Assembly (NCBI RefSeq): GCF_900107195.1
Contig: NZ_FNPB01000012.1
Coordinates: forward strand, 1-64,000
DNA from: Halobellus clavatus
Lineage (GTDB): Archaea; Halobacteriota; Halobacteria; Halobacteriales; Haloferacaceae
Reading direction: 5' to 3'
DNA length: 64,000 bases
Part shown: positions 1 through 64,000 of the stretch, piece after piece
How the letters are laid out: every line of letters starts with the position of its first letter
How positions within the stretch are numbered: position 1 is the first letter of the stretch
Notes under the pieces: generated by a model
What the model saw: the letters and a program-made list of their open reading frames with translations, nothing else
What the model was told of the DNA's origin: nothing
The model's database searches: none
Program-made: the position numbers and the translations under genes

Positions 1-2
1 AT

Positions 3-317
3 CTCCTGCATCTGCGGCTGTTTTCAACGACGACGACCGCATTGACCGAGATCTTTCTCCGTGAACTGCGCGAGAAACACGATGTCGAATCCGCAGTGTT
101 TCTGGTCGATGGCGCTCAACACCTCCAAACTGCGCTGGCCAGAGCTTCACTCCGATTTCAAACCGAACGGAATGGAAATCGGAATGCCATCGAGCGAATC
201 TTTCGAGAACTCAAGCGTCGCACCTCGTCGTTCTCCAACTGTTTCAGCCACGTTGAGCCGCAAACCGCCGAAAATTGGCTCCAAGCATTTGCCGCCTGGC
301 TCAATGCTCCAAACTAA
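3..317 (+). CDS. IS6-family transposase, C-terminal part (cut by window edge)
   Basis: This is the C-terminal two thirds of an IS6-family DDE transposase and is open to the window edge. The reading runs through FLVDGAQHLQTAL, then GNRNAIERIFRELKRRTSSF and the terminal WLQAFAAWLNAPN, which is typical of haloarchaeal IS6 elements. The last catalytic Glu lies in the AIERIF segment. A second, frameshifted copy on the opposite strand near 41 kb matches this one nearly residue for residue. Nucleotide identity between the two copies stops at about base 325, which marks the outer end of the element. The upstream half lies outside the window, so I cannot tell whether this copy is intact. Confidence 0.85.
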   Translation, partial: LLHLRLFSTTTTALTEIFLRELREKHDVESAVFLVDGAQHLQTALARASLRFQTERNGNRNAIERIFRELKRRTSSFSNCFSHVEPQTAENWLQAFAAWLNAPN

Positions 318-1193
318 ACACGACCCGTCGATGAGAACGAAGATACTCGCGCTATTTCTGCGAGTCTCAGCCCTTGTCCTCAGCAAGAGTTGTAGTCGCC
401 GGAGTTACGCCGAGCGATCTGGATGCCGTACGTTTTCCTATCCTATGGTTAATATTGATATCTACCTGATGATTTATAGCAATCAATAACGTCTCTTTTC
501 AGCTTGTCGAGTGTGTGACCTTTTCTGGACACGCATAAGAACTGCCTTAGCGACGCTCGAAGAACGTGCTGTCGATAGCTGCATAACCAGAGATATTTGA
601 TATCACTACCAAATATGCGAGAAGCAGTTGTCAGAGCATCAAGCTCAAGTCTTGATATCACTCACAGGGCGTTGATCAGTCTGGAACGTCCTTGTAATCT
701 AAACCTAGCGTATCTCGAATGATGGCGTCCGTTCCAGCAATGTTTCCGGACTGCAGTAGGTTTCTTTCGCATCGATACGATGTATATGCATCGCAATCTA
801 GAACGCTTCCGAGAACCCGTTGCTCCGGACGGTAGTGTCGGGTTCGTCTAGCTCCTCAAAACGTGGTTGACAAGTTCGGTACACTTCAGAAAAGGTTGCT
901 TTCTCTCTCAATCCACAAGACGACGTTCAAACCCCAAGATTGGCCGATCTCAGTTACTCAGTCCGGCGATTCAACAAGTTCCAATTAAATCAAGACTCCA
1001 GTCATATTATGATCGTATATGTGTTTAGGGAGGCGAGTCGCTCTAAGACAACCGACTGTGATGAAGAGGTGTTCCGGATCCGATCTATAGGCTAGCTCAG
1101 GAAAGAAATTGTTTATTCCTTTGGGGGTGAGAGAGTGAAATACCGAACGATTCAATCCCTGGGTGGAAAAATGAGTATTGAAATCATCCTACG
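318..1193. other. Gene-poor A+T-rich gap with possible gene remnants
   Basis: Some 870 bases separate the IS6 end from the first glycosyltransferase. The only open frame with coding-like composition is 449-661 on the minus strand (70 codons, starting MISRLELDALTTASRIFG). It resembles no family I recognise and may be a remnant. The rest is broken in all frames. Such decayed stretches are common next to IS elements in haloarchaeal glycosylation islands. I see no tRNA, CRISPR or clear promoter apart from A+T-rich sequence before 1194. Confidence 0.5.
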
Positions 1194-2147
1194 ATGACAC
1201 GAGTCAGTGTAAGTATTCCCTGCTACAATGCGGTATCGACAACACGTAAAGAGCGATGGCTCCGAGAGAGCATTGAGAGCGTCCTCAATCAGACATTGAC
1301 CGATCTCGAACTCCTCCTGATCGATGATGGATCTACGGATGGGACTATCGAAGTTCTCAAAGAATATACTGATGATGATCGCGTCACCTGCATTCGACAG
1401 GAAAACAGAGGGTATGCAGGTGCCCGGAATACTGGTCTTGAAGAGGGTTCGGGCGAATACTTTGCCTTCATTGGACAAGATGACCGCTGGCTCCCCGAGA
1501 AGCTTGAACGTCAACTGGCTATTATCGAAAAAATGGGTGCAGATATTCTTCACTCAAACGTGTACCACATTGATGAGCAAGGGAACCGAACTGGGATCAG
1601 ACGAAGTGAACGCCCGCCAGAACAGACCAATAATGAACGATTCATACGGGAACTGTTCTTGGGAAACTTCATATGTATTCAGTCAGTGACAGTCCGGCGC
1701 GAAGCTATCGCTGGACATCGGTTTGATGAGAATCTACATATCAACTGTGACCACGACATATGGTTAAGGCTCGCCGATGAATGTGATATTCAGTATTTGG
1801 ACGAACTGCTCTTGGAGAAACGGTATCACGGTGATAATACCAGCGGTAATTACGAGCGGATGTTCGAAGAACGCAAGTATATTGCGGAAAAAGCAGTAGA
1901 GTTGTACCCATTTCTTGCATCGCTTCAAGACCGCAAACTTGGGGATGCATATTATATGTATGGGAAGGATTCACTCGAACACGGAGAAGTTTGGCGTGCA
2001 CAGCGATCACTTCTAAAGGCTATCCGTTACGATCCGTCCAACGCAGAGAGCTATGCTACACTACTGATGAGCCTTCTCGGTTCCCGAGTCGGGAGAAAAC
2101 TCGTGTCTAGGTTCTCGAACCCACGTCCTGGTCGATCGTGGAAATGA
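1194..2147 (+). CDS. Family 2 glycosyltransferase
   Basis: Predicted to transfer a sugar from a nucleotide- or dolichol-linked donor to a growing surface glycan. The N-terminal GT-A fold is clear: VSVSIPCYNA at the start, LLLIDDGSTDGT near residue 42 for donor binding, and the metal-binding Asp pair in FIGQDDRWLP near residue 93. The acceptor region includes INCDHDIWLRLAD. The last 80 or so residues look helical and TPR-like and contain no membrane segment, so a soluble or peripheral enzyme is likely. The ATG start leaves the family motif close to the N-terminus, as usual. It runs on the opposite strand to the following four island genes and shares their A+T-rich composition. Confidence 0.85.
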   Translation: MTRVSVSIPCYNAVSTTRKERWLRESIESVLNQTLTDLELLLIDDGSTDGTIEVLKEYTDDDRVTCIRQENRGYAGARNTGLEEGSGEYFAFIGQDDRWLPEKLERQLAIIEKMGADILHSNVYHIDEQGNRTGIRRSERPPEQTNNERFIRELFLGNFICIQSVTVRREAIAGHRFDENLHINCDHDIWLRLADECDIQYLDELLLEKRYHGDNTSGNYERMFEERKYIAEKAVELYPFLASLQDRKLGDAYYMYGKDSLEHGEVWRAQRSLLKAIRYDPSNAESYATLLMSLLGSRVGRKLVSRFSNPRPGRSWK

Positions 2148-2158
2148 CTACAGAAGAA

Positions 2159-3058
2159 TCAGAAGTATCCTAAATCGGCGAGATGATCTCGGACTGCCTC
2201 TTCTTTTTTTGTCACCTCACCGATTTCTTCGCTTTGGATTTCAGGACGGTTATCAGACTCGATCACACCCCACGGGACGTCTACAAGTCCGGGGTGACGG
2301 ACACCACCGGGATGACCATACAATCGAATGAAGACTGGATATGTACGCTCTCCCAATAGATTTCCGTGGTCGGAAGTAACGATGGCTCGACCGGGAATCT
2401 TCTCTGCTAGATCGAACGCATGTTCGATGACAGCCTCTAAATTTCGACGATAAAGATCCCACACGGTTTCACAATCAACATTTCCGACTGCTAGTGCTTG
2501 CCAAGGATTGTCGGTGAATCCTTCGCTGAAGCGATCCTCCGAAACGATGAAAGGCCGATGAGGTTGGAGATAGTGAGCGACAATCCGTTTGTTGGGGTAG
2601 TCGCGACTGGCAACCCGTGCAGCCTCTGAGATGTCTTCGGGATACGGGACGCCATCGGTAGACTGCCAAACCTCAATCATCCGGTGAAATGTTGGATCAA
2701 TCGCCTTTGAGACCTGTCCGTTCGAAGCGATGTAGACCGTATCTCCGAACTCTCCGTTACCGAAGTTCTGTCGAGCCCATTCTGGAGTTTTGCTTCCCGG
2801 GCTCTTCACTCGTCGATAGCTGTCGAACCGATCAGTATCTACCACCTCCTCAAACAGGTCTGCTCGGCATCCATCGAGAACAATCAACAGATCCCAGTCG
2901 GCTTCAGAGACGTACGTTGAGCCGCTACGTCTAGGGTAGATGTTTACCTGAAATGTCCCGTTGACTCTGTGGCCTACCCGATGCCGCCACCACATCGGAT
3001 CTTTATAATTTTCCCGAAATTCGTCGGCTGCGTACGCTAATTTCTCTGTCAAACTCAT
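2159..3058 (-). CDS. Alkaline-phosphatase-superfamily (sulfatase-like) hydrolase
   Basis: A metal-dependent phosphatase, sulfatase or phosphotransferase of the alkaline-phosphatase superfamily. Metal ligands are visible in LLIVLDGCRADLF, in VTSDHGNLLGE and in the His-rich stretch RLYGHPGGVRHPGL. The expected nucleophile position reads SKTPEWA, with Thr in place of the Cys/Ser of formylglycine sulfatases and no following Arg. It is about 300 residues, shorter than its upstream neighbour. I start it at the internal MSLTEKLAYAADEF because that ATG lies 1 base after the upstream stop, whereas a longer start would lie inside that gene. The tight spacing implies cotranscription. The substrate is unknown; a surface glycan or lipid head group is inferred from context. 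Confidence 0.75.
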   Translation of the reverse strand: MSLTEKLAYAADEFRENYKDPMWWRHRVGHRVNGTFQVNIYPRRSGSTYVSEADWDLLIVLDGCRADLFEEVVDTDRFDSYRRVKSPGSKTPEWARQNFGNGEFGDTVYIASNGQVSKAIDPTFHRMIEVWQSTDGVPYPEDISEAARVASRDYPNKRIVAHYLQPHRPFIVSEDRFSEGFTDNPWQALAVGNVDCETVWDLYRRNLEAVIEHAFDLAEKIPGRAIVTSDHGNLLGERTYPVFIRLYGHPGGVRHPGLVDVPWGVIESDNRPEIQSEEIGEVTKKEEAVRDHLADLGYF

Positions 3059-3059
3059 A

Positions 3060-4415
3060 TCATTCAATATATCCGAGCTCTCGAAGTCGCTCTTCGGTGT
3101 GTTCGTCCACTTTTTCACTCCCACTTTCGACGTTGTGAACTTCTTCGTTTAACAATTCGATGAGCTGATCCTCAAGTTCAGTGGGGTGTTCTCCCCACCG
3201 ATCCTCACGCTCCATCGGATCTTCAGTTCGGTAATACGCCTCCCAACTCTCCTCGGGGAACGGCTTCGCACCCCAGTTCCCTTCAGGATGATACAGCACT
3301 TTCCATTCCTCACCAACGACAGCAGCCATCCGATCCCCGTCTTTCATCACGTTTTGTACGGTGACGTAGTCTCGGTCGGTACGTTCGCCGTCAAGCAGAG
3401 ATGATCGATTACCCGGACGGTGGTCGGTGTCAGCGAGATCAAGGATCGTGCTTCCGAGGTCTAACAGTGAGGTCGGACCGTCGATGTGACCGGTTTCACC
3501 GACATTTGTCATTACTAATGGGACGCGAGTCACGGTATCATACATTAGTGGTCTGTGGCCGTAATTCGCGTGTTCGCCGAGTTCATCGCCGTGGTCGCTG
3601 TGAATAATTAGTGGAGATCGGCCATACCCTTCCACCTCAAGTTTCTTTGTCAGCCGATCAAGGAACACGTCTGCGTATCGAATTGTGTTATCGTAGGCGT
3701 TGACGATGGCAGGTCGACGTTCCCCAACGAGATCTCGATATCGACGCATCGCGTAGTTCCAAGCATACGTCTCGCGGATCCCCGGTTGATCCCAGTGATG
3801 GTGCTCTGGAGGAGCGTACCACGGATGGTGCGTGTCGATTAAGAGAACCCACAAAAAGAACGGTTCAGGTGCGTTCTCAATGAATGCGGCGATGTCGTTC
3901 CACATCTGCTCCCAATGTGGTGGCGTCGCACCCACAGCGGTCCGTTTGAGATCAACGACAAAGTTCGCCAGATCAAATCGTTGGAGAAGATCATACACCC
4001 GTTTTTTCAATCCTGATTCCGTGCTGTCGTCAGAGTCCCAGAGGTGGTCTTCATAAATGTCCCAGCCGCGATTCCAACCGAATGAAGAACTGACTAACGC
4101 GTTGAAGTGAAATCCACCAGTATGGTATCCTTCCTTTTGAAGTAATTCCGGGAGAAGGGTCCGCCCTTCGTTCGCTGTCCGCCAATGCTCCGGATTCGGA
4201 TATTCCATACTCCCGGTCGCGTGCTTCCCTGAGAACATTCCAGTAAAGCTGGCTGGGGTTCCAACGGCGGGTACCTGTGCGTTGTGAAACACCAGTCCCC
4301 TATCGGCTAATTTATCCAGCGTAGGGGTTGTTTCACGCCCGTATCCGTACCTTGAGACGTGATCCGCACGGACACTATCCCACGATACAAGAACGATGTT
4401 CGGTTTATCAGTCAT
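3060..4415 (-). CDS. Sulfatase-family protein lacking the formylglycine motif
   Basis: A 451-residue protein with the sulfatase/phosphatase fold. The N-terminal PNIVLVSWDSVRADHVSRYG supplies the first metal ligands, and LIIHSDHGDELGEH near residue 275 supplies the second set. True type-I sulfatases carry C/S-x-P-x-R; here the same place reads AVGTPASFTG, so neither the convertible Cys/Ser nor the Arg is present. A Thr is available as nucleophile, as in phosphoethanolamine- and phosphoglycerol-transferases. No signal peptide or membrane segment is evident. It overlaps the upstream glycosyltransferase by 8 bases and is followed at once by a second enzyme of the same superfamily, so the pair probably acts on the same glycan or lipid product. 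Confidence 0.8.
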   Translation of the reverse strand: MTDKPNIVLVSWDSVRADHVSRYGYGRETTPTLDKLADRGLVFHNAQVPAVGTPASFTGMFSGKHATGSMEYPNPEHWRTANEGRTLLPELLQKEGYHTGGFHFNALVSSSFGWNRGWDIYEDHLWDSDDSTESGLKKRVYDLLQRFDLANFVVDLKRTAVGATPPHWEQMWNDIAAFIENAPEPFFLWVLLIDTHHPWYAPPEHHHWDQPGIRETYAWNYAMRRYRDLVGERRPAIVNAYDNTIRYADVFLDRLTKKLEVEGYGRSPLIIHSDHGDELGEHANYGHRPLMYDTVTRVPLVMTNVGETGHIDGPTSLLDLGSTILDLADTDHRPGNRSSLLDGERTDRDYVTVQNVMKDGDRMAAVVGEEWKVLYHPEGNWGAKPFPEESWEAYYRTEDPMEREDRWGEHPTELEDQLIELLNEEVHNVESGSEKVDEHTEERLRELGYIE

Positions 4416-5427
4416 TGACGATGGTTACTTCGTACTCTATGTCCTCAAGAAGATTCCGTAACTCGAACGCAAACGCCTCCAGTCTCGACGGCTCATCGAA
4501 GCCTGACCCGTAGTTATGTGCCCGCCGACCGAGCTCCTCACGCCGAGCAACTGGAAGGCCAAAGTACCAATCGATCCCTTGCGCTAGGGCAGCAGGAGTA
4601 GGGTTGACAACAAGCCTCCCTGAGACACCCCTGGCGAGGGTGGCGGTCCCGACTGTATGCGTAGTAAGGACCGGAAGACCCGCACAGAATCCTTCGAGAG
4701 TCGCAACCGGAAAGGCTCCAACTGAGGCTGGGAACACGAGTAAAGACGCAGATTCAAATAATTCAATTAGACGGTCTTCAGTCACGAATCCGTAGGTTTT
4801 GATTTGTTCGGTCTCTTCGATTTCTTCCGTATCTGGTCCGACAAAATCAACAGTTGTCTCCGTTTCGGTCAGGGAAAGCGCCTCAATCAACCGGTCCTGA
4901 CCATTCTTTTCGCGATATTTCCCGACACAGAGGATCCGCGTTGTATCGAGCGACGGGTCGATAGATTTGAGTCTGTCGTACCGGTCAGATTTGACGAATG
5001 GATGTGTGACCCGCACCGGCCCGCTGGTATACTGTTCGGCTATCGTCGCGATACGTTCACTTACAGCAAGCGTCCCGTCAATAAACCGCTGAGAGATACG
5101 GTGTGCTAACCGACTTGTTCGGGTTCTACTCGGCATTGGATTAATAAGGTCGTGGTATGTCGAATCTGCCCCTAGTGCGATGAGAGGACCACACCGACCC
5201 AATATTTTCACGACTGCTCCCTCAGCAAGGGGAACGCCACCCTCAACAATAACAGGACGTTCGCCGAAGTCTCGATTACGGCCGGATTGGATCCGAGATA
5301 TCGGGCTTCCGGTTTCACACTGAATTAATTCGGCACCGACATATGACGCCATCCTCTTATGAACGGGATGTGGGTCGTAGTAGAGGAGAACTGGTTGAGG
5401 GCGGAACTTCAGACTCTGTCGGGCCAT
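4408..5427 (-). CDS. Family 4-type (GT-B) glycosyltransferase
   Basis: A GT-B glycosyltransferase. The C-terminal donor half is the clearest: RILCVGKYREKNGQDRLIEA, then LFESASLLVFPASVGAFPVA and LEGFCAGLPVLTT, which contains the E-x7-E-like donor-binding region of GT4 enzymes. The N-terminal half (about residues 1-160) begins PVLLYYDPHPVHKRMASYVG and is more divergent. No membrane segment is seen. It lies 29 bases downstream of the next glycosyltransferase and overlaps the sulfatase-like gene after it by 8 bases, so the four minus-strand genes look like one operon. Donor and acceptor sugars cannot be read from the sequence. Confidence 0.85.
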   Translation of the reverse strand: MARQSLKFRPQPVLLYYDPHPVHKRMASYVGAELIQCETGSPISRIQSGRNRDFGERPVIVEGGVPLAEGAVVKILGRCGPLIALGADSTYHDLINPMPSRTRTSRLAHRISQRFIDGTLAVSERIATIAEQYTSGPVRVTHPFVKSDRYDRLKSIDPSLDTTRILCVGKYREKNGQDRLIEALSLTETETTVDFVGPDTEEIEETEQIKTYGFVTEDRLIELFESASLLVFPASVGAFPVATLEGFCAGLPVLTTHTVGTATLARGVSGRLVVNPTPAALAQGIDWYFGLPVARREELGRRAHNYGSGFDEPSRLEAFAFELRNLLEDIEYEVTIVND

Positions 5428-5456
5428 CTTAGTAACAGAAGCCTCACCACGTCTAC

Positions 5457-6485
5457 TTAAATATACGCCACTTCAACAAACTCCTGCAGCTCAGTCCGAA
5501 ACCGCTCTGCTCCGAATTGCTCTGCAGTTTTCCGGAGCCGACTTCGGTTCCAATCCTGCTCGATAGCGTCTCGTATTCCGTTCGCGACAGCACTCGGTTC
5601 TGGATCAACGAGTACGCCAGTTTCTCTGCTGATCTGGTTGTTCGTATTCGGTTCGTCAACACCGACAACCGGTGTCCCCGCCGCGAGGTACTCAATTGGG
5701 GTAATTCCGAAATCTTCACGTTCAGCCAAGAATATCCCTGCAACGCTTTTTTGAACCGTACACCGTAATGTATCATCATCCACATATCCGAGTATATCGA
5801 CATTCGAGGGCGAATCTCTTTCGACTTTCTTACGAAGCGGCCCATCGCCGATTAATTTAAGTGTGTAATCCGGGATATGACGCATCGCCTCAACAGCGAG
5901 CGTAGTCCGTTTTCTATCTTCAAGTCGTCCGACCATTACTACTTGACCCTCAACGCGGTTGGAATCGGTAGAATATTTTTCGACATCCACCGGTGGGGAG
6001 AGGATACGATCCACTTCGCGGTTATAGTGACGGAACGCTCGTGTTGACGTCAGTTCGCTGTTTGCGAGTATGTGCGGGATAGATAATGTCTCGACCCGAT
6101 CTATAGTCTTGACCGTGTAATCAAACAGGCCACCTGTGAACCACAGCGACGATAGAGGCGGATGGTGAAGATAATGAATACGGAGTTGATCATCGTATGG
6201 TTGGAAGAATTTCGTCGCAGGGCCACTAGTAAGTACGCAGTCGTACTCGCGAATATCAAGCTTTAGCATCGACAGGGCAGTTCGAATACTATTAAAAGTA
6301 CTATCTCGCGAAGTGGACCGGAGAATCTTCACGTTGTTTGGAACTCGTCTCGACCACCACTCTCGATCCATCCCAGAAAAGCCTACAAAAAGATCTGCAT
6401 CAAGCGCTCGTGCAGCTTCAATGACGACACGAACAGCACCACCTGGATGAATTGTCCCATCGTGAACGACTGCAGTTTTCACCAA
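5457..6485 (-). CDS. Family 4 glycosyltransferase
   Basis: A typical GT4 retaining glycosyltransferase of 342 residues. It opens with TAVVHDGTIHPGGAVRVVIE, the Gly-rich acceptor loop of the family. The donor domain shows VVMVGRLEDRKRTTLAVEAM, YTLKLIGDGPLRKKVER, and the E-x7-E element in EREDFGITPIEYLAAGTPVVG. It is the first gene of the minus-strand sugar operon. The region upstream is A+T-rich and non-coding for about 260 bases, which is where a promoter is expected. Composition is A+T-rich compared with the next gene upstream (6748-7902), consistent with an acquired cassette. Confidence 0.87.
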   Translation of the reverse strand: MVKTAVVHDGTIHPGGAVRVVIEAARALDADLFVGFSGMDREWWSRRVPNNVKILRSTSRDSTFNSIRTALSMLKLDIREYDCVLTSGPATKFFQPYDDQLRIHYLHHPPLSSLWFTGGLFDYTVKTIDRVETLSIPHILANSELTSTRAFRHYNREVDRILSPPVDVEKYSTDSNRVEGQVVMVGRLEDRKRTTLAVEAMRHIPDYTLKLIGDGPLRKKVERDSPSNVDILGYVDDDTLRCTVQKSVAGIFLAEREDFGITPIEYLAAGTPVVGVDEPNTNNQISRETGVLVDPEPSAVANGIRDAIEQDWNRSRLRKTAEQFGAERFRTELQEFVEVAYI

Positions 6486-6747
6486 TAGTGGTTAGATCAG
6501 TTCAGTTCTAAGTTTATCGATATACTGGTGCACTGTTGGATAGTCTATATTTGAGGCACTGATAATTAAATATAATCGCTTATTTGACTTTTATTTGATT
6601 AGACCGTCTTCCCAGATAGAAGACATATCCATCAGCTGGGTCAGATACAACCATCCACAGAGTGGTGTGGTCACTCTGACAGCACTATCACATTCATCAA
6701 ATAGGTCAGTGACAGTATTTTTCATTCTGACTCCCAGATTGGGTTCT

Positions 6748-7902
6748 TTATTCGAATGCGTCTCGCAGTTCATCATCGACGTCCCACACCGCAGAACCCC
6801 CACCGCGCCACAATTTTACCGCAGCGAAGACCAGAGACACCTGCGTGTCGAACACGGCATACACGGACTGCAGTGGCCCCAGCCTATCCCGCGAACCGAG
6901 GAAGGTGAACGCCCCAGCAGACGCGGGCACCACGAACCCCAGCGGCCCCGTGAGGAGTATCCCAGTAACCGTCGCTAGCCCCAGACTCGCAGCCAACAGC
7001 CACGGCGACACCAACATAAACCACCAGTTGAACGGCAACACGACTCCACCATACAGCCCGTACCGGCCCAGTATCCCGCGGTTCCGAAGCAATAGCCGAA
7101 TCAGCCCCATCGCGCGGCGATCCTTCTGTGTCCGACGCTTGCCGAACGCCGAGTGCGACGCCTCCTTGTACCGAATTTCGGGGTCAAACACGACCCGCTT
7201 CCCACTCTTTCGGATCTTCAGCGCGAGTTCGGTATCGTCGGCGATCGAATCCGGATCAATCGGTACGATCTCCTCGTTCTCGAACGCCGAGAAGGGCCCG
7301 TGGAAGATGAGCGTCGAGTCGAGATGTGACTCCAGCGTCTGAATCGTCGCTTGCACGTCTCGATAGCCCTCCTCAACCTCGCTGCCGCCCAGCACGTCGA
7401 CATTCCGACCGGTTACGGCACCGACATCTGGATCGGCCAAGTTCGCCGCAGCTTCTCGAAGCGCATCGGCCGCAAGCTTCGAATCGCAGTCGGTCTTGAC
7501 GACCATCTCATTCGACGCCGCGGCGTAGGCATCGTTCAGAGCCGGCGCGAGCCCACGACGCTCGTCCTCTTCAAGGAGCGTCAAATCGGGCGTCTGTCGG
7601 TTCGCGAAGAACTCCCGAATCACCGTTCGAGTTTCGTCGTCGCTGGAGTCAACGACGACGACCTCAACCTTGTCCATCGGATAGTCGAGCGAAACGATAT
7701 CCCGAAGTTTGTTCTCGACAATCCGCTCCTCGTTGTACGTCGGCAGGACGATGCTGACTGTGGGTTCAGCGGGCTGTTTGTCCGCAGGTGAGCCCTGTGG
7801 ATCCCAGATTTTCGCGAGAGCGAGATAGATAACATACGGAAGCCCTGTCAGCGACAGCAACGCTGCGACGGCACTGACGAGTCCGCGAACGATTCTTCGC
7901 AT
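6748..7902 (-). CDS. Membrane-anchored family 2 glycosyltransferase
   Basis: A GT2 enzyme of 384 residues. One membrane segment lies at the N-terminus (ALLSLTGLPYVIYLAL), then the GT-A domain: VSIVLPTYNEERIVENKL, VVVVDSSDDET, the catalytic metal site in VVKTDCDSKLA, and IADDTELALKIRKSGKRV. Two or three further membrane segments follow near residues 290-350. This arrangement fits a polyprenyl-linked glycan enzyme working on the cytoplasmic face. Its G+C-rich codon use matches the chromosome core, not the neighbouring island. It lies divergently from aglJ, about 100 bases away, so a role in N-glycan or lipid-linked sugar assembly is likely, though its sugar is unknown. Confidence 0.82.
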   Translation of the reverse strand: MRRIVRGLVSAVAALLSLTGLPYVIYLALAKIWDPQGSPADKQPAEPTVSIVLPTYNEERIVENKLRDIVSLDYPMDKVEVVVVDSSDDETRTVIREFFANRQTPDLTLLEEDERRGLAPALNDAYAAASNEMVVKTDCDSKLAADALREAAANLADPDVGAVTGRNVDVLGGSEVEEGYRDVQATIQTLESHLDSTLIFHGPFSAFENEEIVPIDPDSIADDTELALKIRKSGKRVVFDPEIRYKEASHSAFGKRRTQKDRRAMGLIRLLLRNRGILGRYGLYGGVVLPFNWWFMLVSPWLLAASLGLATVTGILLTGPLGFVVPASAGAFTFLGSRDRLGPLQSVYAVFDTQVSLVFAAVKLWRGGGSAVWDVDDELRDAFE

Positions 7903-8004
7903 ATCTCCCTCTTCGCCGACCGGTACAAAAACCCCAGCGGTCCCGCCGGAACCTGAATCACACCGTTTCCGGAACCACTTTCACCTCTCCCCGACCCACT
8001 CCCG

Positions 8005-8928
8005 ATGATGGAGTACGACGACGTCTGCGTCCTCGTGCCGACCTACAACGAGGCCGAGACGATCGGACGGGTCGTCGACGACTTCCGGAGCGCGGGCTTC
8101 GAGGACATCCTCGTCGTCGACGGGCACTCGGAGGACGGCACCGACGAAGTCGCCGCAGAGCACGGTGCGCGCGTCGTCTACCAGTCGGGATCGGGAAAGG
8201 GCCAAGCCGTCCGCGAGGGAATCCGCGACCACGTCGACCGCGAGTACGTACTGATGCTCGACGGCGATGGGACCTACCGCGTCGAGGACGCGGAGGCGAT
8301 GCTCGAACCGCTTCTCGCTGGCGACGCGGAGCACGTCATCGGCAATCGCTTCGCGGACCTCCGCGAGGGCGCGATGACCCGGTTCAATCAGTTCGGGAAC
8401 CGAGTCATCAACCGCGGATTCGCCTTCGTCCACGGCGAGAACTTCGGGGACATCCTCTCGGGCTACCGCGCATTCACCCGCGAGTCGTTCCTGCGGATGA
8501 CGCTCTCCTCGGACGGCTTCGGCGTCGAGACGGAGATGGCCGTCGAGTGCGCGAAGCACCAGATTCCCACGACGGTCGTGCCCATCTCGTACCTCCCACG
8601 GCCGTCCGGTTCGGACACGAACCTCCGGCCGATCCGCGACGGCGGGATCATCTTCCTCGAACTGTACCGCCGCGCGAAGACCAACAATCCGCTGTTCTAC
8701 TTCGGGAGCCTCGGTGTGCTCTCGACCGTCAGCGGGGCCATCATCGCCGCCTACGTGCTCGTGGAGTGGATCACAGTACGCGTCCCGCACGAGATCCTGG
8801 CTGTCGTGTCGGGGTTCGGCATCATCGTCGGCGTCCAGCTCTTGATGTTCGGCGTCCTCGCCGACCTGGTGCTGTCGCTGCACCGCGAGACCCTGCAAAA
8901 GATCGAAGAGGAAAACGGCTCCGAATAG
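8005..8928 (+). CDS. aglJ: AglJ-type dolichol-phosphate glycosyltransferase
   Basis: AglJ adds the first sugar to dolichol phosphate in haloarchaeal N-glycosylation. The 307-residue product has a GT2 domain (VCVLVPTYNEAETIGRVV, ILVVDGHSEDGTDEV, and YVLMLDGDGTYRVED for metal and donor). It also has the conserved DILSGYRAFTRESF segment of DPM1-like enzymes and two C-terminal membrane helices (residues about 232-290). Length and architecture match AglJ of Haloferax. A second ATG one codon in is equally possible as the start. Agl genes usually sit in glycosylation clusters, which fits the five sugar-island genes and the GT2 gene alongside. The sugar it transfers cannot be read from sequence. Confidence 0.85.
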   Translation: MMEYDDVCVLVPTYNEAETIGRVVDDFRSAGFEDILVVDGHSEDGTDEVAAEHGARVVYQSGSGKGQAVREGIRDHVDREYVLMLDGDGTYRVEDAEAMLEPLLAGDAEHVIGNRFADLREGAMTRFNQFGNRVINRGFAFVHGENFGDILSGYRAFTRESFLRMTLSSDGFGVETEMAVECAKHQIPTTVVPISYLPRPSGSDTNLRPIRDGGIIFLELYRRAKTNNPLFYFGSLGVLSTVSGAIIAAYVLVEWITVRVPHEILAVVSGFGIIVGVQLLMFGVLADLVLSLHRETLQKIEEENGSE

Positions 8929-9123
8929 GACACCGCAGTATCTCCGACGTCGAGTCGGGAGAATGCGGAGCCCGTGAATAAAAAGACGCCTGAGAACAAG
9001 CAATCAGTAGTCGCTCCGTATCGCACCGCGAGGCTCGCGAACGCGAGCCGAGCGGCACTTTTTGATCCAGATTTTTGCGCCGAGCGGTTCGCGGAGCGAA
9101 CCCGAGGCCGAAAAAGGTGGGTT

Positions 9124-9447
9124 CTAGAACGGAAGCAGCGCCCGGAGCTGTGAGAACAGGCCGCCACCCGACTCGCGATACTCCTCGAGGACGGGATGCA
9201 GCGCGTCGAGGAGTTCCCGTTGCGTGTCGAACTGACTCCGATTCACAGCCGCAAGGGCCTCCGAGAGCGCAACCGCGTTCCCGTTGGCGTCGTACGGAAT
9301 CGCGGGGTCGCCGAGCGCCCGGACGATCTCGTCGGTAGTGGCAGGAAACGTGAGGTTCGCCTCGGAGAGGTAAGGGGTAAGCGCCGCGATGCCGAACTCC
9401 AGAGAGTCGGGCTCGTCATCGCCCTGCTGCGGTGGTCTGACAGCCAT
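9124..9447 (-). CDS. Haloarchaeal DUF5789-like small protein
   Basis: A 107-residue acidic protein whose core, LTFPATTDEIVRALGD followed by a short linker and an ALAAVNRSQFDTQRELLDAL helix pair, follows the same layout as the DUF5789-type gene at 36134-36415. The fold is probably a small helical domain; no catalytic residues stand out. The function is not known for the family. It faces the ribbon-helix-helix gene at 9566 divergently across about 120 bases, so the two may share a control region. The upstream side holds a G+C-rich inverted repeat around 9013-9030. Confidence 0.65.
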   Translation of the reverse strand: MAVRPPQQGDDEPDSLEFGIAALTPYLSEANLTFPATTDEIVRALGDPAIPYDANGNAVALSEALAAVNRSQFDTQRELLDALHPVLEEYRESGGGLFSQLRALLPF

Positions 9448-9565
9448 TGAGGAGGGTTAGGACCGCGGGGAGTGAAAAACCCCCGGCTCCGGCAGATGAG
9501 CCAGCGTCCCGGCGAACCGCCGAGTCCGCAGGGTTTTGTGGCCCGGTCGCGTCATTTCGCCAGGG

Positions 9566-9778
9566 ATGACCGAATACACCACCGTCTCGATCCCGAAGGA
9601 CCTGGCCGACCGCGTCGACGACACGATCGAGGGGACGAGTTTCTCGAGTACGAGCGATCTCGTGCGGTTCCTCCTCCGGAGCATCGTGATCCAGCACCAG
9701 CGCGAGGGCGAACTCACCGAAGCGGAGTTCGAGGACATCGCCGCCCAACTCGCCGATCTCGGCTATCTCGATCGCTGA
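9566..9778 (+). CDS. CopG/Arc-type ribbon-helix-helix protein
   Basis: A 70-residue predicted DNA-binding protein. TTVSIPKDLADRVDDTIEG forms the beta strand and first helix of a ribbon-helix-helix domain, and SSTSDLVRFLLRSIVIQHQ forms the second helix; a short acidic tail follows. Such proteins dimerise to bind palindromic operators, or act as antitoxins. I start it at the ATG giving MTEYTTVSIP, since the extra ten residues of a longer frame add nothing to the fold. No toxin-like partner is adjacent, so a transcription factor is more likely than a toxin-antitoxin unit. Confidence 0.8.
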   Translation: MTEYTTVSIPKDLADRVDDTIEGTSFSSTSDLVRFLLRSIVIQHQREGELTEAEFEDIAAQLADLGYLDR

Positions 9779-9824
9779 GCCGGACGCGAGAGCGACGCGG
9801 GCGGTCGGCAATCAGTCCCAGCCG

Positions 9825-10238
9825 CTACTGTAGCGTCTCCTGCGGGGGCTCAGAATCGAGAACGTCGAGGTCGAGTTCGCGGTCGTTGCGGTCGAATGCC
9901 GCACAGGAGGATCGGTCCCACGGGGGCACTGCGACGACGACCGCAGCGGCGAAGGTGTCCTCCCGCGTGGCCTCGAGTGGGCCCTGCGGGTGTGAGACGA
10001 ACCGCGCGCGGCCGCGACCCGCTGGAGTTCCGAGGTCGACGCCGAAGACCGCCGCGACCGACCCGCTGGCGTCGGGGAAATAAAAGTGCGTCAGCACCGG
10101 CGTGTCGTCGTCGAGCGCGAGTTCGCTCTCGAACTCACCCGCCGGCGTCGACGCGAGCACGACACTGACGGACGACGGCTCTTCGGCCTCGGCCATCTCG
10201 AGTAGCGCGTCGAGGAGCCCGCGGGTGATGTACACCAC
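9825..10238 (-). CDS. MPN/JAMM-like protein with incomplete metal site
   Basis: A 137-residue protein resembling Mov34/MPN (JAMM) domains. It opens with ITRGLLDALLEMAEAEEPS, the usual first helix, and later has FVSHPQGPLEATREDTF, which parallels the HSHP-x6-S/T-x2-D signature of JAMM deubiquitinase-like peptidases. The first His of the HxH pair is Val here, so zinc binding is doubtful, though the second His and the distal Asp remain. Active archaeal relatives cleave SAMP (ubiquitin-like) conjugates. This one may be a non-catalytic member. It stands alone, convergent with the ribbon-helix-helix gene. Confidence 0.6.
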   Translation of the reverse strand: MVYITRGLLDALLEMAEAEEPSSVSVVLASTPAGEFESELALDDDTPVLTHFYFPDASGSVAAVFGVDLGTPAGRGRARFVSHPQGPLEATREDTFAAAVVVAVPPWDRSSCAAFDRNDRELDLDVLDSEPPQETLQ

Positions 10239-10319
10239 AGCGGACGAACGGCGGGCAGAAGCAAAACCCCGTCGGACGCTGGCGACCGATGGCCCGCGTC
10301 CGAGGCGGGTGCGAGGCGT

Positions 10320-11006
10320 CTACGACAGGAGTTCGCGGATCATCTGGCCGTAGGCACCCGGCATATTGGTCCGCGCGTCGTCGAGCGTCCGCCGCAGCGT
10401 TGACGCGGCGTCGTTCATCACGCCTGCACCGTGCCCCACGAGGATCCGGTCGGGATCGTACCGCGTGAGCGCTCTCCGCGGCGGGATCGGTCGCAGAACC
10501 GGATGGACGCCGAGTCGCTCGCCGGGCGCACAGAAGAACGACGCGGTCCCGACGGCTTCCGGGACCAGCAGCGTGCCGTCCTCGCGGTGGACCAGCCCGA
10601 CTTCCTGCCACCGGGGAAGACTCGAGTCGCGGATCTTGACCGGCTCGAAGCCCGAATCGCCGAGCTCGCTGCCGTAGCGCTCGACCGGGGCATCGAGTTC
10701 GCGTTCGACGTCCGACATCCACCGCGGGAGATAGACGGGCACCTCGTGGCGCGTCGCGACCGCCGCGGCGTCGCGCTTGTGTCGATCGAGCCCGAGGACG
10801 ACGCCCGCGACGTCACCGAACTCGGCCAGCAGTTCGTCGAGGTCGGGCGCATCGACCGGGTCGATCACCCAGACGCCGCCCTCGTCGCCGACCAGCGCGT
10901 GGCTCGCACGCTGCATCTGTTCGTCGGGGTAGGCGATCCACCCGACGCCACGGTCCCAGCGGTCGATCTCTCGATACCCGTCCGTCTCGCCGCCCTTCAT
11001 TGGCAT
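10320..11006 (-). CDS. Haloarchaeal protein with a degenerate metallo-beta-lactamase-like fold
   Basis: About 228 residues. The layout follows the metallo-beta-lactamase fold: SHALVGDEGGVWVIDPVDAP for the first strands, GVVLGLDRHKRDAAAVA where HxHxDH is expected, then VPVYLPRW, and the C-terminal ILVGHGAGV resembling the last His motif. Most zinc ligands of the first motif are changed, so hydrolase activity is uncertain. I place the start at the ATG giving MPMKGGETDGYRE; MKGGETD two codons on is also possible. A longer frame upstream lacks support. The function is unknown. Confidence 0.65.
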   Translation of the reverse strand: MPMKGGETDGYREIDRWDRGVGWIAYPDEQMQRASHALVGDEGGVWVIDPVDAPDLDELLAEFGDVAGVVLGLDRHKRDAAAVATRHEVPVYLPRWMSDVERELDAPVERYGSELGDSGFEPVKIRDSSLPRWQEVGLVHREDGTLLVPEAVGTASFFCAPGERLGVHPVLRPIPPRRALTRYDPDRILVGHGAGVMNDAASTLRRTLDDARTNMPGAYGQMIRELLS

Positions 11007-11131
11007 ACACCTCGTTCGGAACGCGACGGGCATAACTCCGCCGTCCGCGACTGTCGAAGGCTTGAGCCCCTCGTCGTCACCTGGCGAGAACCGCGGCAAT
11101 ATTTATCACGAAGTATGGTGTACGTTGTCGT

Positions 11132-11446
11132 ATGTGGGGGCGCATATATGAACCGATTCAGGGAGGCGGACAGCATCGTGAGGACCCAGAGTCACGGGAG
11201 GTCCCCGATTCGGACACTGTCACTCCGATCGAGCACTACACCTGCAGTCTAATCGGGTTCGTCGTGATGCTCGTGACGGGTGTCGCAGTGTATCCCGCGC
11301 TGGCGGGCGCGGCGGAATCGCTCCAGATGCTCTCATCGACTGCGATCGCGTTCGCGTTGTTGTTGCTGTGGCTCGTCGCGTGGTTGAGCATCGAGGTGGC
11401 CTGGGAGTGGCGTGCCGGGCGGGTTTCGTTCGGTGGGGGAGAGTGA
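11132..11446 (+). CDS. Small two-TM membrane protein
   Basis: A 104-residue protein with a charged N-terminal 35 residues, then two membrane helices (about residues 38-60, LIGFVVMLVTGVAVYPAL, and 66-88, SSTAIAFALLLLWLVAWLSI) and a short tail. It matches no family I can name. An A+T-rich TATA-like stretch around 11099-11105 lies about 30 bases before the ATG, which would give a transcript with almost no leader. Its neighbours are divergent or non-coding, so the context gives no clue to function. Confidence 0.55.
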   Translation: MWGRIYEPIQGGGQHREDPESREVPDSDTVTPIEHYTCSLIGFVVMLVTGVAVYPALAGAAESLQMLSSTAIAFALLLLWLVAWLSIEVAWEWRAGRVSFGGGE

Positions 11447-11550
11447 GCGTCGACGACGGGACGCTGCCTGCCGAGGAGCGCAACGACCTGTCGGGATCCG
11501 ATAGTAATCAGGGGTCTCTTCAGTTCCTTCATACGTGTCAGGAAAACGAG

Positions 11551-11625
11551 TGGGTCGGGGCGGATTCGAACCGCCGGCCTGCTCCGTGTGAAGGAGCCGT
11601 CATAACCGGACTAGACCACCGACCC
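11551..11625 (-). tRNA. tRNA-Val (anticodon CAC)
   Basis: The minus strand folds into a complete cloverleaf. The acceptor stem GGGTCGG pairs with CCGACCC, the D-arm contains AGTCCGGTTAT, and the anticodon stem GCTCC/GGAGC encloses the loop TTCACAC, giving anticodon CAC for GUG codons. The T-arm is GGCGG-TTCGAAT-CCGCC. No intron is present and the discriminator base is A. CCA is not encoded, as is usual in archaea. It stands alone between a small membrane gene and the cobalamin adenosyltransferase gene. Confidence 0.95.
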
Positions 11626-11650
11626 GTGCATCGGCCCTTCCCCGTGGCCG

Positions 11651-11659
11651 GACTTAAGC
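11651..11659 (-). promoter_or_regulatory. Box A (TATA-like) promoter of tRNA-Val
   Basis: The minus strand reads GCTTAAGTC about 30 bases before the 5' end of the mature tRNA, which is the expected TATA-box spacing for archaeal stable-RNA genes. Confidence 0.55.
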
Positions 11660-11686
11660 GTTCTTCTTCGGCGTCTTTCGCGACGA

Positions 11687-12220
11687 TCAGTACGTCGGCG
11701 ACTCCTCGGGCACGCCCTCACGGGCGTTGACGAGTCGGCCCAGGACGAACAGCGCGTCCGAGAGACGGTTGAGGTATCGGATGGCTTCGCCGTTCACCGG
11801 ATCGTCGGCCGCGAGGTCGACTGCACGGCGTTCGGCCCGCCGGACGACCGCTCGTGCGTGGTGGAGCGTCGCCCCCACCTCGCTCCCACCGGGGAGGATG
11901 AACGATTCGAGCGGATCGAGTTCCTCGTCGGCCTCGTCGATCGCGTCCTCGAGTTCCTCGACGTGGACGGTTTCCACGGCGGGATCGTCGTCGTCGGGCG
12001 CCGGATTGGCGAAGTCCGCCTGGACGATGTGGAGGTGGTTCTGGACGCGTGCGAGGACGTCGTCGATGTCGTCGTAGCCCGTGGGTCGGGCAGTGCCGAT
12101 CAGGGCGTTCGCCTCGTCGACGGTGCCGTAGGCCTCGATCCGGGGACTCGTCTTCGAGACGCGGGACATATCCCGGAGGTCCGTCATTCCCTCGTCGCCG
12201 CGGCCGGTGTAGATCTTCAT
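11687..12220 (-). CDS. PduO-type ATP:cob(I)alamin adenosyltransferase
   Basis: Transfers the adenosyl group of ATP to cob(I)alamin, making coenzyme B12. The 177-residue sequence starts MKIYTGRGDEGMTDLRD, the PduO-type ATP-binding N-terminus. It then has RIEAYGTVDEANALIG, ILPGGSEVGATLHHARAVVRRAERR (RxxxRR-type active-site helix) and YLNRLSDALFVLGRLVN. Length equals the family norm. The internal ATG is the right start because the longer frame upstream is Arg-rich and overlaps the glutaredoxin gene. That gene ends with a 4-base overlap, so the two are translationally coupled; a redox partner would suit the reductive step before adenosylation, but this is inference. Confidence 0.9.
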   Translation of the reverse strand: MKIYTGRGDEGMTDLRDMSRVSKTSPRIEAYGTVDEANALIGTARPTGYDDIDDVLARVQNHLHIVQADFANPAPDDDDPAVETVHVEELEDAIDEADEELDPLESFILPGGSEVGATLHHARAVVRRAERRAVDLAADDPVNGEAIRYLNRLSDALFVLGRLVNAREGVPEESPTY

Positions 12221-12468
12221 TGGCGTGCGTCCGCCAGAGTCTGTTCGACGTACTGGCGGATGTTCTCGCTCTCGTTCATCGTGACGCCGCGCTCCTCGTC
12301 GATGAGGACGGGGACCGCGCGCTGGCCGCTCACGCGCTTGACCTCGTCGCGTTCGGAGTGCAGTCCCTCGACCCACTTCGTCTCGTAGTCGATGTCGTGA
12401 TCGCGCAGCGCGTCGTGGACTGTCTCACAGTACGGACAACCGTCGAGCGCGTACAGCGTAATGCCCAT
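12217..12468 (-). CDS. Glutaredoxin-like thiol protein
   Basis: An 83-residue thioredoxin-fold protein with the active-site CPYC motif in LYALDGCPYCETVHDAL. It also has the cis-Pro loop QRAVPVLIDEERG and the glutathione/thiol-binding end NESENIRQYVEQ. It probably reduces disulfides with gamma-glutamylcysteine, the low-molecular-weight thiol of many haloarchaea. It is the first gene of a two-gene unit with the cobalamin adenosyltransferase, overlapping it by ATGA. Confidence 0.88.
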   Translation of the reverse strand: MGITLYALDGCPYCETVHDALRDHDIDYETKWVEGLHSERDEVKRVSGQRAVPVLIDEERGVTMNESENIRQYVEQTLADARQ

Positions 12469-12562
12469 ATTCGTTCATCGGCCGCGGGGACAAAGAGCGT
12501 TGCTCGTCCCGGTGGCCGGGGCGCCCCCGCGACTCAAGTGGGCGCGCCCGCAACGCTGCGGT

Positions 12563-12751
12563 ATGAGCGTGACCGGCGTCTGTCAGGTGTGCGAACAGCG
12601 CGAGGCCGAGTACGTGTGTCACCGCTGCGGGGCCGCCGTCTGTTCGGTGCACTTCGAGCAGGACCGTGGCCTCTGCGTCCACTGCGCCGATCCCCAGGGG
12701 CGCGACGACGTCTTCGCCGAGAGCGACGAGGACGTTCCGGAGTTCCGGTGA
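12563..12751 (+). CDS. Small HIT/B-box-type zinc-finger protein
   Basis: A 62-residue protein dominated by a zinc-binding motif: CQVCEQREAEYVCHRCGA, CSVHF and CVHCA, which give eight Cys/His ligands in the cross-brace pattern of HIT- or B-box-type fingers. A short acidic tail follows. The ATG chosen gives MSVTGVCQVC. Such small fingers usually mediate protein contacts. It is divergent from the glutaredoxin and convergent with pyrF; the function is unknown. Confidence 0.75.
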   Translation: MSVTGVCQVCEQREAEYVCHRCGAAVCSVHFEQDRGLCVHCADPQGRDDVFAESDEDVPEFR

Positions 12752-12772
12752 GCCGAACCGTCTCGCCCGACC

Positions 12773-13651
12773 TCACGCGTCGTCGTTTCGGTACTGATTC
12801 AGCCGCCGCTTCAGCCGCCGCGCCGCGTTCCCGGCAGTCTTCGCGAACGCCTCGCCCTCGTCCTCGCCGGCGAAGATGATCCCGCGCGAGGAGTTGACGA
12901 GTCCGACACCGACCCCGGACGACGTCCGGTCCGCCGACGAGTCTCCGTCGCCAGGGTCGCCCGCTCCGTCCAGTTCGGCCAAGCCGTGCTCGACGGCCGC
13001 CTCTGCGTCGCCACCCTGAGCGCCGATGCCGGGCACGAGAAACGGGAGGTCGGGGACCTGCGCGCGGATCGACTCCAGTTCGTCCGGCGCGGTCGCGCCG
13101 ACGACTAACCCGACGTTCCCGTGTTCGTTCCACAGGTCAGCGAGGGCGGCGACCCGTTCGTAGACTGCCTCTCCGGAGTCGAGTTCGAGGTCCTGCAGAT
13201 CCGCACCGCCCGGGTTGGAGGTGCGACAGAGGACGAAGACGCCCTTGTCTTCGCGGTCCAAGAACGGCTGCAGCGAGTCTCGGCCCATATACGGATTCAC
13301 GGTGATGGCGTCGACTTCGTCCAGCAACTGCGCGTACTGCCGCGTGGTGTTGCCGATATCGGCGCGCTTCGCGTCGAGGAGGACGGGGACGTCTTTGCCG
13401 TGTGCGTACGCGATCGTCTCGCGGAGCGCTCGCCACCCTTCGGCGTCCTCGTAGAACGCCGCGTTCGGCTTGTAACAGGCGGCGTGTTCGTGCGTCTCGT
13501 CGATGATACGGCGGTTGAACGCCCACTGCGGGAGGTCCTTTTCCGCGAGGTGGTCCGGAAGTCGCGAGCGGTCGGCGTCGAGTCCGACCGAGACGACGCT
13601 GTCGACCCGCTCGATTCGGTCTGCCAGTCGCTCGAAGAACGGCGCGGTCAT
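12773..13651 (-). CDS. pyrF: Orotidine 5'-phosphate decarboxylase (PyrF, type 2)
   Basis: Catalyses OMP to UMP, the last step of de novo pyrimidine synthesis. The TIM-barrel active site is present: VVSVGLDADRSRLPDHL near the N-terminus, CYKPNAAFYE, and PVLLDAKRADIGNTTRQYA holding the D-x-K-x2-D catalytic set. FLVPGIGAQGGD and GLVNSSRGIIFAG bind phosphate. The 292 residues include an acidic Ser/Gly/Asp insertion near residue 240 that is probably a surface loop. The start is the ATG giving MTAPFFERLAD, in line with family length; an extended frame upstream is not supported. A TATA-like box lies about 65 bases upstream. Confidence 0.93.
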   Translation of the reverse strand: MTAPFFERLADRIERVDSVVSVGLDADRSRLPDHLAEKDLPQWAFNRRIIDETHEHAACYKPNAAFYEDAEGWRALRETIAYAHGKDVPVLLDAKRADIGNTTRQYAQLLDEVDAITVNPYMGRDSLQPFLDREDKGVFVLCRTSNPGGADLQDLELDSGEAVYERVAALADLWNEHGNVGLVVGATAPDELESIRAQVPDLPFLVPGIGAQGGDAEAAVEHGLAELDGAGDPGDGDSSADRTSSGVGVGLVNSSRGIIFAGEDEGEAFAKTAGNAARRLKRRLNQYRNDDA

Positions 13652-13712
13652 ATCCGGACCTGTCGGCCGGGCACCGAGTACGTTTCCATTCTGTCGAGAT
13701 CCAGCGCGAGCG

Positions 13713-13720
13713 TTTATATA
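13713..13720 (-). promoter_or_regulatory. TATA-like box upstream of pyrF
   Basis: The minus strand reads TATATAAA, a strong archaeal box A, roughly 65 bases before the pyrF ATG, leaving a predicted leader of about 40 bases. Confidence 0.5.
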
Positions 13721-13888
13721 CGAACCCGAGGCCAACACCCCCGTGACGTAGTAGCAGTCCCACGTCGGACAGCGGGAGTCCGGCACGTCGGCGTGGGCAC
13801 GGATCGGGGTCACGTGCCGGCTGTTCGCCATCGAGCGCCACACGCGGGGTCCACCAGCGCTAAGTCCGCGCCGCGACTCGAGACGACT

Positions 13889-14323
13889 ATGAGTCGAGAG
13901 GGCCGGGACCGATCGCTCGAGGAGTTCGTCGGTGCCGACGATGGGGGCCCACCGGACGACAGCGAGTCCGATTCCGAGGAGACAGAGGGATCCACGGATC
14001 ACCGCGGCGCGGAGGAGTCCACGGAGCGCCGCGACGCAGACGGCGACACCGGCGGCGACGCGGACGGTCGGACGACGGGCGAGGAGACCGCGACCGACGA
14101 CGCTGTCGGTGACGAAACCGCGGCCAGCGAGGCTGTCGGTGACGAAACCGCGACCGACGGCGAACGGCAAGCCGTCGACCCAGCGGAGGCCGAGCCGGCG
14201 ACGGCGACGTATCGCTGGGAGCCGTCGGGTGTCGAGTGTCCGCACTGTGAGACGGTCGTCGAACGGCTGTGGATCGCCACCGGTTCCGAGGGAGCAGTGT
14301 GCGTCGACTGCAAAGAGTGGTAG
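13889..14323 (+). CDS. Acidic haloarchaeal protein with C-terminal zinc ribbon
   Basis: A 144-residue protein in two parts. The first 95 residues are low-complexity, rich in Asp, Glu, Ser and Thr, with a near-repeat of TDDAVGDETA-type units, and are probably disordered. The last 40 form a zinc ribbon: VECPHCETVVERLW and GAVCVDCKEW supply four Cys. The N-terminus starts MSREGRDRSLEEFVG, a short helical patch seen in other haloarchaeal proteins of this type. It may be an RNA- or transcription-associated factor, but no function is established. It lies divergently from pyrF. Confidence 0.72.
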   Translation: MSREGRDRSLEEFVGADDGGPPDDSESDSEETEGSTDHRGAEESTERRDADGDTGGDADGRTTGEETATDDAVGDETAASEAVGDETATDGERQAVDPAEAEPATATYRWEPSGVECPHCETVVERLWIATGSEGAVCVDCKEW

Positions 14324-14347
14324 GTCGCGGCCGGCGTCGTCGATCGA

Positions 14348-15550
14348 TCACTCGGACGGAAGTCGGAGCGTCAACAGCACGACGACGAGCACCACGCCGC
14401 TGAGGAGCCAGTAGCCCTCGTCGAAGTACCCGCGATCGGCAAGCAGTCCGAACAGCACGGGGCCGGCCGCGCCGAGCGTCGCGGTTGCGGTTCGGACGAC
14501 GCCGAGCCCGGTCCCGCGAATCTCTTCGGAGAACGCGTCCGAGAAGTACGACTGCGTGATCGCACCCGAACCCAGCATCGGACTCACGACGACGGTGACG
14601 GCGATGAGCGCTGCGAACCCCTCGACGAGTGGCAGGACCGCAAAGCCGACGACCGGGCCGGAGAGGACCGCCACGAGCGACCACCGGAGTCCGACGCGAT
14701 CGTACGTCGCCCCGGCCACCGGCTTGACCACGACACCGACCGCGAAGAAGAGACTGAACAGCAGCGACGCCGTCGAGGAGGCGAGCCCCTTCTCCTCGAC
14801 GAGGTACGTCGGATACAGGCCCGTGAACGCCTGCCAGATGAGGATGTACAGAAAGAGGATGAACGCGATGAACACGACGTTCTCGCGGCTGAGTTCGGCC
14901 AGAACGTGCCTGGCGGTATCCATCGAGAGTGTGTCGATGCCGCCGTCGGTGTCGGCCTGGGCGGGGAGCGCCGCCCACAGCGCAACCGCGCCGACGACGA
15001 GGAGCGGCGCGACGAATCCGATTCCCGCCTGCCAGGCGATAGCCGCCGCGAGCACGCTCGCAATCGGTGGAAAGACGGTCTGCCCGAGGTCGCCCGTGGC
15101 CATCGTGGCGCCGAGCGCGCTCCCGATCCGATCGGGATAGATGTCGGCGAGCATCGTGATTCGCGCGATCGGATACAGCGACTGTCCGACACCGATCAGT
15201 GCGGTCGCCGCGAACAACGCCAGCGCCGTCGGGGAGAGAACGAGCGCCCCGATCGCGAACGCGACGACGAGCGCGCCGGCGACCATCATCGAGCGCTCGC
15301 TGTAGCGATCGGCGAGGATGCCACCGGGAAGTTGGCCGAGCGCAGAGCCGAGCCACAGGATCGTCACCAGGAGTCCGGCGACGGTGAGGCTGAGTCCGTA
15401 CGACTCACGGAAGTACGGGAGGAGCACGGGGTAGATCATTCGCGTTCCGAGGAGGACCCCCCAGGTACCCGCGATCGTAGCGAGCGACCGGCCTTTGCCG
15501 TCGCCGACGAGCGCACGCGCTTCCTGAGTGACTGAGGCGGCGAAGCTCAT
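14348..15550 (-). CDS. Major facilitator superfamily transporter
   Basis: A 400-residue membrane protein with about twelve predicted helices in two halves. The MFS signature loop between helices 2 and 3 is visible as LGSALGQLPGGILADRYSER, and the equivalent in the second half is VVKPVAGATYDRVGLRWS. It probably exports or imports a small solute by cation symport or antiport; the substrate cannot be predicted. The central loop (about residues 190-220) is acidic and hydrophilic. It is a single gene, convergent with the zinc-ribbon gene, with mutL behind it. Confidence 0.85.
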   Translation of the reverse strand: MSFAASVTQEARALVGDGKGRSLATIAGTWGVLLGTRMIYPVLLPYFRESYGLSLTVAGLLVTILWLGSALGQLPGGILADRYSERSMMVAGALVVAFAIGALVLSPTALALFAATALIGVGQSLYPIARITMLADIYPDRIGSALGATMATGDLGQTVFPPIASVLAAAIAWQAGIGFVAPLLVVGAVALWAALPAQADTDGGIDTLSMDTARHVLAELSRENVVFIAFILFLYILIWQAFTGLYPTYLVEEKGLASSTASLLFSLFFAVGVVVKPVAGATYDRVGLRWSLVAVLSGPVVGFAVLPLVEGFAALIAVTVVVSPMLGSGAITQSYFSDAFSEEIRGTGLGVVRTATATLGAAGPVLFGLLADRGYFDEGYWLLSGVVLVVVLLTLRLPSE

Positions 15551-15693
15551 ACCGGGCCACCGATCCAGCGGACGACGACTCTCCGACCGACGTTCATCGA
15601 CCGACGCTGCTCACGACGGAGCCAAATCGTTACCGGATCCCGTCGCTGCGAGGGGCGCGATTCGATGGGGAGCAGAGACCGGTCCGGCGGCAC

Positions 15694-17385
15694 TCACCGA
15701 TCCATCCGCGTTCCGCGTCGGCCGAACCCACGGACGAACGTCGCCTCGTCGATCGTGAGCACCGTCGGCCGGCCGTGCGGGCACGCGTACGGGTTCTCGC
15801 ACGCGCCGAGACGTTCGACGAGTTCAGTCGCCGCGTCGTCGGGCAATTCCGTCCCCGCCTTCAGCGAGGGATGACACGCGAGGTCCTTCAGCAGGTCCTC
15901 GCGGCCGTCGTCGGGGGTCTCGCCGTGACGAAGTGCGTCGATCGCGTCGCGAACGGTCTCGGGGGCGGCCGTTCGTCCCAGCGGAGCGGGGACCGAGTGA
16001 ACGCGGACCGACGTCTCACCGAATAAGTCGACGTCGTATCCAACCGCAGCGAGGGCGTCGCGATGGGGTTCGATCGCAGCGGACTGAGCGGGTGTCAGCC
16101 GAACGCGCTCGGGCGGGTCGACGGCCACGCTCGGGACGTCGCCGTCGACGGCCGCTCGGAGCCGCTCGTAGTTCACTCGCTCGTGCGCCGCGTGCTGGTC
16201 GACCACGAGGAGGTCGGAACCGCGTTCACAGAGCACATAGAGGTCGCGGAACTGCCCGAGCACGCGTACGTCGGTGAAGTCCGAGTCGGCCCCCTCGAGG
16301 GGTTCCAGCGACGCGTCGAGATCCGTCGAGAGCGACTCGGCGTGGCGCACGTCGGCGGTCGAGAGCGCATCCCCGACGGTCGACGCGATCACCGATGCGA
16401 CGGCCTCGGCGTCACGGAGTCGGACCTCCCGCTTCCGCGGGTGGACGTTGTGATCGGCCCACGCAGTCGGAAGCGAGACCGAGACGACCGCGATCGGGGC
16501 GCGGTCATCGGGCAGGAGGTCGCCGTATCCCTCGACGACGGCGCGACGAAGTCGGGCGTTCCGCACCGGCCGGCCGTCGACGGCGACGTAGACGTGATCC
16601 TGGCGAGCGCGGGTGGTCGACGGATGCACGAGGACGCCGCGAACCCCGATCTCGGCACTGGAGGCCGTGGTGGTGGCATCGATTGCCGTCGACCGGGCCG
16701 CAGCCTCGCGGTCGTACACCCCCAGCAGTGCGTCGTCGAATTCGCCCGTTCCCGGCGTCGAGAACACTTCCGAGTCGTCGTGGGTGAGCGAAACGGCGAC
16801 GTCCGGACGGATCAGCGCGTACCGCGAGACCACGTCGCTCACGCGAGCGAACTCGGTGCGCGAGGCGGCCAGTGACTCCCGGCGCGCCGGTGTCGACCCG
16901 AAGAGATCCCGGACGGTGACGGTGGTCCCGCGCCCGCGTCCGACCGCCTCGACGCTGTCCGCGCCGGGACCGCCGGCCGCGACGACGCGGGTCCCGCGTG
17001 GGCCACCGTCGTTCGTCACCACCTCCAGCGTCGCCGCAGTGGCGATGCTCGGTAGCGCCTCGCCGCGAAAGCCGAGTGTCTCGACGGCGGAGAGTTCCGT
17101 GTCCTCACGGAGTTTACTCGTCGTGTGCCGCTCGACCGCGATTTCGGCGTCAGAGCGGCTCATCCCCTGCCCGTCGTCGCGAACGCGGAGCCGTTCGGTA
17201 CCGTCGCCGGCGACAGCGACGTCGACCCGGGACGCACCCGCGTCGAGGGCGTTTTCGAGCAGTTCGACGACGACGTCGGCCGGCCGAGTGATCACCTCCC
17301 CGGCGGCGACGCTGGCGACCGTCTCCTCGCTCAGTCGCCGCACGGCCGCGTCGCGCGCCGTCGCGTCCGAACGCTCGTCACTCAT
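15694..17385 (-). CDS. mutL: DNA mismatch repair protein MutL
   Basis: MutL couples mismatch recognition by MutS to strand incision. The N-terminal GHKL ATPase is intact: VVVELLENALDAGASRV (motif I), VRDDGQGMSRSD, and TLGFRGEALPSIATAATLEV. The C-terminal domain has all three motifs of endonuclease-type MutL: VVDQHAAHERVNYER (DQHA-x2-E-x4-E), ACHPSLKAG and CPHGRPTV. It is therefore predicted to nick DNA itself, which fits an archaeon without MutH. Its start lies inside the end of mutS (8-base overlap), so the two are translationally coupled. Its length (563) is typical. Confidence 0.94.
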   Translation of the reverse strand: MSDERSDATARDAAVRRLSEETVASVAAGEVITRPADVVVELLENALDAGASRVDVAVAGDGTERLRVRDDGQGMSRSDAEIAVERHTTSKLREDTELSAVETLGFRGEALPSIATAATLEVVTNDGGPRGTRVVAAGGPGADSVEAVGRGRGTTVTVRDLFGSTPARRESLAASRTEFARVSDVVSRYALIRPDVAVSLTHDDSEVFSTPGTGEFDDALLGVYDREAAARSTAIDATTTASSAEIGVRGVLVHPSTTRARQDHVYVAVDGRPVRNARLRRAVVEGYGDLLPDDRAPIAVVSVSLPTAWADHNVHPRKREVRLRDAEAVASVIASTVGDALSTADVRHAESLSTDLDASLEPLEGADSDFTDVRVLGQFRDLYVLCERGSDLLVVDQHAAHERVNYERLRAAVDGDVPSVAVDPPERVRLTPAQSAAIEPHRDALAAVGYDVDLFGETSVRVHSVPAPLGRTAAPETVRDAIDALRHGETPDDGREDLLKDLACHPSLKAGTELPDDAATELVERLGACENPYACPHGRPTVLTIDEATFVRGFGRRGTRMDR

Positions 17386-20302
17386 CTAGTTGCCGGCGTA
17401 GGCGTTCGAGCGTGTTGAGCGCTTCGAGCGGCGTCGTCCGCGCGACGTCGAGGTCCCGCAGTTCCGCGAGAACCTCGCGTTCGTCGTCGCCGAATCCGTG
17501 TCCGGCGTCGCCGTCGAGTTCGAAGCGGTCGCCGTTCGACGCGTCGTCGAGTCCGTCGACGTACGCTGCGAGGGTGTCCCCGCGCTCGTCCGGAGACGCG
17601 CCGCTCGCGTCGGTGGTCGAATCCTCAGAGGGTGAGGCGCCCGAGGGGTCGTCCCTCCGCGAATCGGACGACGGCTCCGTCGACGACGCTCGCACGTACT
17701 CGCGTGCGCGAGCGACGACCCGATCCGGAACCCCTGCCAGTTCCGCGACCTCGACGCCGTAGGACGACGACGAGGGCCCCTCGGCGACGCGGTGGAGGAA
17801 CGTCACGTCGGTCCCCGACCCGGCGTCGCCTCCGGCCCGGCTCTCCGTCGGCGTGGTGTCGTCGGCGTCACCCGTCCCGCTATCGGCGGCGTCGGTCGTC
17901 CCCTCGTCGCCTTTGCTCACGGTGAAGTGAAGGTTGAAGGCGTCCGGCAGGTCGGCAGCGAGATCGGTCAGGTCGTGATAGTGGGTCGCGAACAGCGTCG
18001 TCGCGCCGACCTCGTCGTGAATGAACTCCGTCGTGGCCCGGGCGATCGCCAACCCGTCGGTCGTCGAGGTCCCGCGACCGACCTCGTCGAGGAGGACCAG
18101 CGACTCCTCGGTCGCGTCGTGGAGGATGTCGGTGAGTTCGGCCATCTCGCGCATAAACGTCGACTGCCCGCCCGCGATGTCGTCGGAGGCGCCGACGCGG
18201 GTGAAGAGGCGGTCCAGGACCGGGAGTTCGGCCGCGTCCGCCGGGACGAAGCTCCCCGCCTGTGCGAGCAGGCAGATCAGCGCGACCTGCCGCATATACG
18301 TCGACTTCCCGCTCATATTCGGCCCGGTGATCACGGCGACGTGCCCCGCCGCGAAGTCGATCCCGTTCGGGACGAACTCCGCCTGCGTGCGCTCGACGAC
18401 CGGATGTCGGCCCGCGTCGATCCGGAGCGTCGCCGCGCCCATCTCCGGGCGGACGTAGTCCCCGCTGGCGGCGACGGCGGCGAACGCTGACAGGACGTCC
18501 AGGCGGGCCAGCGCGTCCGCGAGCGACTGGAGCCGGTCGGTCTCCTCGGCGACTCGCGAGCGGACCGCCCGGAACGTCTCGTACTCGAGGGCGTCGGCGC
18601 GCTCGGACGCGGAGAGGATCTCCTCTTCGCGGCGCTTCAACTCCGGGGTGTAGAACCGCTCGGCGTTCTTCAGCGTCTGTCGGCGGGTGTAGTCGTCGGG
18701 GACCCGATCGAGGTTCGGATTCGTCACCTCGATGTAGTACCCGTGGACCTGGTTGTAGCCGACTTCGAGGGAGTCGATGCCGGTCCGCTCGCGTTCGCGC
18801 GTCTCGAGGGAGTCGACCCACTCCCGGCCCTCTCGCTCGGTCGCGCGGATCTCGTCGAGTTCGTCGTCGAAGCCGTCCCGAATCACTCCGCCTTCGGTGA
18901 TCTCCTGCGGCGGGTCCGGAACGATCGCCCGGTCGATCAGGTCGCGGACGTCTGCGAGTTCGTCCAGGTCCGCGCGGAGTTCGGAGAGCGCCGCAGATTC
19001 CGCGTCCTCGAGCGCCGCCTTGATTTCGGGGACGACGGCGAGCGTCGCCTGCAGCGACCGGAGGTCGCGGGCGTTCGCTCGCTCGCGGGAGACAGTGGCG
19101 GCGAGGCGTTCGATGTCGTACACCTGCGACAGGTAGTCACGGACGGTCTCTCTGACCAGCGGGCGGTCGAGCAACTCCGCGACGGCGTCGTGACGGCGCT
19201 CGATCAGGTCCGCCTCCACGAGCGGTCGGCGGAGCCAGGACTCCAACGTCCGCCGCCCCAGGGCGCAGGCAGTCCGATCGACGGCGTCCAAGAGCGTCTC
19301 GCCGCGACCCGGCCGCCTGGAGTCGAACAGTTCTAAGCTCCGCATCGCCGTCCCGTCGACCCGGAGCGACGCCCGGAGATCGTACCGGCGGATCCGCGAG
19401 ACGTACGAGAGCGCGCCGTCGTCGCCCTGCGTGTACTCGGCGTAGTCGAGCAAGGCTCCGACCGCTCGGCGCTCGACCGGCGCGTCGAGAACGGCCGTCG
19501 GCTCTGCGACGTACGCCGAAAGCGTCGTGTCGGCCCGATCGAGATCGAACGTCGCCGGGTCGCGCTCGGTCACCATCGTCTCGAAGTCGAACGTCCCGGG
19601 ATCGACGGGAGCGTCGGGGCCGACGAGTATCTCTGCGGGTGCGAGCCGTTCGAGTTCCGTCCGGACGCGGTCGGCGGGTGCGCTCGTCACCTGACACTCG
19701 CCCGTCGAGACGTCGAGCGTCGCGAGAGCAGTCGACGCCGCTGTGTCGTCGCCCGCGCTGTGTTCGCCCCCTGTGCCGTCGCTCGCGCTCCCGTCGCCGA
19801 CGACCGCGCCGAGGTACGTCGCGCTCGCGCGGTCGAGCAGTTCGTCGTCGACCACGGTCCCCGGGCTGACGACGTTCGTGACCGCGCGGTCGACCAGCCC
19901 GGTCGCCTCCTCGGCGTCCTCGACCTGATCGGCGATCGCGACGCGGTACTCCTCCTCCAGCAGCGATTCGAGATACGACGCCGCGTTGTCGATCGGGATC
20001 CCCGCCATCGGGTAGGTGCCCGTCGAGTCCTCCCGCTGGGTCAGCGTCACCTCACAGACCCGCGCGACCGTCTCGGCCGCCTCGCAGAACGCCTCGTAGA
20101 AATCACCGACCTGGAAGAGGACGATCGCGTCGGGGTGATCGTCGCAGAGTTCGAGATACTGCGAGAGCATCGGCGTGAGCTCCTCGCGGCGCTCCAACAG
20201 CGTCCGCGGGGGCCCTTCAGGCCGCGGCGCTTCCTCGTCGGGCGACGCTGCGCCGACGTCCCCGGTCCCTGCCTCGCTCGTGTCGGACTCGGCGCGTTCC
20301 AT
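17378..20302 (-). CDS. mutS: DNA mismatch repair protein MutS
   Basis: Recognises mismatches and small loops as a dimer. The mismatch-binding Phe-x-Glu lies in VLFQVGDFYEAFCE near residue 67. The ATPase core has AVITGPNMSGKSTYMRQVAL (Walker A), SLVLLDEVGRGTSTTDGLA (Walker B/signature) and LFATHYHDLTDLA. About 974 residues exceeds the usual 850-880; the extra is acidic low-complexity sequence near residue 195, a loop after the ATPase core rich in Asp/Gly/Thr, and a linker before the C-terminal helix. I start at MERAESDTSEAG because the further ATG/GTG upstream adds only nine residues. It is the first gene of the mutS-mutL operon. Confidence 0.94.
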   Translation of the reverse strand: MERAESDTSEAGTGDVGAASPDEEAPRPEGPPRTLLERREELTPMLSQYLELCDDHPDAIVLFQVGDFYEAFCEAAETVARVCEVTLTQREDSTGTYPMAGIPIDNAASYLESLLEEEYRVAIADQVEDAEEATGLVDRAVTNVVSPGTVVDDELLDRASATYLGAVVGDGSASDGTGGEHSAGDDTAASTALATLDVSTGECQVTSAPADRVRTELERLAPAEILVGPDAPVDPGTFDFETMVTERDPATFDLDRADTTLSAYVAEPTAVLDAPVERRAVGALLDYAEYTQGDDGALSYVSRIRRYDLRASLRVDGTAMRSLELFDSRRPGRGETLLDAVDRTACALGRRTLESWLRRPLVEADLIERRHDAVAELLDRPLVRETVRDYLSQVYDIERLAATVSRERANARDLRSLQATLAVVPEIKAALEDAESAALSELRADLDELADVRDLIDRAIVPDPPQEITEGGVIRDGFDDELDEIRATEREGREWVDSLETRERERTGIDSLEVGYNQVHGYYIEVTNPNLDRVPDDYTRRQTLKNAERFYTPELKRREEEILSASERADALEYETFRAVRSRVAEETDRLQSLADALARLDVLSAFAAVAASGDYVRPEMGAATLRIDAGRHPVVERTQAEFVPNGIDFAAGHVAVITGPNMSGKSTYMRQVALICLLAQAGSFVPADAAELPVLDRLFTRVGASDDIAGGQSTFMREMAELTDILHDATEESLVLLDEVGRGTSTTDGLAIARATTEFIHDEVGATTLFATHYHDLTDLAADLPDAFNLHFTVSKGDEGTTDAADSGTGDADDTTPTESRAGGDAGSGTDVTFLHRVAEGPSSSSYGVEVAELAGVPDRVVARAREYVRASSTEPSSDSRRDDPSGASPSEDSTTDASGASPDERGDTLAAYVDGLDDASNGDRFELDGDAGHGFGDDEREVLAELRDLDVARTTPLEALNTLERLRRQLDE

Positions 20303-20509
20303 ACCTACCGGACGGCCGTCGAAGACCAAAAGCGGACGGGAAGCAGGCGCGAGAGTGCGTCCGAGGCGAGCGGGGCTCGGACCGGCGGTCGACGAGATGC
20401 AGCGCGGACGCGACGGCCCAGCAAAGTTACGTGTGCGGGGCAGTTACAACGTATTGACAACGGTGCCGTGGGCCCCGTTCGGTTCACCGGCCCCGTACTC
20501 TGCCCATCT

Positions 20510-21478
20510 ATGAGTGATGCAGACGCCCGATCCGAGACGGAGACGGACCCGGTCTCCCCGCTCGCCGTCGACGAGGCGGCCGAACTGACGACACGCATCG
20601 CCGACAACGTGGAGCGCGTCATCGTCGGTCACCGCGACGCAGTCGAGCACATCCTCGTCGCCCTCCTCTCGCGGGGCCACCTGCTCTTAGAAGACGTCCC
20701 CGGCGTCGGGAAGACGATGCTCGCGCGGGCCGTGGCGACGTCGCTCGACGGCTCGTTCAATCGCGTCCAGTTCACGCCCGATCTCCTCCCGTCGGACGTG
20801 ACCGGCGTGAACGTGTTCAACGAGAAGACCCGCGAGTTCGAGTTCCAGCCCGGCCCGGTGTTCGCGAACGTGGTCCTCGGCGACGAGATCAACCGCGCGC
20901 CGCCGAAGACCCAGGCCGCGTTGCTGGAAGTGATGGCCGAACAACAGGTGACCGTCGACGGCCGGACCCACGCGGTGCCGGACCCCTTCACCGTGATCGC
21001 GACCCAGAACGACGTCGAACCGGGGCAGACGTACGAACTGCCGGTAGCCGAGATCGACCGGTTCGCGAAGAAGATCAGGCTCGGCTACCCCAGCGAGGAC
21101 GAGGAGACGGAACTGCTCGGCCGGCTCACGGGCGAACACCCGATCGAGTCGCTCGAACCGGTCGCGAGCGTCCACGACGTCAGGCGAGCGAGAGCGACTG
21201 CCTCCGGAGTCACCGTCCGCGAGCCCGTTCGGGCGTACGTCTCGCGGTTGGCGAGATACACCCGCGAACACGCCCGCCTGGGAGCGAGTCCACGGGGGGC
21301 GATCGCGCTCGTTCGAGCGGCTCAGGTGCGTGCGGTGTTCGGCGGTCGCAGTTACGTCGTTCCCGACGATGTCCAGACGGAGGCGCCGACGGTCTGGGGG
21401 CACAGGATTCGAACGGAGAGCGACGTCGACGGCGTGACCGTGGTAGAGCGCGCGCTCGAAGACGTCGCCGTCGAGTGA
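20510..21478 (+). CDS. MoxR-family AAA+ ATPase
   Basis: A 322-residue AAA+ chaperone-like ATPase. HLLLEDVPGVGKTMLARAVA is Walker A, VVLGDEINRAPPKTQAALLE is Walker B with the MoxR-typical NRAPP, and TVIATQNDVEPGQTYELPVAE is sensor 1; the lid domain follows. MoxR proteins help assemble or insert metal centres and mature protein complexes. It opens a three-gene unit with a DUF58 and a transglutaminase-like membrane protein, an arrangement common in bacteria and archaea. The start is the ATG giving MSDADARSET; everything upstream in frame is antisense to mutS. An A+T-rich patch near 20444-20460 may hold the promoter. Confidence 0.9.
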   Translation: MSDADARSETETDPVSPLAVDEAAELTTRIADNVERVIVGHRDAVEHILVALLSRGHLLLEDVPGVGKTMLARAVATSLDGSFNRVQFTPDLLPSDVTGVNVFNEKTREFEFQPGPVFANVVLGDEINRAPPKTQAALLEVMAEQQVTVDGRTHAVPDPFTVIATQNDVEPGQTYELPVAEIDRFAKKIRLGYPSEDEETELLGRLTGEHPIESLEPVASVHDVRRARATASGVTVREPVRAYVSRLARYTREHARLGASPRGAIALVRAAQVRAVFGGRSYVVPDDVQTEAPTVWGHRIRTESDVDGVTVVERALEDVAVE

Positions 21479-21487
21479 GCAGGACCG

Positions 21488-22690
21488 ATGCAACTCACAC
21501 GACGAGGATACGCGGTCCTCGCGCTCGTCGTCGCCAGCGTCGCCGCGGGTGCGACGTTCGGGCCGCGATCGCTCGATGCCGTCGTCCTCCCGGGCATCGT
21601 GGCGCTCGTTGCTGCGGCCGTGCAGGTCTGGCGGGCCCCGACCCCGACGGTCGAGCGGAGGCTTCCACCCGCCGACATCCCCGGGACGACCGGAACCATC
21701 GAACTACGGCTCGAAGCGCCCCGGACGTATCCGGCGACCGTTCGAGACCGACTCCCGGACGGCGTGGCGACGGTCGATGCCGAAGCCCAGGCGGCGAATC
21801 TCGACGATGGGGCGAACGGCACGACAGCGGCGAGCGACGCGGTCTGTGACGCCACAGTCGGCGGGTCGGTCACGTACGAGGTGACGCGGCTGCGACGCGG
21901 TGCCCACGAGATCGGCCCGGTGACGGTCACGGTCAGTGACGTCCTCGGGCTGTTCGAGCGCGCGATCGAACTGGACTGTCGCAGTACGCTCGTCGTGTAT
22001 CCCCGTACGAGGCGGCTCGCTGGGACCGCCGAGGCGACGCTCCGGGCACTCGCTCGGTCGGAGCGGGCGAACCGACGCGACGAGTTCGACGTGCTTCGGG
22101 AGTACGTCAGGGGCGACCCACAGCGTGACGTCCACTGGAAGTCCTCGGCCAAGCGCGGGGAACTGATGATCCGCGAGTTCACCGCCGAGACCGACCCCGA
22201 ACAGGTCGTCGTCGCTGCCGGCGTGGACGAGGAGGCGATCGGGCGCAGCGACGACGGCCGCTTCGACGGCGTGTTCGACCGTGCGGCACCGGCCGCGTCG
22301 GCTGCTGATGCGATGGCAGAGGCAGCCGCGACGGTGTCGGTCGCGCTCGTGCGCGAGGGCGCGACGGTCTCGGTACGGACACCGTCGGGGGAGGCGACCG
22401 CCAGCCCCGACAGGACGCGCGGACTGCTCGAACACCTCGCCGTCGTCGAGGAGGGCCGGCTGCCGGACGAGACCGACGACGTCGACGTGGCCGTCGTCGC
22501 GTTCGAAGACGGGGTGACAGTCCGGTTCGACGATCGAACGCGCCGGTTCGAGGACCTGATCGAACACGCCGAGGGTGAGCACGGCCGCGCCGACGCCCGG
22601 GGAAGAGCGCCGAGGACAGGTGACGACCACGACGCTCCGTCCACGACGGTCGCAGCCAGCAGTGCGATCCGACGGGAGGAAGGTGAATGA
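21488..22690 (+). CDS. DUF58 domain protein (MoxR partner)
   Basis: A 400-residue membrane-anchored protein. Two N-terminal helices (residues 8-45) are followed by a hydrophilic domain. The DUF58 signature appears as FDVLREYVRGDPQRDVHWKS near residue 204, leading to SSAKRGELMIREF. DUF58 proteins carry a von Willebrand A-like fold and work with MoxR ATPases, perhaps as metal-dependent adaptors. It begins 9 bases after the MoxR stop and overlaps the next gene by ATGA, so all three are cotranscribed. The role in haloarchaea is unproven. Confidence 0.88.
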   Translation: MQLTRRGYAVLALVVASVAAGATFGPRSLDAVVLPGIVALVAAAVQVWRAPTPTVERRLPPADIPGTTGTIELRLEAPRTYPATVRDRLPDGVATVDAEAQAANLDDGANGTTAASDAVCDATVGGSVTYEVTRLRRGAHEIGPVTVTVSDVLGLFERAIELDCRSTLVVYPRTRRLAGTAEATLRALARSERANRRDEFDVLREYVRGDPQRDVHWKSSAKRGELMIREFTAETDPEQVVVAAGVDEEAIGRSDDGRFDGVFDRAAPAASAADAMAEAAATVSVALVREGATVSVRTPSGEATASPDRTRGLLEHLAVVEEGRLPDETDDVDVAVVAFEDGVTVRFDDRTRRFEDLIEHAEGEHGRADARGRAPRTGDDHDAPSTTVAASSAIRREEGE

Positions 22691-24885
22691 GCACCGCAGA
22701 CTCGAGCGCCCCGCTGGCGCGCCGCCTCGTCGGCCATCGAACGCTGGCCGTCGGCGGCCTGCTGGCGTTGACCTGGTCGTACGCGAGCGTCCTGGGACAC
22801 GCCGCCGGCGTGGTCGGCGGCGCTCGGCAGTTCGCCCTGGTCGTCGCCGCGTCGTTCGGGTTGGCGCTCCTCGTGGGTCGGTACGTCGACGTTCGCGTCG
22901 CCGTGGTCTTCGCGTCGGTGCTCCTCGGCCTCGGATTCGCGGCGTACCTGCTCGCACTGCCCGAGAGCCAACTTCGCCTGCTGACGCCGCAGCGCGCGCT
23001 TTCGGACACCCTGGCGCTGCTGACGGGACTCTCGGTCCTCCGGCTCGTCGGCGCGGGCGTGTGGGCGACAGCGGTGGTGCCCGGCCCCGTGTTTCTCTCG
23101 TGGTACCTCGCGGTCAGGCGGCGCTACGTCGCCGCGACGGTCGCTGGTGGGGGCGCGCTCGCGCTCGTGGTGCTCACGGGTGACGCCGACGGCGTGACGA
23201 CGCTCGTGGGGGTGCTCGGTGCGACCGCGACCGTCGCCGCGGCGACGGTCGATCGACACCGGATCGAGTTCGACGGCCTCGACACGCTCGTCGTCGTCCT
23301 CGCGGCGATGATCGTCGCGTCGGCGACGCTGTCGGTCGTGCCGGGCGCGGCGAGTGCGCCGATCCTCCCGGACCGCGGCTCTCCGACCGTCGAGGCGAAC
23401 CTCATCGACGCCCAGGACCGGGTCGAGATCGTCGGGGAGATCCGGCTGTCGCCCTCGGTGCGGTTCACCGTCGAGAGCGACCGGCGCGCCTACTGGAAGA
23501 CGGCCACGTACGACCGGTACACGAGCAGCGGGTGGGTGCGGACCGGATCGACCGCCCCCTACCGAGGTCAGTTGTCGGGACCGCCCGGGCCGTCCACGAC
23601 GCTCGAACAGACCGTGACAGCCAGAGACGCCATTTCGATCCTGCCCGCGGCGTGGCGCCCCACGGCGCTCCGCGGCGCAATCGCCGAAGCGGCGGTGGTG
23701 ACGCCGCAGGGATCGCTCCGGCCACGGCGGACGCTCGAAGCCGGCGAGACCTACGCGGTCCGGAGTCAGGTACCCGACGCGGACGCCGAGCGGCTCCGTC
23801 GGGCCGGAACCGACTACCCGGATCGGGTGACCGACGCGTACCTCCAACTACCGGAGAGTACGACCCAGCGCGTCCGCGACCGCGCGGCGAACGTCACCCG
23901 GGACGCGGAGACGCCCTACGAGAAGGCGGTCGCGATCGAGCGGTACCTCGAAGCGAACAAGGAGTACTCGCTCGACGTGCCCGCGCCGAGCGGCGACGTC
24001 GCCGACACCTTCCTCTTCGAGCGCGAATCGGGCTACTGCACCTACTACGCGACCGCGATGGTCGTGATGCTCCGCTCGGAGGGCGTGCCGGCGCGCTTCG
24101 TCACCGGCTACACCCCCGGTGAGTCCGTCGGCGACGACGAGCGCGTCGTCCGCGGGCTCAACTCCCACGCCTGGGTAGAGGTCTACTTCCCGGAGGTCGG
24201 GTGGATCCGCTTCGATCCCACACCGGCCGAACCGCGTCTGGCAGCCGAGAACACCAGGGTCACCGAAGCGCGGCAGAGCGGCGAGCCCAGCGTCGACATC
24301 AACGGATCGAACGGGACCGTCGGACCGCCCTCGGGAGCCACGGCGGGGACGCCCGAGCTTCCGGCGGGGGCGACGGCGGGGAACCGGACGCCAAGCGCCG
24401 AGGCGGTGAACGTGACGCCGGGCTCCGGCCCGGGAGGGGCCGCCGAAACCGCCGTCGACGACTCGGTTCCGATCTCGCTCCCCAGGCTTCCCTCGCGACG
24501 GACGCTGCTGATCGGCGCGGCGGCGCTCGTCGGCGTCGCGGCCGGCGCTCGGCGAACGCGGCGTGGCGAGCGAGCCATTCGCCTGCTCTCCGCCCAGCAC
24601 CAGCGACGACGGGATCCAGCCTCCGACGTCGAGACCGCATACCGGCGGATCGCGACCGCACTCGACGGCGAGTACCGATCCCGTCGACCGGGAGAGACGC
24701 CGCGGTCGTACCTCCAGTCGGTGCCGGACGCGTACCCACACCGCACGGACGTCGCCCGCGTCGGGCAGTTGTACGAGCAGGCGCGGTACGGCTCGGGGGT
24801 CGACCGCGAGGAGGCCGCCGAGGCGGTCGCGATCGCCGATCGGGTGGTCAGGTCTGCGACGCCGCTCGTGCGACGCCTCCGGTGA
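22687..24885 (+). CDS. TgpA-like transmembrane transglutaminase/peptidase
   Basis: A 732-residue membrane protein. About eight N-terminal helices (residues 20-225) precede an extracellular part containing a transglutaminase-like Cys-His-Asp site: RESGYCTYYATAMVVMLRSE (Cys), GLNSHAWVEVYFP (His) and WIRFDPTPAEP (Asp). A low-complexity Gly/Ser/Thr/Ala stretch (about 540-590) leads to one more membrane helix near 600 and a cytoplasmic DUF4129-like tail (YRRIATALDGEYRSRRPGET). This matches TgpA-type proteins, which may cross-link or cleave surface proteins. Overlap with the DUF58 gene places it in the MoxR operon. Confidence 0.88.
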   Translation: MSTADSSAPLARRLVGHRTLAVGGLLALTWSYASVLGHAAGVVGGARQFALVVAASFGLALLVGRYVDVRVAVVFASVLLGLGFAAYLLALPESQLRLLTPQRALSDTLALLTGLSVLRLVGAGVWATAVVPGPVFLSWYLAVRRRYVAATVAGGGALALVVLTGDADGVTTLVGVLGATATVAAATVDRHRIEFDGLDTLVVVLAAMIVASATLSVVPGAASAPILPDRGSPTVEANLIDAQDRVEIVGEIRLSPSVRFTVESDRRAYWKTATYDRYTSSGWVRTGSTAPYRGQLSGPPGPSTTLEQTVTARDAISILPAAWRPTALRGAIAEAAVVTPQGSLRPRRTLEAGETYAVRSQVPDADAERLRRAGTDYPDRVTDAYLQLPESTTQRVRDRAANVTRDAETPYEKAVAIERYLEANKEYSLDVPAPSGDVADTFLFERESGYCTYYATAMVVMLRSEGVPARFVTGYTPGESVGDDERVVRGLNSHAWVEVYFPEVGWIRFDPTPAEPRLAAENTRVTEARQSGEPSVDINGSNGTVGPPSGATAGTPELPAGATAGNRTPSAEAVNVTPGSGPGGAAETAVDDSVPISLPRLPSRRTLLIGAAALVGVAAGARRTRRGERAIRLLSAQHQRRRDPASDVETAYRRIATALDGEYRSRRPGETPRSYLQSVPDAYPHRTDVARVGQLYEQARYGSGVDREEAAEAVAIADRVVRSATPLVRRLR

Positions 24886-24995
24886 TTGATCGGGAGGCAC
24901 CGAGCGGAGAGGATCGGAGGCAGCCGGCGAGACCGGCTCACCGTGACCCGAACCGACCCCGGCGGCTGTGCAACCGACGCGGGGTCCCGATACTG

Positions 24996-25003
24996 TTTAA
25001 TAT
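24996..25003 (+). promoter_or_regulatory. TATA-like box of the aIF1 gene
   Basis: TTTAATAT is centred about 29 bases before the aIF1 ATG, the spacing expected for a leaderless archaeal transcript. Confidence 0.55.
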
Positions 25004-25016
25004 CCCCATCTTGTAG

Positions 25017-25322
<306 letters not shown>

Positions 25323-25348
25323 CCGTCACCTGAACGTCCCGCGTCGAG

Positions 25349-25360
25349 CGGTTTTTTGCG
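25349..25360 (+). terminator. Poly-T terminator after aIF1
   Basis: A run of six T in a G+C-rich setting (GCGGTTTTTTGCG) lies about 30 bases after the aIF1 stop. Archaeal RNA polymerase terminates at such T-runs without needing a hairpin. Confidence 0.45.
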
Positions 25361-25593
25361 CCGACTATGGAGCGATAGCGGCGTCTGTATCGAAAGAACC
25401 CTCTGGGTGGGGTGGCCCCACCAGATATCGTCGGCGCTGAGTGGTGGGTCGGCGGTGCCCTCCCGGGACGGTTCGTGCTGCTGAGCCTCCTCTTGAGTTC
25501 CGTGTTCCCCGTCGCGCTGTACCCCAACGCGAGCGGTCGCCCGGAAGCGCCGAGACCGAAGGACTCGTGGGCCGTCCGCCACTTGCGCCCGCT

Positions 25594-27483
25594 ATGTACA
25601 GGCGGGACCTGAGAGACACCACGGTTGATCACCTCCTGGCCGAACTGGCTGTCGCGGACAGCGGTGGGTACAACGCCTTCATCCGGTCCGGATCGGATGG
25701 GGGTCCCCTCGTCTATGCCCTGGATCGGTCGGGTCGCCCCGCGCTCTGGGTGAGCGAAGGCGGCGGACCGGGACGACGACTCACTGGCGGCGACGTGGTC
25801 GCAAATCCGTGGGGACGCCATCGGGTCGAATCGCCGTGGTTCGACCTGCGCTCGGACGGTGCGCGCGTCGCCTACGTCGCGACGACGTCCGGACATCGAG
25901 ATCTCCACACGGCAGACGTAGCGACCGGGAAGAAACGCCGCCTCACCACCCACGACGCCCCCGACGGCGACCCCAGGTACGCGCCGGACGGATCCGCGTT
26001 GGCATTCGTCACAGACTACTGGTCTCCGGGATCGCTGGGCGTCGTGAGCGCCGACGGCTCGACGCTCGAATGCCTCCGCGACGACGAGTACGTCTACGCT
26101 GACCCACAGTGGCTGGATACGGAGACGATGCTCGCGGTTCGAACCGAGCACTGGGATACGTTCGATAACGAATCCGAGATCGTCCGTGTCTCCCGGAGCG
26201 GAGCGCTCAAAGTGCTGTACGCCGAACCCGGGGTGTTGGCGTTCGGCCCACGCCCCAGGCCCGGGACGGACGAGTTCGCGTTCGTCCACGAAGCGAGCGG
26301 TTGCAAAGGACTGTATCTCGACGGCCCGGGACGCGACCGAGAGGCGTTGTTCGTCGAAGACGGGGTCGAAGCCGGGGTCCCGACGTGGGACGCGACAGGC
26401 GACCGGGTCGCAACGGCCGTCTCCGCGAACGGAGCGTCACAGTGGTACATCGTCCCGGTCGAGGGCGAACCCGAGCAGGCGTCGAGCGGCCCGGCGGCGC
26501 GACAGCCGCCCGCGTGGCGGGACGGCGAACTCCTCGGCACGCGTAGCACACCGACGCGACCGCTGGACGTCCGGAACGTAACGGCCGGAGAGTCGATCCA
26601 CCGGACTGACGGGGTGGGATTCGAGGAGCGGCTCACGGTCCCCGAGAGCGTCCGGTACGAGTCCGTGGACGAGACCGAGATCCAGGCTCACCTCTATCTT
26701 CCCGACGGGATCGAGACGGCAGCGCCCGATTCGATCCCGCTCGTGGTCAGTCCACACGGGGGGCCGACCGCCGTCGACGAACCGGGCTTCGACGTCCGCG
26801 CACAGTATTTCTCCGCGCTCGGCTACGCTGTCGTCAAACCGAACTACCGCGGGTCAGAGGGCTTCGGCCGTGCCTTTCGGGACGGCGACAACCACCGCCG
26901 TGGCCGCGGCGACGTCGCAGACGTGGTGACCGCGGTCGAACACCTCGACGGCGAGTACGGACCGATCGACGGCAGTCGGGCCGGCATCGTCGGCGGCAGT
27001 GCCGGCGGACAGCTGACGGTGAAGGCACTCGCCGCGTCTGACCGGTTCGCGGCCGGCGCAGCACTCGCAGGCGTGTACGACTACGAGACGTTCGTCGACG
27101 ACACAGACGAGATCGGCTGGCGCGTCGTCAGGCGTGAACTCGGCCTCCCCGCGACGGATCTCGCCGAGTTCACCCACGCGAGCCCCATCGAAGACGTGCC
27201 GGATATCGACGCACCGCTGCTGTTACTGCACGGCGAGGCAGACGAGCGCGTGCCGATCTCACAGTCCGAGCAGCTCGCTGCCGAACTCGACGCACACGGC
27301 AAGCGATACGAACTGCAGCGATACGCCGACGCGGGCCACGGATTCACGCAGCGCGAGACCGTCGTCGACGCGTACACGCGGATTGCAGATCTGTTCGCCA
27401 AGTATCTGCGGACCGACCCGGACGATCGGACCAGCCGTCCGCGGCCACCCCAGGACGCCGACAGGTCGAGTTCGCTGAACTGA
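25594..27483 (+). CDS. S9-family (prolyl oligopeptidase-like) peptidase
   Basis: A 629-residue serine peptidase. The N-terminal part (about 20-340) is a WD40/TolB-like beta propeller (for example LHTADVATGKKRRLTTHDAP and DPRYAPDGSALAFVTD). The C-terminal alpha/beta hydrolase has the triad: Ser in AGIVGGSAGGQLTVKAL, Asp in LLLHGEADERVPIS, and His in YADAGHGFTQRE. It probably removes dipeptides or acyl-amino acids in the cytoplasm, since no signal peptide is seen. The ATG giving MYRRDLRDTT is chosen; the upstream extension is Arg/Pro-rich and unlike the family. Confidence 0.88.
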   Translation: MYRRDLRDTTVDHLLAELAVADSGGYNAFIRSGSDGGPLVYALDRSGRPALWVSEGGGPGRRLTGGDVVANPWGRHRVESPWFDLRSDGARVAYVATTSGHRDLHTADVATGKKRRLTTHDAPDGDPRYAPDGSALAFVTDYWSPGSLGVVSADGSTLECLRDDEYVYADPQWLDTETMLAVRTEHWDTFDNESEIVRVSRSGALKVLYAEPGVLAFGPRPRPGTDEFAFVHEASGCKGLYLDGPGRDREALFVEDGVEAGVPTWDATGDRVATAVSANGASQWYIVPVEGEPEQASSGPAARQPPAWRDGELLGTRSTPTRPLDVRNVTAGESIHRTDGVGFEERLTVPESVRYESVDETEIQAHLYLPDGIETAAPDSIPLVVSPHGGPTAVDEPGFDVRAQYFSALGYAVVKPNYRGSEGFGRAFRDGDNHRRGRGDVADVVTAVEHLDGEYGPIDGSRAGIVGGSAGGQLTVKALAASDRFAAGAALAGVYDYETFVDDTDEIGWRVVRRELGLPATDLAEFTHASPIEDVPDIDAPLLLLHGEADERVPISQSEQLAAELDAHGKRYELQRYADAGHGFTQRETVVDAYTRIADLFAKYLRTDPDDRTSRPRPPQDADRSSSLN

Positions 27484-27489
27484 GGCCGG

Positions 27490-28005
27490 TCACGACGCGA
27501 TGAAGACTGCCGCGAACGCGAGCGTCAGGAGCGCGACACCGATTGCGAGGAGCGAGAGGACGAGCAGTTGCGCGCCCAGTTCAAGCAGCACGGCGCCGAA
27601 GATGACGAGGACGGCGATCACGACCCCGACGAGCAGGAAGTGGATGCCGGCGTCGGAGTCCTTCCAGTACTGTTCGGCGGCCACGTCGATGCCGACGCTA
27701 GTGATGAAGAAGTGGATCCCGAGCGGCACCACCGACAGCGCCGCGTAGCCGATGTCGGTCCACCGCACCGGGAGGGTCGTCAAGAGCGCGAACTGCCGGA
27801 GCGTCAGCACGGTCTCGAGGTAGAACTGACCGGGGGCCCGGAACAGCGTATCGACGAGTCCGCCCGACGGGGCAGCGGTGAAGGTCACGACGATCGATCC
27901 AGCGACGAAGGCCCACAGGAGCAAGTAGACCCCGAAAACGAGGAACATACCGAGTGGATTCCCGACGAGCGACAAAAATCCACCGCGCGACGGATGGCGG
28001 GTCAT
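27490..28005 (-). CDS. Haloarchaeal multi-TM membrane protein
   Basis: A 171-residue protein with about four predicted helices (near residues 15-40, 70-100, 118-140 and 143-168) and few charged residues between. I recognise no functional motif. I start at the ATG giving MTRHPSRGGFLSLVG, because a longer frame adds an Arg-rich stretch before the first helix. It is convergent with the peptidase gene (7 bases between stops) and could be transcribed separately from the sensor kinase behind it. Confidence 0.65.
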   Translation of the reverse strand: MTRHPSRGGFLSLVGNPLGMFLVFGVYLLLWAFVAGSIVVTFTAAPSGGLVDTLFRAPGQFYLETVLTLRQFALLTTLPVRWTDIGYAALSVVPLGIHFFITSVGIDVAAEQYWKDSDAGIHFLLVGVVIAVLVIFGAVLLELGAQLLVLSLLAIGVALLTLAFAAVFIAS

Positions 28006-28164
28006 CGAGGACGGCGCGGTGATCTGCCGCGGTCGCTTCGGCAAGACCGACCGAATCGCCACCGTTTCGAGGAACGCCGGGTCCGCGGGCGTGTGCCGTT
28101 CATCGTTCCCGTCGAGCGCGGGCGAACGCGACGCCCGAGGAGGAGCGACACGGGGCCCGAGAGT

Positions 28165-30852
28165 TCAGGAGGACGACTCACTGTCGACGTCGGTACGAGT
28201 GATCTCGAACCGTGCGCCGCCCGCTGTGCCGTCGGTGATACGGATCTCCCAGTCGTGCGCGACGACGATCTGTCGAACGCTGGCCAGTCCGACGCCGGTA
28301 CCGCCACGCTTCGTCGAGTAGCCGGGAGTAAACACGTTCTCTCGCTCTTGTTCGGGGATGCCCGGCCCGTCGTCCTCGACGAAAAATCCGCCGTCGATGG
28401 CCCCGATTCGGACGGTGACTGCTTCGCTTCCGTGCTCGACCGCGTTCGAAAAGAGGTTTTCGAGGAGTCGTCGAAGTGCGGCTGGATCGGCTTCGACAGT
28501 GGGTGTATCGGACACCTCGAGTGTGGCCGCATCCGACGGTTGAGTCGTCGTCCAGATGTCCCGCCCGATCCGTTCGACGTCGACCACGTCGGTCTCGCTG
28601 ACGATCTCTTTCGTTCGGAGTGTGGTGACTAAGCCCTCGCGTAACCGGTCGACGCGTTCGATCGCGTTCAGTGCCTGCGCCATCTGCTCGGTGTCTCCCG
28701 TTTCCACGGCGAGTTCAGCCCGTCCACGGGCCGTCGCGAGTGGCGTCTGTAAGTCGTGGGAGACGACGCTCGCGAGCTCGTCGAACCGTTCGTTTTGCCG
28801 TTTGAGTCGCTGTTCGCGCTGCTTCTGTTCGGTGATGTCGGTGGCGACGCCGAGCACGGCCACGGGATCCGCCGGATCGGATTCGGTGCCGATATCGTAG
28901 ACGGGGGTCTTCGAGCTCAGAAACGTGCGCTGTTCGCCCTCGACGGCGATCTGTTCTTCTCTCTCGATCGGTTCACCAGTCCGGAGGACCTCACGGTCGT
29001 TCTCTCGCACCGCGTCGGCCACCGCCGGCGAGAGGAGTTCGGCGTCCGTCTGGCCGCGCACCGTCACGTCCGCTAAGCCAAACAACTGCTTGAACCCCTC
29101 GTTCACCAGCAGGTACTCCCCGTCTCGGTCTTTCATAAACAGCGGCGCTGTCGTATCCTCCAGGATGGCTTCGAGGCGCTTTTCGCGAACGGTCCGGTCG
29201 GTGACGTCGCGGGCGGAAACGATGAGCGACACGACTGCACCCGCGTCGTCGGTGACCGGTCGGATGACGCCTTCGACACTGTACCGTTCGCCGTCAGGTT
29301 TCGTGAGATCGGCCTCGTACTCGACGTACTCACCGGCGGCCGCCCGTTCGATGTTGTCTTTGATCGTCGGTCGCATCTCCGCCGGCCACCACGGCGTCTC
29401 CCAGAAGGGCTCGCCCTCGACGTCTCCGAGACCGGCATCGATGTACTGCAAGGCCGTCTTGTTCTGTGAGAGGAGCGTCCCGTCAGTATCGAGCACGCCC
29501 GCGAGGATGTTCGGGTCCTCGAGGATCGCTCGAAACCGACGTTCGGTTCGCTGTAATTCCTGTTCGTGCTGCTTTCGCTCGGTGATGTCTCGGCTGATTG
29601 CGACGAATCGGTCCTCGCCCCCGATGTTCAGCCGCCGGATGTGGACCTCGACCGGAAACGTGGAGCCGTCGGTTCGCTGGTACTCGCTTTCCACTCTGAG
29701 GCTGTCACCGGCGTCCATCCCGTCCCAAAGTGAGTGCGCAGCCGCTGGGTCGAGGTTCCGGTCGAAGTCCCACACTTTCATCCCGACGAGTTGGTCCTCG
29801 GTATACCCCGTCTGCTGGCAGAGTTGTGGGTTCGACCTGATCACGGTTCCGTCGGTGTCGTGGACGTTGATCATATCCGGTGAGCGTTCGAAGAGCGCTT
29901 CGAGACGCGAGGCTGTCGTCTGCAACTCGGTCCGCATCTCTTTCGCGTGCATCGCGTGAGCGATATCGTCACCGAGTTCCCGAAACAGGGATTTCTCGGT
30001 GTCGTCGAACGCAAACGAGCGGTCCGCGAAGACCGCCAGAAGCCCGTAGAGGTCGCCGTTGTACGCCAGCGGGACGACGATCAGGGACAGAAAACCACGT
30101 GTGACCGCCGCCTCCTGCCACGGCGCGTATTCGGAGTCCTCGGGGATGTTCTGTGAGATGGCGATCATCCGGTCGTGATAGGCGACTCCGCCGGGAGCGT
30201 GCCGCCCCGGGGACTCCTCGTCGACGTACATCGCCAGCTCCTCGAAGTACCCCGCATCGTCACCGGCCCAGGTCCGGGGTTCGACCCGCATCGTGTCGGG
30301 GTCCACACCTGCGATGCAGGCCGTGACGTACGGATCGGCGTCGCTCAGCACTGTGCAGACCTCGTGCTCGATTTCGTTGACGGAATCGGCGTACACGAGA
30401 GCGCGGTTCAGGTCGCGGATGACGCGGGTGATCCGTTCGTGTTCCTCAGCGCGGTGCTGCGATCGGTACTGTTCGACAGCGTTGCGTACCCGGTTTGCGA
30501 GGAGTTCGTACTGTTCGCTGCCGCCTCCTTTCTGCAGGTAGTCGGTCGCCCCCTTCGAGATCGCCTCGCTAGCGACTTCTTCACTTCCCTTCCCCGTGCA
30601 CAGAATGAACGGCAGGTCGGGGAACTCGTCTCGAACGGCGTCCAGGAACTCGATCCCGTTTCGCCCCGGCATATCGTAGTCGCTGACGATACAGTCGATA
30701 TCGTCCGCCTCGTGGAGTCGTTCGAGGCCCGCTCCGGCACTCGTTTCGGTGAGGACGCGTATGTCCGCAGCCGTGTGCGCGAAGAAATCTGCGACCAGTT
30801 GCCCGAAACTCCGGTCGTCGTCGACGTGGAGCACGCAGATTTCGGATGACAT
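28165..30852 (-). CDS. Hybrid sensor histidine kinase (receiver-GAF-PAS3-HisKA-HATPase)
   Basis: An 895-residue soluble sensor kinase. In order: a receiver (CVLHVDDDRSF, phospho-acceptor in CIVSDYDMPGRNG, Lys in DYLQKGG), a GAF-like domain (about 150-310) and three PAS domains starting near FERSPDMINVHDTDG, ILEDPNILAGVLDTDG and ILEDTTAPLFMKDRDG. HisKA follows with SVVSHDLQTPLATARGRAEL, then the ATPase (NLFSNAVEHG, VEDDGPGIPE, GGTGVGLASVRQI). An N-terminal receiver ahead of PAS modules is typical of haloarchaeal kinases such as Bat-like sensors. No membrane segment is present, so it senses a cytoplasmic cue. No dedicated response regulator is adjacent. Confidence 0.9.
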   Translation of the reverse strand: MSSEICVLHVDDDRSFGQLVADFFAHTAADIRVLTETSAGAGLERLHEADDIDCIVSDYDMPGRNGIEFLDAVRDEFPDLPFILCTGKGSEEVASEAISKGATDYLQKGGGSEQYELLANRVRNAVEQYRSQHRAEEHERITRVIRDLNRALVYADSVNEIEHEVCTVLSDADPYVTACIAGVDPDTMRVEPRTWAGDDAGYFEELAMYVDEESPGRHAPGGVAYHDRMIAISQNIPEDSEYAPWQEAAVTRGFLSLIVVPLAYNGDLYGLLAVFADRSFAFDDTEKSLFRELGDDIAHAMHAKEMRTELQTTASRLEALFERSPDMINVHDTDGTVIRSNPQLCQQTGYTEDQLVGMKVWDFDRNLDPAAAHSLWDGMDAGDSLRVESEYQRTDGSTFPVEVHIRRLNIGGEDRFVAISRDITERKQHEQELQRTERRFRAILEDPNILAGVLDTDGTLLSQNKTALQYIDAGLGDVEGEPFWETPWWPAEMRPTIKDNIERAAAGEYVEYEADLTKPDGERYSVEGVIRPVTDDAGAVVSLIVSARDVTDRTVREKRLEAILEDTTAPLFMKDRDGEYLLVNEGFKQLFGLADVTVRGQTDAELLSPAVADAVRENDREVLRTGEPIEREEQIAVEGEQRTFLSSKTPVYDIGTESDPADPVAVLGVATDITEQKQREQRLKRQNERFDELASVVSHDLQTPLATARGRAELAVETGDTEQMAQALNAIERVDRLREGLVTTLRTKEIVSETDVVDVERIGRDIWTTTQPSDAATLEVSDTPTVEADPAALRRLLENLFSNAVEHGSEAVTVRIGAIDGGFFVEDDGPGIPEQERENVFTPGYSTKRGGTGVGLASVRQIVVAHDWEIRITDGTAGGARFEITRTDVDSESSS

Positions 30853-31136
30853 ACAATAACACAAGCCGCGAGCAACAAAACCCTTCGCGCCACGAACACT
30901 CATCCGTCGTATAGTTATCAACTTTCTAACGTCATCTTCACGGCCGGATTCACCGGTAACTCCCGCGCTTCCCAGCGTCCTGTCCACGCAAAATCTACCG
31001 CCCACACATATAGGATGAATTACTAGTCGGGGGTGAGACGGTAACGCTGTAGGTCCGAGTGAGCACCCCTACGCGTCGTCCGGCCGCTTGGCCGGATGGG
31101 ATGTCTGCGGGGCAACCGCGTCTCGAGGAAGTCAGT

Positions 31137-33308
31137 TCAGCGCGTCGAATCCGTCAGTCGTCCGTCGTCGAAGGCGGAGAGTTCCGGTGTGCGACCGTCG
31201 CTGCGCTCTCGCCGAATGCGTTCTCGGTCCCAGCCGAGGGGTGCGAGCACGCTCTCGACCGCTCTGAGGAGTTGGGTTTCGTAGTACGCGGGATCGTACG
31301 AGTCGGGATCCTCGCGAGCGAGCGCGACTCGGTCTCGGGAAGTCTTCTCGTCGTCGACGACGACGTAGGCGACGTCCTGTCCCGGGTGGACGGACAGGTC
31401 CTGTTCGGCCGCCCGTTCGAGTGCGGCCACGTTTTGGGTGTTCTGCGAGTACGCCTCGAGTGGCTTTGCGACCCGGTTCCGCTCGACGAGCCGCTGCGGA
31501 TCGAGGTCGCCTGCATACAGCTTCGAGACGGCTGTGTCGAGTACCGTCAGGACGGCATCCGGATCGCGCGTCTCGGCGAAGCGGTCGATACACGCTCGCT
31601 GTGTCGCTTCCACGAACGCGGGGGTCGATCGCTGCCGTGCCTCGATCCCGCGGATCTTACACTCGTCCCGGCCGGCGACCTTGCCGAAGTACTTCGTCAG
31701 TGCGCCCGCCTGACGCTCTCGCTGCGGGACGAAGGCGACCCACTCGTAGTGCGCTTCGTATTCGAGTCGGATGTCGACGGCGTCCGTGATCGCCCCGGCG
31801 AGCGTTTCGAGGTCCGCCGGTTCGTCGGTCGTCGGATCCGGCGTCACCCAGATCGAATCGACAATGCCGTGCAGGACGCGCCAGCCGCCCGCCTCGAGTC
31901 GCTCTTTCGCCGTCAGGAGGATCTCCCGGGCGTAGGCGTTGATCGCCTCGTGGCACTCGATGCGGCCGAACTTCGCGTTGCTGAAGCCCTGATACCCGAA
32001 GCACGCGACGAGAATCCACTTCAGCGCGTCCGAGCGCCCGCCGAGTTCCCGGAGCCGATCGGCGTCGGGGTCCGCACGCGCCCTCTCACGATCGATCTGG
32101 GCTTTGATCTCGTCGCGGGCGTCGATGATCGGGTTGAGCACGTCGACGAGGTAGCCCCGATCGTCACAGATCGCGTAGTCCAGTTCGGGGACGTCCTCGC
32201 GGTCGCGGTGACAGTCACACCGGATCACGTCCGGCGAGACGTTTCGCGTGCAGATGATGTTCGGATAGAGGCTGGAGAAGTCGAGTTCGTAAACGTCGTC
32301 GTGGACGCCGACGTCGGGCGCGAAGATGAACCCACCGCGGTCCGCATCGTGGAGCGTCCCCATCGGTTTGTAGAACTCGTGACGCCAGGAGTTCCACGGG
32401 ACCAGTACGTCCCGGTCGTGTGCTTCGCGGATCTGGATGGCGGTGAGGACGTTGCCGATCGACGCCCACGCGAGCTCTTGGAGGGGCTTGCGCGACCGCG
32501 AGACGAGATCGAGGACCCCATCGAGGTTCGTCTCTCCGTAGAAGAAGGTGTTCGACTCGTCGATGATCGCCCGACCAGGGACGTTGTATCGGGCCGGAGA
32601 GTGCCCGACACGACCGTAGCTGGCGTACGTAGACCGACTCGCGAGTTGCTGATAGTCGACGTCGGGCCACCGACTCAGGTTGAAGTCCGCGAACCCGGCG
32701 TTCGACGCCATCTCGTACAGCGTCGGGACGACCTGACTACTCGAACAGACGAGGACGTCGGGGTCGCGGCGGTCGATCGCGGCCTGTATCGCCGGCAGAA
32801 TCTCCGTCGGATCGCCCTCGATCCGCCGCTCGTCGAGTGTCACCGCTTCGTAGGGCTCCCCCTCGGTCGCAGTCGCGGGGACGCTCAAGCGGAGCGTGTG
32901 GAGTTCCGCGGCGGGCGTCGGATCGATCCCGGTCTCCAGACAGTATCGGAACTCCGGAGAGAGATCCACGTTGAAACACGCGAGATCGCCGAGTGGGAAC
33001 GCCGGATGCTGCCGTGCTTGCCGCGCGATCGTCGGCACTCGGTCGATGTGTTCGACGTCGACAGCGAGGACGGGCTCGGGATCGCGGCGGAACCCGGGTC
33101 GTCGGGTGACGATCGCTGTCTCGACGACGTCCGGGTGGCGCTCGTAGAACGACTGCAGCGGTGTCAGGTCGGGCGCAGCCGCCGGGTCACGACTGGCGAC
33201 GAAGAATCGGGGGGTGTACGCCGCGTCGACAGTGGCGGTGGCACCGTCTTCAGTCGCGGTCCAGTGCAGAACCCGGCCGTCGTCTAAGAAATCGATCGTG
33301 AACGTCAT
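31137..33308 (-). CDS. polB2: B-family DNA polymerase, PolB2 type, with altered catalytic motifs
   Basis: A 723-residue B-family polymerase of the archaeal PolB2 group. Motif A is intact (YELDFSSLYPNII). Motif B reads ALKWILVACFGYQG, keeping the Lys but lacking the usual Asn-Ser. Motif C reads HGIVDSIWV, so the first Asp of DTD is gone and only the second remains. Exo I keeps Asp-x-Glu (LAVDVEHID), but the Exo II Asn/Asp are missing (CSSSQVVPTLYE), so proofreading is probably lost. PolB2 (Dpo2) in Sulfolobus is damage-inducible and mutagenic. It overlaps the small gene upstream by 4 bases, followed further upstream by a RecA-like gene. Confidence 0.88.
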   Translation of the reverse strand: MTFTIDFLDDGRVLHWTATEDGATATVDAAYTPRFFVASRDPAAAPDLTPLQSFYERHPDVVETAIVTRRPGFRRDPEPVLAVDVEHIDRVPTIARQARQHPAFPLGDLACFNVDLSPEFRYCLETGIDPTPAAELHTLRLSVPATATEGEPYEAVTLDERRIEGDPTEILPAIQAAIDRRDPDVLVCSSSQVVPTLYEMASNAGFADFNLSRWPDVDYQQLASRSTYASYGRVGHSPARYNVPGRAIIDESNTFFYGETNLDGVLDLVSRSRKPLQELAWASIGNVLTAIQIREAHDRDVLVPWNSWRHEFYKPMGTLHDADRGGFIFAPDVGVHDDVYELDFSSLYPNIICTRNVSPDVIRCDCHRDREDVPELDYAICDDRGYLVDVLNPIIDARDEIKAQIDRERARADPDADRLRELGGRSDALKWILVACFGYQGFSNAKFGRIECHEAINAYAREILLTAKERLEAGGWRVLHGIVDSIWVTPDPTTDEPADLETLAGAITDAVDIRLEYEAHYEWVAFVPQRERQAGALTKYFGKVAGRDECKIRGIEARQRSTPAFVEATQRACIDRFAETRDPDAVLTVLDTAVSKLYAGDLDPQRLVERNRVAKPLEAYSQNTQNVAALERAAEQDLSVHPGQDVAYVVVDDEKTSRDRVALAREDPDSYDPAYYETQLLRAVESVLAPLGWDRERIRRERSDGRTPELSAFDDGRLTDSTR

Positions 33309-33613
33309 CCGCCGGCCCCAGCGTCGTCGTCCGGTGCTGACGGCTCGTGTCCGTCTACCGTGGCTTCGAGTTCATCGAGCCGTGCTTCGAGTTCGTCGAG
33401 CCGCCGTTCCTGCTCGAGGTCGACGCTGAGGAGGGCGGGAAAGAGCGGATTCTGATGGTTCAGCAACCCGCTCGCGTCGGCGTGCGCACGGGCGTACGCG
33501 AACAATTGGTCGAACCGGGGGTGGTCGCGGCTCCGGAGCGCTCGCCGGAAGGTCGCCCAGCGGTCCTCGATCGCGCGCAGTGCGTCTCGATACGTCGGGT
33601 TCGTTCGTCCCAT
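33305..33613 (-). CDS. Small coiled-coil protein of the polB2 operon
   Basis: A 102-residue protein starting MGRTNPTYRDALRAIEDRW. The first 70 residues look helical, with many Arg and aromatic residues (FRRALRSRDHPRFDQLFAYA). Residues about 70-90 form a short coiled coil of the pattern LDELEARLDELEATVDG, and the tail is acidic. The gene overlaps polB2 by ATGA and starts next to the RecA-like gene stop, so the three are one transcript. A small adaptor bridging polymerase and RecA-like protein is a reasonable guess, not shown. A longer N-terminal extension is rejected because it would overlap the upstream gene heavily. Confidence 0.7.
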   Translation of the reverse strand: MGRTNPTYRDALRAIEDRWATFRRALRSRDHPRFDQLFAYARAHADASGLLNHQNPLFPALLSVDLEQERRLDELEARLDELEATVDGHEPSAPDDDAGAGG

Positions 33614-33614
33614 C

Positions 33615-34523
33615 CTACCGGCCCCCCGCGTGGGCCGCGTCGATCCACGCATCCTGGAGCGGTGCGGCCGTGAACGAGGTTCGTTCACCCTCCGCGGTGA
33701 CTCCCGATCCGACCGTGACCGCTGGTCGGGACGCTGTGTCGTCCGGGACCGCCTCCAATTCGACCTGTGCGGCGCGGATGCCGAGCAGTTGCCGCCAGTA
33801 GGCGAACGTCGTCTGGAACGACGATCCGCCCCCGACGGGGTAGACGAGCGTCTCGAACGCGTCGCCCACGAACCGCGGCCCGAGACGCGTTTCCGTACAC
33901 GTCAGCTGCTGCGCCGCCGCGGCTTCGATTGCCGCGGAGAACTTGTCGGTGGTGGTCCGCGTCAGCAACACGGGGACGTCGTAGGCCTTCGCGTACGCAG
34001 TCAACCGGGCGAGCGTCCGTGCGTGAAGCGTCGACGCCTGCGGGTCCGAGAGGGTATCCGCATCGCGGTACGGGGCGTCGAGGGCTGGAGCGACGACGAG
34101 CGATGGCGTCGCCGACGGCGCCGCACGAACGGTCCGGTTCACTGCGTCCGAGAGATCACACACCGCGCCGTAGTGCTGATACGGCGTAAAGCCGCGCGCG
34201 ACGTGGATGCGATCGAGCAGTCGCAGACTGGGAGCGATCCGCGCGAGACCGGTCGTCGTCGCGAAGCCCCGGGCGTCGACCCAGAACGCAGGTCCCTCGT
34301 TGAGGAGCAAGTGATCCAAGACGAGCGACTGGAGGACCGGCACCCCGCGCGACTGCTCGATGTCTACGAGGACCAGCCCCTCCTCCAGCGTAGGCAGAAG
34401 CGACGCGTCGGTGGCCGGATCGGCTCGATCCACGAGGTCCTGATTCCGGGCCGCGGCCCGAGTGGGGCGATTGACCCGCATTGCATCTCCGTCAGTCGAC
34501 CCGGTGTGTCGGTGATGAGGCAT
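33615..34523 (-). CDS. RecA/RadA-like protein without Walker A lysine
   Basis: A 302-residue protein with the outline of a RecA-superfamily core. LEEGLVLVDIEQSRGVPVLQ occupies the place of the P-loop strand but has no GK[T/S]. A strand-plus-Asp resembling Walker B appears in PSLVVAPALDAPYRD. VPVLLTRTTTDKFSAAI and FVGDAFETLVYPVG follow in RadA-like order. ATP binding is therefore doubtful. It is the first gene of the unit leading to polB2. A TATA-like element about 29 bases before the ATG favours the MPHHRHTG start and a leaderless mRNA; MRVNRP 14 codons on is an alternative. Confidence 0.7.
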   Translation of the reverse strand: MPHHRHTGSTDGDAMRVNRPTRAAARNQDLVDRADPATDASLLPTLEEGLVLVDIEQSRGVPVLQSLVLDHLLLNEGPAFWVDARGFATTTGLARIAPSLRLLDRIHVARGFTPYQHYGAVCDLSDAVNRTVRAAPSATPSLVVAPALDAPYRDADTLSDPQASTLHARTLARLTAYAKAYDVPVLLTRTTTDKFSAAIEAAAAQQLTCTETRLGPRFVGDAFETLVYPVGGGSSFQTTFAYWRQLLGIRAAQVELEAVPDDTASRPAVTVGSGVTAEGERTSFTAAPLQDAWIDAAHAGGR

Positions 34524-34547
34524 ATCTCCGCAGACACACGAGAGGCC

Positions 34548-34556
34548 GATAAGTAA
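34548..34556 (-). promoter_or_regulatory. TATA-like box of the RecA-like/polB2 operon
   Basis: The minus strand reads TTACTTATC, centred about 29 bases before the MPHHRHTG start codon, a spacing consistent with leaderless transcription. I see no clear damage-response operator next to it. Confidence 0.4.
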
Positions 34557-34839
34557 CGGCGTGCCGTTTCCGAGAACTGCCGGGAAGCGAGTTCGTCTGG
34601 TTCACTGGCCACAGCGTGTCGATACGGCCGCCGATGTCGGTCTTCCGAGGCCGGTTCCGGAATCGCCGACCGTCCTGCGACGGGATCGACCGGCCGGATC
34701 AGCGCGGTCCGTCCGCGGCTCACTCACGAGACGCGCCTGTGAAGCGCTACGTTGGGGTGGATCGGACAGGAGCGGCTGCACTGACGCCTCAGGGCCACCA
34801 CGGGCTGGACGCCGGTTCGGGAACGGCAGGGAGCGGGTG

Positions 34840-35868
34840 TTACTCGGTGGCCGACGTGGCGGGCGAATCGACGACCGAGTACGTTCTGTCGCGACTGGAG
34901 CCCGCGGCTTCGAGCAGATTGTACTGGGTCATCTTCGAGAGGTACGTCCGAACGGTTCGCTGGGTCCGCGGGTCGTCGACGGCGTCGGCATAGCGGTCGT
35001 GAATCTCACCGGGACTCAGCGGGCCGCGTTCACGGAGGACGTCGTAGACCGCGCGTTGGTGCGGGGTGAGCGATTCGAGGCTCTTCTGTCGTATCTGTGC
35101 GCGGCTGTCTTCGGCGGCTTCGAGCAGCATCTCGTCGGTGATCCGATCGGCGTTCTCCCGATCGGCCGTGCTCGCGGCGGTGCGAAGGATCCCGATCGCC
35201 AGGCGGGCGTCCCCCGCGGCGGCGTCAGCGATCCGGTAGAGTTGGTCATCCGTGATGACGCCCTGGTCGATTCCCCACTCGACCCGCGCGTTCAGGATGT
35301 CGAACAGTTGTTCGTTGTGGTATTTGTCCATCCGGACGTGCTCGCTGGAACGGAGCCGACTCACGAGGCGGTCGTCGACGCGTCCGAACAGCGCTTCCTC
35401 GTTGTTCGCGATGCAGATGACGGCGAACTGAGGGATCGTGTGGAGGTGATAGATGAGTCCCGGGTCTTCGAGCTGGTCGGCTTCGTCCAGAATGACGACG
35501 GTCCGCGACTCGTCGTACTGTTGCAGGCGATCGATGAGTTCGTCGTGGGGGGTCGACTGTCGATGGACGTCGATCGTCTGTCCGAGGTCGTCGAGAATCT
35601 GATAGAGGGCCCGGAATCGGGTGTAGTTCTGCCAGCAGTTGACGTAGGTCGCTTCGACGTCGAGTGCTTCCTCTCTGAGCCGTTCGATGACGAACTTCGA
35701 GAGACAGGTCTTGCCGACGCCGCTCGGCCCCGTCACGACGGCGGTGTCCGCGGGCTCTCCGTTGGTGATCGGTTCGAGGACGCTCGAGAGGTGATTCACT
35801 TCGGCGTCGCGATGCTCGACTTCGCGAGGCACGAAACCGGCGCGGAGGACGCGAGCATCACGGATCAT
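34840..35868 (-). CDS. Orc1/Cdc6-family AAA+ protein
   Basis: A 342-residue origin-recognition/helicase-loading paralogue. AVVTGPSGVGKTCLSKFVIE is Walker A, RTVVILDEADQLEDPGLIY is Walker B, and FAVICIANNEEALFGRVDDR holds sensor 1. RIADAAAGDARLAIGILRTA is the sensor-2 helix. A winged helix closes the protein (PHQRAVYDVLRERGPLSPGE to RTVRTYLSKMTQYNLLE). Haloarchaea carry many such paralogues, only some of which work at origins. Its promoter region holds a TATA-like box and a 20-bp perfect palindrome, suggesting self-regulation or an origin element. A decayed paralogue with the same N-terminal motif lies at 40.1-40.6 kb. Confidence 0.9.
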   Translation of the reverse strand: MIRDARVLRAGFVPREVEHRDAEVNHLSSVLEPITNGEPADTAVVTGPSGVGKTCLSKFVIERLREEALDVEATYVNCWQNYTRFRALYQILDDLGQTIDVHRQSTPHDELIDRLQQYDESRTVVILDEADQLEDPGLIYHLHTIPQFAVICIANNEEALFGRVDDRLVSRLRSSEHVRMDKYHNEQLFDILNARVEWGIDQGVITDDQLYRIADAAAGDARLAIGILRTAASTADRENADRITDEMLLEAAEDSRAQIRQKSLESLTPHQRAVYDVLRERGPLSPGEIHDRYADAVDDPRTQRTVRTYLSKMTQYNLLEAAGSSRDRTYSVVDSPATSATE

Positions 35869-35898
35869 CCGGTCACTTCGAGGATGTGGTCAGCGGCA

Positions 35899-35906
35899 CT
35901 AAATAC
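35899..35906 (-). promoter_or_regulatory. TATA-like box of the orc gene
   Basis: The minus strand reads GTATTTAG about 34 bases before the orc ATG, consistent with an archaeal box A. Confidence 0.5.
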
Positions 35907-35912
35907 TGACTG

Positions 35913-35932
35913 GGTCGTTTCCGGAAACGACC
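35913..35932. promoter_or_regulatory. 20-bp perfect palindrome in the orc promoter
   Basis: GGTCGTTTCC followed directly by GGAAACGACC makes a perfect 20-bp palindrome immediately upstream of the orc TATA-like box, at the BRE/activator position. The TTTCC-GGAAAC core resembles the dyad of haloarchaeal origin recognition boxes. A related half-site (TTATTTCCGGGAAGG) lies about 60 bases further upstream, and a G-run (CCCGGGGGAATT) about 170 bases upstream. It may be the binding site of the Orc protein encoded next to it, acting as operator, origin element or both. Confidence 0.6.
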
Positions 35933-36133
35933 GTTTGCTCGCCAGCCGCCCCGGAGACCGTCTCGCGAGTGGTTCTGTTTGCGGAAGTCGGTTATTTCCG
36001 GGAAGGCCCCGAAAAGAGTGCCCGCTCGCGGCAAGCCGGGTGAGTGGGTCGAACGCGGAGAGGTAAATTCGAATGTGAGCACATCTCGGTCTCCCGGGGG
36101 AATTACTATAGACGATTGTACACAATACAGGAT

Positions 36134-36415
36134 ATGCGACTACCTGAGACTCGGGACGTGTTTGTGCGCGAGTTGACGTTCCCGACGACGATCGACGCTG
36201 TGATCGAGACGCTGGGCGACGAACAACTGAAAGCACCCAACGGGGAGTCAGAGACCATCGCCGAAGTGCTCGAGCACTGTGAGCAAGAGACGTTTCGGTC
36301 GGCGGACGAACTCTACAACGAACTGCTGACCTTCGTCGGCGAGGGATTCATCGGGCGGAAGTACTACGACGACAGAGGGACGCAGACGACAGAAGACGAG
36401 GAGGTGTCCTTCTGA
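36134..36415 (+). CDS. DUF5789-family protein
   Basis: A 93-residue acidic protein of the haloarchaeal DUF5789 type. The family core is clear: FVRELTFPTTIDAVIETLGD, then ETIAEVLEHCEQETFRSADE and LLTFVGEGFIGRKYYDDRG. No function is known. The stop codon and the start codon of the adenylate kinase gene share one base, so the two are translationally coupled. An A+T-rich TATA-like stretch (TTACTATAG, about 36101-36110) lies about 28 bases before the ATG. The promoter faces that of orc divergently across about 260 bases. Confidence 0.8.
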   Translation: MRLPETRDVFVRELTFPTTIDAVIETLGDEQLKAPNGESETIAEVLEHCEQETFRSADELYNELLTFVGEGFIGRKYYDDRGTQTTEDEEVSF

Positions 36416-36981
36416 TGGCCGTCGCGCTCCTCGCAGGTGTCCCCGGAGTCGGGCTCTCCTCAATGGCCGAACAGACGCGCCGGGACCTCGACGACGACTA
36501 TCTGCTGATCAACTTCGGGGACGCGATGCTGGAACAGGCCGCGACGCAGGGGCTCGCAGCATCCCGGTCAGAGCTGGCATCGCTCTCTCGCGTGGAGACC
36601 CGTCGACTCCAGCGCCGGGCGGGCGAGTACGTCGCAGACAAAGCCGAAAGCAACAAAGTGTTGTTGACGACTCACCTCGCCGTCAGGACCGATTCGGGCT
36701 TCCTCCCGGGCCTGCCGGACGCCGTGTTCCACGACGTAGACCCGGACCTGTTCGTCCTCGTCGAGGCCAGTCCCGACACGATACTGAGCAGGCGCGCTAC
36801 TGCGGACCGCGACTACGACGATGTGAGCCGCCACGCAATCGAGTTCGAACAGGACCTCAACCGGACGGCGGCCTTCGAGTACGCGGTCGAGGCCGACGCT
36901 CCGGTCCAGTTGGTCGAAAACGAGGACGACGTTGACGTCGCAGCGACGGCCCTCACGGACGTCCTTCGGACGGGTCTGTGA
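36415..36981 (+). CDS. Archaeal-type adenylate kinase (AdkA-like)
   Basis: Interconverts ATP, AMP and ADP. The 188-residue sequence follows archaeal AdkA rather than bacterial Adk: ALLAGVPGVGLSSMAEQTRR at the N-terminus, YLLINFGDAMLEQAATQGL, VLLTTHLAVRTDSGFLPGLP and LFVLVEASPDTILSRR. The P-loop has Leu where most P-loops have Lys. AdkA enzymes of methanogens also lack the Lys (GVPGVGST), so this is consistent with the family but makes activity worth testing. It is coupled to the DUF5789 gene upstream. Confidence 0.82.
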   Translation: MAVALLAGVPGVGLSSMAEQTRRDLDDDYLLINFGDAMLEQAATQGLAASRSELASLSRVETRRLQRRAGEYVADKAESNKVLLTTHLAVRTDSGFLPGLPDAVFHDVDPDLFVLVEASPDTILSRRATADRDYDDVSRHAIEFEQDLNRTAAFEYAVEADAPVQLVENEDDVDVAATALTDVLRTGL

Positions 36982-37208
36982 CTGTCGGTCTCGATTCCGC
37001 GCCACAGGCCCTCGGCGAAAGAGCGTAGGCGGGAGAACGGCCCACCGGCCGGTGTCGGAGTCAGTCCGCGGGTGCGATCGAATCCGGGTTCGAGAAGTCG
37101 GCAGTACGCAGATCCCGCTCCGGACGACAGCCCGTTGCGACCGGCATCGGCTGTCAGCAGTTCGATTCGGGTGAGAAGCATATGTACGTGGGGACCGTAC
37201 ACTCGGGT

Positions 37209-37664
37209 ATGGATCAAGACCACGAGCAGGACGTGCAAAAGGCAGACGTGAACCCGGTCGGTACCTCGTTCGTCGGTGGGTTCCTCGGAACGGTGGCCGG
37301 ACTGCGAAGGGGCGGCGTCGGCGGAGCCGTACTCGGCGGATTGGTCGGCGGGACCACGGGGTACGTCGTGGGTGCGGCCGTGAACACGGACGCCCGGCCG
37401 GATCCGAGTATGGACGTCGATCCCGTCACAATCTCGACGGGCGCGGACGACGAGCGCGACGAAGAGGCGGTCACCGACGAGCACGACGATGCTGATGATG
37501 CACCCGACGGCACCGCTGATGAGGAGCACGGCACCAGCATCGAGATCGGAACCGCCGACGAGACTGACGAAGCCGAGAAAGCAGACGAGGACGCGACAGA
37601 CGAAGCCGAGAAAGCAGACGAGGACGCGACAGACGCCGGCGAAACGACGGACGAAGCGGAGTAG
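37209..37664 (+). CDS. Gly-zipper membrane protein with acidic repeat tail
   Basis: About 151 residues from the ATG giving MDQDHEQDVQKA (a start nine codons earlier is possible). Residues about 15-60 are Gly-rich and hydrophobic (FVGGFLGTVAGLRRGGVGGA, then LGGLVGGTTGYVVGAAV), a glycine-zipper pattern like that of small membrane-inserting proteins. The tail is extremely acidic and ends with a tandem repeat of the unit DEAEKADEDAT. I recognise no family function. It stands alone downstream of the adenylate kinase. Confidence 0.6.
   Translation: MDQDHEQDVQKADVNPVGTSFVGGFLGTVAGLRRGGVGGAVLGGLVGGTTGYVVGAAVNTDARPDPSMDVDPVTISTGADDERDEEAVTDEHDDADDAPDGTADEEHGTSIEIGTADETDEAEKADEDATDEAEKADEDATDAGETTDEAE
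37566..37631 (+). repeat. 33-bp tandem duplication inside an acidic tail
   Basis: Two identical 33-base units (37566-37598 and 37599-37631) encode DEAEKADEDAT twice in frame, with the first bases of a third copy after them. Copy number could vary by slippage without shifting the frame. Confidence 0.9.
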
Positions 37665-37713
37665 GGCACTCTCTAGCGAAGAAGCGAAGCCTTCGTGAGA
37701 AGGCCAGGAAGGG

Positions 37714-37733
37714 GTGGACTCGCTGGGATTTGG
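37714..37733. repeat. tRNA-3'-end-like repeat (attachment-site candidate)
   Basis: GTGGACTCGCTGGGATTTGG reads on the minus strand like the T-arm and acceptor end of a tRNA (AAATCCCAGCGAGTCCAC). The same core recurs at 54971, 57186 and 57261, twice beside a full integrase. Here it lies just downstream of an integrase tail, so it may be a relic att site. Confidence 0.55.
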
Positions 37734-37745
37734 AATTCCGGGACT

Positions 37746-37970
37746 TTAGAGCCTGCTTCGGCGGTTTCTACCATTCTCCCACTCCCGAAGCGGCCGGCGA
37801 CGAACCTCCATCTTCTCCCGGGAAGTGCGCTTGTCGTAGTGCTTGTCGATGATCGCCTCGGTGACGTCCATCCGCTCACTGACGATCTCCTTCGGAGCCT
37901 TGCCGTTCAGGTCGCGGATGATCGCGCCCTTCCGGTACCCGCAGGAGCTGTCCGAGTAGTAGCGACAGAG
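37746..37970 (-). pseudogene. Tyrosine recombinase C-terminal fragment
   Basis: The minus strand encodes [20 protein letters not shown], then [20 protein letters not shown] and [12 protein letters not shown] before a stop. The SERMDV...KHYD pattern is the catalytic-Tyr end of haloarchaeal phage-type integrases and matches the tail of the full integrase at 57.3 kb (SERMDVSLEVLYKHYDVRD). The other catalytic residues and the N-terminal three quarters are absent. It ends next to the tRNA-like repeat at 37714, so this is the remnant of an excised or decayed integrated element. Confidence 0.75.
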
Positions 37971-38002
37971 CGCTTATCCCGAACTGCCCGCTACCGAGAA
38001 GT

Positions 38003-38206
38003 ATGAGCACTGGCCGGGAAATTCGTCTGATCGAGGAGGACGAAGGCGGCTGGTCGGCGATCGACGAGGAGACGAACGTCGCCAGCCAGGGCGAAACGCG
38101 CGAGGAAGCGCTCGCGAACCTCGATGAAGCGGTCGAGTTGACGAAGGAGGCTCGCGAGGCCGACACGGACGCGCCCGAGGCGGACGCCCCCTGGTTCGAT
38201 GGATAA
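38003..38206 (+). CDS. hicB: HicB-like antitoxin
   Basis: A 67-residue protein with the partial RNase-H-like fold of HicB: IRLIEEDEGGWSAIDEETNV and ASQGETREEALANLDEAVEL, the GxTxEEAxxN motif of the family, then an acidic tail. Haloarchaeal HicB proteins of this length lack the extra DNA-binding domain of long bacterial HicB. It should neutralise a HicA mRNA interferase. The cognate hicA directly downstream is frameshifted and truncated, so this antitoxin seems orphaned. Confidence 0.8.
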   Translation: MSTGREIRLIEEDEGGWSAIDEETNVASQGETREEALANLDEAVELTKEAREADTDAPEADAPWFDG

Positions 38207-38388
38207 ACGGCCCGCCGCGAGACTTCGCCGGTCAGGAGATCGTCAGCGTCCTGACCTCGTTCAACCACCGTAAGGACCGCCAGCGCGGGAGCCACGCGGG
38301 TCTGAAGTACACGAATCCCGATACCGGAGAGGTTCGCACCGTGACGATTCCACTGCACGACCGCGTGAAGATCGGACCTTCCCGATAA
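38199..38388 (+). pseudogene. hicA: Broken hicA toxin gene
   Basis: An ATG overlapping the hicB end opens MDKRPAARL, but the HicA sequence continues in another frame: PRDFAGQEIVSVLTSFNHRK, DRQRGSHAGLKYTNPDTGEV and RTVTIPLHDRVKIGPSR before a stop. HicA normally has a further 25 or so residues after the HDR-x-IG turn. So there is one frameshift near 38210-38220 and a lost C-terminus. The catalytic His (RGSHAGL) and the dsRBD-like core remain. The toxin is presumably dead, leaving hicB alone. Confidence 0.75.
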
Positions 38389-38515
38389 CACTAGGATTCT
38401 CTCCGAGATGGAAATGGAAGATTCGCCCCTCAATGTCTGTGTCTACGTAGATCTCTCGCTCTTGCGCTTTCTGGACCAGAATGGCGAGCCAGTCTTTGGT
38501 CGCTTGTGGAGGCAC
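38389..38515 (-). pseudogene. N-terminal fragment of an unknown gene
   Basis: The minus strand encodes MPPQATKDWLAILVQKAQER, EIYVDTDIEGRIFHFHLGEN, then runs into antisense hicA sequence. The start looks like a genuine protein N-terminus, but homology would end at the hicA break, so the two genes were probably truncated by one deletion. I do not recognise the family. Confidence 0.35.
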
Positions 38516-38588
38516 AGCCGGATAATTAAGACATATTGACTTGTTTTATCCTAAACCATCGTCGAAAGCATCCAAAGCGAGTACGAGA

Positions 38589-38810
38589 ATGACTGACTTC
38601 GTGGTGAAGGTCCCGAACATCGCCGTCGAGATGCACATCGTCGCAAGCGAGGACGACAAGGACAAAGTCCGACAGGAGATCGACCGTCCGACGTTCCAGT
38701 ACGTCCTCGAGAAGTCCGGAAACAGCGACCTGCGATGTCTCTCTTTCGAGCAGGTCCGAGAGACGCACGAGACGGTCCAGAACGCGGGGCCGCTTCAGCA
38801 GGTGTTCTGA
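38589..38810 (+). CDS. Small conserved haloarchaeal protein
   Basis: A 73-residue protein starting MTDFVVKVPNIAVEMHIVAS. It alternates short strands and helices and ends with a helix (CLSFEQVRETHETVQNAGPL). The ATG is chosen because upstream codons are Ser/Lys-rich and lie in A+T-rich sequence. No catalytic motif is seen and I cannot name the family. It lies 52 bases before the RidA gene on the same strand and could be cotranscribed with it. Confidence 0.6.
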   Translation: MTDFVVKVPNIAVEMHIVASEDDKDKVRQEIDRPTFQYVLEKSGNSDLRCLSFEQVRETHETVQNAGPLQQVF

Positions 38811-38862
38811 GGCCCGAACGAGTCCCCGAAACGGGTTTCACACTCCCACGTAGCCAGTACGT

Positions 38863-39252
38863 ATGGAACGCCGCCGAATCTCCTCCGGCACCGAGTGGGA
38901 ATCACACGTCGGCTACTCCCGCGCGATCAGAGCCGGCTCCCAGATCCACGTCTCCGGTACGACCGCAACCGACGAGGACGGCGACGTCGTCGGCGAGGGC
39001 GATCCGTACGAGCAGACCAAACAGGCGCTCGCCAACGTCGAGGACGCGCTCGTAGAGGCCGATGCATCACTGGAAGACGTCGTCCGGACCAGGATGTTCG
39101 TCACCGACATCGACGACTGGGAGGCGATCGGCGAGGCGCACGGCGAGTACTTCGGCGAGATCCGCCCGGCGACGAGTATGCTCGAAGTGAGCCGGCTGAT
39201 CAGGCCTGAGCTCCTCGTTGAGGTCGAGGCCGTCGCAATCGTCGAAGGCTGA
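38863..39252 (+). CDS. RidA-family (YjgF/UK114) deaminase
   Basis: RidA proteins hydrolyse reactive enamine/imine intermediates formed by PLP enzymes such as threonine dehydratase. The 129 residues show the family order: ESHVGYSRAIRAGSQIHVSG, YEQTKQALANVEDALVEADA, DVVRTRMFVTDIDDWEAIGE and RPATSMLEVSRLIRPELLVE. The active-site Arg and Glu positions near the C-terminus are kept. A homotrimer with the active site between subunits is expected. It is the last clearly core-like gene before the A+T-rich accessory region. Confidence 0.92.
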   Translation: MERRRISSGTEWESHVGYSRAIRAGSQIHVSGTTATDEDGDVVGEGDPYEQTKQALANVEDALVEADASLEDVVRTRMFVTDIDDWEAIGEAHGEYFGEIRPATSMLEVSRLIRPELLVEVEAVAIVEG

Positions 39253-39328
39253 CTAATTGGAGTCTATGGAAACTCTCCTCTATTGATAAAAACTATGCAG
39301 CAACAATAGAGCACATAGAATAAGTGCA

Positions 39329-40012
39329 ATGCCATCCCGTAGACAAATTCTACTAGGAATTCTCGGTTCTAGTGTGTTGGCTCCCCCGGTTTCGGCGGAT
39401 ACCGAAAGACAGAATATTGAAATCGAAGATGCGGCGTTCCCGGATTCAGTCCGGATCGGACAATCGTTTACGGCATCAATCGACTACCGGAACCCCTCCT
39501 CAGAGACCGTTGAGGTCACCCTTGAGTATAAGTTGTGTGTGAATACTCCAGAGGAGGCCAGCGAGCGTGGGAATTCCTGTTACAGAGTTCTGGAGGTCTC
39601 AAAGACTGTTGAACCGGAGAGTGGATGGAATACGACGCTCTCGCCGGTTATCGATTCGGATGTCCCTGAGGAATACAGGATTCCGGGTGAGCGGGGGCAA
39701 GAGATCTCGATCAGGACTGACAGTGATCGAGTCTTGGGAGCCGCGATCACGGATTCACTCGAACTGCTTCCTCGCTATAATCCGACTGAACAGGCTACTG
39801 AAGAGAATCCCCCTGCCACGACCAAAGCCACGCCCAGAGAGACGGATTCCCAGATAGAGACCACCGAAATGAGACCACAGACGGAATCTGATCCTGAATC
39901 GGACACTGCTGATTCTCAGGGATTGGTGTCCCCAGCTGTCAGGGATATACTCACCATAATGAGCGCTGCCGGTATCACCTTCGCCGGAATATACCGTTAC
40001 CTCTTCAAATGA
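39329..40012 (+). CDS. Tat-exported surface protein with C-terminal membrane anchor
   Basis: A 227-residue protein. MPSRRQILLGILGSSVLAPP is a twin-arginine signal with a likely cleavage after VSA. An exported beta-rich domain follows (about residues 25-155), with two Cys that could form a disulfide (YKLCVNT and NSCYRVL). Then come a Thr/Pro/Glu-rich stalk (about 158-200), probably O-glycosylated, and a final membrane helix (ILTIMSAAGITFAGIYRYLF). This is the layout of a haloarchaeal cell-surface protein. The family is unknown. Composition is A+T-rich, unlike RidA next door. Confidence 0.7.
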   Translation: MPSRRQILLGILGSSVLAPPVSADTERQNIEIEDAAFPDSVRIGQSFTASIDYRNPSSETVEVTLEYKLCVNTPEEASERGNSCYRVLEVSKTVEPESGWNTTLSPVIDSDVPEEYRIPGERGQEISIRTDSDRVLGAAITDSLELLPRYNPTEQATEENPPATTKATPRETDSQIETTEMRPQTESDPESDTADSQGLVSPAVRDILTIMSAAGITFAGIYRYLFK

Positions 40013-40049
40013 GAGTATCGGCACGCCAGCGTTCCAATATCACTTCGGA

Positions 40050-40583
40050 CTACGGTTCAGCGGGTTCATAGGTAGTCCCTCGTGTCATCCTCTTCTGCGT
40101 GATGAGCCCGTACCGCTCCGGTGAATCGAGGTCCCGGCGTCGCGTCGATCGAGATTTTTGTGACGACGCTCGCGCCTCGTCGTCGTCGAGGACGTCGACT
40201 TCGTCGACGATGAAGACGAGCTGCGCGTCTGTGTCCCGAATCAGCTCAAAGTACTGACTCCGTGCGGTCGAATCCCGTGAGAAGTCGCGGCCGATTCGCG
40301 AGTCTTGCAGGAGCATATGAACGACGCCAGTAGCGGTGTTCGCGGAGAGACAGTTCACGTACCCCGTTCTGACGCCGGGCGTCTAGCGTTCGAGTTGTTG
40401 GCAAACGTACTTCGCGAGCGTTGTCTTCCCGGCACCGGAGGGGCTGGTAATCAGGACGTGGTCACCTTTGACGTCCTCCTCGATCGGCCGAGGACACGAA
40501 GAGAGATGATCGATCTCGCTGTTTCGATGCTGGAGTTCCTGCGGCACGAATTCGTCGCGGAGCGCACGGGCGTCACGGATCAT
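40050..40583 (-). pseudogene. Decayed Orc1/Cdc6 paralogue
   Basis: The first 66 codons (40583 down to 40383) read MIRDARALRDEFVPQELQHR, closely matching the intact Orc at 35.8 kb, and include Walker A (SPSGAGKTTLAKYV) before a stop. A second frame continues the Orc sequence with VFIVDEVDVLDDDEA (Walker B), then jumps to a region resembling the C-terminal winged helix (SPERYGLITQKRMTRGT). So there is at least one frameshift and an internal deletion of the lid domain. It is a dead paralogue between an accessory surface gene and an IS remnant. Confidence 0.8.
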
Positions 40584-40690
40584 CGACTCGGGCTACAAGA
40601 TTCGTTGACTTGTGTGGGAGCCGTCCGGGGTGAAAGTAGAGCACAGAAAACCAAGGCAAAAAATAATTAGTACAGTCTCTTCGGTCGTGT

Positions 40691-41285
40691 TTAGTTTGGA
40701 GCATTGAGCCAGGCGGCAAATGCTTGGAGCCACTTTTCGGCGGTTTGCGGTTCAACGTGGCTGAAACAGTTCGAGAACGATGAACTGCGGCGTTTGAGTT
40801 CTCGAAAGATTCGCTCGATGGCATTCCGATTTCCATTCCGTTCGGTTTGAAATCGGAGTGAAGTTCTGGCCAGCGCAGTTTGGAGGTGTTGAGCGCCATC
40901 GATCAGAAATACGGCGGATTCGACATCGTGTTTCTGGCGGAGCTCACGCAGAAAAGATCTCGGTCAATGCGGTCGTCGTTGTTGAAAACAGTCGGAGATG
41001 CAGTAGATCGTTTGTGTCTGGATCAGCGGCGGCGTACAGCCAGAATTGCTGATCATTGCTCCACAGTCTCGTCACCCACAACGTGATTCGGACTTCGGCC
41101 CGCTGTGGGCTGTAAGTCGGGCTTCTGCCCCCAATTGTGGATCGCTTTCGGCGAGCGCTCGACACCCCACTCTTCGAGAATCGAGACGGTATTCCGGAGC
41201 GACAGCCCCCCTAGCTGCAGTTGAATACCCAGCCTCGTCGCACGCTCGGGTGTCCGCTGTCGCTCCACAAAATCCAAATCAATCC
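40691..41285 (-). pseudogene. Frameshifted IS6-family transposase
   Basis: Three frames together give one IS6 transposase: FVERQRTPERATRLGIQLQL to NHVVGDETV, then NDQQFWLYAAADPDTNDLLH to STTTTALTEIF, then HDVESAVFLIDGAQHLQTAL to WLQAFAAWLNAPN. One shift is near 41063; the second is an extra T in a TTTT run near 40954. The N-terminus is clipped. The outer end, at about 40683, shares the same terminal bases as the copy at the left window edge, which lies in inverted orientation. Confidence 0.85.
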
Positions 41286-41453
41286 AGTCGCTGCAAGATG
41301 TAAATCGATTTGACCCAGTTTAGGGCGGTGAAGCTGGATGGATTCGACAAGGATGCCTGGCAGGATTGTACGAGGAGGAGTCTCGGGAAATGGAAGAAGT
41401 GGAGAAGCGACAGCCGCAGCAATAGTAAATACGGAGATGTCGTTCTACCAGGT

Positions 41454-42020
41454 ATGGAACTGGAAGAGCAACTGGAGTTGGTCAAAGACTTGGAGTCCCG
41501 GGTGCTTCGTAAGCGTCGTCACGAACCGTTTGAATTGGAGGTTCGGAATGAAGACGAGGCGGTTCTGCTTAAGGGTATTCTGAATAAGACGAAGGTGGAG
41601 CTGTTTCAGGAGATGAGTGACGAGTTGGAGAGACACATCATTGAGTGCCCGGAGTGCTTTAGGAGTGAAACTGCTCCCGTCCACGAGACGATGTATGAAA
41701 TGTATGATACCGGGGACGGAGTTAAGGAGAATGTGTTTAAAGCCGATATCGAGTTCAAGTGCAGGACCTGTATGAAGACGGTGCGAGGTAAGTCAGTGGT
41801 TGCTCTTCGTGACCGAATCGACGAGTATGAGTCCGGTGTCAGGGAGTATGTGTTGGAGGCAAGAGAAGCGTTACCTGAGCCGAGTTTTATCGAGGATGTA
41901 ACAGAGGAACAGATTCACGAATACAAGCAGTTAGATGACCAGTATGCAAAGCTGCTTCCCCCCGGTGTTGACAGCTTGGAAGAGTGGTACAGCCAGTTCG
42001 AACAGGTAGAGAAGGTATGA
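41454..42020 (+). CDS. Hypothetical protein with a Cys4 zinc site
   Basis: About 188 residues from the ATG giving MELEEQLELVKDLESRV; the frame stays open a further 48 codons upstream to near the IS remnant, so the true start is uncertain. A long helical/coiled-coil first part (to about residue 75) is followed by a split zinc site, IIECPECFRSE and EFKCRTCMKT, about 50 residues apart, then helices. It might be a recombination- or regulation-associated protein, but I recognise no family. It overlaps a tiny zinc-finger gene by ATGA. Confidence 0.55.
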   Translation: MELEEQLELVKDLESRVLRKRRHEPFELEVRNEDEAVLLKGILNKTKVELFQEMSDELERHIIECPECFRSETAPVHETMYEMYDTGDGVKENVFKADIEFKCRTCMKTVRGKSVVALRDRIDEYESGVREYVLEAREALPEPSFIEDVTEEQIHEYKQLDDQYAKLLPPGVDSLEEWYSQFEQVEKV

Positions 42021-42109
42021 CTGAGGACTTAGAACCACACACGGTGCAGTGCCCGGGATGCGGCAGCACGGAGGAAAAGATCAGTACGAAATCAGGTTCT
42101 CCCGGCTGA
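42017..42109 (+). CDS. Tiny CxxC protein or truncated zinc-finger gene
   Basis: Thirty codons starting MTEDLEPHTVQCPGCGSTEE, overlapping the previous stop (ATGA). One CPGC knuckle is present; a second would be needed for a zinc finger. The reading ends inside the roughly 70-bp repeat at 42090-42162, so the gene was probably longer and was cut by that element. Confidence 0.45.
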   Translation: MTEDLEPHTVQCPGCGSTEEKISTKSGSPG

Positions 42110-42162
42110 TCTGGCTGTGAGATCGTGAAATAAACACCGTGGCAACCCTCCTATGAGACACC
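42090..42162 (+). repeat. Dispersed repeat, copy A
   Basis: This stretch matches 46120-46190 in the same orientation at roughly three quarters of positions. It includes an identical 15-base block (GAAATAAACACCGTG) and a common hairpin region (CGGCTGA...). It lies at the end of a truncated small gene and 35 bases before the metallophosphoesterase. It may be the relic end of a mobile element or a MITE. Confidence 0.6.
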
Positions 42163-42196
42163 AGATCTATACAGTCATCCACTAACAGTTACGAGT

Positions 42197-43084
42197 ATGA
42201 GGGTCTTGGTCTGTAACGACCTTCACCTCAAACCCGTAGCGAGTGACTACGACATCGACGCAATGGAGACCCCAGATGACATCGACGCCGTATTCATCGC
42301 CGGTGATCTCACACATCGAGACGGAGCCGATGACATCGCACTCGCACGCCGGTTCATCGATCAATTCGATATTGATGTCTTGTACGTACCCGGGAACCAC
42401 GATCATACTCCAATGCCTGTACGCGTTGCCGAGGGATTTGAGCACGTGACCAACGGTCACAATATGACCCGTGAGTATGAGTCGTGTTCAGTCGTCGGCT
42501 GGGGATGTGAGTCCCGGTCGCTTGATGATGCGCTCGATCAAGCAGCGTTTCCTACGCTTGACCCTCGGACCGCTCCACGTGGAGAGCGACGGTATCGGGC
42601 GGATCAAACCGCGAGTGCCATCGAAAACGCACTCCACAGTCTCGTCACTGACCAGGTGACCACATCTGATGCCGCTGATGAACTCGGGATCGCCGACGAG
42701 AACATTCCGACGTTCCATCAGAGCGTTCACCGCATTCAGGAGACGTATGATCACCTTTCCGATCTTGTTGGCGACAGGTCGAACGTTGTCATCGTCTCTC
42801 ATCTGTCCCCATTTAACACGTCTTTCGATCGACACCACTCGACAGGAACGCGTGAAGAGGATCGTGAGGCGTTTCACACAGGCTCTATTGCTCTAAAACT
42901 CATCATAAAGACTCACGACGTCTACGCAACAGTTAGTGGGCACTCTCACGCCTCTGGGTACGAGACAGGAGATAGCGAGATTGGTGCTCCTCATATGCTT
43001 AATCTCGGCTACCGTGGACTCGGTGTCGTTGATATCTGTCCCACTACCAACGAGTTCAGCTTCGTTGAGGTGAACACGAGCTGA
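42197..43084 (+). CDS. Calcineurin-like metallophosphoesterase
   Basis: A 295-residue di-metal phosphoesterase. All motifs are visible: VCNDLHLKP (D-x-H), VFIAGDLTHRDG, VLYVPGNHDHTP, VIVSHLSPFN and ATVSGHSHASG. An unusual insertion of about 100 residues (105-205) separates the third and fourth motifs, largely helical and acidic, including TTSDAADELGIADENIPTFH. That segment could form a lid or be involved in oligomerisation. The substrate could be a phosphoprotein, nucleotide or nucleic acid. It stands alone on its strand in A+T-rich surroundings just after repeat copy A. Confidence 0.85.
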   Translation: MRVLVCNDLHLKPVASDYDIDAMETPDDIDAVFIAGDLTHRDGADDIALARRFIDQFDIDVLYVPGNHDHTPMPVRVAEGFEHVTNGHNMTREYESCSVVGWGCESRSLDDALDQAAFPTLDPRTAPRGERRYRADQTASAIENALHSLVTDQVTTSDAADELGIADENIPTFHQSVHRIQETYDHLSDLVGDRSNVVIVSHLSPFNTSFDRHHSTGTREEDREAFHTGSIALKLIIKTHDVYATVSGHSHASGYETGDSEIGAPHMLNLGYRGLGVVDICPTTNEFSFVEVNTS

Positions 43085-43399
43085 TCCAGCTATCCTTGAT
43101 CAGCAGTCCGATCACGGGGATAGATCAACCACCCGCCCTACTTCGCTCACGTTGAACGGTTCGCTTGTGGAAGTGGGGGCTCGTCTATGAACTCAGCCTC
43201 AAACCCATCCGGGTAGGTAAAACCGCTACTCGGCGTCACTACGATAAGGGGCGCTTGGATTGTAGTGATCAGGTCCCGCTCGTAGCTACTTTAAATCCAA
43301 ATTACACACAGTTATGATGTCATAGAAGGGATCTCACGCCTGGATAGGATTCGCCAAGGAAGACGACTTACCTATCGTTCAGTACAGTGCGCGTATGTC
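43085..43399. other. Non-coding gap
   Basis: Two convergent genes (metallophosphoesterase and histidine kinase) end here. I see no open frame with coding character and no repeat, only mixed-composition sequence with a G+C-rich start and A+T-rich stretch near 43300. Confidence 0.6.
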
Positions 43400-45517
43400 T
43401 CACTCTAAGAAATCGACATCGCTGATTTCGAATCGCGCTCCGCCGTCCTCACCGTCACAGTGAGAGAGTGACCAACCGTGTGCTTCGACAACTTCCTTGA
43501 CGATAGAGAGCCCGAATCCGGTTCCGTCTGTGTTGGTTGTATACCCGTGGTCGAAAATTTCATCGTGTTGCTCCTGGGGAATACCGTCACCGGTGTCTTC
43601 AATAAAAAAGCCGGTAAGTGACTCGCTATGATCACCCGGAGTTCCACTGTTGAGGATGCCAACACGGATAGTGAGTGGCGGGTTATTGTGTTCTCTGGCG
43701 TTCCGAAACAGGTTCTCGAACACATTCATCAGACGACTACGATCTGCTTTGACTGTCGCACCTTCCGGAACGCGTAGATTGAGATCGGTGCCATCTATCT
43801 TAATATTGTCCCAACTATCTCTCGCAACCGTAGCGAGTGATACTGTCTCTGGTTCTTCGATGTCCTGGCCAACACGCGAAAGTTTGAGCAGATCTGTGAT
43901 TATGTCTTCCATCCGCGTTGCCGACTGCTCGATAGCCTCTATATACTCCTGGTTGTCGTCATCGCTGTCGAGAAGACTCACATAACCAAGAATTACGTGG
44001 AGCGGATTCTGGAGATCGTGACTGACCACACCGGCGAACTGGTCAAGTTTCTCGTTCGACTGTTCAAGTCTTCGTTTTGTGTCTTCGAGTTCTTGCTCAT
44101 ATTCCTTGAGATCGGTCACGTCACGGGCGTAGCCAAGTACCGCCTCTTTGTTTCTCTCGGTAGTCTCGAACGGAATTCTCGTCGTCTTGAAGAACTTCGT
44201 CTCCCCATCGGGCCCCACCAATTCTTCCTCAAAGGTCATCGGATCACCCGTCTCAATGACTTCAATCTCCCGCTGTCGGTACTTATCGAAGTTCTCGATG
44301 TTTTCGACATCGGATTCGATCTCTCGTTCCCGTTTGCCCTCTATTTCCTCGGGAGCTAGGCCGTGTAATTCGGCATTTGCCTCGTTCGAGAGCAGCACCT
44401 CATCGTCGATATTCTTCACGTAGAGTGGGTCCGGGACGAGATCGACGATCTGACGGAGTTGTTCGTGGGCCTGCTCTGCGACTCTCTGAGACTCTTTGAC
44501 TTCCGTGATCTCCGTGAACACGAGTACTCGCGCCTCTATGTCCGACCTGGATAGTTCCCGATAGCGATAGTATCGTGGCATCGGTTCGTCGATGATTTCG
44601 ACAGTGGCCGAGTCAGTCTTGATTTGTCGGGCGATGTCGGTCCCGAGAACCGCTGTCAATTCCGCACCGATCGGGTGCGGATCGGATAACAGCGGTTGGG
44701 CAGCACTGTTCACGTCAATTACACGACCGGCCTGATCGACAACAATCACCGCGTCTTCGATCACGTCAAAGATCAGTGAGCGAGCGACCGGTGAGATTTC
44801 AACGAACTGTGTCGAGAACAGGGCAACCCCGAGTAACAGAGTTGTCAACCCGAACCCGATCGGAGTGGGATCGAGAGCGGGGTGTGGCCAACTCCAGATC
44901 ACGTATAGGATGTTCGTGGTCCAGGAAATCCCGATTGCTGGGAGCAAAATCAGCAATTGCAGACGGTACAATCGGGAGCGTTGGATGGCTGCATCTATGA
45001 GCAGTCCGGACCCGATTGCGACTAGCGCCCAACTATAGACAGTGAAGAGCCAGTACCACAGACCGACAGTCTCGACTGAGAGCACAGAGATCGTATCAAC
45101 AGTCGTCCTAGCGTAACTCCCGTAGAGCAATCCGTGGAGTCGCATCGTCGCAACGATCGGAATCGTGAGGGCTGGAATGACGGAAATGACAACAATCACA
45201 GGTCGGCTGACCCACTGCGTTCTCCCGTCGTAGAGTAGCGCAAATAGCAAAAAAACCACTGGTGACCCCGCGATTCCGACGTATTTGAGCGTCGTGGCTG
45301 CGATGAAGAGGTTCAGGGTCGGTGTAAACAGTCGGACGACTGCTCCAACAGTCCAGATGGCTGCCGTTCCAAGAAGAATAATAAAGACACGACCGAGAGG
45401 GTCGTCCCAGTGGTTACGGGCCGTATACACTCCAACACCCACAATTAACACGATTGTGAAGAAATGTATCGCAGTGTACGCGAGAACAACTGGTGACCCG
45501 ACTATGTCGGCAATCAT
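43400..45517 (-). CDS. Membrane histidine kinase with N-terminal 7TM sensor
   Basis: A 705-residue sensor kinase. Residues about 1-235 form seven membrane helices (histidine-kinase 7TM sensor type). A PAS domain starts near IFDVIEDAVIVVDQAGRVID and a second near IVDLVPDPLYVKNIDDEVLL, followed by a helical linker. HisKA has FAGVVSHDLQNPLHVILGYV with the phospho-acceptor His. The ATPase shows NLFRNAREHNN (N box), IEDTGDGIPQEQ and GTGFGLSIVKEV. An external or membrane signal is probable. The divergent gene upstream encodes a lone receiver, but that gene is frameshifted, so the pair may be broken. Confidence 0.92.
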   Translation of the reverse strand: MIADIVGSPVVLAYTAIHFFTIVLIVGVGVYTARNHWDDPLGRVFIILLGTAAIWTVGAVVRLFTPTLNLFIAATTLKYVGIAGSPVVFLLFALLYDGRTQWVSRPVIVVISVIPALTIPIVATMRLHGLLYGSYARTTVDTISVLSVETVGLWYWLFTVYSWALVAIGSGLLIDAAIQRSRLYRLQLLILLPAIGISWTTNILYVIWSWPHPALDPTPIGFGLTTLLLGVALFSTQFVEISPVARSLIFDVIEDAVIVVDQAGRVIDVNSAAQPLLSDPHPIGAELTAVLGTDIARQIKTDSATVEIIDEPMPRYYRYRELSRSDIEARVLVFTEITEVKESQRVAEQAHEQLRQIVDLVPDPLYVKNIDDEVLLSNEANAELHGLAPEEIEGKREREIESDVENIENFDKYRQREIEVIETGDPMTFEEELVGPDGETKFFKTTRIPFETTERNKEAVLGYARDVTDLKEYEQELEDTKRRLEQSNEKLDQFAGVVSHDLQNPLHVILGYVSLLDSDDDNQEYIEAIEQSATRMEDIITDLLKLSRVGQDIEEPETVSLATVARDSWDNIKIDGTDLNLRVPEGATVKADRSRLMNVFENLFRNAREHNNPPLTIRVGILNSGTPGDHSESLTGFFIEDTGDGIPQEQHDEIFDHGYTTNTDGTGFGLSIVKEVVEAHGWSLSHCDGEDGGARFEISDVDFLE

Positions 45518-45733
45518 TGTTGCTGTTCGGTACTCTGTTCTTTGAGCCTATGAATATAATATTCCTCCTCGGGCGGAGGCTTAGTATCTCATAGAATCAT
45601 TCTGTGATACCCTGAAAACAATCAGTGAATTTCTCGATATGCAATATAATCAAAAAATCAGTTGCGTCGCTGCCAACTGTTTATGAAACAATACATCTTC
45701 ATTATCAGATAGGGATTCTATTTGTTAAGTGAA

Positions 45734-46079
45734 ATGGTCGATCTCGTCCTCGCTGAGGACATACCGTTACAGCAGAATTTGATACAGTATTTTGTGGAAG
45801 ACTACGGCGCATCGATAAAATGCGCCAAAGATGGAGACGAAGCACTGTGGTTTGCAAGCGTTTACAACCCCGATATCGCGATTTTGGATCCCAATATGTC
45901 GGTAAGAAAGTGGTTTTCAATCTACGGAACAGATCAAGCGTATCAATCCAAATATTGAAATAATTGTCAGTACTGTATACGCATCCGAGAAGTCAATTAA
46001 AAAGGATGCTGATGACCACCTGATTAAACCCTATACGAAGCATGCTCTGATAGAATCAATCGAATCTGTGATTGAATGA
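45734..46079 (+). pseudogene. Lone response-regulator receiver, frameshifted
   Basis: A CheY-like receiver in two frames. The first frame gives MVDLVLAEDIPLQQNLIQYF, the phospho-acceptor Asp in PDIAILDPNMS, then goes out of register at a TTTT run (45914-45917). The second frame continues INPNIEIIVSTVYASEKSIK and DDHLIKPYTKHALIESIESV to a stop, holding the conserved Thr/Ser and Lys. Dropping one T restores a complete 114-residue receiver. The gene lies divergently from the 7TM kinase. A sequencing error, a pseudogene or a programmed shift would all fit. Confidence 0.75.
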
Positions 46080-46119
46080 GTGGTGCAGACAAACTTCTCC
46101 ATCTCGCTGCTCAGTTCGC

Positions 46120-46190
46120 AATCAGAGTCTCACGGCTGAGTCAGCCGTGCAACCGCGAAATAAACACCGTGATAACTCTTCTATGACACC
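46120..46190 (+). repeat. Dispersed repeat, copy B
   Basis: The direct-orientation partner of 42090-42162. Here the hairpin is perfect: CGGCTGA-G-TCAGCCG (46133-46147), followed by the shared GAAATAAACACCGTG block. The two copies bracket the metallophosphoesterase, kinase and receiver genes. Confidence 0.6.
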
Positions 46191-46196
46191 CTGGAA

Positions 46197-46496
46197 TTAG
46201 CGGAACGACATCGCGAGATCGACTCCGGCCTCGAGCACGACGTCGACGAATTCGCTCGCGAACGTAGTAAACGCGCCAACGTCGGGCTCGAGCCGTCCCG
46301 CACCGATCGCGACCGCGAGCGCGACCAGCGAGACGAGGAGATACGAGACGGCGGAGACGCTCGCGCCGCCGGTCGACCACTCACTCGCATCGAGCGTGGA
46401 GGCCGAATTATGGTCCTCGTTCAAGACTCGGGGGAACACGCCGAGCGCATCGATATCGAGGTGGTTCGCTCGATACTCGAACGAGTTGTTACCCAA
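46197..46496 (-). CDS. Hypothetical protein with one membrane helix
   Basis: A 99-residue frame with one hydrophobic segment (residues about 48-66, VSAVSYLLVSLVALAVAIGA) and an acidic C-terminal helix (FASEFVDVVLEAGVDLAMSF). It is G+C-rich, like the permease block upstream, and could be the leftover end of a larger membrane protein. I recognise no family. It starts 83 bases after the end of the permease-UspA gene on the same strand. Confidence 0.4.
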   Translation of the reverse strand: MGNNSFEYRANHLDIDALGVFPRVLNEDHNSASTLDASEWSTGGASVSAVSYLLVSLVALAVAIGAGRLEPDVGAFTTFASEFVDVVLEAGVDLAMSFR

Positions 46497-46579
46497 GTGA
46501 AGAAAATCCGATAGTGCCCCAACAGAAGCCGCCTCCGATGTGAAGTCATATTTTTGGACAGTAGCAGAAACAGTTCAGC

Positions 46580-48817
46580 TCACAATATTCGTTCGATCAG
46601 CCCGCGGTCGCGATGTTTCTCAGCAAGCAGGACCGAACACTCCACATCGTCGACAACGTCTAAAACGAGTGTCCCAGAGACGAGTCGGCGGAGGAGCCCT
46701 TCCTCGGTCGCACCGATCAGCAGGAGTGTCGCATCCGCCGAGGCATTCCGGATTGCCGTTTTGACGTCACCAGATTTGACGAGGAGCTCAGCATCCTCCA
46801 GCCCGTTGTCCGCTGCCCACTCTTCGAGGAACCGCTCACCAGCTTCGCGGTCCTCGTCAACGTTGAGGAGACTAACTTTCGCATCGAACTCGGCCTGGAG
46901 CAACTTCGCGACGGCGGCTGATAATTCTGAGTCGGGACCACCAGCTGTCGGAAGCAGGATGTGTGAGTGATCGAACCCGCGGTCTCGGAAGATCAGGAAG
47001 TCACAGGGGACTGCCTCTGTGAGTTCGTCGATCGCCGACTCCGCTCGACCGGGTGAGCCGTGTGAGTTTGGCCCCCACCCCATAACGACCAGGTCCGCGG
47101 TGTAACTACGGGCGGCATCGAAGATCGCCTCGTAGGATTTGTGCGAGAGCACGGTGTGAGTCTCGACGTCGACGCCGAATGTCTCAGCGTCCTCGCGGGC
47201 GTTGTCGAGCAGATGTTTTGAGCTCTCGTCTATCTCGTCGGACCGATCGGCAGCCGCCGCCAAGGCCGTCTGGTCGGGCACTGTAACAATGTGGGTGGCG
47301 ACGACGGTGCCGCCGCGCTGTTTTGCGATCGCACTGGCGAGCGTGATAAGTTCCTGCTCGTGGGCGGGGTTAGCCAGCGGTACCATCACACGGTACTCTC
47401 CGCCGTCCGGTTTGACGCCCGCAGCGGCGTCGACCGCGATATCGGGCATTTCCTCCGGGCGCGAGATGATGTGTTTTGAGAGGATTCCCTGTTTCTCGGT
47501 TCGGGTCCGAGCGTAGAGGAAGTACCACAGGAGCGCCGCACCCGCGATACCGAACGATAGTAGCAACGCGTCACTGGAGACGAAAATCAAAAGCGCGAAG
47601 GAGAACACGACGCCCAGAATCGGCAACAGCGGATACAACGGGACTACGAAGTCCGGGGTGTACTCTTCGGGGGCGACGTAGCGCATCACGATCAGCGCCA
47701 AGTTCAACAGCCCGTAAATAATGAGGTGGAGTCCCGACGCGGCCCCGGACAAAAGCGTCAGATCGCCGATAACGATGAACAGGAGGATGAGTCCGCCAGT
47801 GATACCGATCGCGCGGTAGGGAGTTCCGAACCGCTTGTGGATCTCGTTCAATGCCGGCGTGACGATGCGGTCGCGGCCCATCGCAAAGTTGATTCGCGAA
47901 GACGCGAGAATGGAAGCGTTCGCGCTGGAGGCGGTTGCGAGGAGGCCACCGAACAGCAGGGCACCGCCCATCACGGCCCCCTGGATGTACTCCCCGACTT
48001 CAACGACGGCGATGGGGTTCTCGGCGTTTGAGCTGATGACGTCCGCGATGAATCCCGGGGGAACGGCTGCACTCATAATCACCAAGACGAGCGCGTAGAT
48101 GAGTGTCACAATGACGACGCTGCCAATGACCGCCCGCGGAAGGTTCCGGCCGGGATCTTTGATCTCCTCGGCGACGCTCGTGATCTGGACGAACCCGAGA
48201 TAGGAGACGAAGATGAGTCCCGTCGTCTCCAGTGTGGTGACCACGTCCGTCGCGGCCGGGAGGTTCGATGGTTCGGCCCGGAGCGTCCCGAGGAACGTGA
48301 ACACGGTGAGGATAGCGACCAACAGGACGACGATGATGTTCTGGAGGCGTCCCGTCTCCTTCGCGCCGACGTAGTTGACAAGGACGAAGAAGGCGCCACC
48401 GACGAGCGCGATGATCTTCACAACAGTAATCGATATCGGACCGGCGCCGACACTGCCCGAGAGGCCGAATATCCGGGCGATATACCGGCCAAATCCGACC
48501 ATATAGAAGGCGCTGGCGAATGCCAGGCCGAGCCAGTTGGCCCAGCCGGCGATCGACCCGAACATCGGCCCCAGCGCGTGGTTGACATAGTAATAAGCCC
48601 CACCCGAGCGGGGCATCGCGGTGCCGAGTTCGCTGGCAGACAGCGCCGTGAACATCGCGATGACACCCCCCAAAACGAATGCTACGGATGCCAGTGACCC
48701 AGCTCTGAGGATTGCTTCACCCGGCAAAACGAAGATGCCCGCGCCGATCATCGTACCGACGCCGATGGTCAGCGCTGCGAGCGGTCCGAGGTCCTTGGCG
48801 AGGTCTTCCTCACTCAT
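46580..48817 (-). CDS. APC-family amino acid permease fused to two UspA domains
   Basis: A 745-residue transporter. The first 440 residues hold about twelve membrane helices with the APC hallmark TIGVGTMIGAGIFVLPGEAI in helix 1 and SGGAYYYVNHALGPMFGSIA. The rest is cytoplasmic: two tandem universal-stress-protein domains, one starting YRVMVPLANPAHEQELITLA with VVMGWGPNSHGSPGR (nucleotide loop), the other starting HILLPTAGGPDSELSAAVAK. The UspA part may gate transport by ATP/AMP or energy state. It overlaps the UspA gene upstream by 4 bases. Likely cargo is an amino acid or polyamine. Confidence 0.9.
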   Translation of the reverse strand: MSEEDLAKDLGPLAALTIGVGTMIGAGIFVLPGEAILRAGSLASVAFVLGGVIAMFTALSASELGTAMPRSGGAYYYVNHALGPMFGSIAGWANWLGLAFASAFYMVGFGRYIARIFGLSGSVGAGPISITVVKIIALVGGAFFVLVNYVGAKETGRLQNIIVVLLVAILTVFTFLGTLRAEPSNLPAATDVVTTLETTGLIFVSYLGFVQITSVAEEIKDPGRNLPRAVIGSVVIVTLIYALVLVIMSAAVPPGFIADVISSNAENPIAVVEVGEYIQGAVMGGALLFGGLLATASSANASILASSRINFAMGRDRIVTPALNEIHKRFGTPYRAIGITGGLILLFIVIGDLTLLSGAASGLHLIIYGLLNLALIVMRYVAPEEYTPDFVVPLYPLLPILGVVFSFALLIFVSSDALLLSFGIAGAALLWYFLYARTRTEKQGILSKHIISRPEEMPDIAVDAAAGVKPDGGEYRVMVPLANPAHEQELITLASAIAKQRGGTVVATHIVTVPDQTALAAAADRSDEIDESSKHLLDNAREDAETFGVDVETHTVLSHKSYEAIFDAARSYTADLVVMGWGPNSHGSPGRAESAIDELTEAVPCDFLIFRDRGFDHSHILLPTAGGPDSELSAAVAKLLQAEFDAKVSLLNVDEDREAGERFLEEWAADNGLEDAELLVKSGDVKTAIRNASADATLLLIGATEEGLLRRLVSGTLVLDVVDDVECSVLLAEKHRDRGLIERIL

Positions 48818-49245
48818 TCTTCGTCCTCTCGGGGGAGGGCGATGACGGGGCGATCCGCCCTGGTCACCAGTTTCAGCGAGATATCACCGGAGAGGTACTG
48901 CATCAGTCGGTTCCCGCCGCGAGAGCGGTAGGCGATGGCACTGGCACCGACCTCGTCAGCGGCTTCGAAGATCTTGGCAGCCACGTCTCGTCCGTAAGCG
49001 GTGTGGTCGTCTGCGTCGGGAAACACCGACCGAACGGCGGCGTATGATTCCGCGGCCAACTCTTCGGACTGCTCGACTGGTGTCTTATCCGGGACGCCGC
49101 CACCCTTCTCTACGACGTGAAGAGCTGTAACGTGGGCCGGCCCGTAGGGCTCAAGGGCCGCCGCCGTAGCTTCCGCGTCGGCTTCGTGAGCGACGGGAAG
49201 AAGCACGTGTGCGAGGATGTCTTCGTCGTCGGGCTCACTGCTCAT
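48814..49245 (-). CDS. UspA-family universal stress protein
   Basis: A 143-residue single-domain UspA: ILAHVLLPVAHEADAEATAA, ALHVVEKGGGVPDK, ADEVGASAIAYRSRGGNRLM and YLSGDISLKLVTRADRPVIA. The usual G-x2-G-x9-G(S/T) ATP loop is altered (YRSRGGNRLMQYLSGDISLK), so ATP binding may be weak. It is translationally coupled to the permease-UspA gene, and presumably the lone domain pairs with the permease tail. Confidence 0.85.
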   Translation of the reverse strand: MSSEPDDEDILAHVLLPVAHEADAEATAAALEPYGPAHVTALHVVEKGGGVPDKTPVEQSEELAAESYAAVRSVFPDADDHTAYGRDVAAKIFEAADEVGASAIAYRSRGGNRLMQYLSGDISLKLVTRADRPVIALPREDEE

Positions 49246-49462
49246 ACTGGCACGTTTATCGACTATCTCTTAAGCGTGTGTATCCAGTTTCGGATGGCTT
49301 GCGGTACTGTCCGCTAAACGGATCGATCTACTGTCACTCGCTATTGAAACCGGGTGTTCACCGGTGTAATGACAAACCACGGAAACGGGAAGATCACTTT
49401 TGATCGGTGTCTGTCACTGCGTACTAACAACCCCCCATCACAGACGAGGACACAAAAGAACC

Positions 49463-49825
49463 GTGTTCGATATACAGGATGCGCTTCAGTCGCAGACGGT
49501 GAAGGTGGCCACCTTTCTGGAACGGTATCTCAGACTCGCGTTTATCATCGGGATTCGTGCTACGATGCTAACCGCGGGACTGTTCCTGATTTACGCCCTT
49601 ACCGGCATATCTTCAGTTTTCTTTGGCCGACCTGCTCTATCATACCCTGTCTTTTCGCTCGAAGGTGACCCAATTTTCGTAATCGGTGGAGCACTGATGG
49701 GCCTGTTAGTGGTACAATCTTCCGGATCATTCGTTTTATACCACCAGTTGGTCGGAACAGAAAGTGATAGATCACAGGTGGCTATCTTGTTTGGGTTCAT
49801 CAGCCTCGGGTTCGGGGGGCAGTAG
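49463..49825 (+). CDS. Small membrane protein, two to three helices
   Basis: From a GTG start (VFDIQDALQSQTVKVATFLE) the product has about 120 residues: an amphipathic N-terminus and three hydrophobic segments (AFIIGIRATMLTAGLFLIYA, PIFVIGGALMGLLVVQSSGS, VAILFGFISLGFGG). A longer frame to 49400 would add a Cys/His-rich stretch that looks like non-coding sequence. The function is unknown. It stands divergently from the UspA operon and may be regulated with it. Confidence 0.55.
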   Translation: MFDIQDALQSQTVKVATFLERYLRLAFIIGIRATMLTAGLFLIYALTGISSVFFGRPALSYPVFSLEGDPIFVIGGALMGLLVVQSSGSFVLYHQLVGTESDRSQVAILFGFISLGFGGQ

Positions 49826-49904
49826 TCCGGATTATACTACCACCGGCTATCCAAATGATCCCCTCCACTATTTAGACGGCTACGTCTAAGGGTGCAGGGC
49901 CGGA

Positions 49905-50261
49905 TCAACCGACCCCCGTCGATATCCGTATCAATAGGTTCTCGAGTAGCACACTGTCATTCCAGCAGCTCACGTCAGGTATGATAGAACAGTAGATCCA
50001 CGTGAGACGCGTACCACACTGGGGACAGAATTGCATAGATCCGAAGATAGGGTGTACGAGTTTGATCTGGGACTCGTAGTCACAGTTTGAGCATTGGTGG
50101 GCCGGTGGTTCTCGGAGCCATATCCGCTGATTGGATTCTGACTCCTTCTTGCGGATTTTGCCGTCCTGCTGGAGACTTCCTAAAAGGGACCACAGACGAC
50201 CTTTTGTGACATTCACCCGCCCAATTAAATCCTCTAACGTGTACGGTTCGAACGGCTCCAT
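49905..50261 (-). CDS. Winged-helix protein with C-terminal zinc ribbon
   Basis: A 118-residue putative regulator. The first 50 residues form a winged helix (YTLEDLIGRVNVTKGRLWSL, LQQDGKIRKKESESN). A zinc ribbon follows: HQCSNCDYESQIKLVH and MQFCPQCGTRLTW. The tail is hydrophobic. Such small fusions are common in haloarchaea next to transporters or IS-rich areas and probably bind DNA. It is isolated between transport genes, so the permease and UspA genes around it are possible targets, by position only. Confidence 0.65.
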   Translation of the reverse strand: MEPFEPYTLEDLIGRVNVTKGRLWSLLGSLQQDGKIRKKESESNQRIWLREPPAHQCSNCDYESQIKLVHPIFGSMQFCPQCGTRLTWIYCSIIPDVSCWNDSVLLENLLIRISTGVG

Positions 50262-50721
50262 CGCCTCGGGGTCAAGCCCCGAGACTTCCCGTTTCTACGA
50301 CATAAACGTCATCTGGTGATAATGACTCGTCCGTCGACGACTGTTCATCGGAGTCATCGTTCGACGTATCCGACCTAATGGCTCCGACAGGCGTAACTCA
50401 TTCGACGGAGCAGATATGAACAGCTCAAACTGCATTGTATGAGGTCTCGGCCGTCTGTAGGCCACCCCGTCCCCCACCCGCGATTGCAAACCGTTTTGTT
50501 TTGGTCATCGTTTGTCGCTTCGGACCGCGTTGTTTTCAACGGCCACCTCGATTCCTTCGCATCTGGAATGCGGTTCTTCGACGCCACCAAAGCCCCTTGT
50601 AATGGCTTATCAAATGCAAGCGCAATTTCTGCACCAGGGGAACTCATCCCGGGAATAAAGTGCCTCAAATAGATTACGGGAAGCGTAAGATGTACAACGA
50701 GCGAAACGGCGGTCTTAGGTA
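50262..50721. other. Intergenic gap before the APC permease
   Basis: About 460 bases with no convincing gene. The only long frame (50439-50672, plus) has Cys, Arg and Ser runs and no recognisable fold. The last 60 bases before 50722 are A+T-richer and may hold the permease promoter. Confidence 0.5.
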
Positions 50722-52176
50722 ATGAGCGGAAGTCAAACTCGCGCTCCAGAGGCCGAGCTCGGGCTGCTCGACGCGACGATGATCGGGATGGGGGCGATGA
50801 TCGGGGCTGGAATTTTCGTTTTGACGGGACTGGCTGCCGAAATCGCTGGTCCGGCCGCGATTCTCGTCTTTGCGCTGAACGGGGTCGTCACCGCGTTCAC
50901 CGGTCTCTCGTATGCCGAACTCGCGGCCTCCATCCCCAAAAGCGGCGGCGGGTACGCCTTCGTCCGGGAGATCTTCGACGACTTGCCCTCGTTCATTATG
51001 GGCTGGATGCTCTGGTTCGCTTATATGATCGCAGGAGCACTGTACGCGCTCGGTTTCGCGCCGAACTTTCTCGAATTACTGCACGTCTATGGGATAGTCC
51101 CGCCACCGGATCAGGTTGGTGCTGTGGTGCTCCCAGTCATCGACGCGGGGGTACCACTCGCCTTCCTGCTGGCGTTCGTAGCGGTGCTCGGATTAGTGCT
51201 GCTCAATGCTGTCTCGACGGCGGCCAGCGGGAGCGTCGAGACGATCTTCACAATCATCAAAGTGAGTATCTTGGTCGTGTTTGTCGCGTTCGGACTCGCC
51301 TCGCCGATGTTCTCCGGGGCCGAGTTCCAGCCACTGTTCCCCGAAGGAAGCGGAGCGGCCGCGATACTCCCAGCGATGGGTCTCACGTTCATCGCCTTCG
51401 AGGGATACGACCTCATCACCACCGTCACCGAGGAGGTCAAGAATCCACGTGAGAACATTCCGAAAGCGATCTTCGTGAGCCTCATCGTGACCGTGATTGT
51501 CTACTTGGCGGTCGTGACGGTCGCTATTGCCACGCTCGGGGCCGGGGGACTCGCCGATGCCGGCGAGGCGGGGATCGCTGCGGCGGCGACCTCGTTTATG
51601 CCCACCGGACTGCCGATCATCCAGAACGGGGGCGCGCTCATCGTCTTCGGGGCGGTCTTCTCGACACTGACTGCGCTGAACGCGGTCGTGATTGCCTCTT
51701 CGCGGGTGGCGTTCTCGATGGGACGCGAGGGACAGTTGTTGCCCTCGTTCGGGCAACTGCACCACCGCTATGGGACGCCGTTCGTGGCAATCCTCGCCAG
51801 CGCGGTGGTTATGCTCGGATCGGTGGCGTTGCCGACCCAGAGCGCCGGGAATATGTCGAGTCTGTTCTTCCTGCTCTCGTTTATTATCGTCAACGTCGCC
51901 GTGATCAGACTTCGCCGCGAGCGCCCGAATATGAACCGCCCCTACGAGATGCCGTTCTACCCGGCACCCCCGCTGATCGGCATCGCGCTCAACCTGATCT
52001 TGGCCGGGGTGCTCGTAGAGTACCTGATCCGGACGGATCCACTGGCGCTGGTCCTCAGCGCGGCGTGGATCCTGCTCGGCGGGATCGCGTACTTCGCACT
52101 CAATCGGCTGCGGGCGCAACCGACGCGTAGCCCGACAGACACGGACACCGAAGTCACACCGGAGGCTGAAGACTAA
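50722..52176 (+). CDS. APC-family amino acid permease
   Basis: A 484-residue transporter with about twelve helices. Helix 1 carries ATMIGMGAMIGAGIFVLTGL (the APC substrate-binding Gly-rich break), and IPKSGGGYAFVREIFDDLPS and GYDLITTVTEEVKNPRENIP are family hallmarks. It lacks the cytoplasmic UspA tail of its relative at 46.6 kb. It is followed 5 bases later by trkA on the same strand, so a nucleotide- or NAD-responsive partner may take the role of the fused domain. The substrate is unknown; cationic amino acids are common for this group. Confidence 0.9.
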   Translation: MSGSQTRAPEAELGLLDATMIGMGAMIGAGIFVLTGLAAEIAGPAAILVFALNGVVTAFTGLSYAELAASIPKSGGGYAFVREIFDDLPSFIMGWMLWFAYMIAGALYALGFAPNFLELLHVYGIVPPPDQVGAVVLPVIDAGVPLAFLLAFVAVLGLVLLNAVSTAASGSVETIFTIIKVSILVVFVAFGLASPMFSGAEFQPLFPEGSGAAAILPAMGLTFIAFEGYDLITTVTEEVKNPRENIPKAIFVSLIVTVIVYLAVVTVAIATLGAGGLADAGEAGIAAAATSFMPTGLPIIQNGGALIVFGAVFSTLTALNAVVIASSRVAFSMGREGQLLPSFGQLHHRYGTPFVAILASAVVMLGSVALPTQSAGNMSSLFFLLSFIIVNVAVIRLRRERPNMNRPYEMPFYPAPPLIGIALNLILAGVLVEYLIRTDPLALVLSAAWILLGGIAYFALNRLRAQPTRSPTDTDTEVTPEAED

Positions 52177-52181
52177 AATAC

Positions 52182-52835
52182 ATGACCAACGGTCTCGACA
52201 TCATCATCGCTGGCGGCGGGCGAGTCGGCTTCCAGACAGCCGAGATACTTGCCAACCGTGACCACGACGTAACAATCATCGAACGCAACGAGCGAATTGT
52301 CTCGGAAATCGCCGACGAGTGGATAGCGACCGTCATCGAAGGCGATGCGACTAACCCCGAAATCATCGAACAGGCTGGTATCGAGCGAGCCGACACGATT
52401 GCGGCTCTCACTGGTGAAACCGGGCTGAATCTCGCGGTTTGTCTAGCCGCTTCGGAGTTAGATCCCGGAATTCGGACGATAGCGCGCATCGGCCGCGCGG
52501 CCGGTACAGCCTACACCCGGTTTGTCGACGCGGTACTCTTCCCTGAGCGGGCCGGCGCGCGCGTGGCGGCAAACGAGATCGCCGGTAGTGATGTCCAGAC
52601 GCTGGCAGACGTGACCGGCGACCTTGACATTATGCTCGTGCGCGTCGCAGAGGGGGCCCCGGCCGCCGGAAAACAACTGACTGAAGTCCGATTTCCGGCC
52701 GGAACGTTGGTCGTTTCCGACGACGATGGCCATCGAGTCGCCCGTCCCGACACGACGTTGACCCCCGGCAACCGATACGTCGTCGCGGTCGAACCAGACG
52801 TCGCCGACGAAGTGATGAACCTGATGAGGGGGTAA
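52182..52835 (+). CDS. trkA: TrkA-type NAD-binding regulatory subunit
   Basis: A 217-residue RCK protein. IIIAGGGRVGFQTAEILANR is the Rossmann Gly-x-Gly-x2-Gly loop, followed by VTIIERNERIVSEIADE with the acidic residue that binds NAD ribose. Then come VIEGDATNPEIIEQAGIERA and a C-terminal TrkA-C domain (ITGDLDIMLVRVAEG-like) binding an unidentified ligand. TrkA normally gates Trk/Ktr potassium transporters. Here it follows an APC permease by 5 bases and faces a K+-channel gene that carries its own RCK domains, so its partner is not certain. Confidence 0.87.
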   Translation: MTNGLDIIIAGGGRVGFQTAEILANRDHDVTIIERNERIVSEIADEWIATVIEGDATNPEIIEQAGIERADTIAALTGETGLNLAVCLAASELDPGIRTIARIGRAAGTAYTRFVDAVLFPERAGARVAANEIAGSDVQTLADVTGDLDIMLVRVAEGAPAAGKQLTEVRFPAGTLVVSDDDGHRVARPDTTLTPGNRYVVAVEPDVADEVMNLMRG

Positions 52836-52849
52836 TGAACTCCAAGCAG

Positions 52850-54526
52850 TCAGCTCTCAGGTTCGATCGGTGAGACATCGAACCGCTTTCTGAACTGTTG
52901 GACTGCCTCGTCGGAGCCAACGAGGACGATCCGTTCGTCCCCGGTGAACCGCCGCTGGGGATCGACCGCGTTGGTGAGCCCCGAATCGTCTTCGATAGCG
53001 ATGACACGGCAGCCAGTCTTCTCGTAGATGCCCGACTCGGCGAGTGTCGAGCCTGCCAGCGGTGTCGCGGGAACGCGAATCAGACGAATCTGACTTGCCG
53101 GTGCGAGGACGTCCCCGCCGCGGAGTTCCCGGGCGACCATCCGTGCACTCACCCGCGGTACCGACAGCACGTAGTCCGCGCCGCCACTCAGCGCTTTTCG
53201 GGTCGTACCAGTGTCGCTTACCCGAGCGAGGATCTCGATATCGGGGTTCAGTGACCGCGCCATTACGGTCGTCAGTAACGATGCGGAGTCGTCCGGCAGA
53301 CCGATAATGATTGCTCCGGCAGACTCAATCCCCGCCCGTTTCAGGACCTCCTCCGACCCGGCGTCGCCCACGACGTCCACGCCGTCATCGTCTTCGATAT
53401 CGATGGTCACGGCGTCGAGTCCCTCCTCGGCGACGAGTGCCCGTGCGGCCTGGCCGACTTCACCCTGTCCCGCAACGATGATACGCTCGTGTCTCCGGAA
53501 CGTTCGGGGTGGTTGAGTGAACTCACTGAACGCCTCCAGCGCGTCGTGTGCACCCGTGAGGAGCAAGACCGTGTTCGAACGGATGATCGCGTCCGGGTTA
53601 GGTGGGAGCTGTAGTTCCCCATCGATCCACGCGCCGATGATGTTCGCGCCCGTTTCCTCTCGGATCTTCGAGTCGCGAATCCGTGTCCCGATCAGTCGGT
53701 TGTCGTGTTGGATCGGGACCTCCGTGACTTCCAACTCGCCCCCGAGGTCGATCGTATCTGTCAGATCTGCCTTGAACGACGAGACTGCTTTCTCGGCGAG
53801 TCGGTGCCCGAGCACGCCGTGCGGGGACAGCACGGTATCTGCGCCTGTCTCTAACAGGATGTCCCGCATATCGCTGTCGTCAGTCAACGTGATGATGTCG
53901 ATCTCTGAATCGAGCGACCGGATGGTCAGGATGGTGTTGACGTTTGCGTCCCCGGCGTCCGTGATGACTGCTCGTGCTAACTCGATTTGGGCTCGTTCGA
54001 ACGCTGTCGCATCCTGTGGGGAGCCGTGAATCACGGAGTACCCTTGGTCGGACAGTTCTTTGGCGTTCTCCTCGGACGACGAAATCAAGACGTACTCAAT
54101 GCCGAGTTGTTTGAGTTCGTCGAGGAGGACGGCGGAGTCACGCCGGTATTCGCAGATGATGACGTGGTCGCTTTTCGGGGTGAATCGGTTATCGAGGTTG
54201 ACCTCAGCCCCAGTGAACAGCGGAATGATGATGAGTCGGAGCGTGAAGAACCCGAGCGCGATGCCGGAGATCTGTGTTCCGGCTACGAACAGGAACATCA
54301 ATGGATGGCTCCAGATGTCTGAATCCTGGCCATAGCCCGTCGTTGTCATCGTCTGGACGATGAATTCGAACGAGGCGAAGAACGATCGGTCGACGCCCTC
54401 CAACTCCGCCAATGCGAAATTGTAAGTGATCGTATAAAACAGAATCAGCGCGGAGAGTCCGGAAAGGTAGCACTCACGACAGTTACGCCGCGAAGTCGAA
54501 GCGCCGCAGGAGGGACACCCACTCAT
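52850..54526 (-). CDS. Potassium channel with two RCK domains and N-terminal zinc ribbon
   Basis: A 558-residue channel. Residues 1-20 form a zinc knuckle (GCPSCG and NCRECY). Two membrane helices (LSALILFYTITYNFALA and PLMFLFVAGTQISGIALGFF) flank the pore loop with selectivity filter TTTGYGQ. Two RCK/TrkA-N modules follow: HVIICEYRRDSAVLLDE, where the Gly-rich loop is degraded, and RIIVAGQGEVGQAARALVAE, which is intact. Each has a TrkA-C domain after it. This resembles MthK- or GsuK-type ligand-gated K+ channels, with one NAD site likely lost. K+ handling is central to halophiles. It is convergent with trkA. Confidence 0.9.
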   Translation of the reverse strand: MSGCPSCGASTSRRNCRECYLSGLSALILFYTITYNFALAELEGVDRSFFASFEFIVQTMTTTGYGQDSDIWSHPLMFLFVAGTQISGIALGFFTLRLIIIPLFTGAEVNLDNRFTPKSDHVIICEYRRDSAVLLDELKQLGIEYVLISSSEENAKELSDQGYSVIHGSPQDATAFERAQIELARAVITDAGDANVNTILTIRSLDSEIDIITLTDDSDMRDILLETGADTVLSPHGVLGHRLAEKAVSSFKADLTDTIDLGGELEVTEVPIQHDNRLIGTRIRDSKIREETGANIIGAWIDGELQLPPNPDAIIRSNTVLLLTGAHDALEAFSEFTQPPRTFRRHERIIVAGQGEVGQAARALVAEEGLDAVTIDIEDDDGVDVVGDAGSEEVLKRAGIESAGAIIIGLPDDSASLLTTVMARSLNPDIEILARVSDTGTTRKALSGGADYVLSVPRVSARMVARELRGGDVLAPASQIRLIRVPATPLAGSTLAESGIYEKTGCRVIAIEDDSGLTNAVDPQRRFTGDERIVLVGSDEAVQQFRKRFDVSPIEPES

Positions 54527-55359
54527 CGGTCTCCTTCCTGGTCCGTCCTCGTCGACGCGCTCGACGAGCCATATAGTCGAATTCCCGTTATGAGCCCACT
54601 TTTCCGCTCGAAGGCCGGCGCGTTCGGCACCAGCCTCGAGATTCCGGCCGACGCGCCTCGCGTTCGTGTCGAGTTGCTCACTTAGATCGCTGCTGTATCG
54701 ATAGAGAAGCGAGTCGCCGCGGAGACGTTCGAGAAGTATGCGGCGATATCGTCCCGCAGCTCGTCAGGAGTGTAGACCGAGTTCGGGGCTGAACTCACGC
54801 CAACCACCCCTTTCCTTCGACTCGACCGACCGACTGCGTCGACCTGCACCGCGAGAGCTTTCCAGATCTCCTGAGCGACCGCGCAGGAGATATATAAAGA
54901 TCGAAGCGAGACCGGCGAGAGAGTGACGGAGCGGCCGCTTTATGCTCCTGAGTCGACGGCGGAAATCGATATGGACTCGCTGGGGTTTCGTCACGCCGTG
55001 TGAAAGAATCGGTTAAATACCTACGCAGTCTGGGGGTTTGATTGAAGTAAGAGGTCGTCTCGGCTTTATTAGTAAGTCACTACTCGTATTCGAATTAGAC
55101 GAGATTAGAACGTCTCAACATAAGATCTCGTTACTCACGGGGATGTTGCAAAGTCCTTGTGACTGTTGTTTTCACGAGTCTGCGGATGAATTACCTAACA
55201 GAGCGTGCCTGCGAATGGAGTGCCGAGTTTCCTATCAGGAACATATCATTTAGAGACGGTTAAAAATACACGATGGGAGTCCTGGTAGAGATTGTCGATA
55301 TAATTCATCTCCGGTGGGTCGGTGCTGCAGATGATTGCGGTGGAGTAATTATTCGTCTT
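54527..55359. other. Long intergenic region with decayed sequence
   Basis: About 830 bases without a gene I trust. At 54592-54690 there are short coding-like phrases (MSPLFRSKAGAFGTSLEIPA, then a stop), which look like a gene fragment. Around 54890-54990 the sequence turns A+T-rich and contains a tRNA-like repeat (54971). The plus frame 55038-55253 is A+T-rich with no recognisable fold. The region marks the border between the G+C-rich transport block and the accessory end of the window. Confidence 0.5.
54971..54990. repeat. tRNA-3'-end-like repeat
   Basis: ATGGACTCGCTGGGGTTTCG, a variant of the sequence at 37714, 57186 and 57261. It sits at the composition border between the transport block and the accessory region that includes the integrase, a plausible element boundary. 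Confidence 0.5.
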
Positions 55360-57024
55360 CTAGGTATTCGGATCGTCCCCACCGGTGTGTCCGATTCCGT
55401 CCCCATCCGGGATCGATGCATCACAACCACCCATCGCATACGAATACCGATCTTCGCCTGGTGCGACGATAACAGCGGCTCGCATCCCGTCATCGTGATG
55501 ATTGTAGCAGGCGTACCGCTTCATTTGCGGGATGTTCAGCGTCTCTGACGTGCTGTACGTTCCGTCATCGATTAGATCTGGAATAGTATCCGGATCGTAT
55601 TTTATTCGGACTCGTGACACGACGTAGTGCGCACCGCTATCGTCAACCCACTCCCAGGTAATCGTTGCTCCTGGATCTACGATCACTGCAGCCGGATCAA
55701 ACGCGTGACCGTTCGGCCCGGCACCGACCTGAATACTCACATCTGTCTGCCCCCGACGATCAGCGACTTCCCCGTCAAACCCGTTTGCTTCAGGTACCCA
55801 CGGCTCGATAGGGGGGTCACCCCGCTCAATCTCATTTCCACATAGCGTTCGTTGATATTCCGGTCCACACGGAACATCTTTCATCTCCCGGAAATTGATC
55901 GCGCCTGCCGCAAACCCGTGAATCCGGTTTCCGTACACTTCGTTGTTCTGCCCCCATTCGGTCCCGCCCATCTGGTAGGAATCGATTCCGATGGGGGATG
56001 GACACTCCCCGATATCGTTCCACCGGATCGTACAGTCGTTGCCAGAAATGTAGATTGCCGGTTCAGCAATCCCTTCCGTATTGTGCCCGGCGTTCCGGTC
56101 AGTACAGTATTCGATCGTGACGTTCGTACAGCCGGGTTTGACTTCAACACATTCGTTGTGTGAATACCCGGCACTGTTGTCGATATGGTGAACTCGGACG
56201 TTTCGGGTACGTTCTGGTGTATCGTACGGATACTCTGGATCTTTGTACCTGTCCGCAGGACTGCCAACGTACACGATCTCTCCTATGTGCCCGATTTTAT
56301 GATTGGCCACACGTGGATCATACTTCATTCCAGTGGGGCCGATCACTTCGAACCCACCGATGACTGCGTCACGAATACGGGCGGTTTGGATCAACGCCTT
56401 CCGAGTGTTACCTGCCTTTGCTGGTTCGACGACCGCACCGCGAATGTACTCAACGCCTTCGTCAGCTCGGCTAGCAGGATTGATTTGGATACAGTTTGCA
56501 GCCCACGCTCTCCAGTCCTCGTATTTTTGATCGGGGTTGATAAGCCCGTCAATTGTTATGCCGCGGAGATGTATATGCTGGTGGCTGATCGTGAAGACGC
56601 TGTAGGTTTCTGTTTCTGGACGAATGACAGCATCTGCTGGCCCTTCAATCGTAATCGGATTATTGTGTTCACCATCACGAACGGTGAAAAGACTCTCGCG
56701 GTACTCACCGGATTTCAAGCGTATCGTCTCGCCGGGTTGTGCTCGATTTAGTCCTTCGCTTACTGTCGCAAGCGGGCTGTCTTGAGACCCGGTGTTTCCG
56801 TCTGCTCCGTCGGTACTCACGTAATAATCAGCTTCGCCTGTGGTTGATGTCGCTGAACTTGACTGTACCTCGCCGTTTTCGGTATTTGATGCTACCTTGT
56901 TGGTGCCTGTACTAGAGTTCGTACCACCTGATTTGGTGGTTTCACTGCAGCCTGCCACCACACCTGTTGTCACAACACCAAGCGTAGCGAGCATCCGGCG
57001 GCGAGACGAATAAATATCAGACAT
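55360..57024 (-). CDS. Tat lipoprotein: beta-helix domain fused to a blue-copper domain
   Basis: About 554 residues. The start MSDIYSSRRRMLATLG with GVVAGCS gives a twin-arginine signal and a lipobox Cys, so it is exported and membrane-anchored. A Ser/Thr/Asn/Gly-rich linker follows. Residues about 75-385 form a right-handed parallel beta-helix (YYVSTDGADGNTGSQDSPLA, IRLKSGEYRESLFTVRDG, NVTIEYCTDRNAGHN). The C-terminal 110 residues are a halocyanin/plastocyanin-like fold: NGHAFDPAAVIVDPGATITW, His in SGAHYVVS, and C-x2-H-x4-M in YACYNHHDDGMRA, a complete type-1 copper site. Beta-helix domains often bind or cleave polysaccharide, so carbohydrate-linked redox is conceivable. I do not know this fusion. 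Confidence 0.85.
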   Translation of the reverse strand: MSDIYSSRRRMLATLGVVTTGVVAGCSETTKSGGTNSSTGTNKVASNTENGEVQSSSATSTTGEADYYVSTDGADGNTGSQDSPLATVSEGLNRAQPGETIRLKSGEYRESLFTVRDGEHNNPITIEGPADAVIRPETETYSVFTISHQHIHLRGITIDGLINPDQKYEDWRAWAANCIQINPASRADEGVEYIRGAVVEPAKAGNTRKALIQTARIRDAVIGGFEVIGPTGMKYDPRVANHKIGHIGEIVYVGSPADRYKDPEYPYDTPERTRNVRVHHIDNSAGYSHNECVEVKPGCTNVTIEYCTDRNAGHNTEGIAEPAIYISGNDCTIRWNDIGECPSPIGIDSYQMGGTEWGQNNEVYGNRIHGFAAGAINFREMKDVPCGPEYQRTLCGNEIERGDPPIEPWVPEANGFDGEVADRRGQTDVSIQVGAGPNGHAFDPAAVIVDPGATITWEWVDDSGAHYVVSRVRIKYDPDTIPDLIDDGTYSTSETLNIPQMKRYACYNHHDDGMRAAVIVAPGEDRYSYAMGGCDASIPDGDGIGHTGGDDPNT

Positions 57025-57185
57025 ATCGAGCGGACACAACACGAGTACATAAATGATTTGGCGGAATTTCGGGGATGAGAGAGTCTATTCGCAAGCCAGC
57101 GCGCATCCTCGACACGGATCATTACGAACTCTCTAATGAGTCTGAATATACGAGCCACACCGCTGTCCAGCGATTCGGAAACTAA

Positions 57186-57275
57186 GTGGACTCGCTGGGA
57201 TTCTCGTGAGCGCAGCGAACGAGAAGTCAGCGAGGGAACGACTCGAACGTAGTGAGAGGAGTGGACTCGCTGGGG
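57186..57275. repeat. Pair of tRNA-3'-end-like repeats next to integrase
   Basis: GTGGACTCGCTGGGA occurs at 57186-57200 and again at 57261-57275, 75 bases apart in the same orientation, just downstream of the integrase stop. The minus strand of each reads as a tRNA T-arm/acceptor end. Between them lies a G+C-rich stretch of short palindromes (GAGCGCAGCGAACGAG-like). They look like attachment-site duplicates or arm-type sites. Confidence 0.55.
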
Positions 57276-57333
57276 AGGAACCTTTGAGTATTTGATACAC
57301 AACTCTCGCATAGTACTGCCCGACTGTGGAAAT

Positions 57334-58350
57334 TCATTTGTCTGGAAGATTATCTTTCCGAACGCTCATTTTTTCGCGCTCATCACGAACGTCGTAGTGT
57401 TTATATAGGACTTCGAGACTGACGTCCATTCGTTCGGACGCGACCTCCGGTGACGTACCGTGGGCGAGGTGGTGCGTGATCGAACCCCGTCGAAGCCCGT
57501 GCGGCGACCTCGACGACGGACAGCGGCTTGGATAGCCGTCCGTGGAGTTCGCCTCGCAGGTTTTCGGATCGCGGTCGTGTGGGCACTCACGGCCGTATTC
57601 GCACGGCTGCGTTGCCATATTGACCCACGTGTAGATCGTATCGCCGGTTGGACGGCCGTACCGGGTAGTAATCAGCGGTTCACGGCCGTAGTCGTCGGTT
57701 ACATCGATACGGTTCTTGTCGATGTATTCGTCGACAACCTGGTACCAGCGCGGGCCGAGGTAGACCCAACGTTCGCCATCCTCGCGGTTCTTCAGTTTTG
57801 TCTCGGTCTCCAAGCGGTGTTTAAGGACGACAGCGTGTTCATCCGGGCGGAGGTCGTCAAGATCTATCGATCGCAACGCGGAGCGTCGCATCCCGGTACG
57901 CCAGAGTAATGCGACGACAACGTGTCGACGGCTGGCGTAGTCGTATTTATCGAGGTATTCGAGGACCTCCGTCGCATACTGTGGTTTGAGGTGGACATCG
58001 CGGGTGTCGGCACCATCCGGCAGTTCGGGGGCGTGGAGCTTCTCGGCGAGACCATCGGTAACCCCCTCAATATCCGCCCAGTAACGGAGCGCCTGGCGAA
58101 CGGTGGACAGCTGTTTCTGGAGTGTGACTGTCGCGATCTCACCACGACGCCAGGTGACGAAATTGGCCAAGTCGCGTCCGGTGAGCTCGTTGAGATTCTC
58201 GATGTCAGCTTCTTTAGCCCACTCTCTGAAGTGCCGCAGCCGTGTGCGGGCGTTGGCCATCGTTGATTCGCCGACACTCGACTCGTGGTGTCGGAGAAAA
58301 CGATCGATACCCTCTTTGACGTGAAGCGGCTGAAGATCGGCGTCGCTCAC
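57334..58350 (-). CDS. Tyrosine recombinase/integrase
   Basis: A 338-residue phage-type integrase. The N-terminal SAM-like core-binding domain (about 1-100, FLRHHESSVGESTMANARTR) leads to the catalytic domain with Arg in LLWRTGMRRSALRSID and His-x2-Arg in SPHGLRRGSITHHLA. The nucleophile is Tyr in LEVLYKHYDVRDEREKM. A Cys-rich insertion (EYGRECPHDRDPKTCEA) may bind zinc. The start is a GTG overlapping the previous small gene (GTGA), so the integrase is translationally coupled to it. tRNA-like repeats lie 60-150 bases beyond its stop, the usual att position. It probably mobilised the accessory region. Confidence 0.9.
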   Translation of the reverse strand: MSDADLQPLHVKEGIDRFLRHHESSVGESTMANARTRLRHFREWAKEADIENLNELTGRDLANFVTWRRGEIATVTLQKQLSTVRQALRYWADIEGVTDGLAEKLHAPELPDGADTRDVHLKPQYATEVLEYLDKYDYASRRHVVVALLWRTGMRRSALRSIDLDDLRPDEHAVVLKHRLETETKLKNREDGERWVYLGPRWYQVVDEYIDKNRIDVTDDYGREPLITTRYGRPTGDTIYTWVNMATQPCEYGRECPHDRDPKTCEANSTDGYPSRCPSSRSPHGLRRGSITHHLAHGTSPEVASERMDVSLEVLYKHYDVRDEREKMSVRKDNLPDK

Positions 58351-58511
58351 GCGCTTTCCACCTCCGTTTGTCTGGCTCCCGTCTCAGCGACGAAAGTAAA
58401 GACAATACCGTAATTGTCGATGGTAGGACGATACTCTTCGCCCCGCCCCGGAGGGTCCCATATGTAGTTGTGTGCGATTCGAGCATTCGATGCAGTCTTT
58501 CTATTTTGCAT
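58347..58511 (-). CDS. 54-residue protein coupled to the integrase
   Basis: Encodes MQNRKTASNARIAHNYIWDP, then a Gly/Glu/Tyr-rich middle and a tail ending TGARQTEVESA. Its TGA overlaps the integrase GTG, and its start overlaps the end of the next upstream small gene by 11 bases, so the four genes form one compact unit. The N-terminus is basic and the middle aromatic, as in small DNA-binding excisionase-like proteins, but no fold is recognisable. Too short for domain assignment. Confidence 0.5.
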   Translation of the reverse strand: MQNRKTASNARIAHNYIWDPPGRGEEYRPTIDNYGIVFTFVAETGARQTEVESA

Positions 58512-58707
58512 TAGATCGGTTTTCCGAACCGATCGAGCCGATACGGGACACTAAGTGGGGCACAGCCTTCACCCGAACCGTTATGTCCCTGCCAGACAAA
58601 CCCTGAGACACAGGATCTGGTCTATCAGGCCCGATCCACTTCCTCACACGCCCGAAACTACTATCCTTGGCCGGGAGGGTTTCGGGTGTGTTGTTGAACT
58701 GTTCCAT
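58501..58707 (-). CDS. 68-residue protein of the integrase cassette
   Basis: Starts MEQFNNTPETLPAKDSSFGR and has a basic middle (RVRKWIGPDRPDPV, then LSGRDITVRVKAVPH). It begins 8 bases after the stop of the gene before it. The tight packing supports a real gene; the sequence itself shows no known motif, and the Ser/Arg-rich end could be chance. A role with the recombinase, such as directionality, is inference only. Confidence 0.4.
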   Translation of the reverse strand: MEQFNNTPETLPAKDSSFGRVRKWIGPDRPDPVSQGLSGRDITVRVKAVPHLVSRIGSIGSENRSNAK

Positions 58708-58715
58708 AGTAGCAG

Positions 58716-58868
58716 CTACTCGTCGACTTCGAGGTTCTCACTCGGGTCGTACTGCCGAGTCATCTTCTGGAGGAGCTCGTCGTATGACTCGCCTCCTCGT
58801 TTTTTCGCCTTCACCAGCTGGCGAGTTTGCCGCGAGCATGCGATTCGTGCTTCACTTGCGTTGGTCAT
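58716..58868 (-). CDS. 50-residue antitoxin-like or regulatory protein
   Basis: Starts MTNASEARIACSRQTRQLVK and continues KRGGESYDELLQKMTRQYDP before an acidic end. The K-R-G-G-E-S-Y-D-E-L-L pattern is like that of short VapB/RHH-type antitoxin and regulator proteins in haloarchaea. It is the promoter-proximal gene of the integrase cassette. The region upstream is A+T-rich (TAACATGCAC, then ATAATAACCGTATATCG) and could hold its own promoter and operator. No toxin partner is adjacent. Confidence 0.6.
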   Translation of the reverse strand: MTNASEARIACSRQTRQLVKAKKRGGESYDELLQKMTRQYDPSENLEVDE

Positions 58869-59084
58869 AGTTTGCTACACTTGACAACAATAACATGCAC
58901 TGGTAAAACAATTTCGGGTTATAGAATATCATATAATAACCGTATATCGATTATAATGAGTGCCGGTGAAATGTGGATAGAAGGGCTATGAGCGGAGACT
59001 AGAGTCGAGAACCTAGCAGATGAGTTCTCCATAACAACTATTACCGGCAATCAACTATTGTTCTATAACCGCATCCCGATTAGT

Positions 59085-59870
59085 ATGTCTGATGATGAAA
59101 CAGAAGATGCCGACAATATAGACGTCGAGGATCTAATCGAGAATCCACCTGAGGTGGAACGCGAGCCAACGCTATTTGAAGAACTACCGAACCTCTCTCT
59201 CTCAAGAAGGCTCGAAATGTGGAGAGATTCGGATATCGAAGGACAACAAAGACCTCGCGGAATATTATCTAAGACAGACCGAGAGTACCTATTGGGATTG
59301 AAAGAGTATGAGAACGAACAGTCTGAAGCCAACCGTAGGCAGGACATTCGCGACCGGATAAAAAACTCTCTCAAAGATTTCAAAATAATCTGGGCATTGC
59401 TGGATGAAAAAGATCGAAATCAAATTTTCAGTAGTCTTGATGATGAAACCGTCGATAACTGTATTGAAGCGATGGTTTCGTTCATCTATCTCGGGCTAGA
59501 CGGTGACATCCCACGTATTGAAAAAGCAATCAAGAGGGGGATATTGGCCGGAGAGAATGCTACCTCGGAAGGGGAGACCAAACAGGTGGAAGTTTCGATC
59601 AATATTGATCACTATCCTGATGTGGAGGCTGCAAAGGAGAAAATGCAAAGAAGCCCATTGGTTGAGCTCACAGTGGAGGAGCTCGGAGTCTTGGCAAAAG
59701 CAAATGAACTAGACCCGAGTCATATTGAAAAATTGAATGATGACCATATCTACCCACCTCCAGGATACTTTGATTCTACAAAGACTGAACCTACAGTAGA
59801 TAAAGATCCACTAAATTATGATCTTGAGGAAGCTGGGGAAGATTCGGATATCAATTCCGATGGCTCGTAA
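59085..59870 (+). CDS. Haloarchaeal protein of unknown function
   Basis: A 261-residue acidic protein (start MSDDETEDADNIDVEDLIEN). The middle holds several well-defined patches: LPNLSLSRRLEMWRDSDIEG, LSKTDREYLLGLKEYENEQS, EANRRQDIRDRIKNSLKDFK and CIEAMVSFIYLGLDGDIPRI. A strand-rich C-terminal part (VEVSINIDHYPDVEAAKEKM) precedes an acidic tail. I have seen related sequences only as haloarchaeal unknowns, often on mobile regions. No catalytic motif is visible. It ends head-to-tail against the remnant split by the insertion sequence. Confidence 0.7.
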   Translation: MSDDETEDADNIDVEDLIENPPEVEREPTLFEELPNLSLSRRLEMWRDSDIEGQQRPRGILSKTDREYLLGLKEYENEQSEANRRQDIRDRIKNSLKDFKIIWALLDEKDRNQIFSSLDDETVDNCIEAMVSFIYLGLDGDIPRIEKAIKRGILAGENATSEGETKQVEVSINIDHYPDVEAAKEKMQRSPLVELTVEELGVLAKANELDPSHIEKLNDDHIYPPPGYFDSTKTEPTVDKDPLNYDLEEAGEDSDINSDGS

Positions 59871-59964
59871 TAGATGATGTGTCTGGTATCATAATTCGCT
59901 CTTCTAGAGCAATATGTCCCGTCTGCTCTGGATTTACCTCCTCAATCAAGATCCTGCTCTGATA
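59851..59964 (-). pseudogene. C-terminal remnant of a gene split by an IS element
   Basis: The minus strand continues past the IS end as YQSRILIEEVNPEQTGHIAL, then EERIMIPDTSSITSHRN and a stop. It is read in the same direction as the 5' part at 60898-61128, so it is probably the other end of that gene. It overlaps the convergent gene at 59085-59870 by 20 bases. Confidence 0.45.
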
Positions 59965-60900
59965 GGCCGTGGTGAATCGCCAGCCGTAGCGTGATTTCAC
60001 TGTTTCACCGTCTGCTTGATGTTGTGAACCGCACACATCAAGACGAGTTCACGAAATTCACCGTACCAACTTCGCGCACGTACGGCGTCGCCGAGCGTGC
60101 GCTTGATCGTCGAGAAGACGGTCTCACACATCGCTCTCTGACGGTAGCGAGGCCCATCGATCCGTGCGTTGTGCGCGTGATCGATGGGCCGGAACTCACG
60201 ATGCTTCATCAGCGGTCTCACGTCCTCTTCACGGAGTTTTTCGCGTAACTCCATCCAATCGTAGCCTTTGTCGGCGGCGAGGCTGGCGAGGTCGCCCGCG
60301 TTGCGGCAGGCGACCTGCCAGCCGAGCTGTGTGTCGTGACGTTTCTCGGTCGTACAGTGAACGTCCAGAATGGCTTGGCTTTCTGTGTCCACGAGAGCAG
60401 TTGTTTTCAGCGTCTGGACGCGATAATTCGTCCGACGGCAGTAGTGCTTGCTCGCGTTTTCGCGGTCGAAAAACGTCGCGTCGATGGCGGCGTGTCCGCT
60501 CGGGTCGTCCAGTTGCGCCGACAGGCGCAGCAGCACTCGCCAGAGTGCTGTCTTGATCCTGTCAAACCACTCCACTAGCGTCGAGTGATGCGGGAGATCG
60601 GCCGGTTTGAGGCCGATCTCCCCAAGAATATGTGGCATCTCGCTCAGCAGATCCAACGTCTCTCGGTAGGACTTCTTCAAGTAAACCCGGAGACAGTGGA
60701 GCGATACAACGGCGTAATCGGCGAAGCCGCCACCACCTTCGGGGGCGGCGACTTCGCCTCGGCCACCGACAGCATTTTTAGCTAACTGAACCGCTTTGCT
60801 CGTGAAGCGGGAAATCTTCGACATAGGCATCGCGGTTTCCCGCTTCATTCCACTAGTTCTGACGGCCGAAGCCGACGCCGTCCAGCGATTCACCAGAGCC
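59965..60900 (-). mobile_element. IS5-type insertion sequence with inverted repeats
   Basis: About 936 bases. The left end reads GGCCGTGGTGAATCGC (59965-59980) and the right end, on the other strand, GGCTCTGGTGAATCGC (60885-60900), giving 16-bp inverted repeats with two mismatches. One transposase gene fills the interior. No target duplication is obvious from the flanks. It separates two parts of an unknown gene. Confidence 0.75.
59997..60824 (-). CDS. IS5-family transposase
   Basis: A 275-residue DDE transposase from MSKISRFTSKAVQLAKNAVG. The catalytic set is present: first Asp in GHAAIDATFFDRENASKHYC, second Asp in LASLAADKGYDWMEL, and Glu in RYRQRAMCETVFSTIKRTLG, the Y-(2)-R-(3)-E-(6)-K signature of the IS5/IS4 group. 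The frame is complete, with length as usual, so the element may still move. A longer start 23 codons upstream would enter the terminal-repeat region. Confidence 0.9.
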   Translation of the reverse strand: MSKISRFTSKAVQLAKNAVGGRGEVAAPEGGGGFADYAVVSLHCLRVYLKKSYRETLDLLSEMPHILGEIGLKPADLPHHSTLVEWFDRIKTALWRVLLRLSAQLDDPSGHAAIDATFFDRENASKHYCRRTNYRVQTLKTTALVDTESQAILDVHCTTEKRHDTQLGWQVACRNAGDLASLAADKGYDWMELREKLREEDVRPLMKHREFRPIDHAHNARIDGPRYRQRAMCETVFSTIKRTLGDAVRARSWYGEFRELVLMCAVHNIKQTVKQ

Positions 60901-61128
60901 GAATACTTCGAAGTCGTGGCCGGCGAAGCTTTCTGGGTTGCAGCGTCGGATCGCCTCTTCGTTTTTCCACTCCCACAGCTCCACCGGCAAGTACTCCCGA
61001 CAGAACTGCTCGAAGGCTAACTCCCCCAAGTTTCCGATCCGCTTACTGTCGATATCGTCTGCCCCTTGGATTACCGCTTGGTGGTGGGCCCGCTCTCTGT
61101 CAATCTTATCTGGAGTATAGAGATACAC
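60898..61128 (-). pseudogene. N-terminal part of a nuclease-like gene cut by IS5
   Basis: GTG start, YLYTPDKIDRERAHHQAVIQ, then IGNLGELAFEQFCREYLPVE and CNPESFAGHDFEVFG, where the IS begins and the frame ends in IS sequence. The GELAFEQF helix and the HDFEVFG strand resemble the start of PD-(D/E)XK-type restriction-like nucleases, whose D-x-E/K core would follow. That core is missing, so no activity is expected. The residual C-terminal part may lie beyond the IS at 59851-59964. Confidence 0.6.
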
Positions 61129-61240
61129 GCTTCGAACGACATCGCGTCACTTGATGAAGGTATTGGCACTTCTACGTCAGCAGGACCGATCTTGTCGGAT
61201 GCATAAAGCCTAATTGTAAACCCCCTATTGGTAGCAGCAT

Positions 61241-63538
61241 ATGGCCCCGAATCCGGACACTGACGGGGACATTTGCGGCTTCGAAATCTCGGCAGGCACA
61301 GGATCTGGTCGTATCCTTGATTATGATGACGAAAACTGGGAGATCGTAGACGATTCTAAACGACGATGCCTTCGTCAACCAGTAGATAGTGGATTGACTG
61401 AATCCTGCTTTTGGCACGATCCTGTAGTGGGTGGTATTCCGGAACTTGAAAGCAGGCTTGACGATCCACAGAGAGTTGACGGGGCAACCTTTCAAGGGCT
61501 GGATAGCTCCCCCGAAAGTAAGTTAGATTTCAGTGGTTGGGGGCTGTATAACGTCACATTTAGCGGTTCGAGACTCTCTGATATATATTTCAATAAGACT
61601 GATATTAATGGGTCCGAGATCCGAACGGATCTTCGCGAGGCTACATTCGAGTTTGCGACACTGTCGGACTGTGAATTCAGAGAAGCAGAGCTTGCCGAGG
61701 CAGAATTTGATTTTAATTCTCCCAGTATTCTTCAGGACGCCGTATTCACTCGAGCAGAGCTTGATGGCACTGATTTCAGCGGCATCACATTTGAAGGCGA
61801 AATTGTTTTCGAGGGCGTATATGGTGACCAAACGAATTTCACAGCGACTACGATAACCACTGATCCCGTGTTTAATGATTCTAGGCTAACGGAGCCACAA
61901 TTCAACCGGGGCATAGTCGTTGGGGTCGATTTCCATCGCGCCGCTAGGTTGCACGATCCCAATTTCGAGAACGCAGACATCGATGGATGTGACTTTTCGG
62001 GGTTGAATCTTAATGAGATGACTGTTTCTAATGCTACTATAACGAATTCGGTTTTCAGCGACGTGGTGATTGAGAGTTCCGATGGCGACACCTCATTTTC
62101 CGGGGCTACCGTTGTGAATGTGAATTTTGATGGATGTGACTTTTCGAACACCGAGGCTGTTGACGCTGATAGTATGCTATTCGTCCGTTTCGCCAAGAAT
62201 CCAACATTCTCTGATCTCACATTCCTGAATATTAACTTACTGGGGATGACGTTTACAACCGATTCTGATACTGGTATGACATTTAACGGAACTCGTGCTG
62301 CCCTTCCTGTAGAGGAATTGCAAGGTGTCTTGGTTGATTCCAAACCACTTGACACGGTCCAGCGACGACTCAACGAACGGGAACCGGCAGCAGATGTGTC
62401 CTTCGACTCAAACACTGATATCTTGAGTTTTCGCTCCGAGATTGAAGGTGCCTACGAAGCACTCACAAATTGGACCCTTGATGATCTTCCACTAAGCAAT
62501 TTTAATAACGACGCAATTGAGAAAGGCGATCACTTCAAAGAGATTCCACCACTATACCTTCGCGGGGCAGGTGGCAGAGACGGAGATGAGTTTGAGAACA
62601 GCCGGCTACGCGACCTTACGATTCAAGATGCGGTTCTGCACCGCTCACGTTTCGAAGGTATAGAACTCTACGATGCGGATTTCAAGAAAACCCTCCTGCG
62701 GTCGGCTCAACTTGACTCAGTTCACCTACGCGGGGCAACGTTTGACGGTGGTGATCTTGGCGGTCTAACCGCGCAAAACGTTGGCATCCCCGAAACAACG
62801 TTCAATGACGTCTCAGTCAATCATAGTACGGTGTTCGGGGCTGAAGCGCCGTTTTGGTCAGCGGGTTTCTTATCAACATCTGATGATGTCGAGACGTTTT
62901 ATTTACGGGGCGAGATTGCTGCGATGAAGGCTGAGGGCACAGACGGGTCATATTGGTTAGGCGCGAGTAAAAATCTACCCAACGCTACCTCTGATGAGCA
63001 AGCTGAAGAACAGTATGAGCAGGTCAGTCAGCAGTACAAAAGACTTGAACAACTATTCGCTGATAACAACATCACCGACAGAGCAGCAGATTACTACTTC
63101 CGAAGCCAAGATGCACGACGGAAGAGCACGAGGGCATCACGACATCTAGGGAATATTCCGTCACTCCTGAAGAAGTTCGTCTATGGATACGGGGTTAGTC
63201 CGCGCAAGGTCGCGGGAAGTATTGCAGTGCTATGGTTTGTGTGGGCTCTGTTATTCTCCTTGGTTCCGCTTGGGCAGAGCCAGGCAGGCTATTTGATACT
63301 CCAAGACCCAATTACACCCTTGAGCGACTGGCTATTCGATTCGGAGTCCTATGCCACAATTTTCGCTATCCTCTGGGAACGAGCGTATTTTAGTGCTATA
63401 ACACTCTCATCTATCGGATACGGTGACCTAACCCCCATAACTCCTACAGGGCAATTCTTAGCAGCGGTTGAAGGATTTCTTGGAATGGTATTGGTTGTCC
63501 TGTTAGGGTACGTACTCGGGAACAAGGAAGCATGGTGA
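61241..63538 (+). CDS. Pentapeptide-repeat protein with C-terminal two-TM ion channel
   Basis: A 765-residue protein. Residues about 75-330 and 420-540 hold pentapeptide repeats (for instance DFSGWGLYNVTFSGSRLSD, ANIDGCDFSGLNLNEM-type phrases), which form a quadrilateral beta-helix. An N-terminal Cys/Trp segment and a helical region (about 570-640) follow. The C-terminus is a two-helix channel: VAGSIAVLWFVWALLFSL, pore helix and filter AITLSSIGYGDLTP, and a last helix (FLGMVLVVLLGYVLG). The filter is of K+-channel type. The beta-helix may be an intracellular sensor or scaffold. It begins just after the disrupted nuclease-like gene and is A+T-rich. Confidence 0.88.
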   Translation: MAPNPDTDGDICGFEISAGTGSGRILDYDDENWEIVDDSKRRCLRQPVDSGLTESCFWHDPVVGGIPELESRLDDPQRVDGATFQGLDSSPESKLDFSGWGLYNVTFSGSRLSDIYFNKTDINGSEIRTDLREATFEFATLSDCEFREAELAEAEFDFNSPSILQDAVFTRAELDGTDFSGITFEGEIVFEGVYGDQTNFTATTITTDPVFNDSRLTEPQFNRGIVVGVDFHRAARLHDPNFENADIDGCDFSGLNLNEMTVSNATITNSVFSDVVIESSDGDTSFSGATVVNVNFDGCDFSNTEAVDADSMLFVRFAKNPTFSDLTFLNINLLGMTFTTDSDTGMTFNGTRAALPVEELQGVLVDSKPLDTVQRRLNEREPAADVSFDSNTDILSFRSEIEGAYEALTNWTLDDLPLSNFNNDAIEKGDHFKEIPPLYLRGAGGRDGDEFENSRLRDLTIQDAVLHRSRFEGIELYDADFKKTLLRSAQLDSVHLRGATFDGGDLGGLTAQNVGIPETTFNDVSVNHSTVFGAEAPFWSAGFLSTSDDVETFYLRGEIAAMKAEGTDGSYWLGASKNLPNATSDEQAEEQYEQVSQQYKRLEQLFADNNITDRAADYYFRSQDARRKSTRASRHLGNIPSLLKKFVYGYGVSPRKVAGSIAVLWFVWALLFSLVPLGQSQAGYLILQDPITPLSDWLFDSESYATIFAILWERAYFSAITLSSIGYGDLTPITPTGQFLAAVEGFLGMVLVVLLGYVLGNKEAW

Positions 63539-63572
63539 AGAATTATACAGCGAGCACTGAAACGGTGCAAGT

Positions 63573-64000
63573 ATGGTGAAGATGGGCGATTCAGCTCTTG
63601 CTGAGCGTGTCAGGCGGCTAATCGCCCAAGAGTTTGATTATGTCAACGGTGTGTTTGAGGCTGATGACTATCTGCTAGTCGTCTTAGATCACCACGAGAC
63701 TGAGGGCTGGGCAGAGGAAGAAAGCCTGCCTGAGGCATATAATCACCGTGACGTTTATGTCCTTGAAGTGACCTCGGGAGGAAACATTCGTGTTTCCTCA
63801 GGGCCTCAAGGAGAGCCAATCCCAGATCAGATTCTGCTTGAAACTATCGGCACAATTGAAGACGTTGACCGCAATTTAGTTTCACAGATTGAGGATTTGA
63901 TATCAACATATCGTGAATTCGATGGGGAACGACAGGCAAAGGAACTTCATAATTGGATTCATCGCACCCGTCGGGACCTGCTCACAGCGTTCGCCGAGGA
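63573..64000 (+). CDS. Hypothetical protein, N-terminal part (runs off the window)
   Basis: Open from ATG at 63573 to the window edge, about 142 codons: MVKMGDSALAERVRRLIAQE, then LLVVLDHHETEGWAEEESLP, YVLEVTSGGNIRVSSGPQGE and ISTYREFDGERQAKELHNWI. It is acidic and helical, with no known motif so far. A second ATG (63582) is an alternative start. It begins 34 bases after the pentapeptide-channel gene on the same strand, so the two are probably cotranscribed and may work together. Confidence 0.6.
   Translation, partial: MVKMGDSALAERVRRLIAQEFDYVNGVFEADDYLLVVLDHHETEGWAEEESLPEAYNHRDVYVLEVTSGGNIRVSSGPQGEPIPDQILLETIGTIEDVDRNLVSQIEDLISTYREFDGERQAKELHNWIHRTRRDLLTAFAE

Follow-up and report, generated by a model that had tools for sequence, protein, structure and literature searches.

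A promoter box shared by an orc1/cdc6-type gene and the PolB2 mutasome genes in Halobellus clavatus and other haloarchaea

Introduction

A DNA polymerase and a RecA-like protein that are encoded side by side, both with degenerate catalytic motifs, raise the question of what such a pair does and how it is switched on. One such cassette is found in Halobellus clavatus, in a window of 64,000 nucleotides (contig NZ_FNPB01000012.1, positions 1–64,000) that was analyzed as a whole. Reports exist on cassettes of this kind. In their main text, Makarova et al. (2014; PMC4104785) have described an operon with an inactivated RadA and arCOG07300 that has arORC2 as its neighbor, and the main text of Timinskas et al. 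(2025; PMC11791011) presents a heteropentamer model, PolB2-iRadA-PPB2(3), with a PPB2 trimer and an MGRT arm. The cassette in the window is this published PolB2 mutasome (PolB2-PPB2-iRadA), and because the mutasome, including the haloarchaeal case, has already been published, the cassette itself is not new. Identity of the genes, their lost and retained residues, their linkage and the distribution of a shared promoter box were established from the genomes themselves. Taken together, it is likely that the cassette is a PolB2 mutasome controlled by an Orc1/Cdc6 protein through this dedicated box, which is apparently undescribed; a literature search, mostly of openly accessible main texts without supplements, found no published description of it.

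Gene Layout and Identity of the Cassette

The three genes are tightly packed on the minus strand in the order iRadA-PPB2-PolB2. The initial annotation had placed a three-gene cassette at 31137–34523 with a 4-base overlap between its last two genes, and all of this holds. The iRadA gene (33615..34523) is separated by 1 bp from ppb2 (33305..33613), which overlaps polB2 (31137..33308) by 4 bp (ATGA). The length of ppb2 is counted from its MGRT start, a longer open reading frame to 33688 being an upstream extension. Directly upstream of iRadA on the same strand, outside the annotated interval, lies a gene for an orc1/cdc6-type AAA+ protein of 342 amino acids (34840..35868; NCBIfam TIGR02928, 186 bits; Orc1/Cdc6 in the PDB, E 6.5e-23). 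This gene and the promoter box that it shares with the operon had been overlooked. The genome contains a second set on contig C16, in which PolB2 lies approximately 35 kb from iRadA-PPB2. A third PolB2 copy, on contig C29, is a fragment adjoining a TnpB gene.

PolB2 (723 amino acids) scores 1290 bits against NCBIfam NF004418 (cut-off 692), and its profile aligns to PolB structures, which places it in the B family and not in the Y family. The Haloferax volcanii PolB2 is HVO_A0065 (PMC7776575). In an alignment of 20 haloarchaeal homologues, motif C (HGIVD, about 31857–31871, minus strand) reads HxxxD instead of YxDTD, with HGIVDSIWV in the window copy and HG(I/L)VDS across the family. H480 and the second Asp, D484, are invariant, and the first Asp is replaced in all 20 homologues, so that the reduction of the motif to one Asp, noticed earlier in the window copy, is a property of the family. 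The reported change in motif B was also borne out: the canonical Asn/Ser is gone and K430 is invariant, as are K551, R553, and G554 downstream of this motif. Motif A keeps D343, S346, Y348, and P349. When the family profile was aligned to a Pyrococcus polymerase, both the Exo I DIE and the Exo II Asn positions were found to be replaced, of which the Exo II loss had been annotated. The C-terminus carries [LIV]xx[FYW] in 20 of 20 homologues within an otherwise variable tail; in the window this is ELSAF (31170..31184, minus strand), a candidate weak clamp-binding (PIP-like) motif.

The RecA-outline protein without a Walker A lysine proved to be of the RadA/Rad51 type by both sequence and fold. 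It has 302 amino acids and lacks the Walker A and B residues, its Walker A region reading SRGVPVLQ and its Walker B position VVAPALD. The family profile matches RadA/Rad51 in the PDB with an E value of 1.2e-11, and the AlphaFold model (mean pLDDT 75.6, core >90) has RadA/Rad51 proteins as its best Foldseek matches, with E about 4e-11 to RadA. No P-loop was present in any of 25 aligned iRadA proteins, and by these motifs iRadA is an ATPase-dead RadA paralogue. The third protein, of 102 amino acids, is small and helical with a C-terminal coiled coil and begins with MGRTNPTYRD; it belongs to the family treated in PMC11791011. Like PPB2 (arCOG07300) it is of the type of about 90 amino acids, has the N-terminal MGRT arm, which is invariant in 22 of 22 homologues, and adjoins polB2. 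The earlier suggestion that the coiled-coil protein is a likely bridge agrees with the PPB2 trimer and MGRT arm of the model in the main text of PMC11791011, and the grouping of the three proteins under a damage-tolerance theme agrees with the main texts of PMC4104785 and PMC11791011. These texts further report the same three genes in the same order beside orc1/cdc6, as well as the lost first Asp, the lost exonuclease, the ATPase-dead RadA, and the MGRT arm.

Linkage Across Haloarchaeal Genomes

PolB2 was found in 92 of 145 genomes of the order and iRadA in 93. Both are present in 88 genomes, only one of the two in 9, and neither in 48, which corresponds to a Fisher p of about 1e-27 when genomes are treated as independent, though they are related. 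A contig scan with a single iRadA sequence recovered 3 loci only, and the linkage counts come from a broader genome search. The three outcomes by which the annotated cassette could have failed were looked for in the homologues; no intact DxD and no P-loop appeared, and linkage, with 88 of 145 genomes having both genes, is the rule. In most of the loci fetched, iRadA is preceded, in the same orientation, by an Orc orthologue, with identity often around 80%. The cassettes are often plasmid-borne.

Probable Activity of PolB2

PolB2 has long been regarded as inactive. Studies in Sulfolobus have reported otherwise for Dpo2: the S. islandicus enzyme, with the motif HxxxD, is active biochemically as an extender polymerase (PMC8764526), and Sulfolobus Dpo2 is inducible by damage and alone accounts for targeted mutagenesis in its host (PMC7390963). 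By analogy, with Dpo2 compared through its published descriptions and not through Sulfolobus sequences, the exonuclease-less haloarchaeal PolB2 is probably still catalytically active, although the activity of Dpo2 may not be transferable to it. In the proposed mechanism, for which activity, mutagenesis and the complex are taken over from relatives, PolB2 would be held by iRadA together with a trimer of PPB2, the MGRT arm of which is modeled as reaching into the PolB2-iRadA cleft, and the mutasome would be used to extend past DNA damage.

The initial annotation had instead proposed an archaeal counterpart of ImuA-ImuB, in which a catalytically dead PolB2, together with iRadA and PPB2, recruits another polymerase, for example one of the Y family. 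The replacement of the first motif C Asp and of motif B residues in all 20 homologues would fit such a role, as would the ATPase-dead iRadA and the presence of a Y-family polymerase in nearly every genome. However, the metal-binding Asp (D484), the motif A Asp (D343), K430, K551, and R553 do not vary, a constancy not required of a dead scaffold, and Dpo2 is active with the same HxxxD motif (PMC8764526). Co-occurrence is uninformative on recruitment because the Y-family polymerase is nearly universal (143 of 145 genomes, PolB2 present or absent). A dead, recruiting PolB2 is improbable. The analogy itself stands in part: the ImuA-ImuB-DnaE2 system likewise combines a RecA-like protein with a polymerase of altered active site, and the ATPase-dead RecA-like partner is indeed present, whereas PolB2 keeps a metal-binding Asp, has an active relative and belongs to the B family, ImuB being a Y-family protein. 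The parallel drawn in the main text of PMC11791011 is the Escherichia coli Pol V mutasome (UmuC-UmuD'2-RecA), which also joins a polymerase with a small oligomeric and a RecA-fold partner; the two complexes are not homologous, and Pol V has a Y-family polymerase, an active RecA and LexA control. A nonfunctional, decaying cassette is very improbable indeed, since its frames are intact and overlapping, residues are invariant across 20 to 25 homologues and the promoter is conserved; the PolB2 fragment beside TnpB on C29 is the one observation that would favor decay.

A Shared Promoter Box

An earlier pattern of tandem GGAA half-sites missed the window and many other loci. Once the promoters were lined up, a fixed 24-bp pattern common to them, CGGAARYRRCMC-N8-TTWW, was used instead. 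In the window the box of the iRadA-PPB2-PolB2 operon is CGGAAACGGCACGCCGTTACTTAT (34549..34572, minus strand), 25 bp 5' of the ATG, and that of the orc1/cdc6 gene is CGGAAACGACCCAGTCAGTATTTA (35900..35923, minus strand). These are two of five exact matches in the genome of 3.75 Mb, in which a reversed-pattern control gave none; the five precede two Orc genes (the second on contig C28), two iRadA genes and the displaced PolB2, and allowing one mismatch adds only one further site. The box overlaps the TATA region or lies just upstream of it, is oriented toward the gene and stands at an almost constant distance from the ATG. It is single and is followed by CCCGGTC or GCCGCGG.

Pattern searches in the 145 haloarchaeal genomes gave 101 matches, compared to 5 for the reversed pattern, the box-bearing sequences being related and the counts hence not independent. 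Of these, 86 lie at orc, iRadA or polB2. A script assigned 80 (Orc 42, iRadA 23, PolB2 15) and six were added manually. Two of these belong to iRadA (G125 and G106, where the start had been extrapolated wrongly by the script) and four to Orc (G027, G085, G130, and G040, of which the G040 case spans a contig end). The other 15 boxes, whose genes were named by eye and not by profile, precede one homologue of the exonuclease described below (also identified by protein search), one radical-SAM protein that resembles spore photoproduct lyase, four transposase genes and nine further genes. The idea that the box merely reflects a generic promoter (TATA/BRE) of haloarchaea was considered and rejected because the box is rare, both in its own genome and in the 145 genomes.

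A position weight matrix built from the Orc boxes alone, with background windows drawn from the same loci, gave 40 of 54 iRadA promoters a score beyond the 99th percentile of random windows, with the match mostly 25 bp from the ATG, and picked up the iRadA box of the window. For PolB2 the same threshold was exceeded upstream of 17 of 18 displaced copies (the label was computed for 14 and set manually for L114, L120, L122, and L123, the last being the exception) and of none of about 38 in-operon copies directly after PPB2. Box and close Orc occur together at 30 of the 54 iRadA promoters, and five (L070, L105, L106, L107, L109) have neither. Ten have the box and no close Orc in the stretch fetched, and nine have a close Orc and no recognized box. 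On the plasmid pHMA155 of Haloarcula marismortui the box precedes orc, iRadA, and polB2, one small gene separating polB2 from PPB2, and on pNRC200 of Halobacterium NRC-1 it precedes orc and a displaced polB2. The linked Orc1/Cdc6 of these two organisms is WP_011222494.1 and VNG_RS10865, respectively.

Probable Regulation by the Linked Orc1/Cdc6 Protein

Sulfolobus Orc1-2, a non-initiator Orc1/Cdc6 protein, binds an element that is found in the promoters of its own gene and of other damage-response genes (PMC9738581). By analogy, the linked haloarchaeal protein would be a transcription regulator and not a replication initiator, and most likely it controls its own gene and the mutasome through the box, its putative binding site. 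It would act at its own gene, at iRadA, and at any polB2 separated from the operon, with DNA damage as the presumed trigger. The Sulfolobus element, DDRE, is the hexanucleotide ANTTTC bound by Orc1-2 (PMC9738581), whereas the haloarchaeal box is longer and of other sequence, so that it is not a DDRE; it is also found almost exclusively at orc and the mutasome genes, while the Sulfolobus element serves a wide regulon. Two sets of observations were counted against the Orc switch: the nine loci with a linked Orc and no recognizable iRadA box together with the ten that have a box and no close Orc, and two published Halobacterium UV studies, neither of which makes mention of polB2 or orc and which count against a damage switch.

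Haloarchaea have many TFBs. The box could be read by one of these, dedicated to it, or by an unlinked regulator, and its location at the TATA region is consistent with such a factor. Two operons without a close linked Orc or a box (L106, L107) carry instead TTTCACTTTCA, the radA-type UV motif, which also points in this direction. The motif, described for Halobacterium radA1 (PMC2556686), resembles the box as a short element upstream of TATA at haloarchaeal repair genes and differs from it in sequence; in the genome of H. clavatus it has seven sites, one of them before radA and none at the mutasome. Against a reader different from the linked Orc stands the fact that the commonest site of the box is the Orc promoter itself, and the five iRadA promoters with neither suggest that box and Orc were lost together; this alternative is rather unlikely. 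Alternatively, the box might be an origin recognition element or a plasmid copy-control site of Orc, its presence at iRadA and PolB2 then reflecting replication. Orc1/Cdc6 proteins do bind ORBs, one published haloarchaeal ORB contains CGGAAAC (PMC3528665), and the cassettes are often on plasmids. However, haloarchaeal ORBs have a G-string and inverted repeats (PMC3528665), neither of which was seen in the lined-up promoters, and the orientation of the single box toward the gene at near-constant distance to the ATG also speaks against replication, which makes this explanation quite improbable.

Control by the linked Orc, if correct, suggests that haloarchaea too, with another recognition site, have non-initiator Orc1/Cdc6 damage regulators, which until now have been shown in Sulfolobus. 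Through the box, the way in which haloarchaea turn on damage-induced mutagenesis becomes open to direct tests in Haloarcula or Halobacterium.

An Exonuclease in a Subset of Operons

In a subset of loci PPB2 is followed by a protein of about 215–220 amino acids with a DIET motif, of the RNase H-like superfamily (Pfam PF13482, E 9e-9). Almost every genome that encodes a close homologue of it (at least 63% identity) has the gene immediately after PPB2. Neither this stand-alone exonuclease nor the shared promoter box is mentioned in the consulted passages of PMC11791011 and PMC4104785. This DEDD exonuclease may be a separate proofreader that acts in trans for the exonuclease-dead PolB2, and it raises the question of whether proofreading is supplied as a separate subunit to a polymerase lacking its own site. 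The fuller picture, held tentatively, would be that of an Orc1/Cdc6 paralogue turned self-regulating transcription factor, near-exclusive through the box to itself and the PolB2 mutasome, with a trans-proofreading DEDD exonuclease in a subset. In one genome (G104, contig C15) the genes for Orc, iRadA, PPB2, the exonuclease, and PolB2 are contiguous, all five on one strand.

Additional mutasome genes and their neighbors

Halobellus clavatus carries a second set of mutasome genes, which is split on contig C16 (141470–179328), with iRadA, PPB2 and an exonuclease about 35 kb away from the PolB2 of the same set. Both halves have retained the box, the 24-bp promoter element, and the set has an additional PPB2-like fragment without MGRT. 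A subset of operons (L198, L110, L119, and others) contains a separate DEDD-type exonuclease (PF13482) between PPB2 and PolB2, at 2673–3329 of L198 (contig C15 of genome G104). One of these exonuclease-bearing operons has the contiguous order Orc-iRadA-PPB2-exonuclease-PolB2. At about 17 loci (L071, L075, L085, and others), orc is followed by a gene for SRAP (SOS response-associated peptidase) on the opposite strand, as is also the case on the haloarchaeal plasmids pHMA155 and pNRC200. On H. clavatus contig C21 (116503–118762; L197), the exonuclease has a paralogue that is arranged head to head with a more distant Orc (46% identity).

Mobile elements and promoter motifs

The box was also found upstream of four transposase genes (L172, L173, L174, and L177), two of them identical in sequence, and transposition of these elements is possibly linked to damage. 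On H. clavatus contig C29 (5877–7914 of locus L007), a fragment coding for a PolB2 C-terminus adjoins a TnpB gene, and the radA-type UV motif TTTCACTTTCA lies about 45 bp upstream of this TnpB gene. TnpB genes are close to PolB2 at about 13 loci. At L106 and L107 (genomes G014 and G113), the iRadA operon has no linked Orc, and the radA1-type UV motif stands in place of the box, as if control had been swapped from one element to the other.
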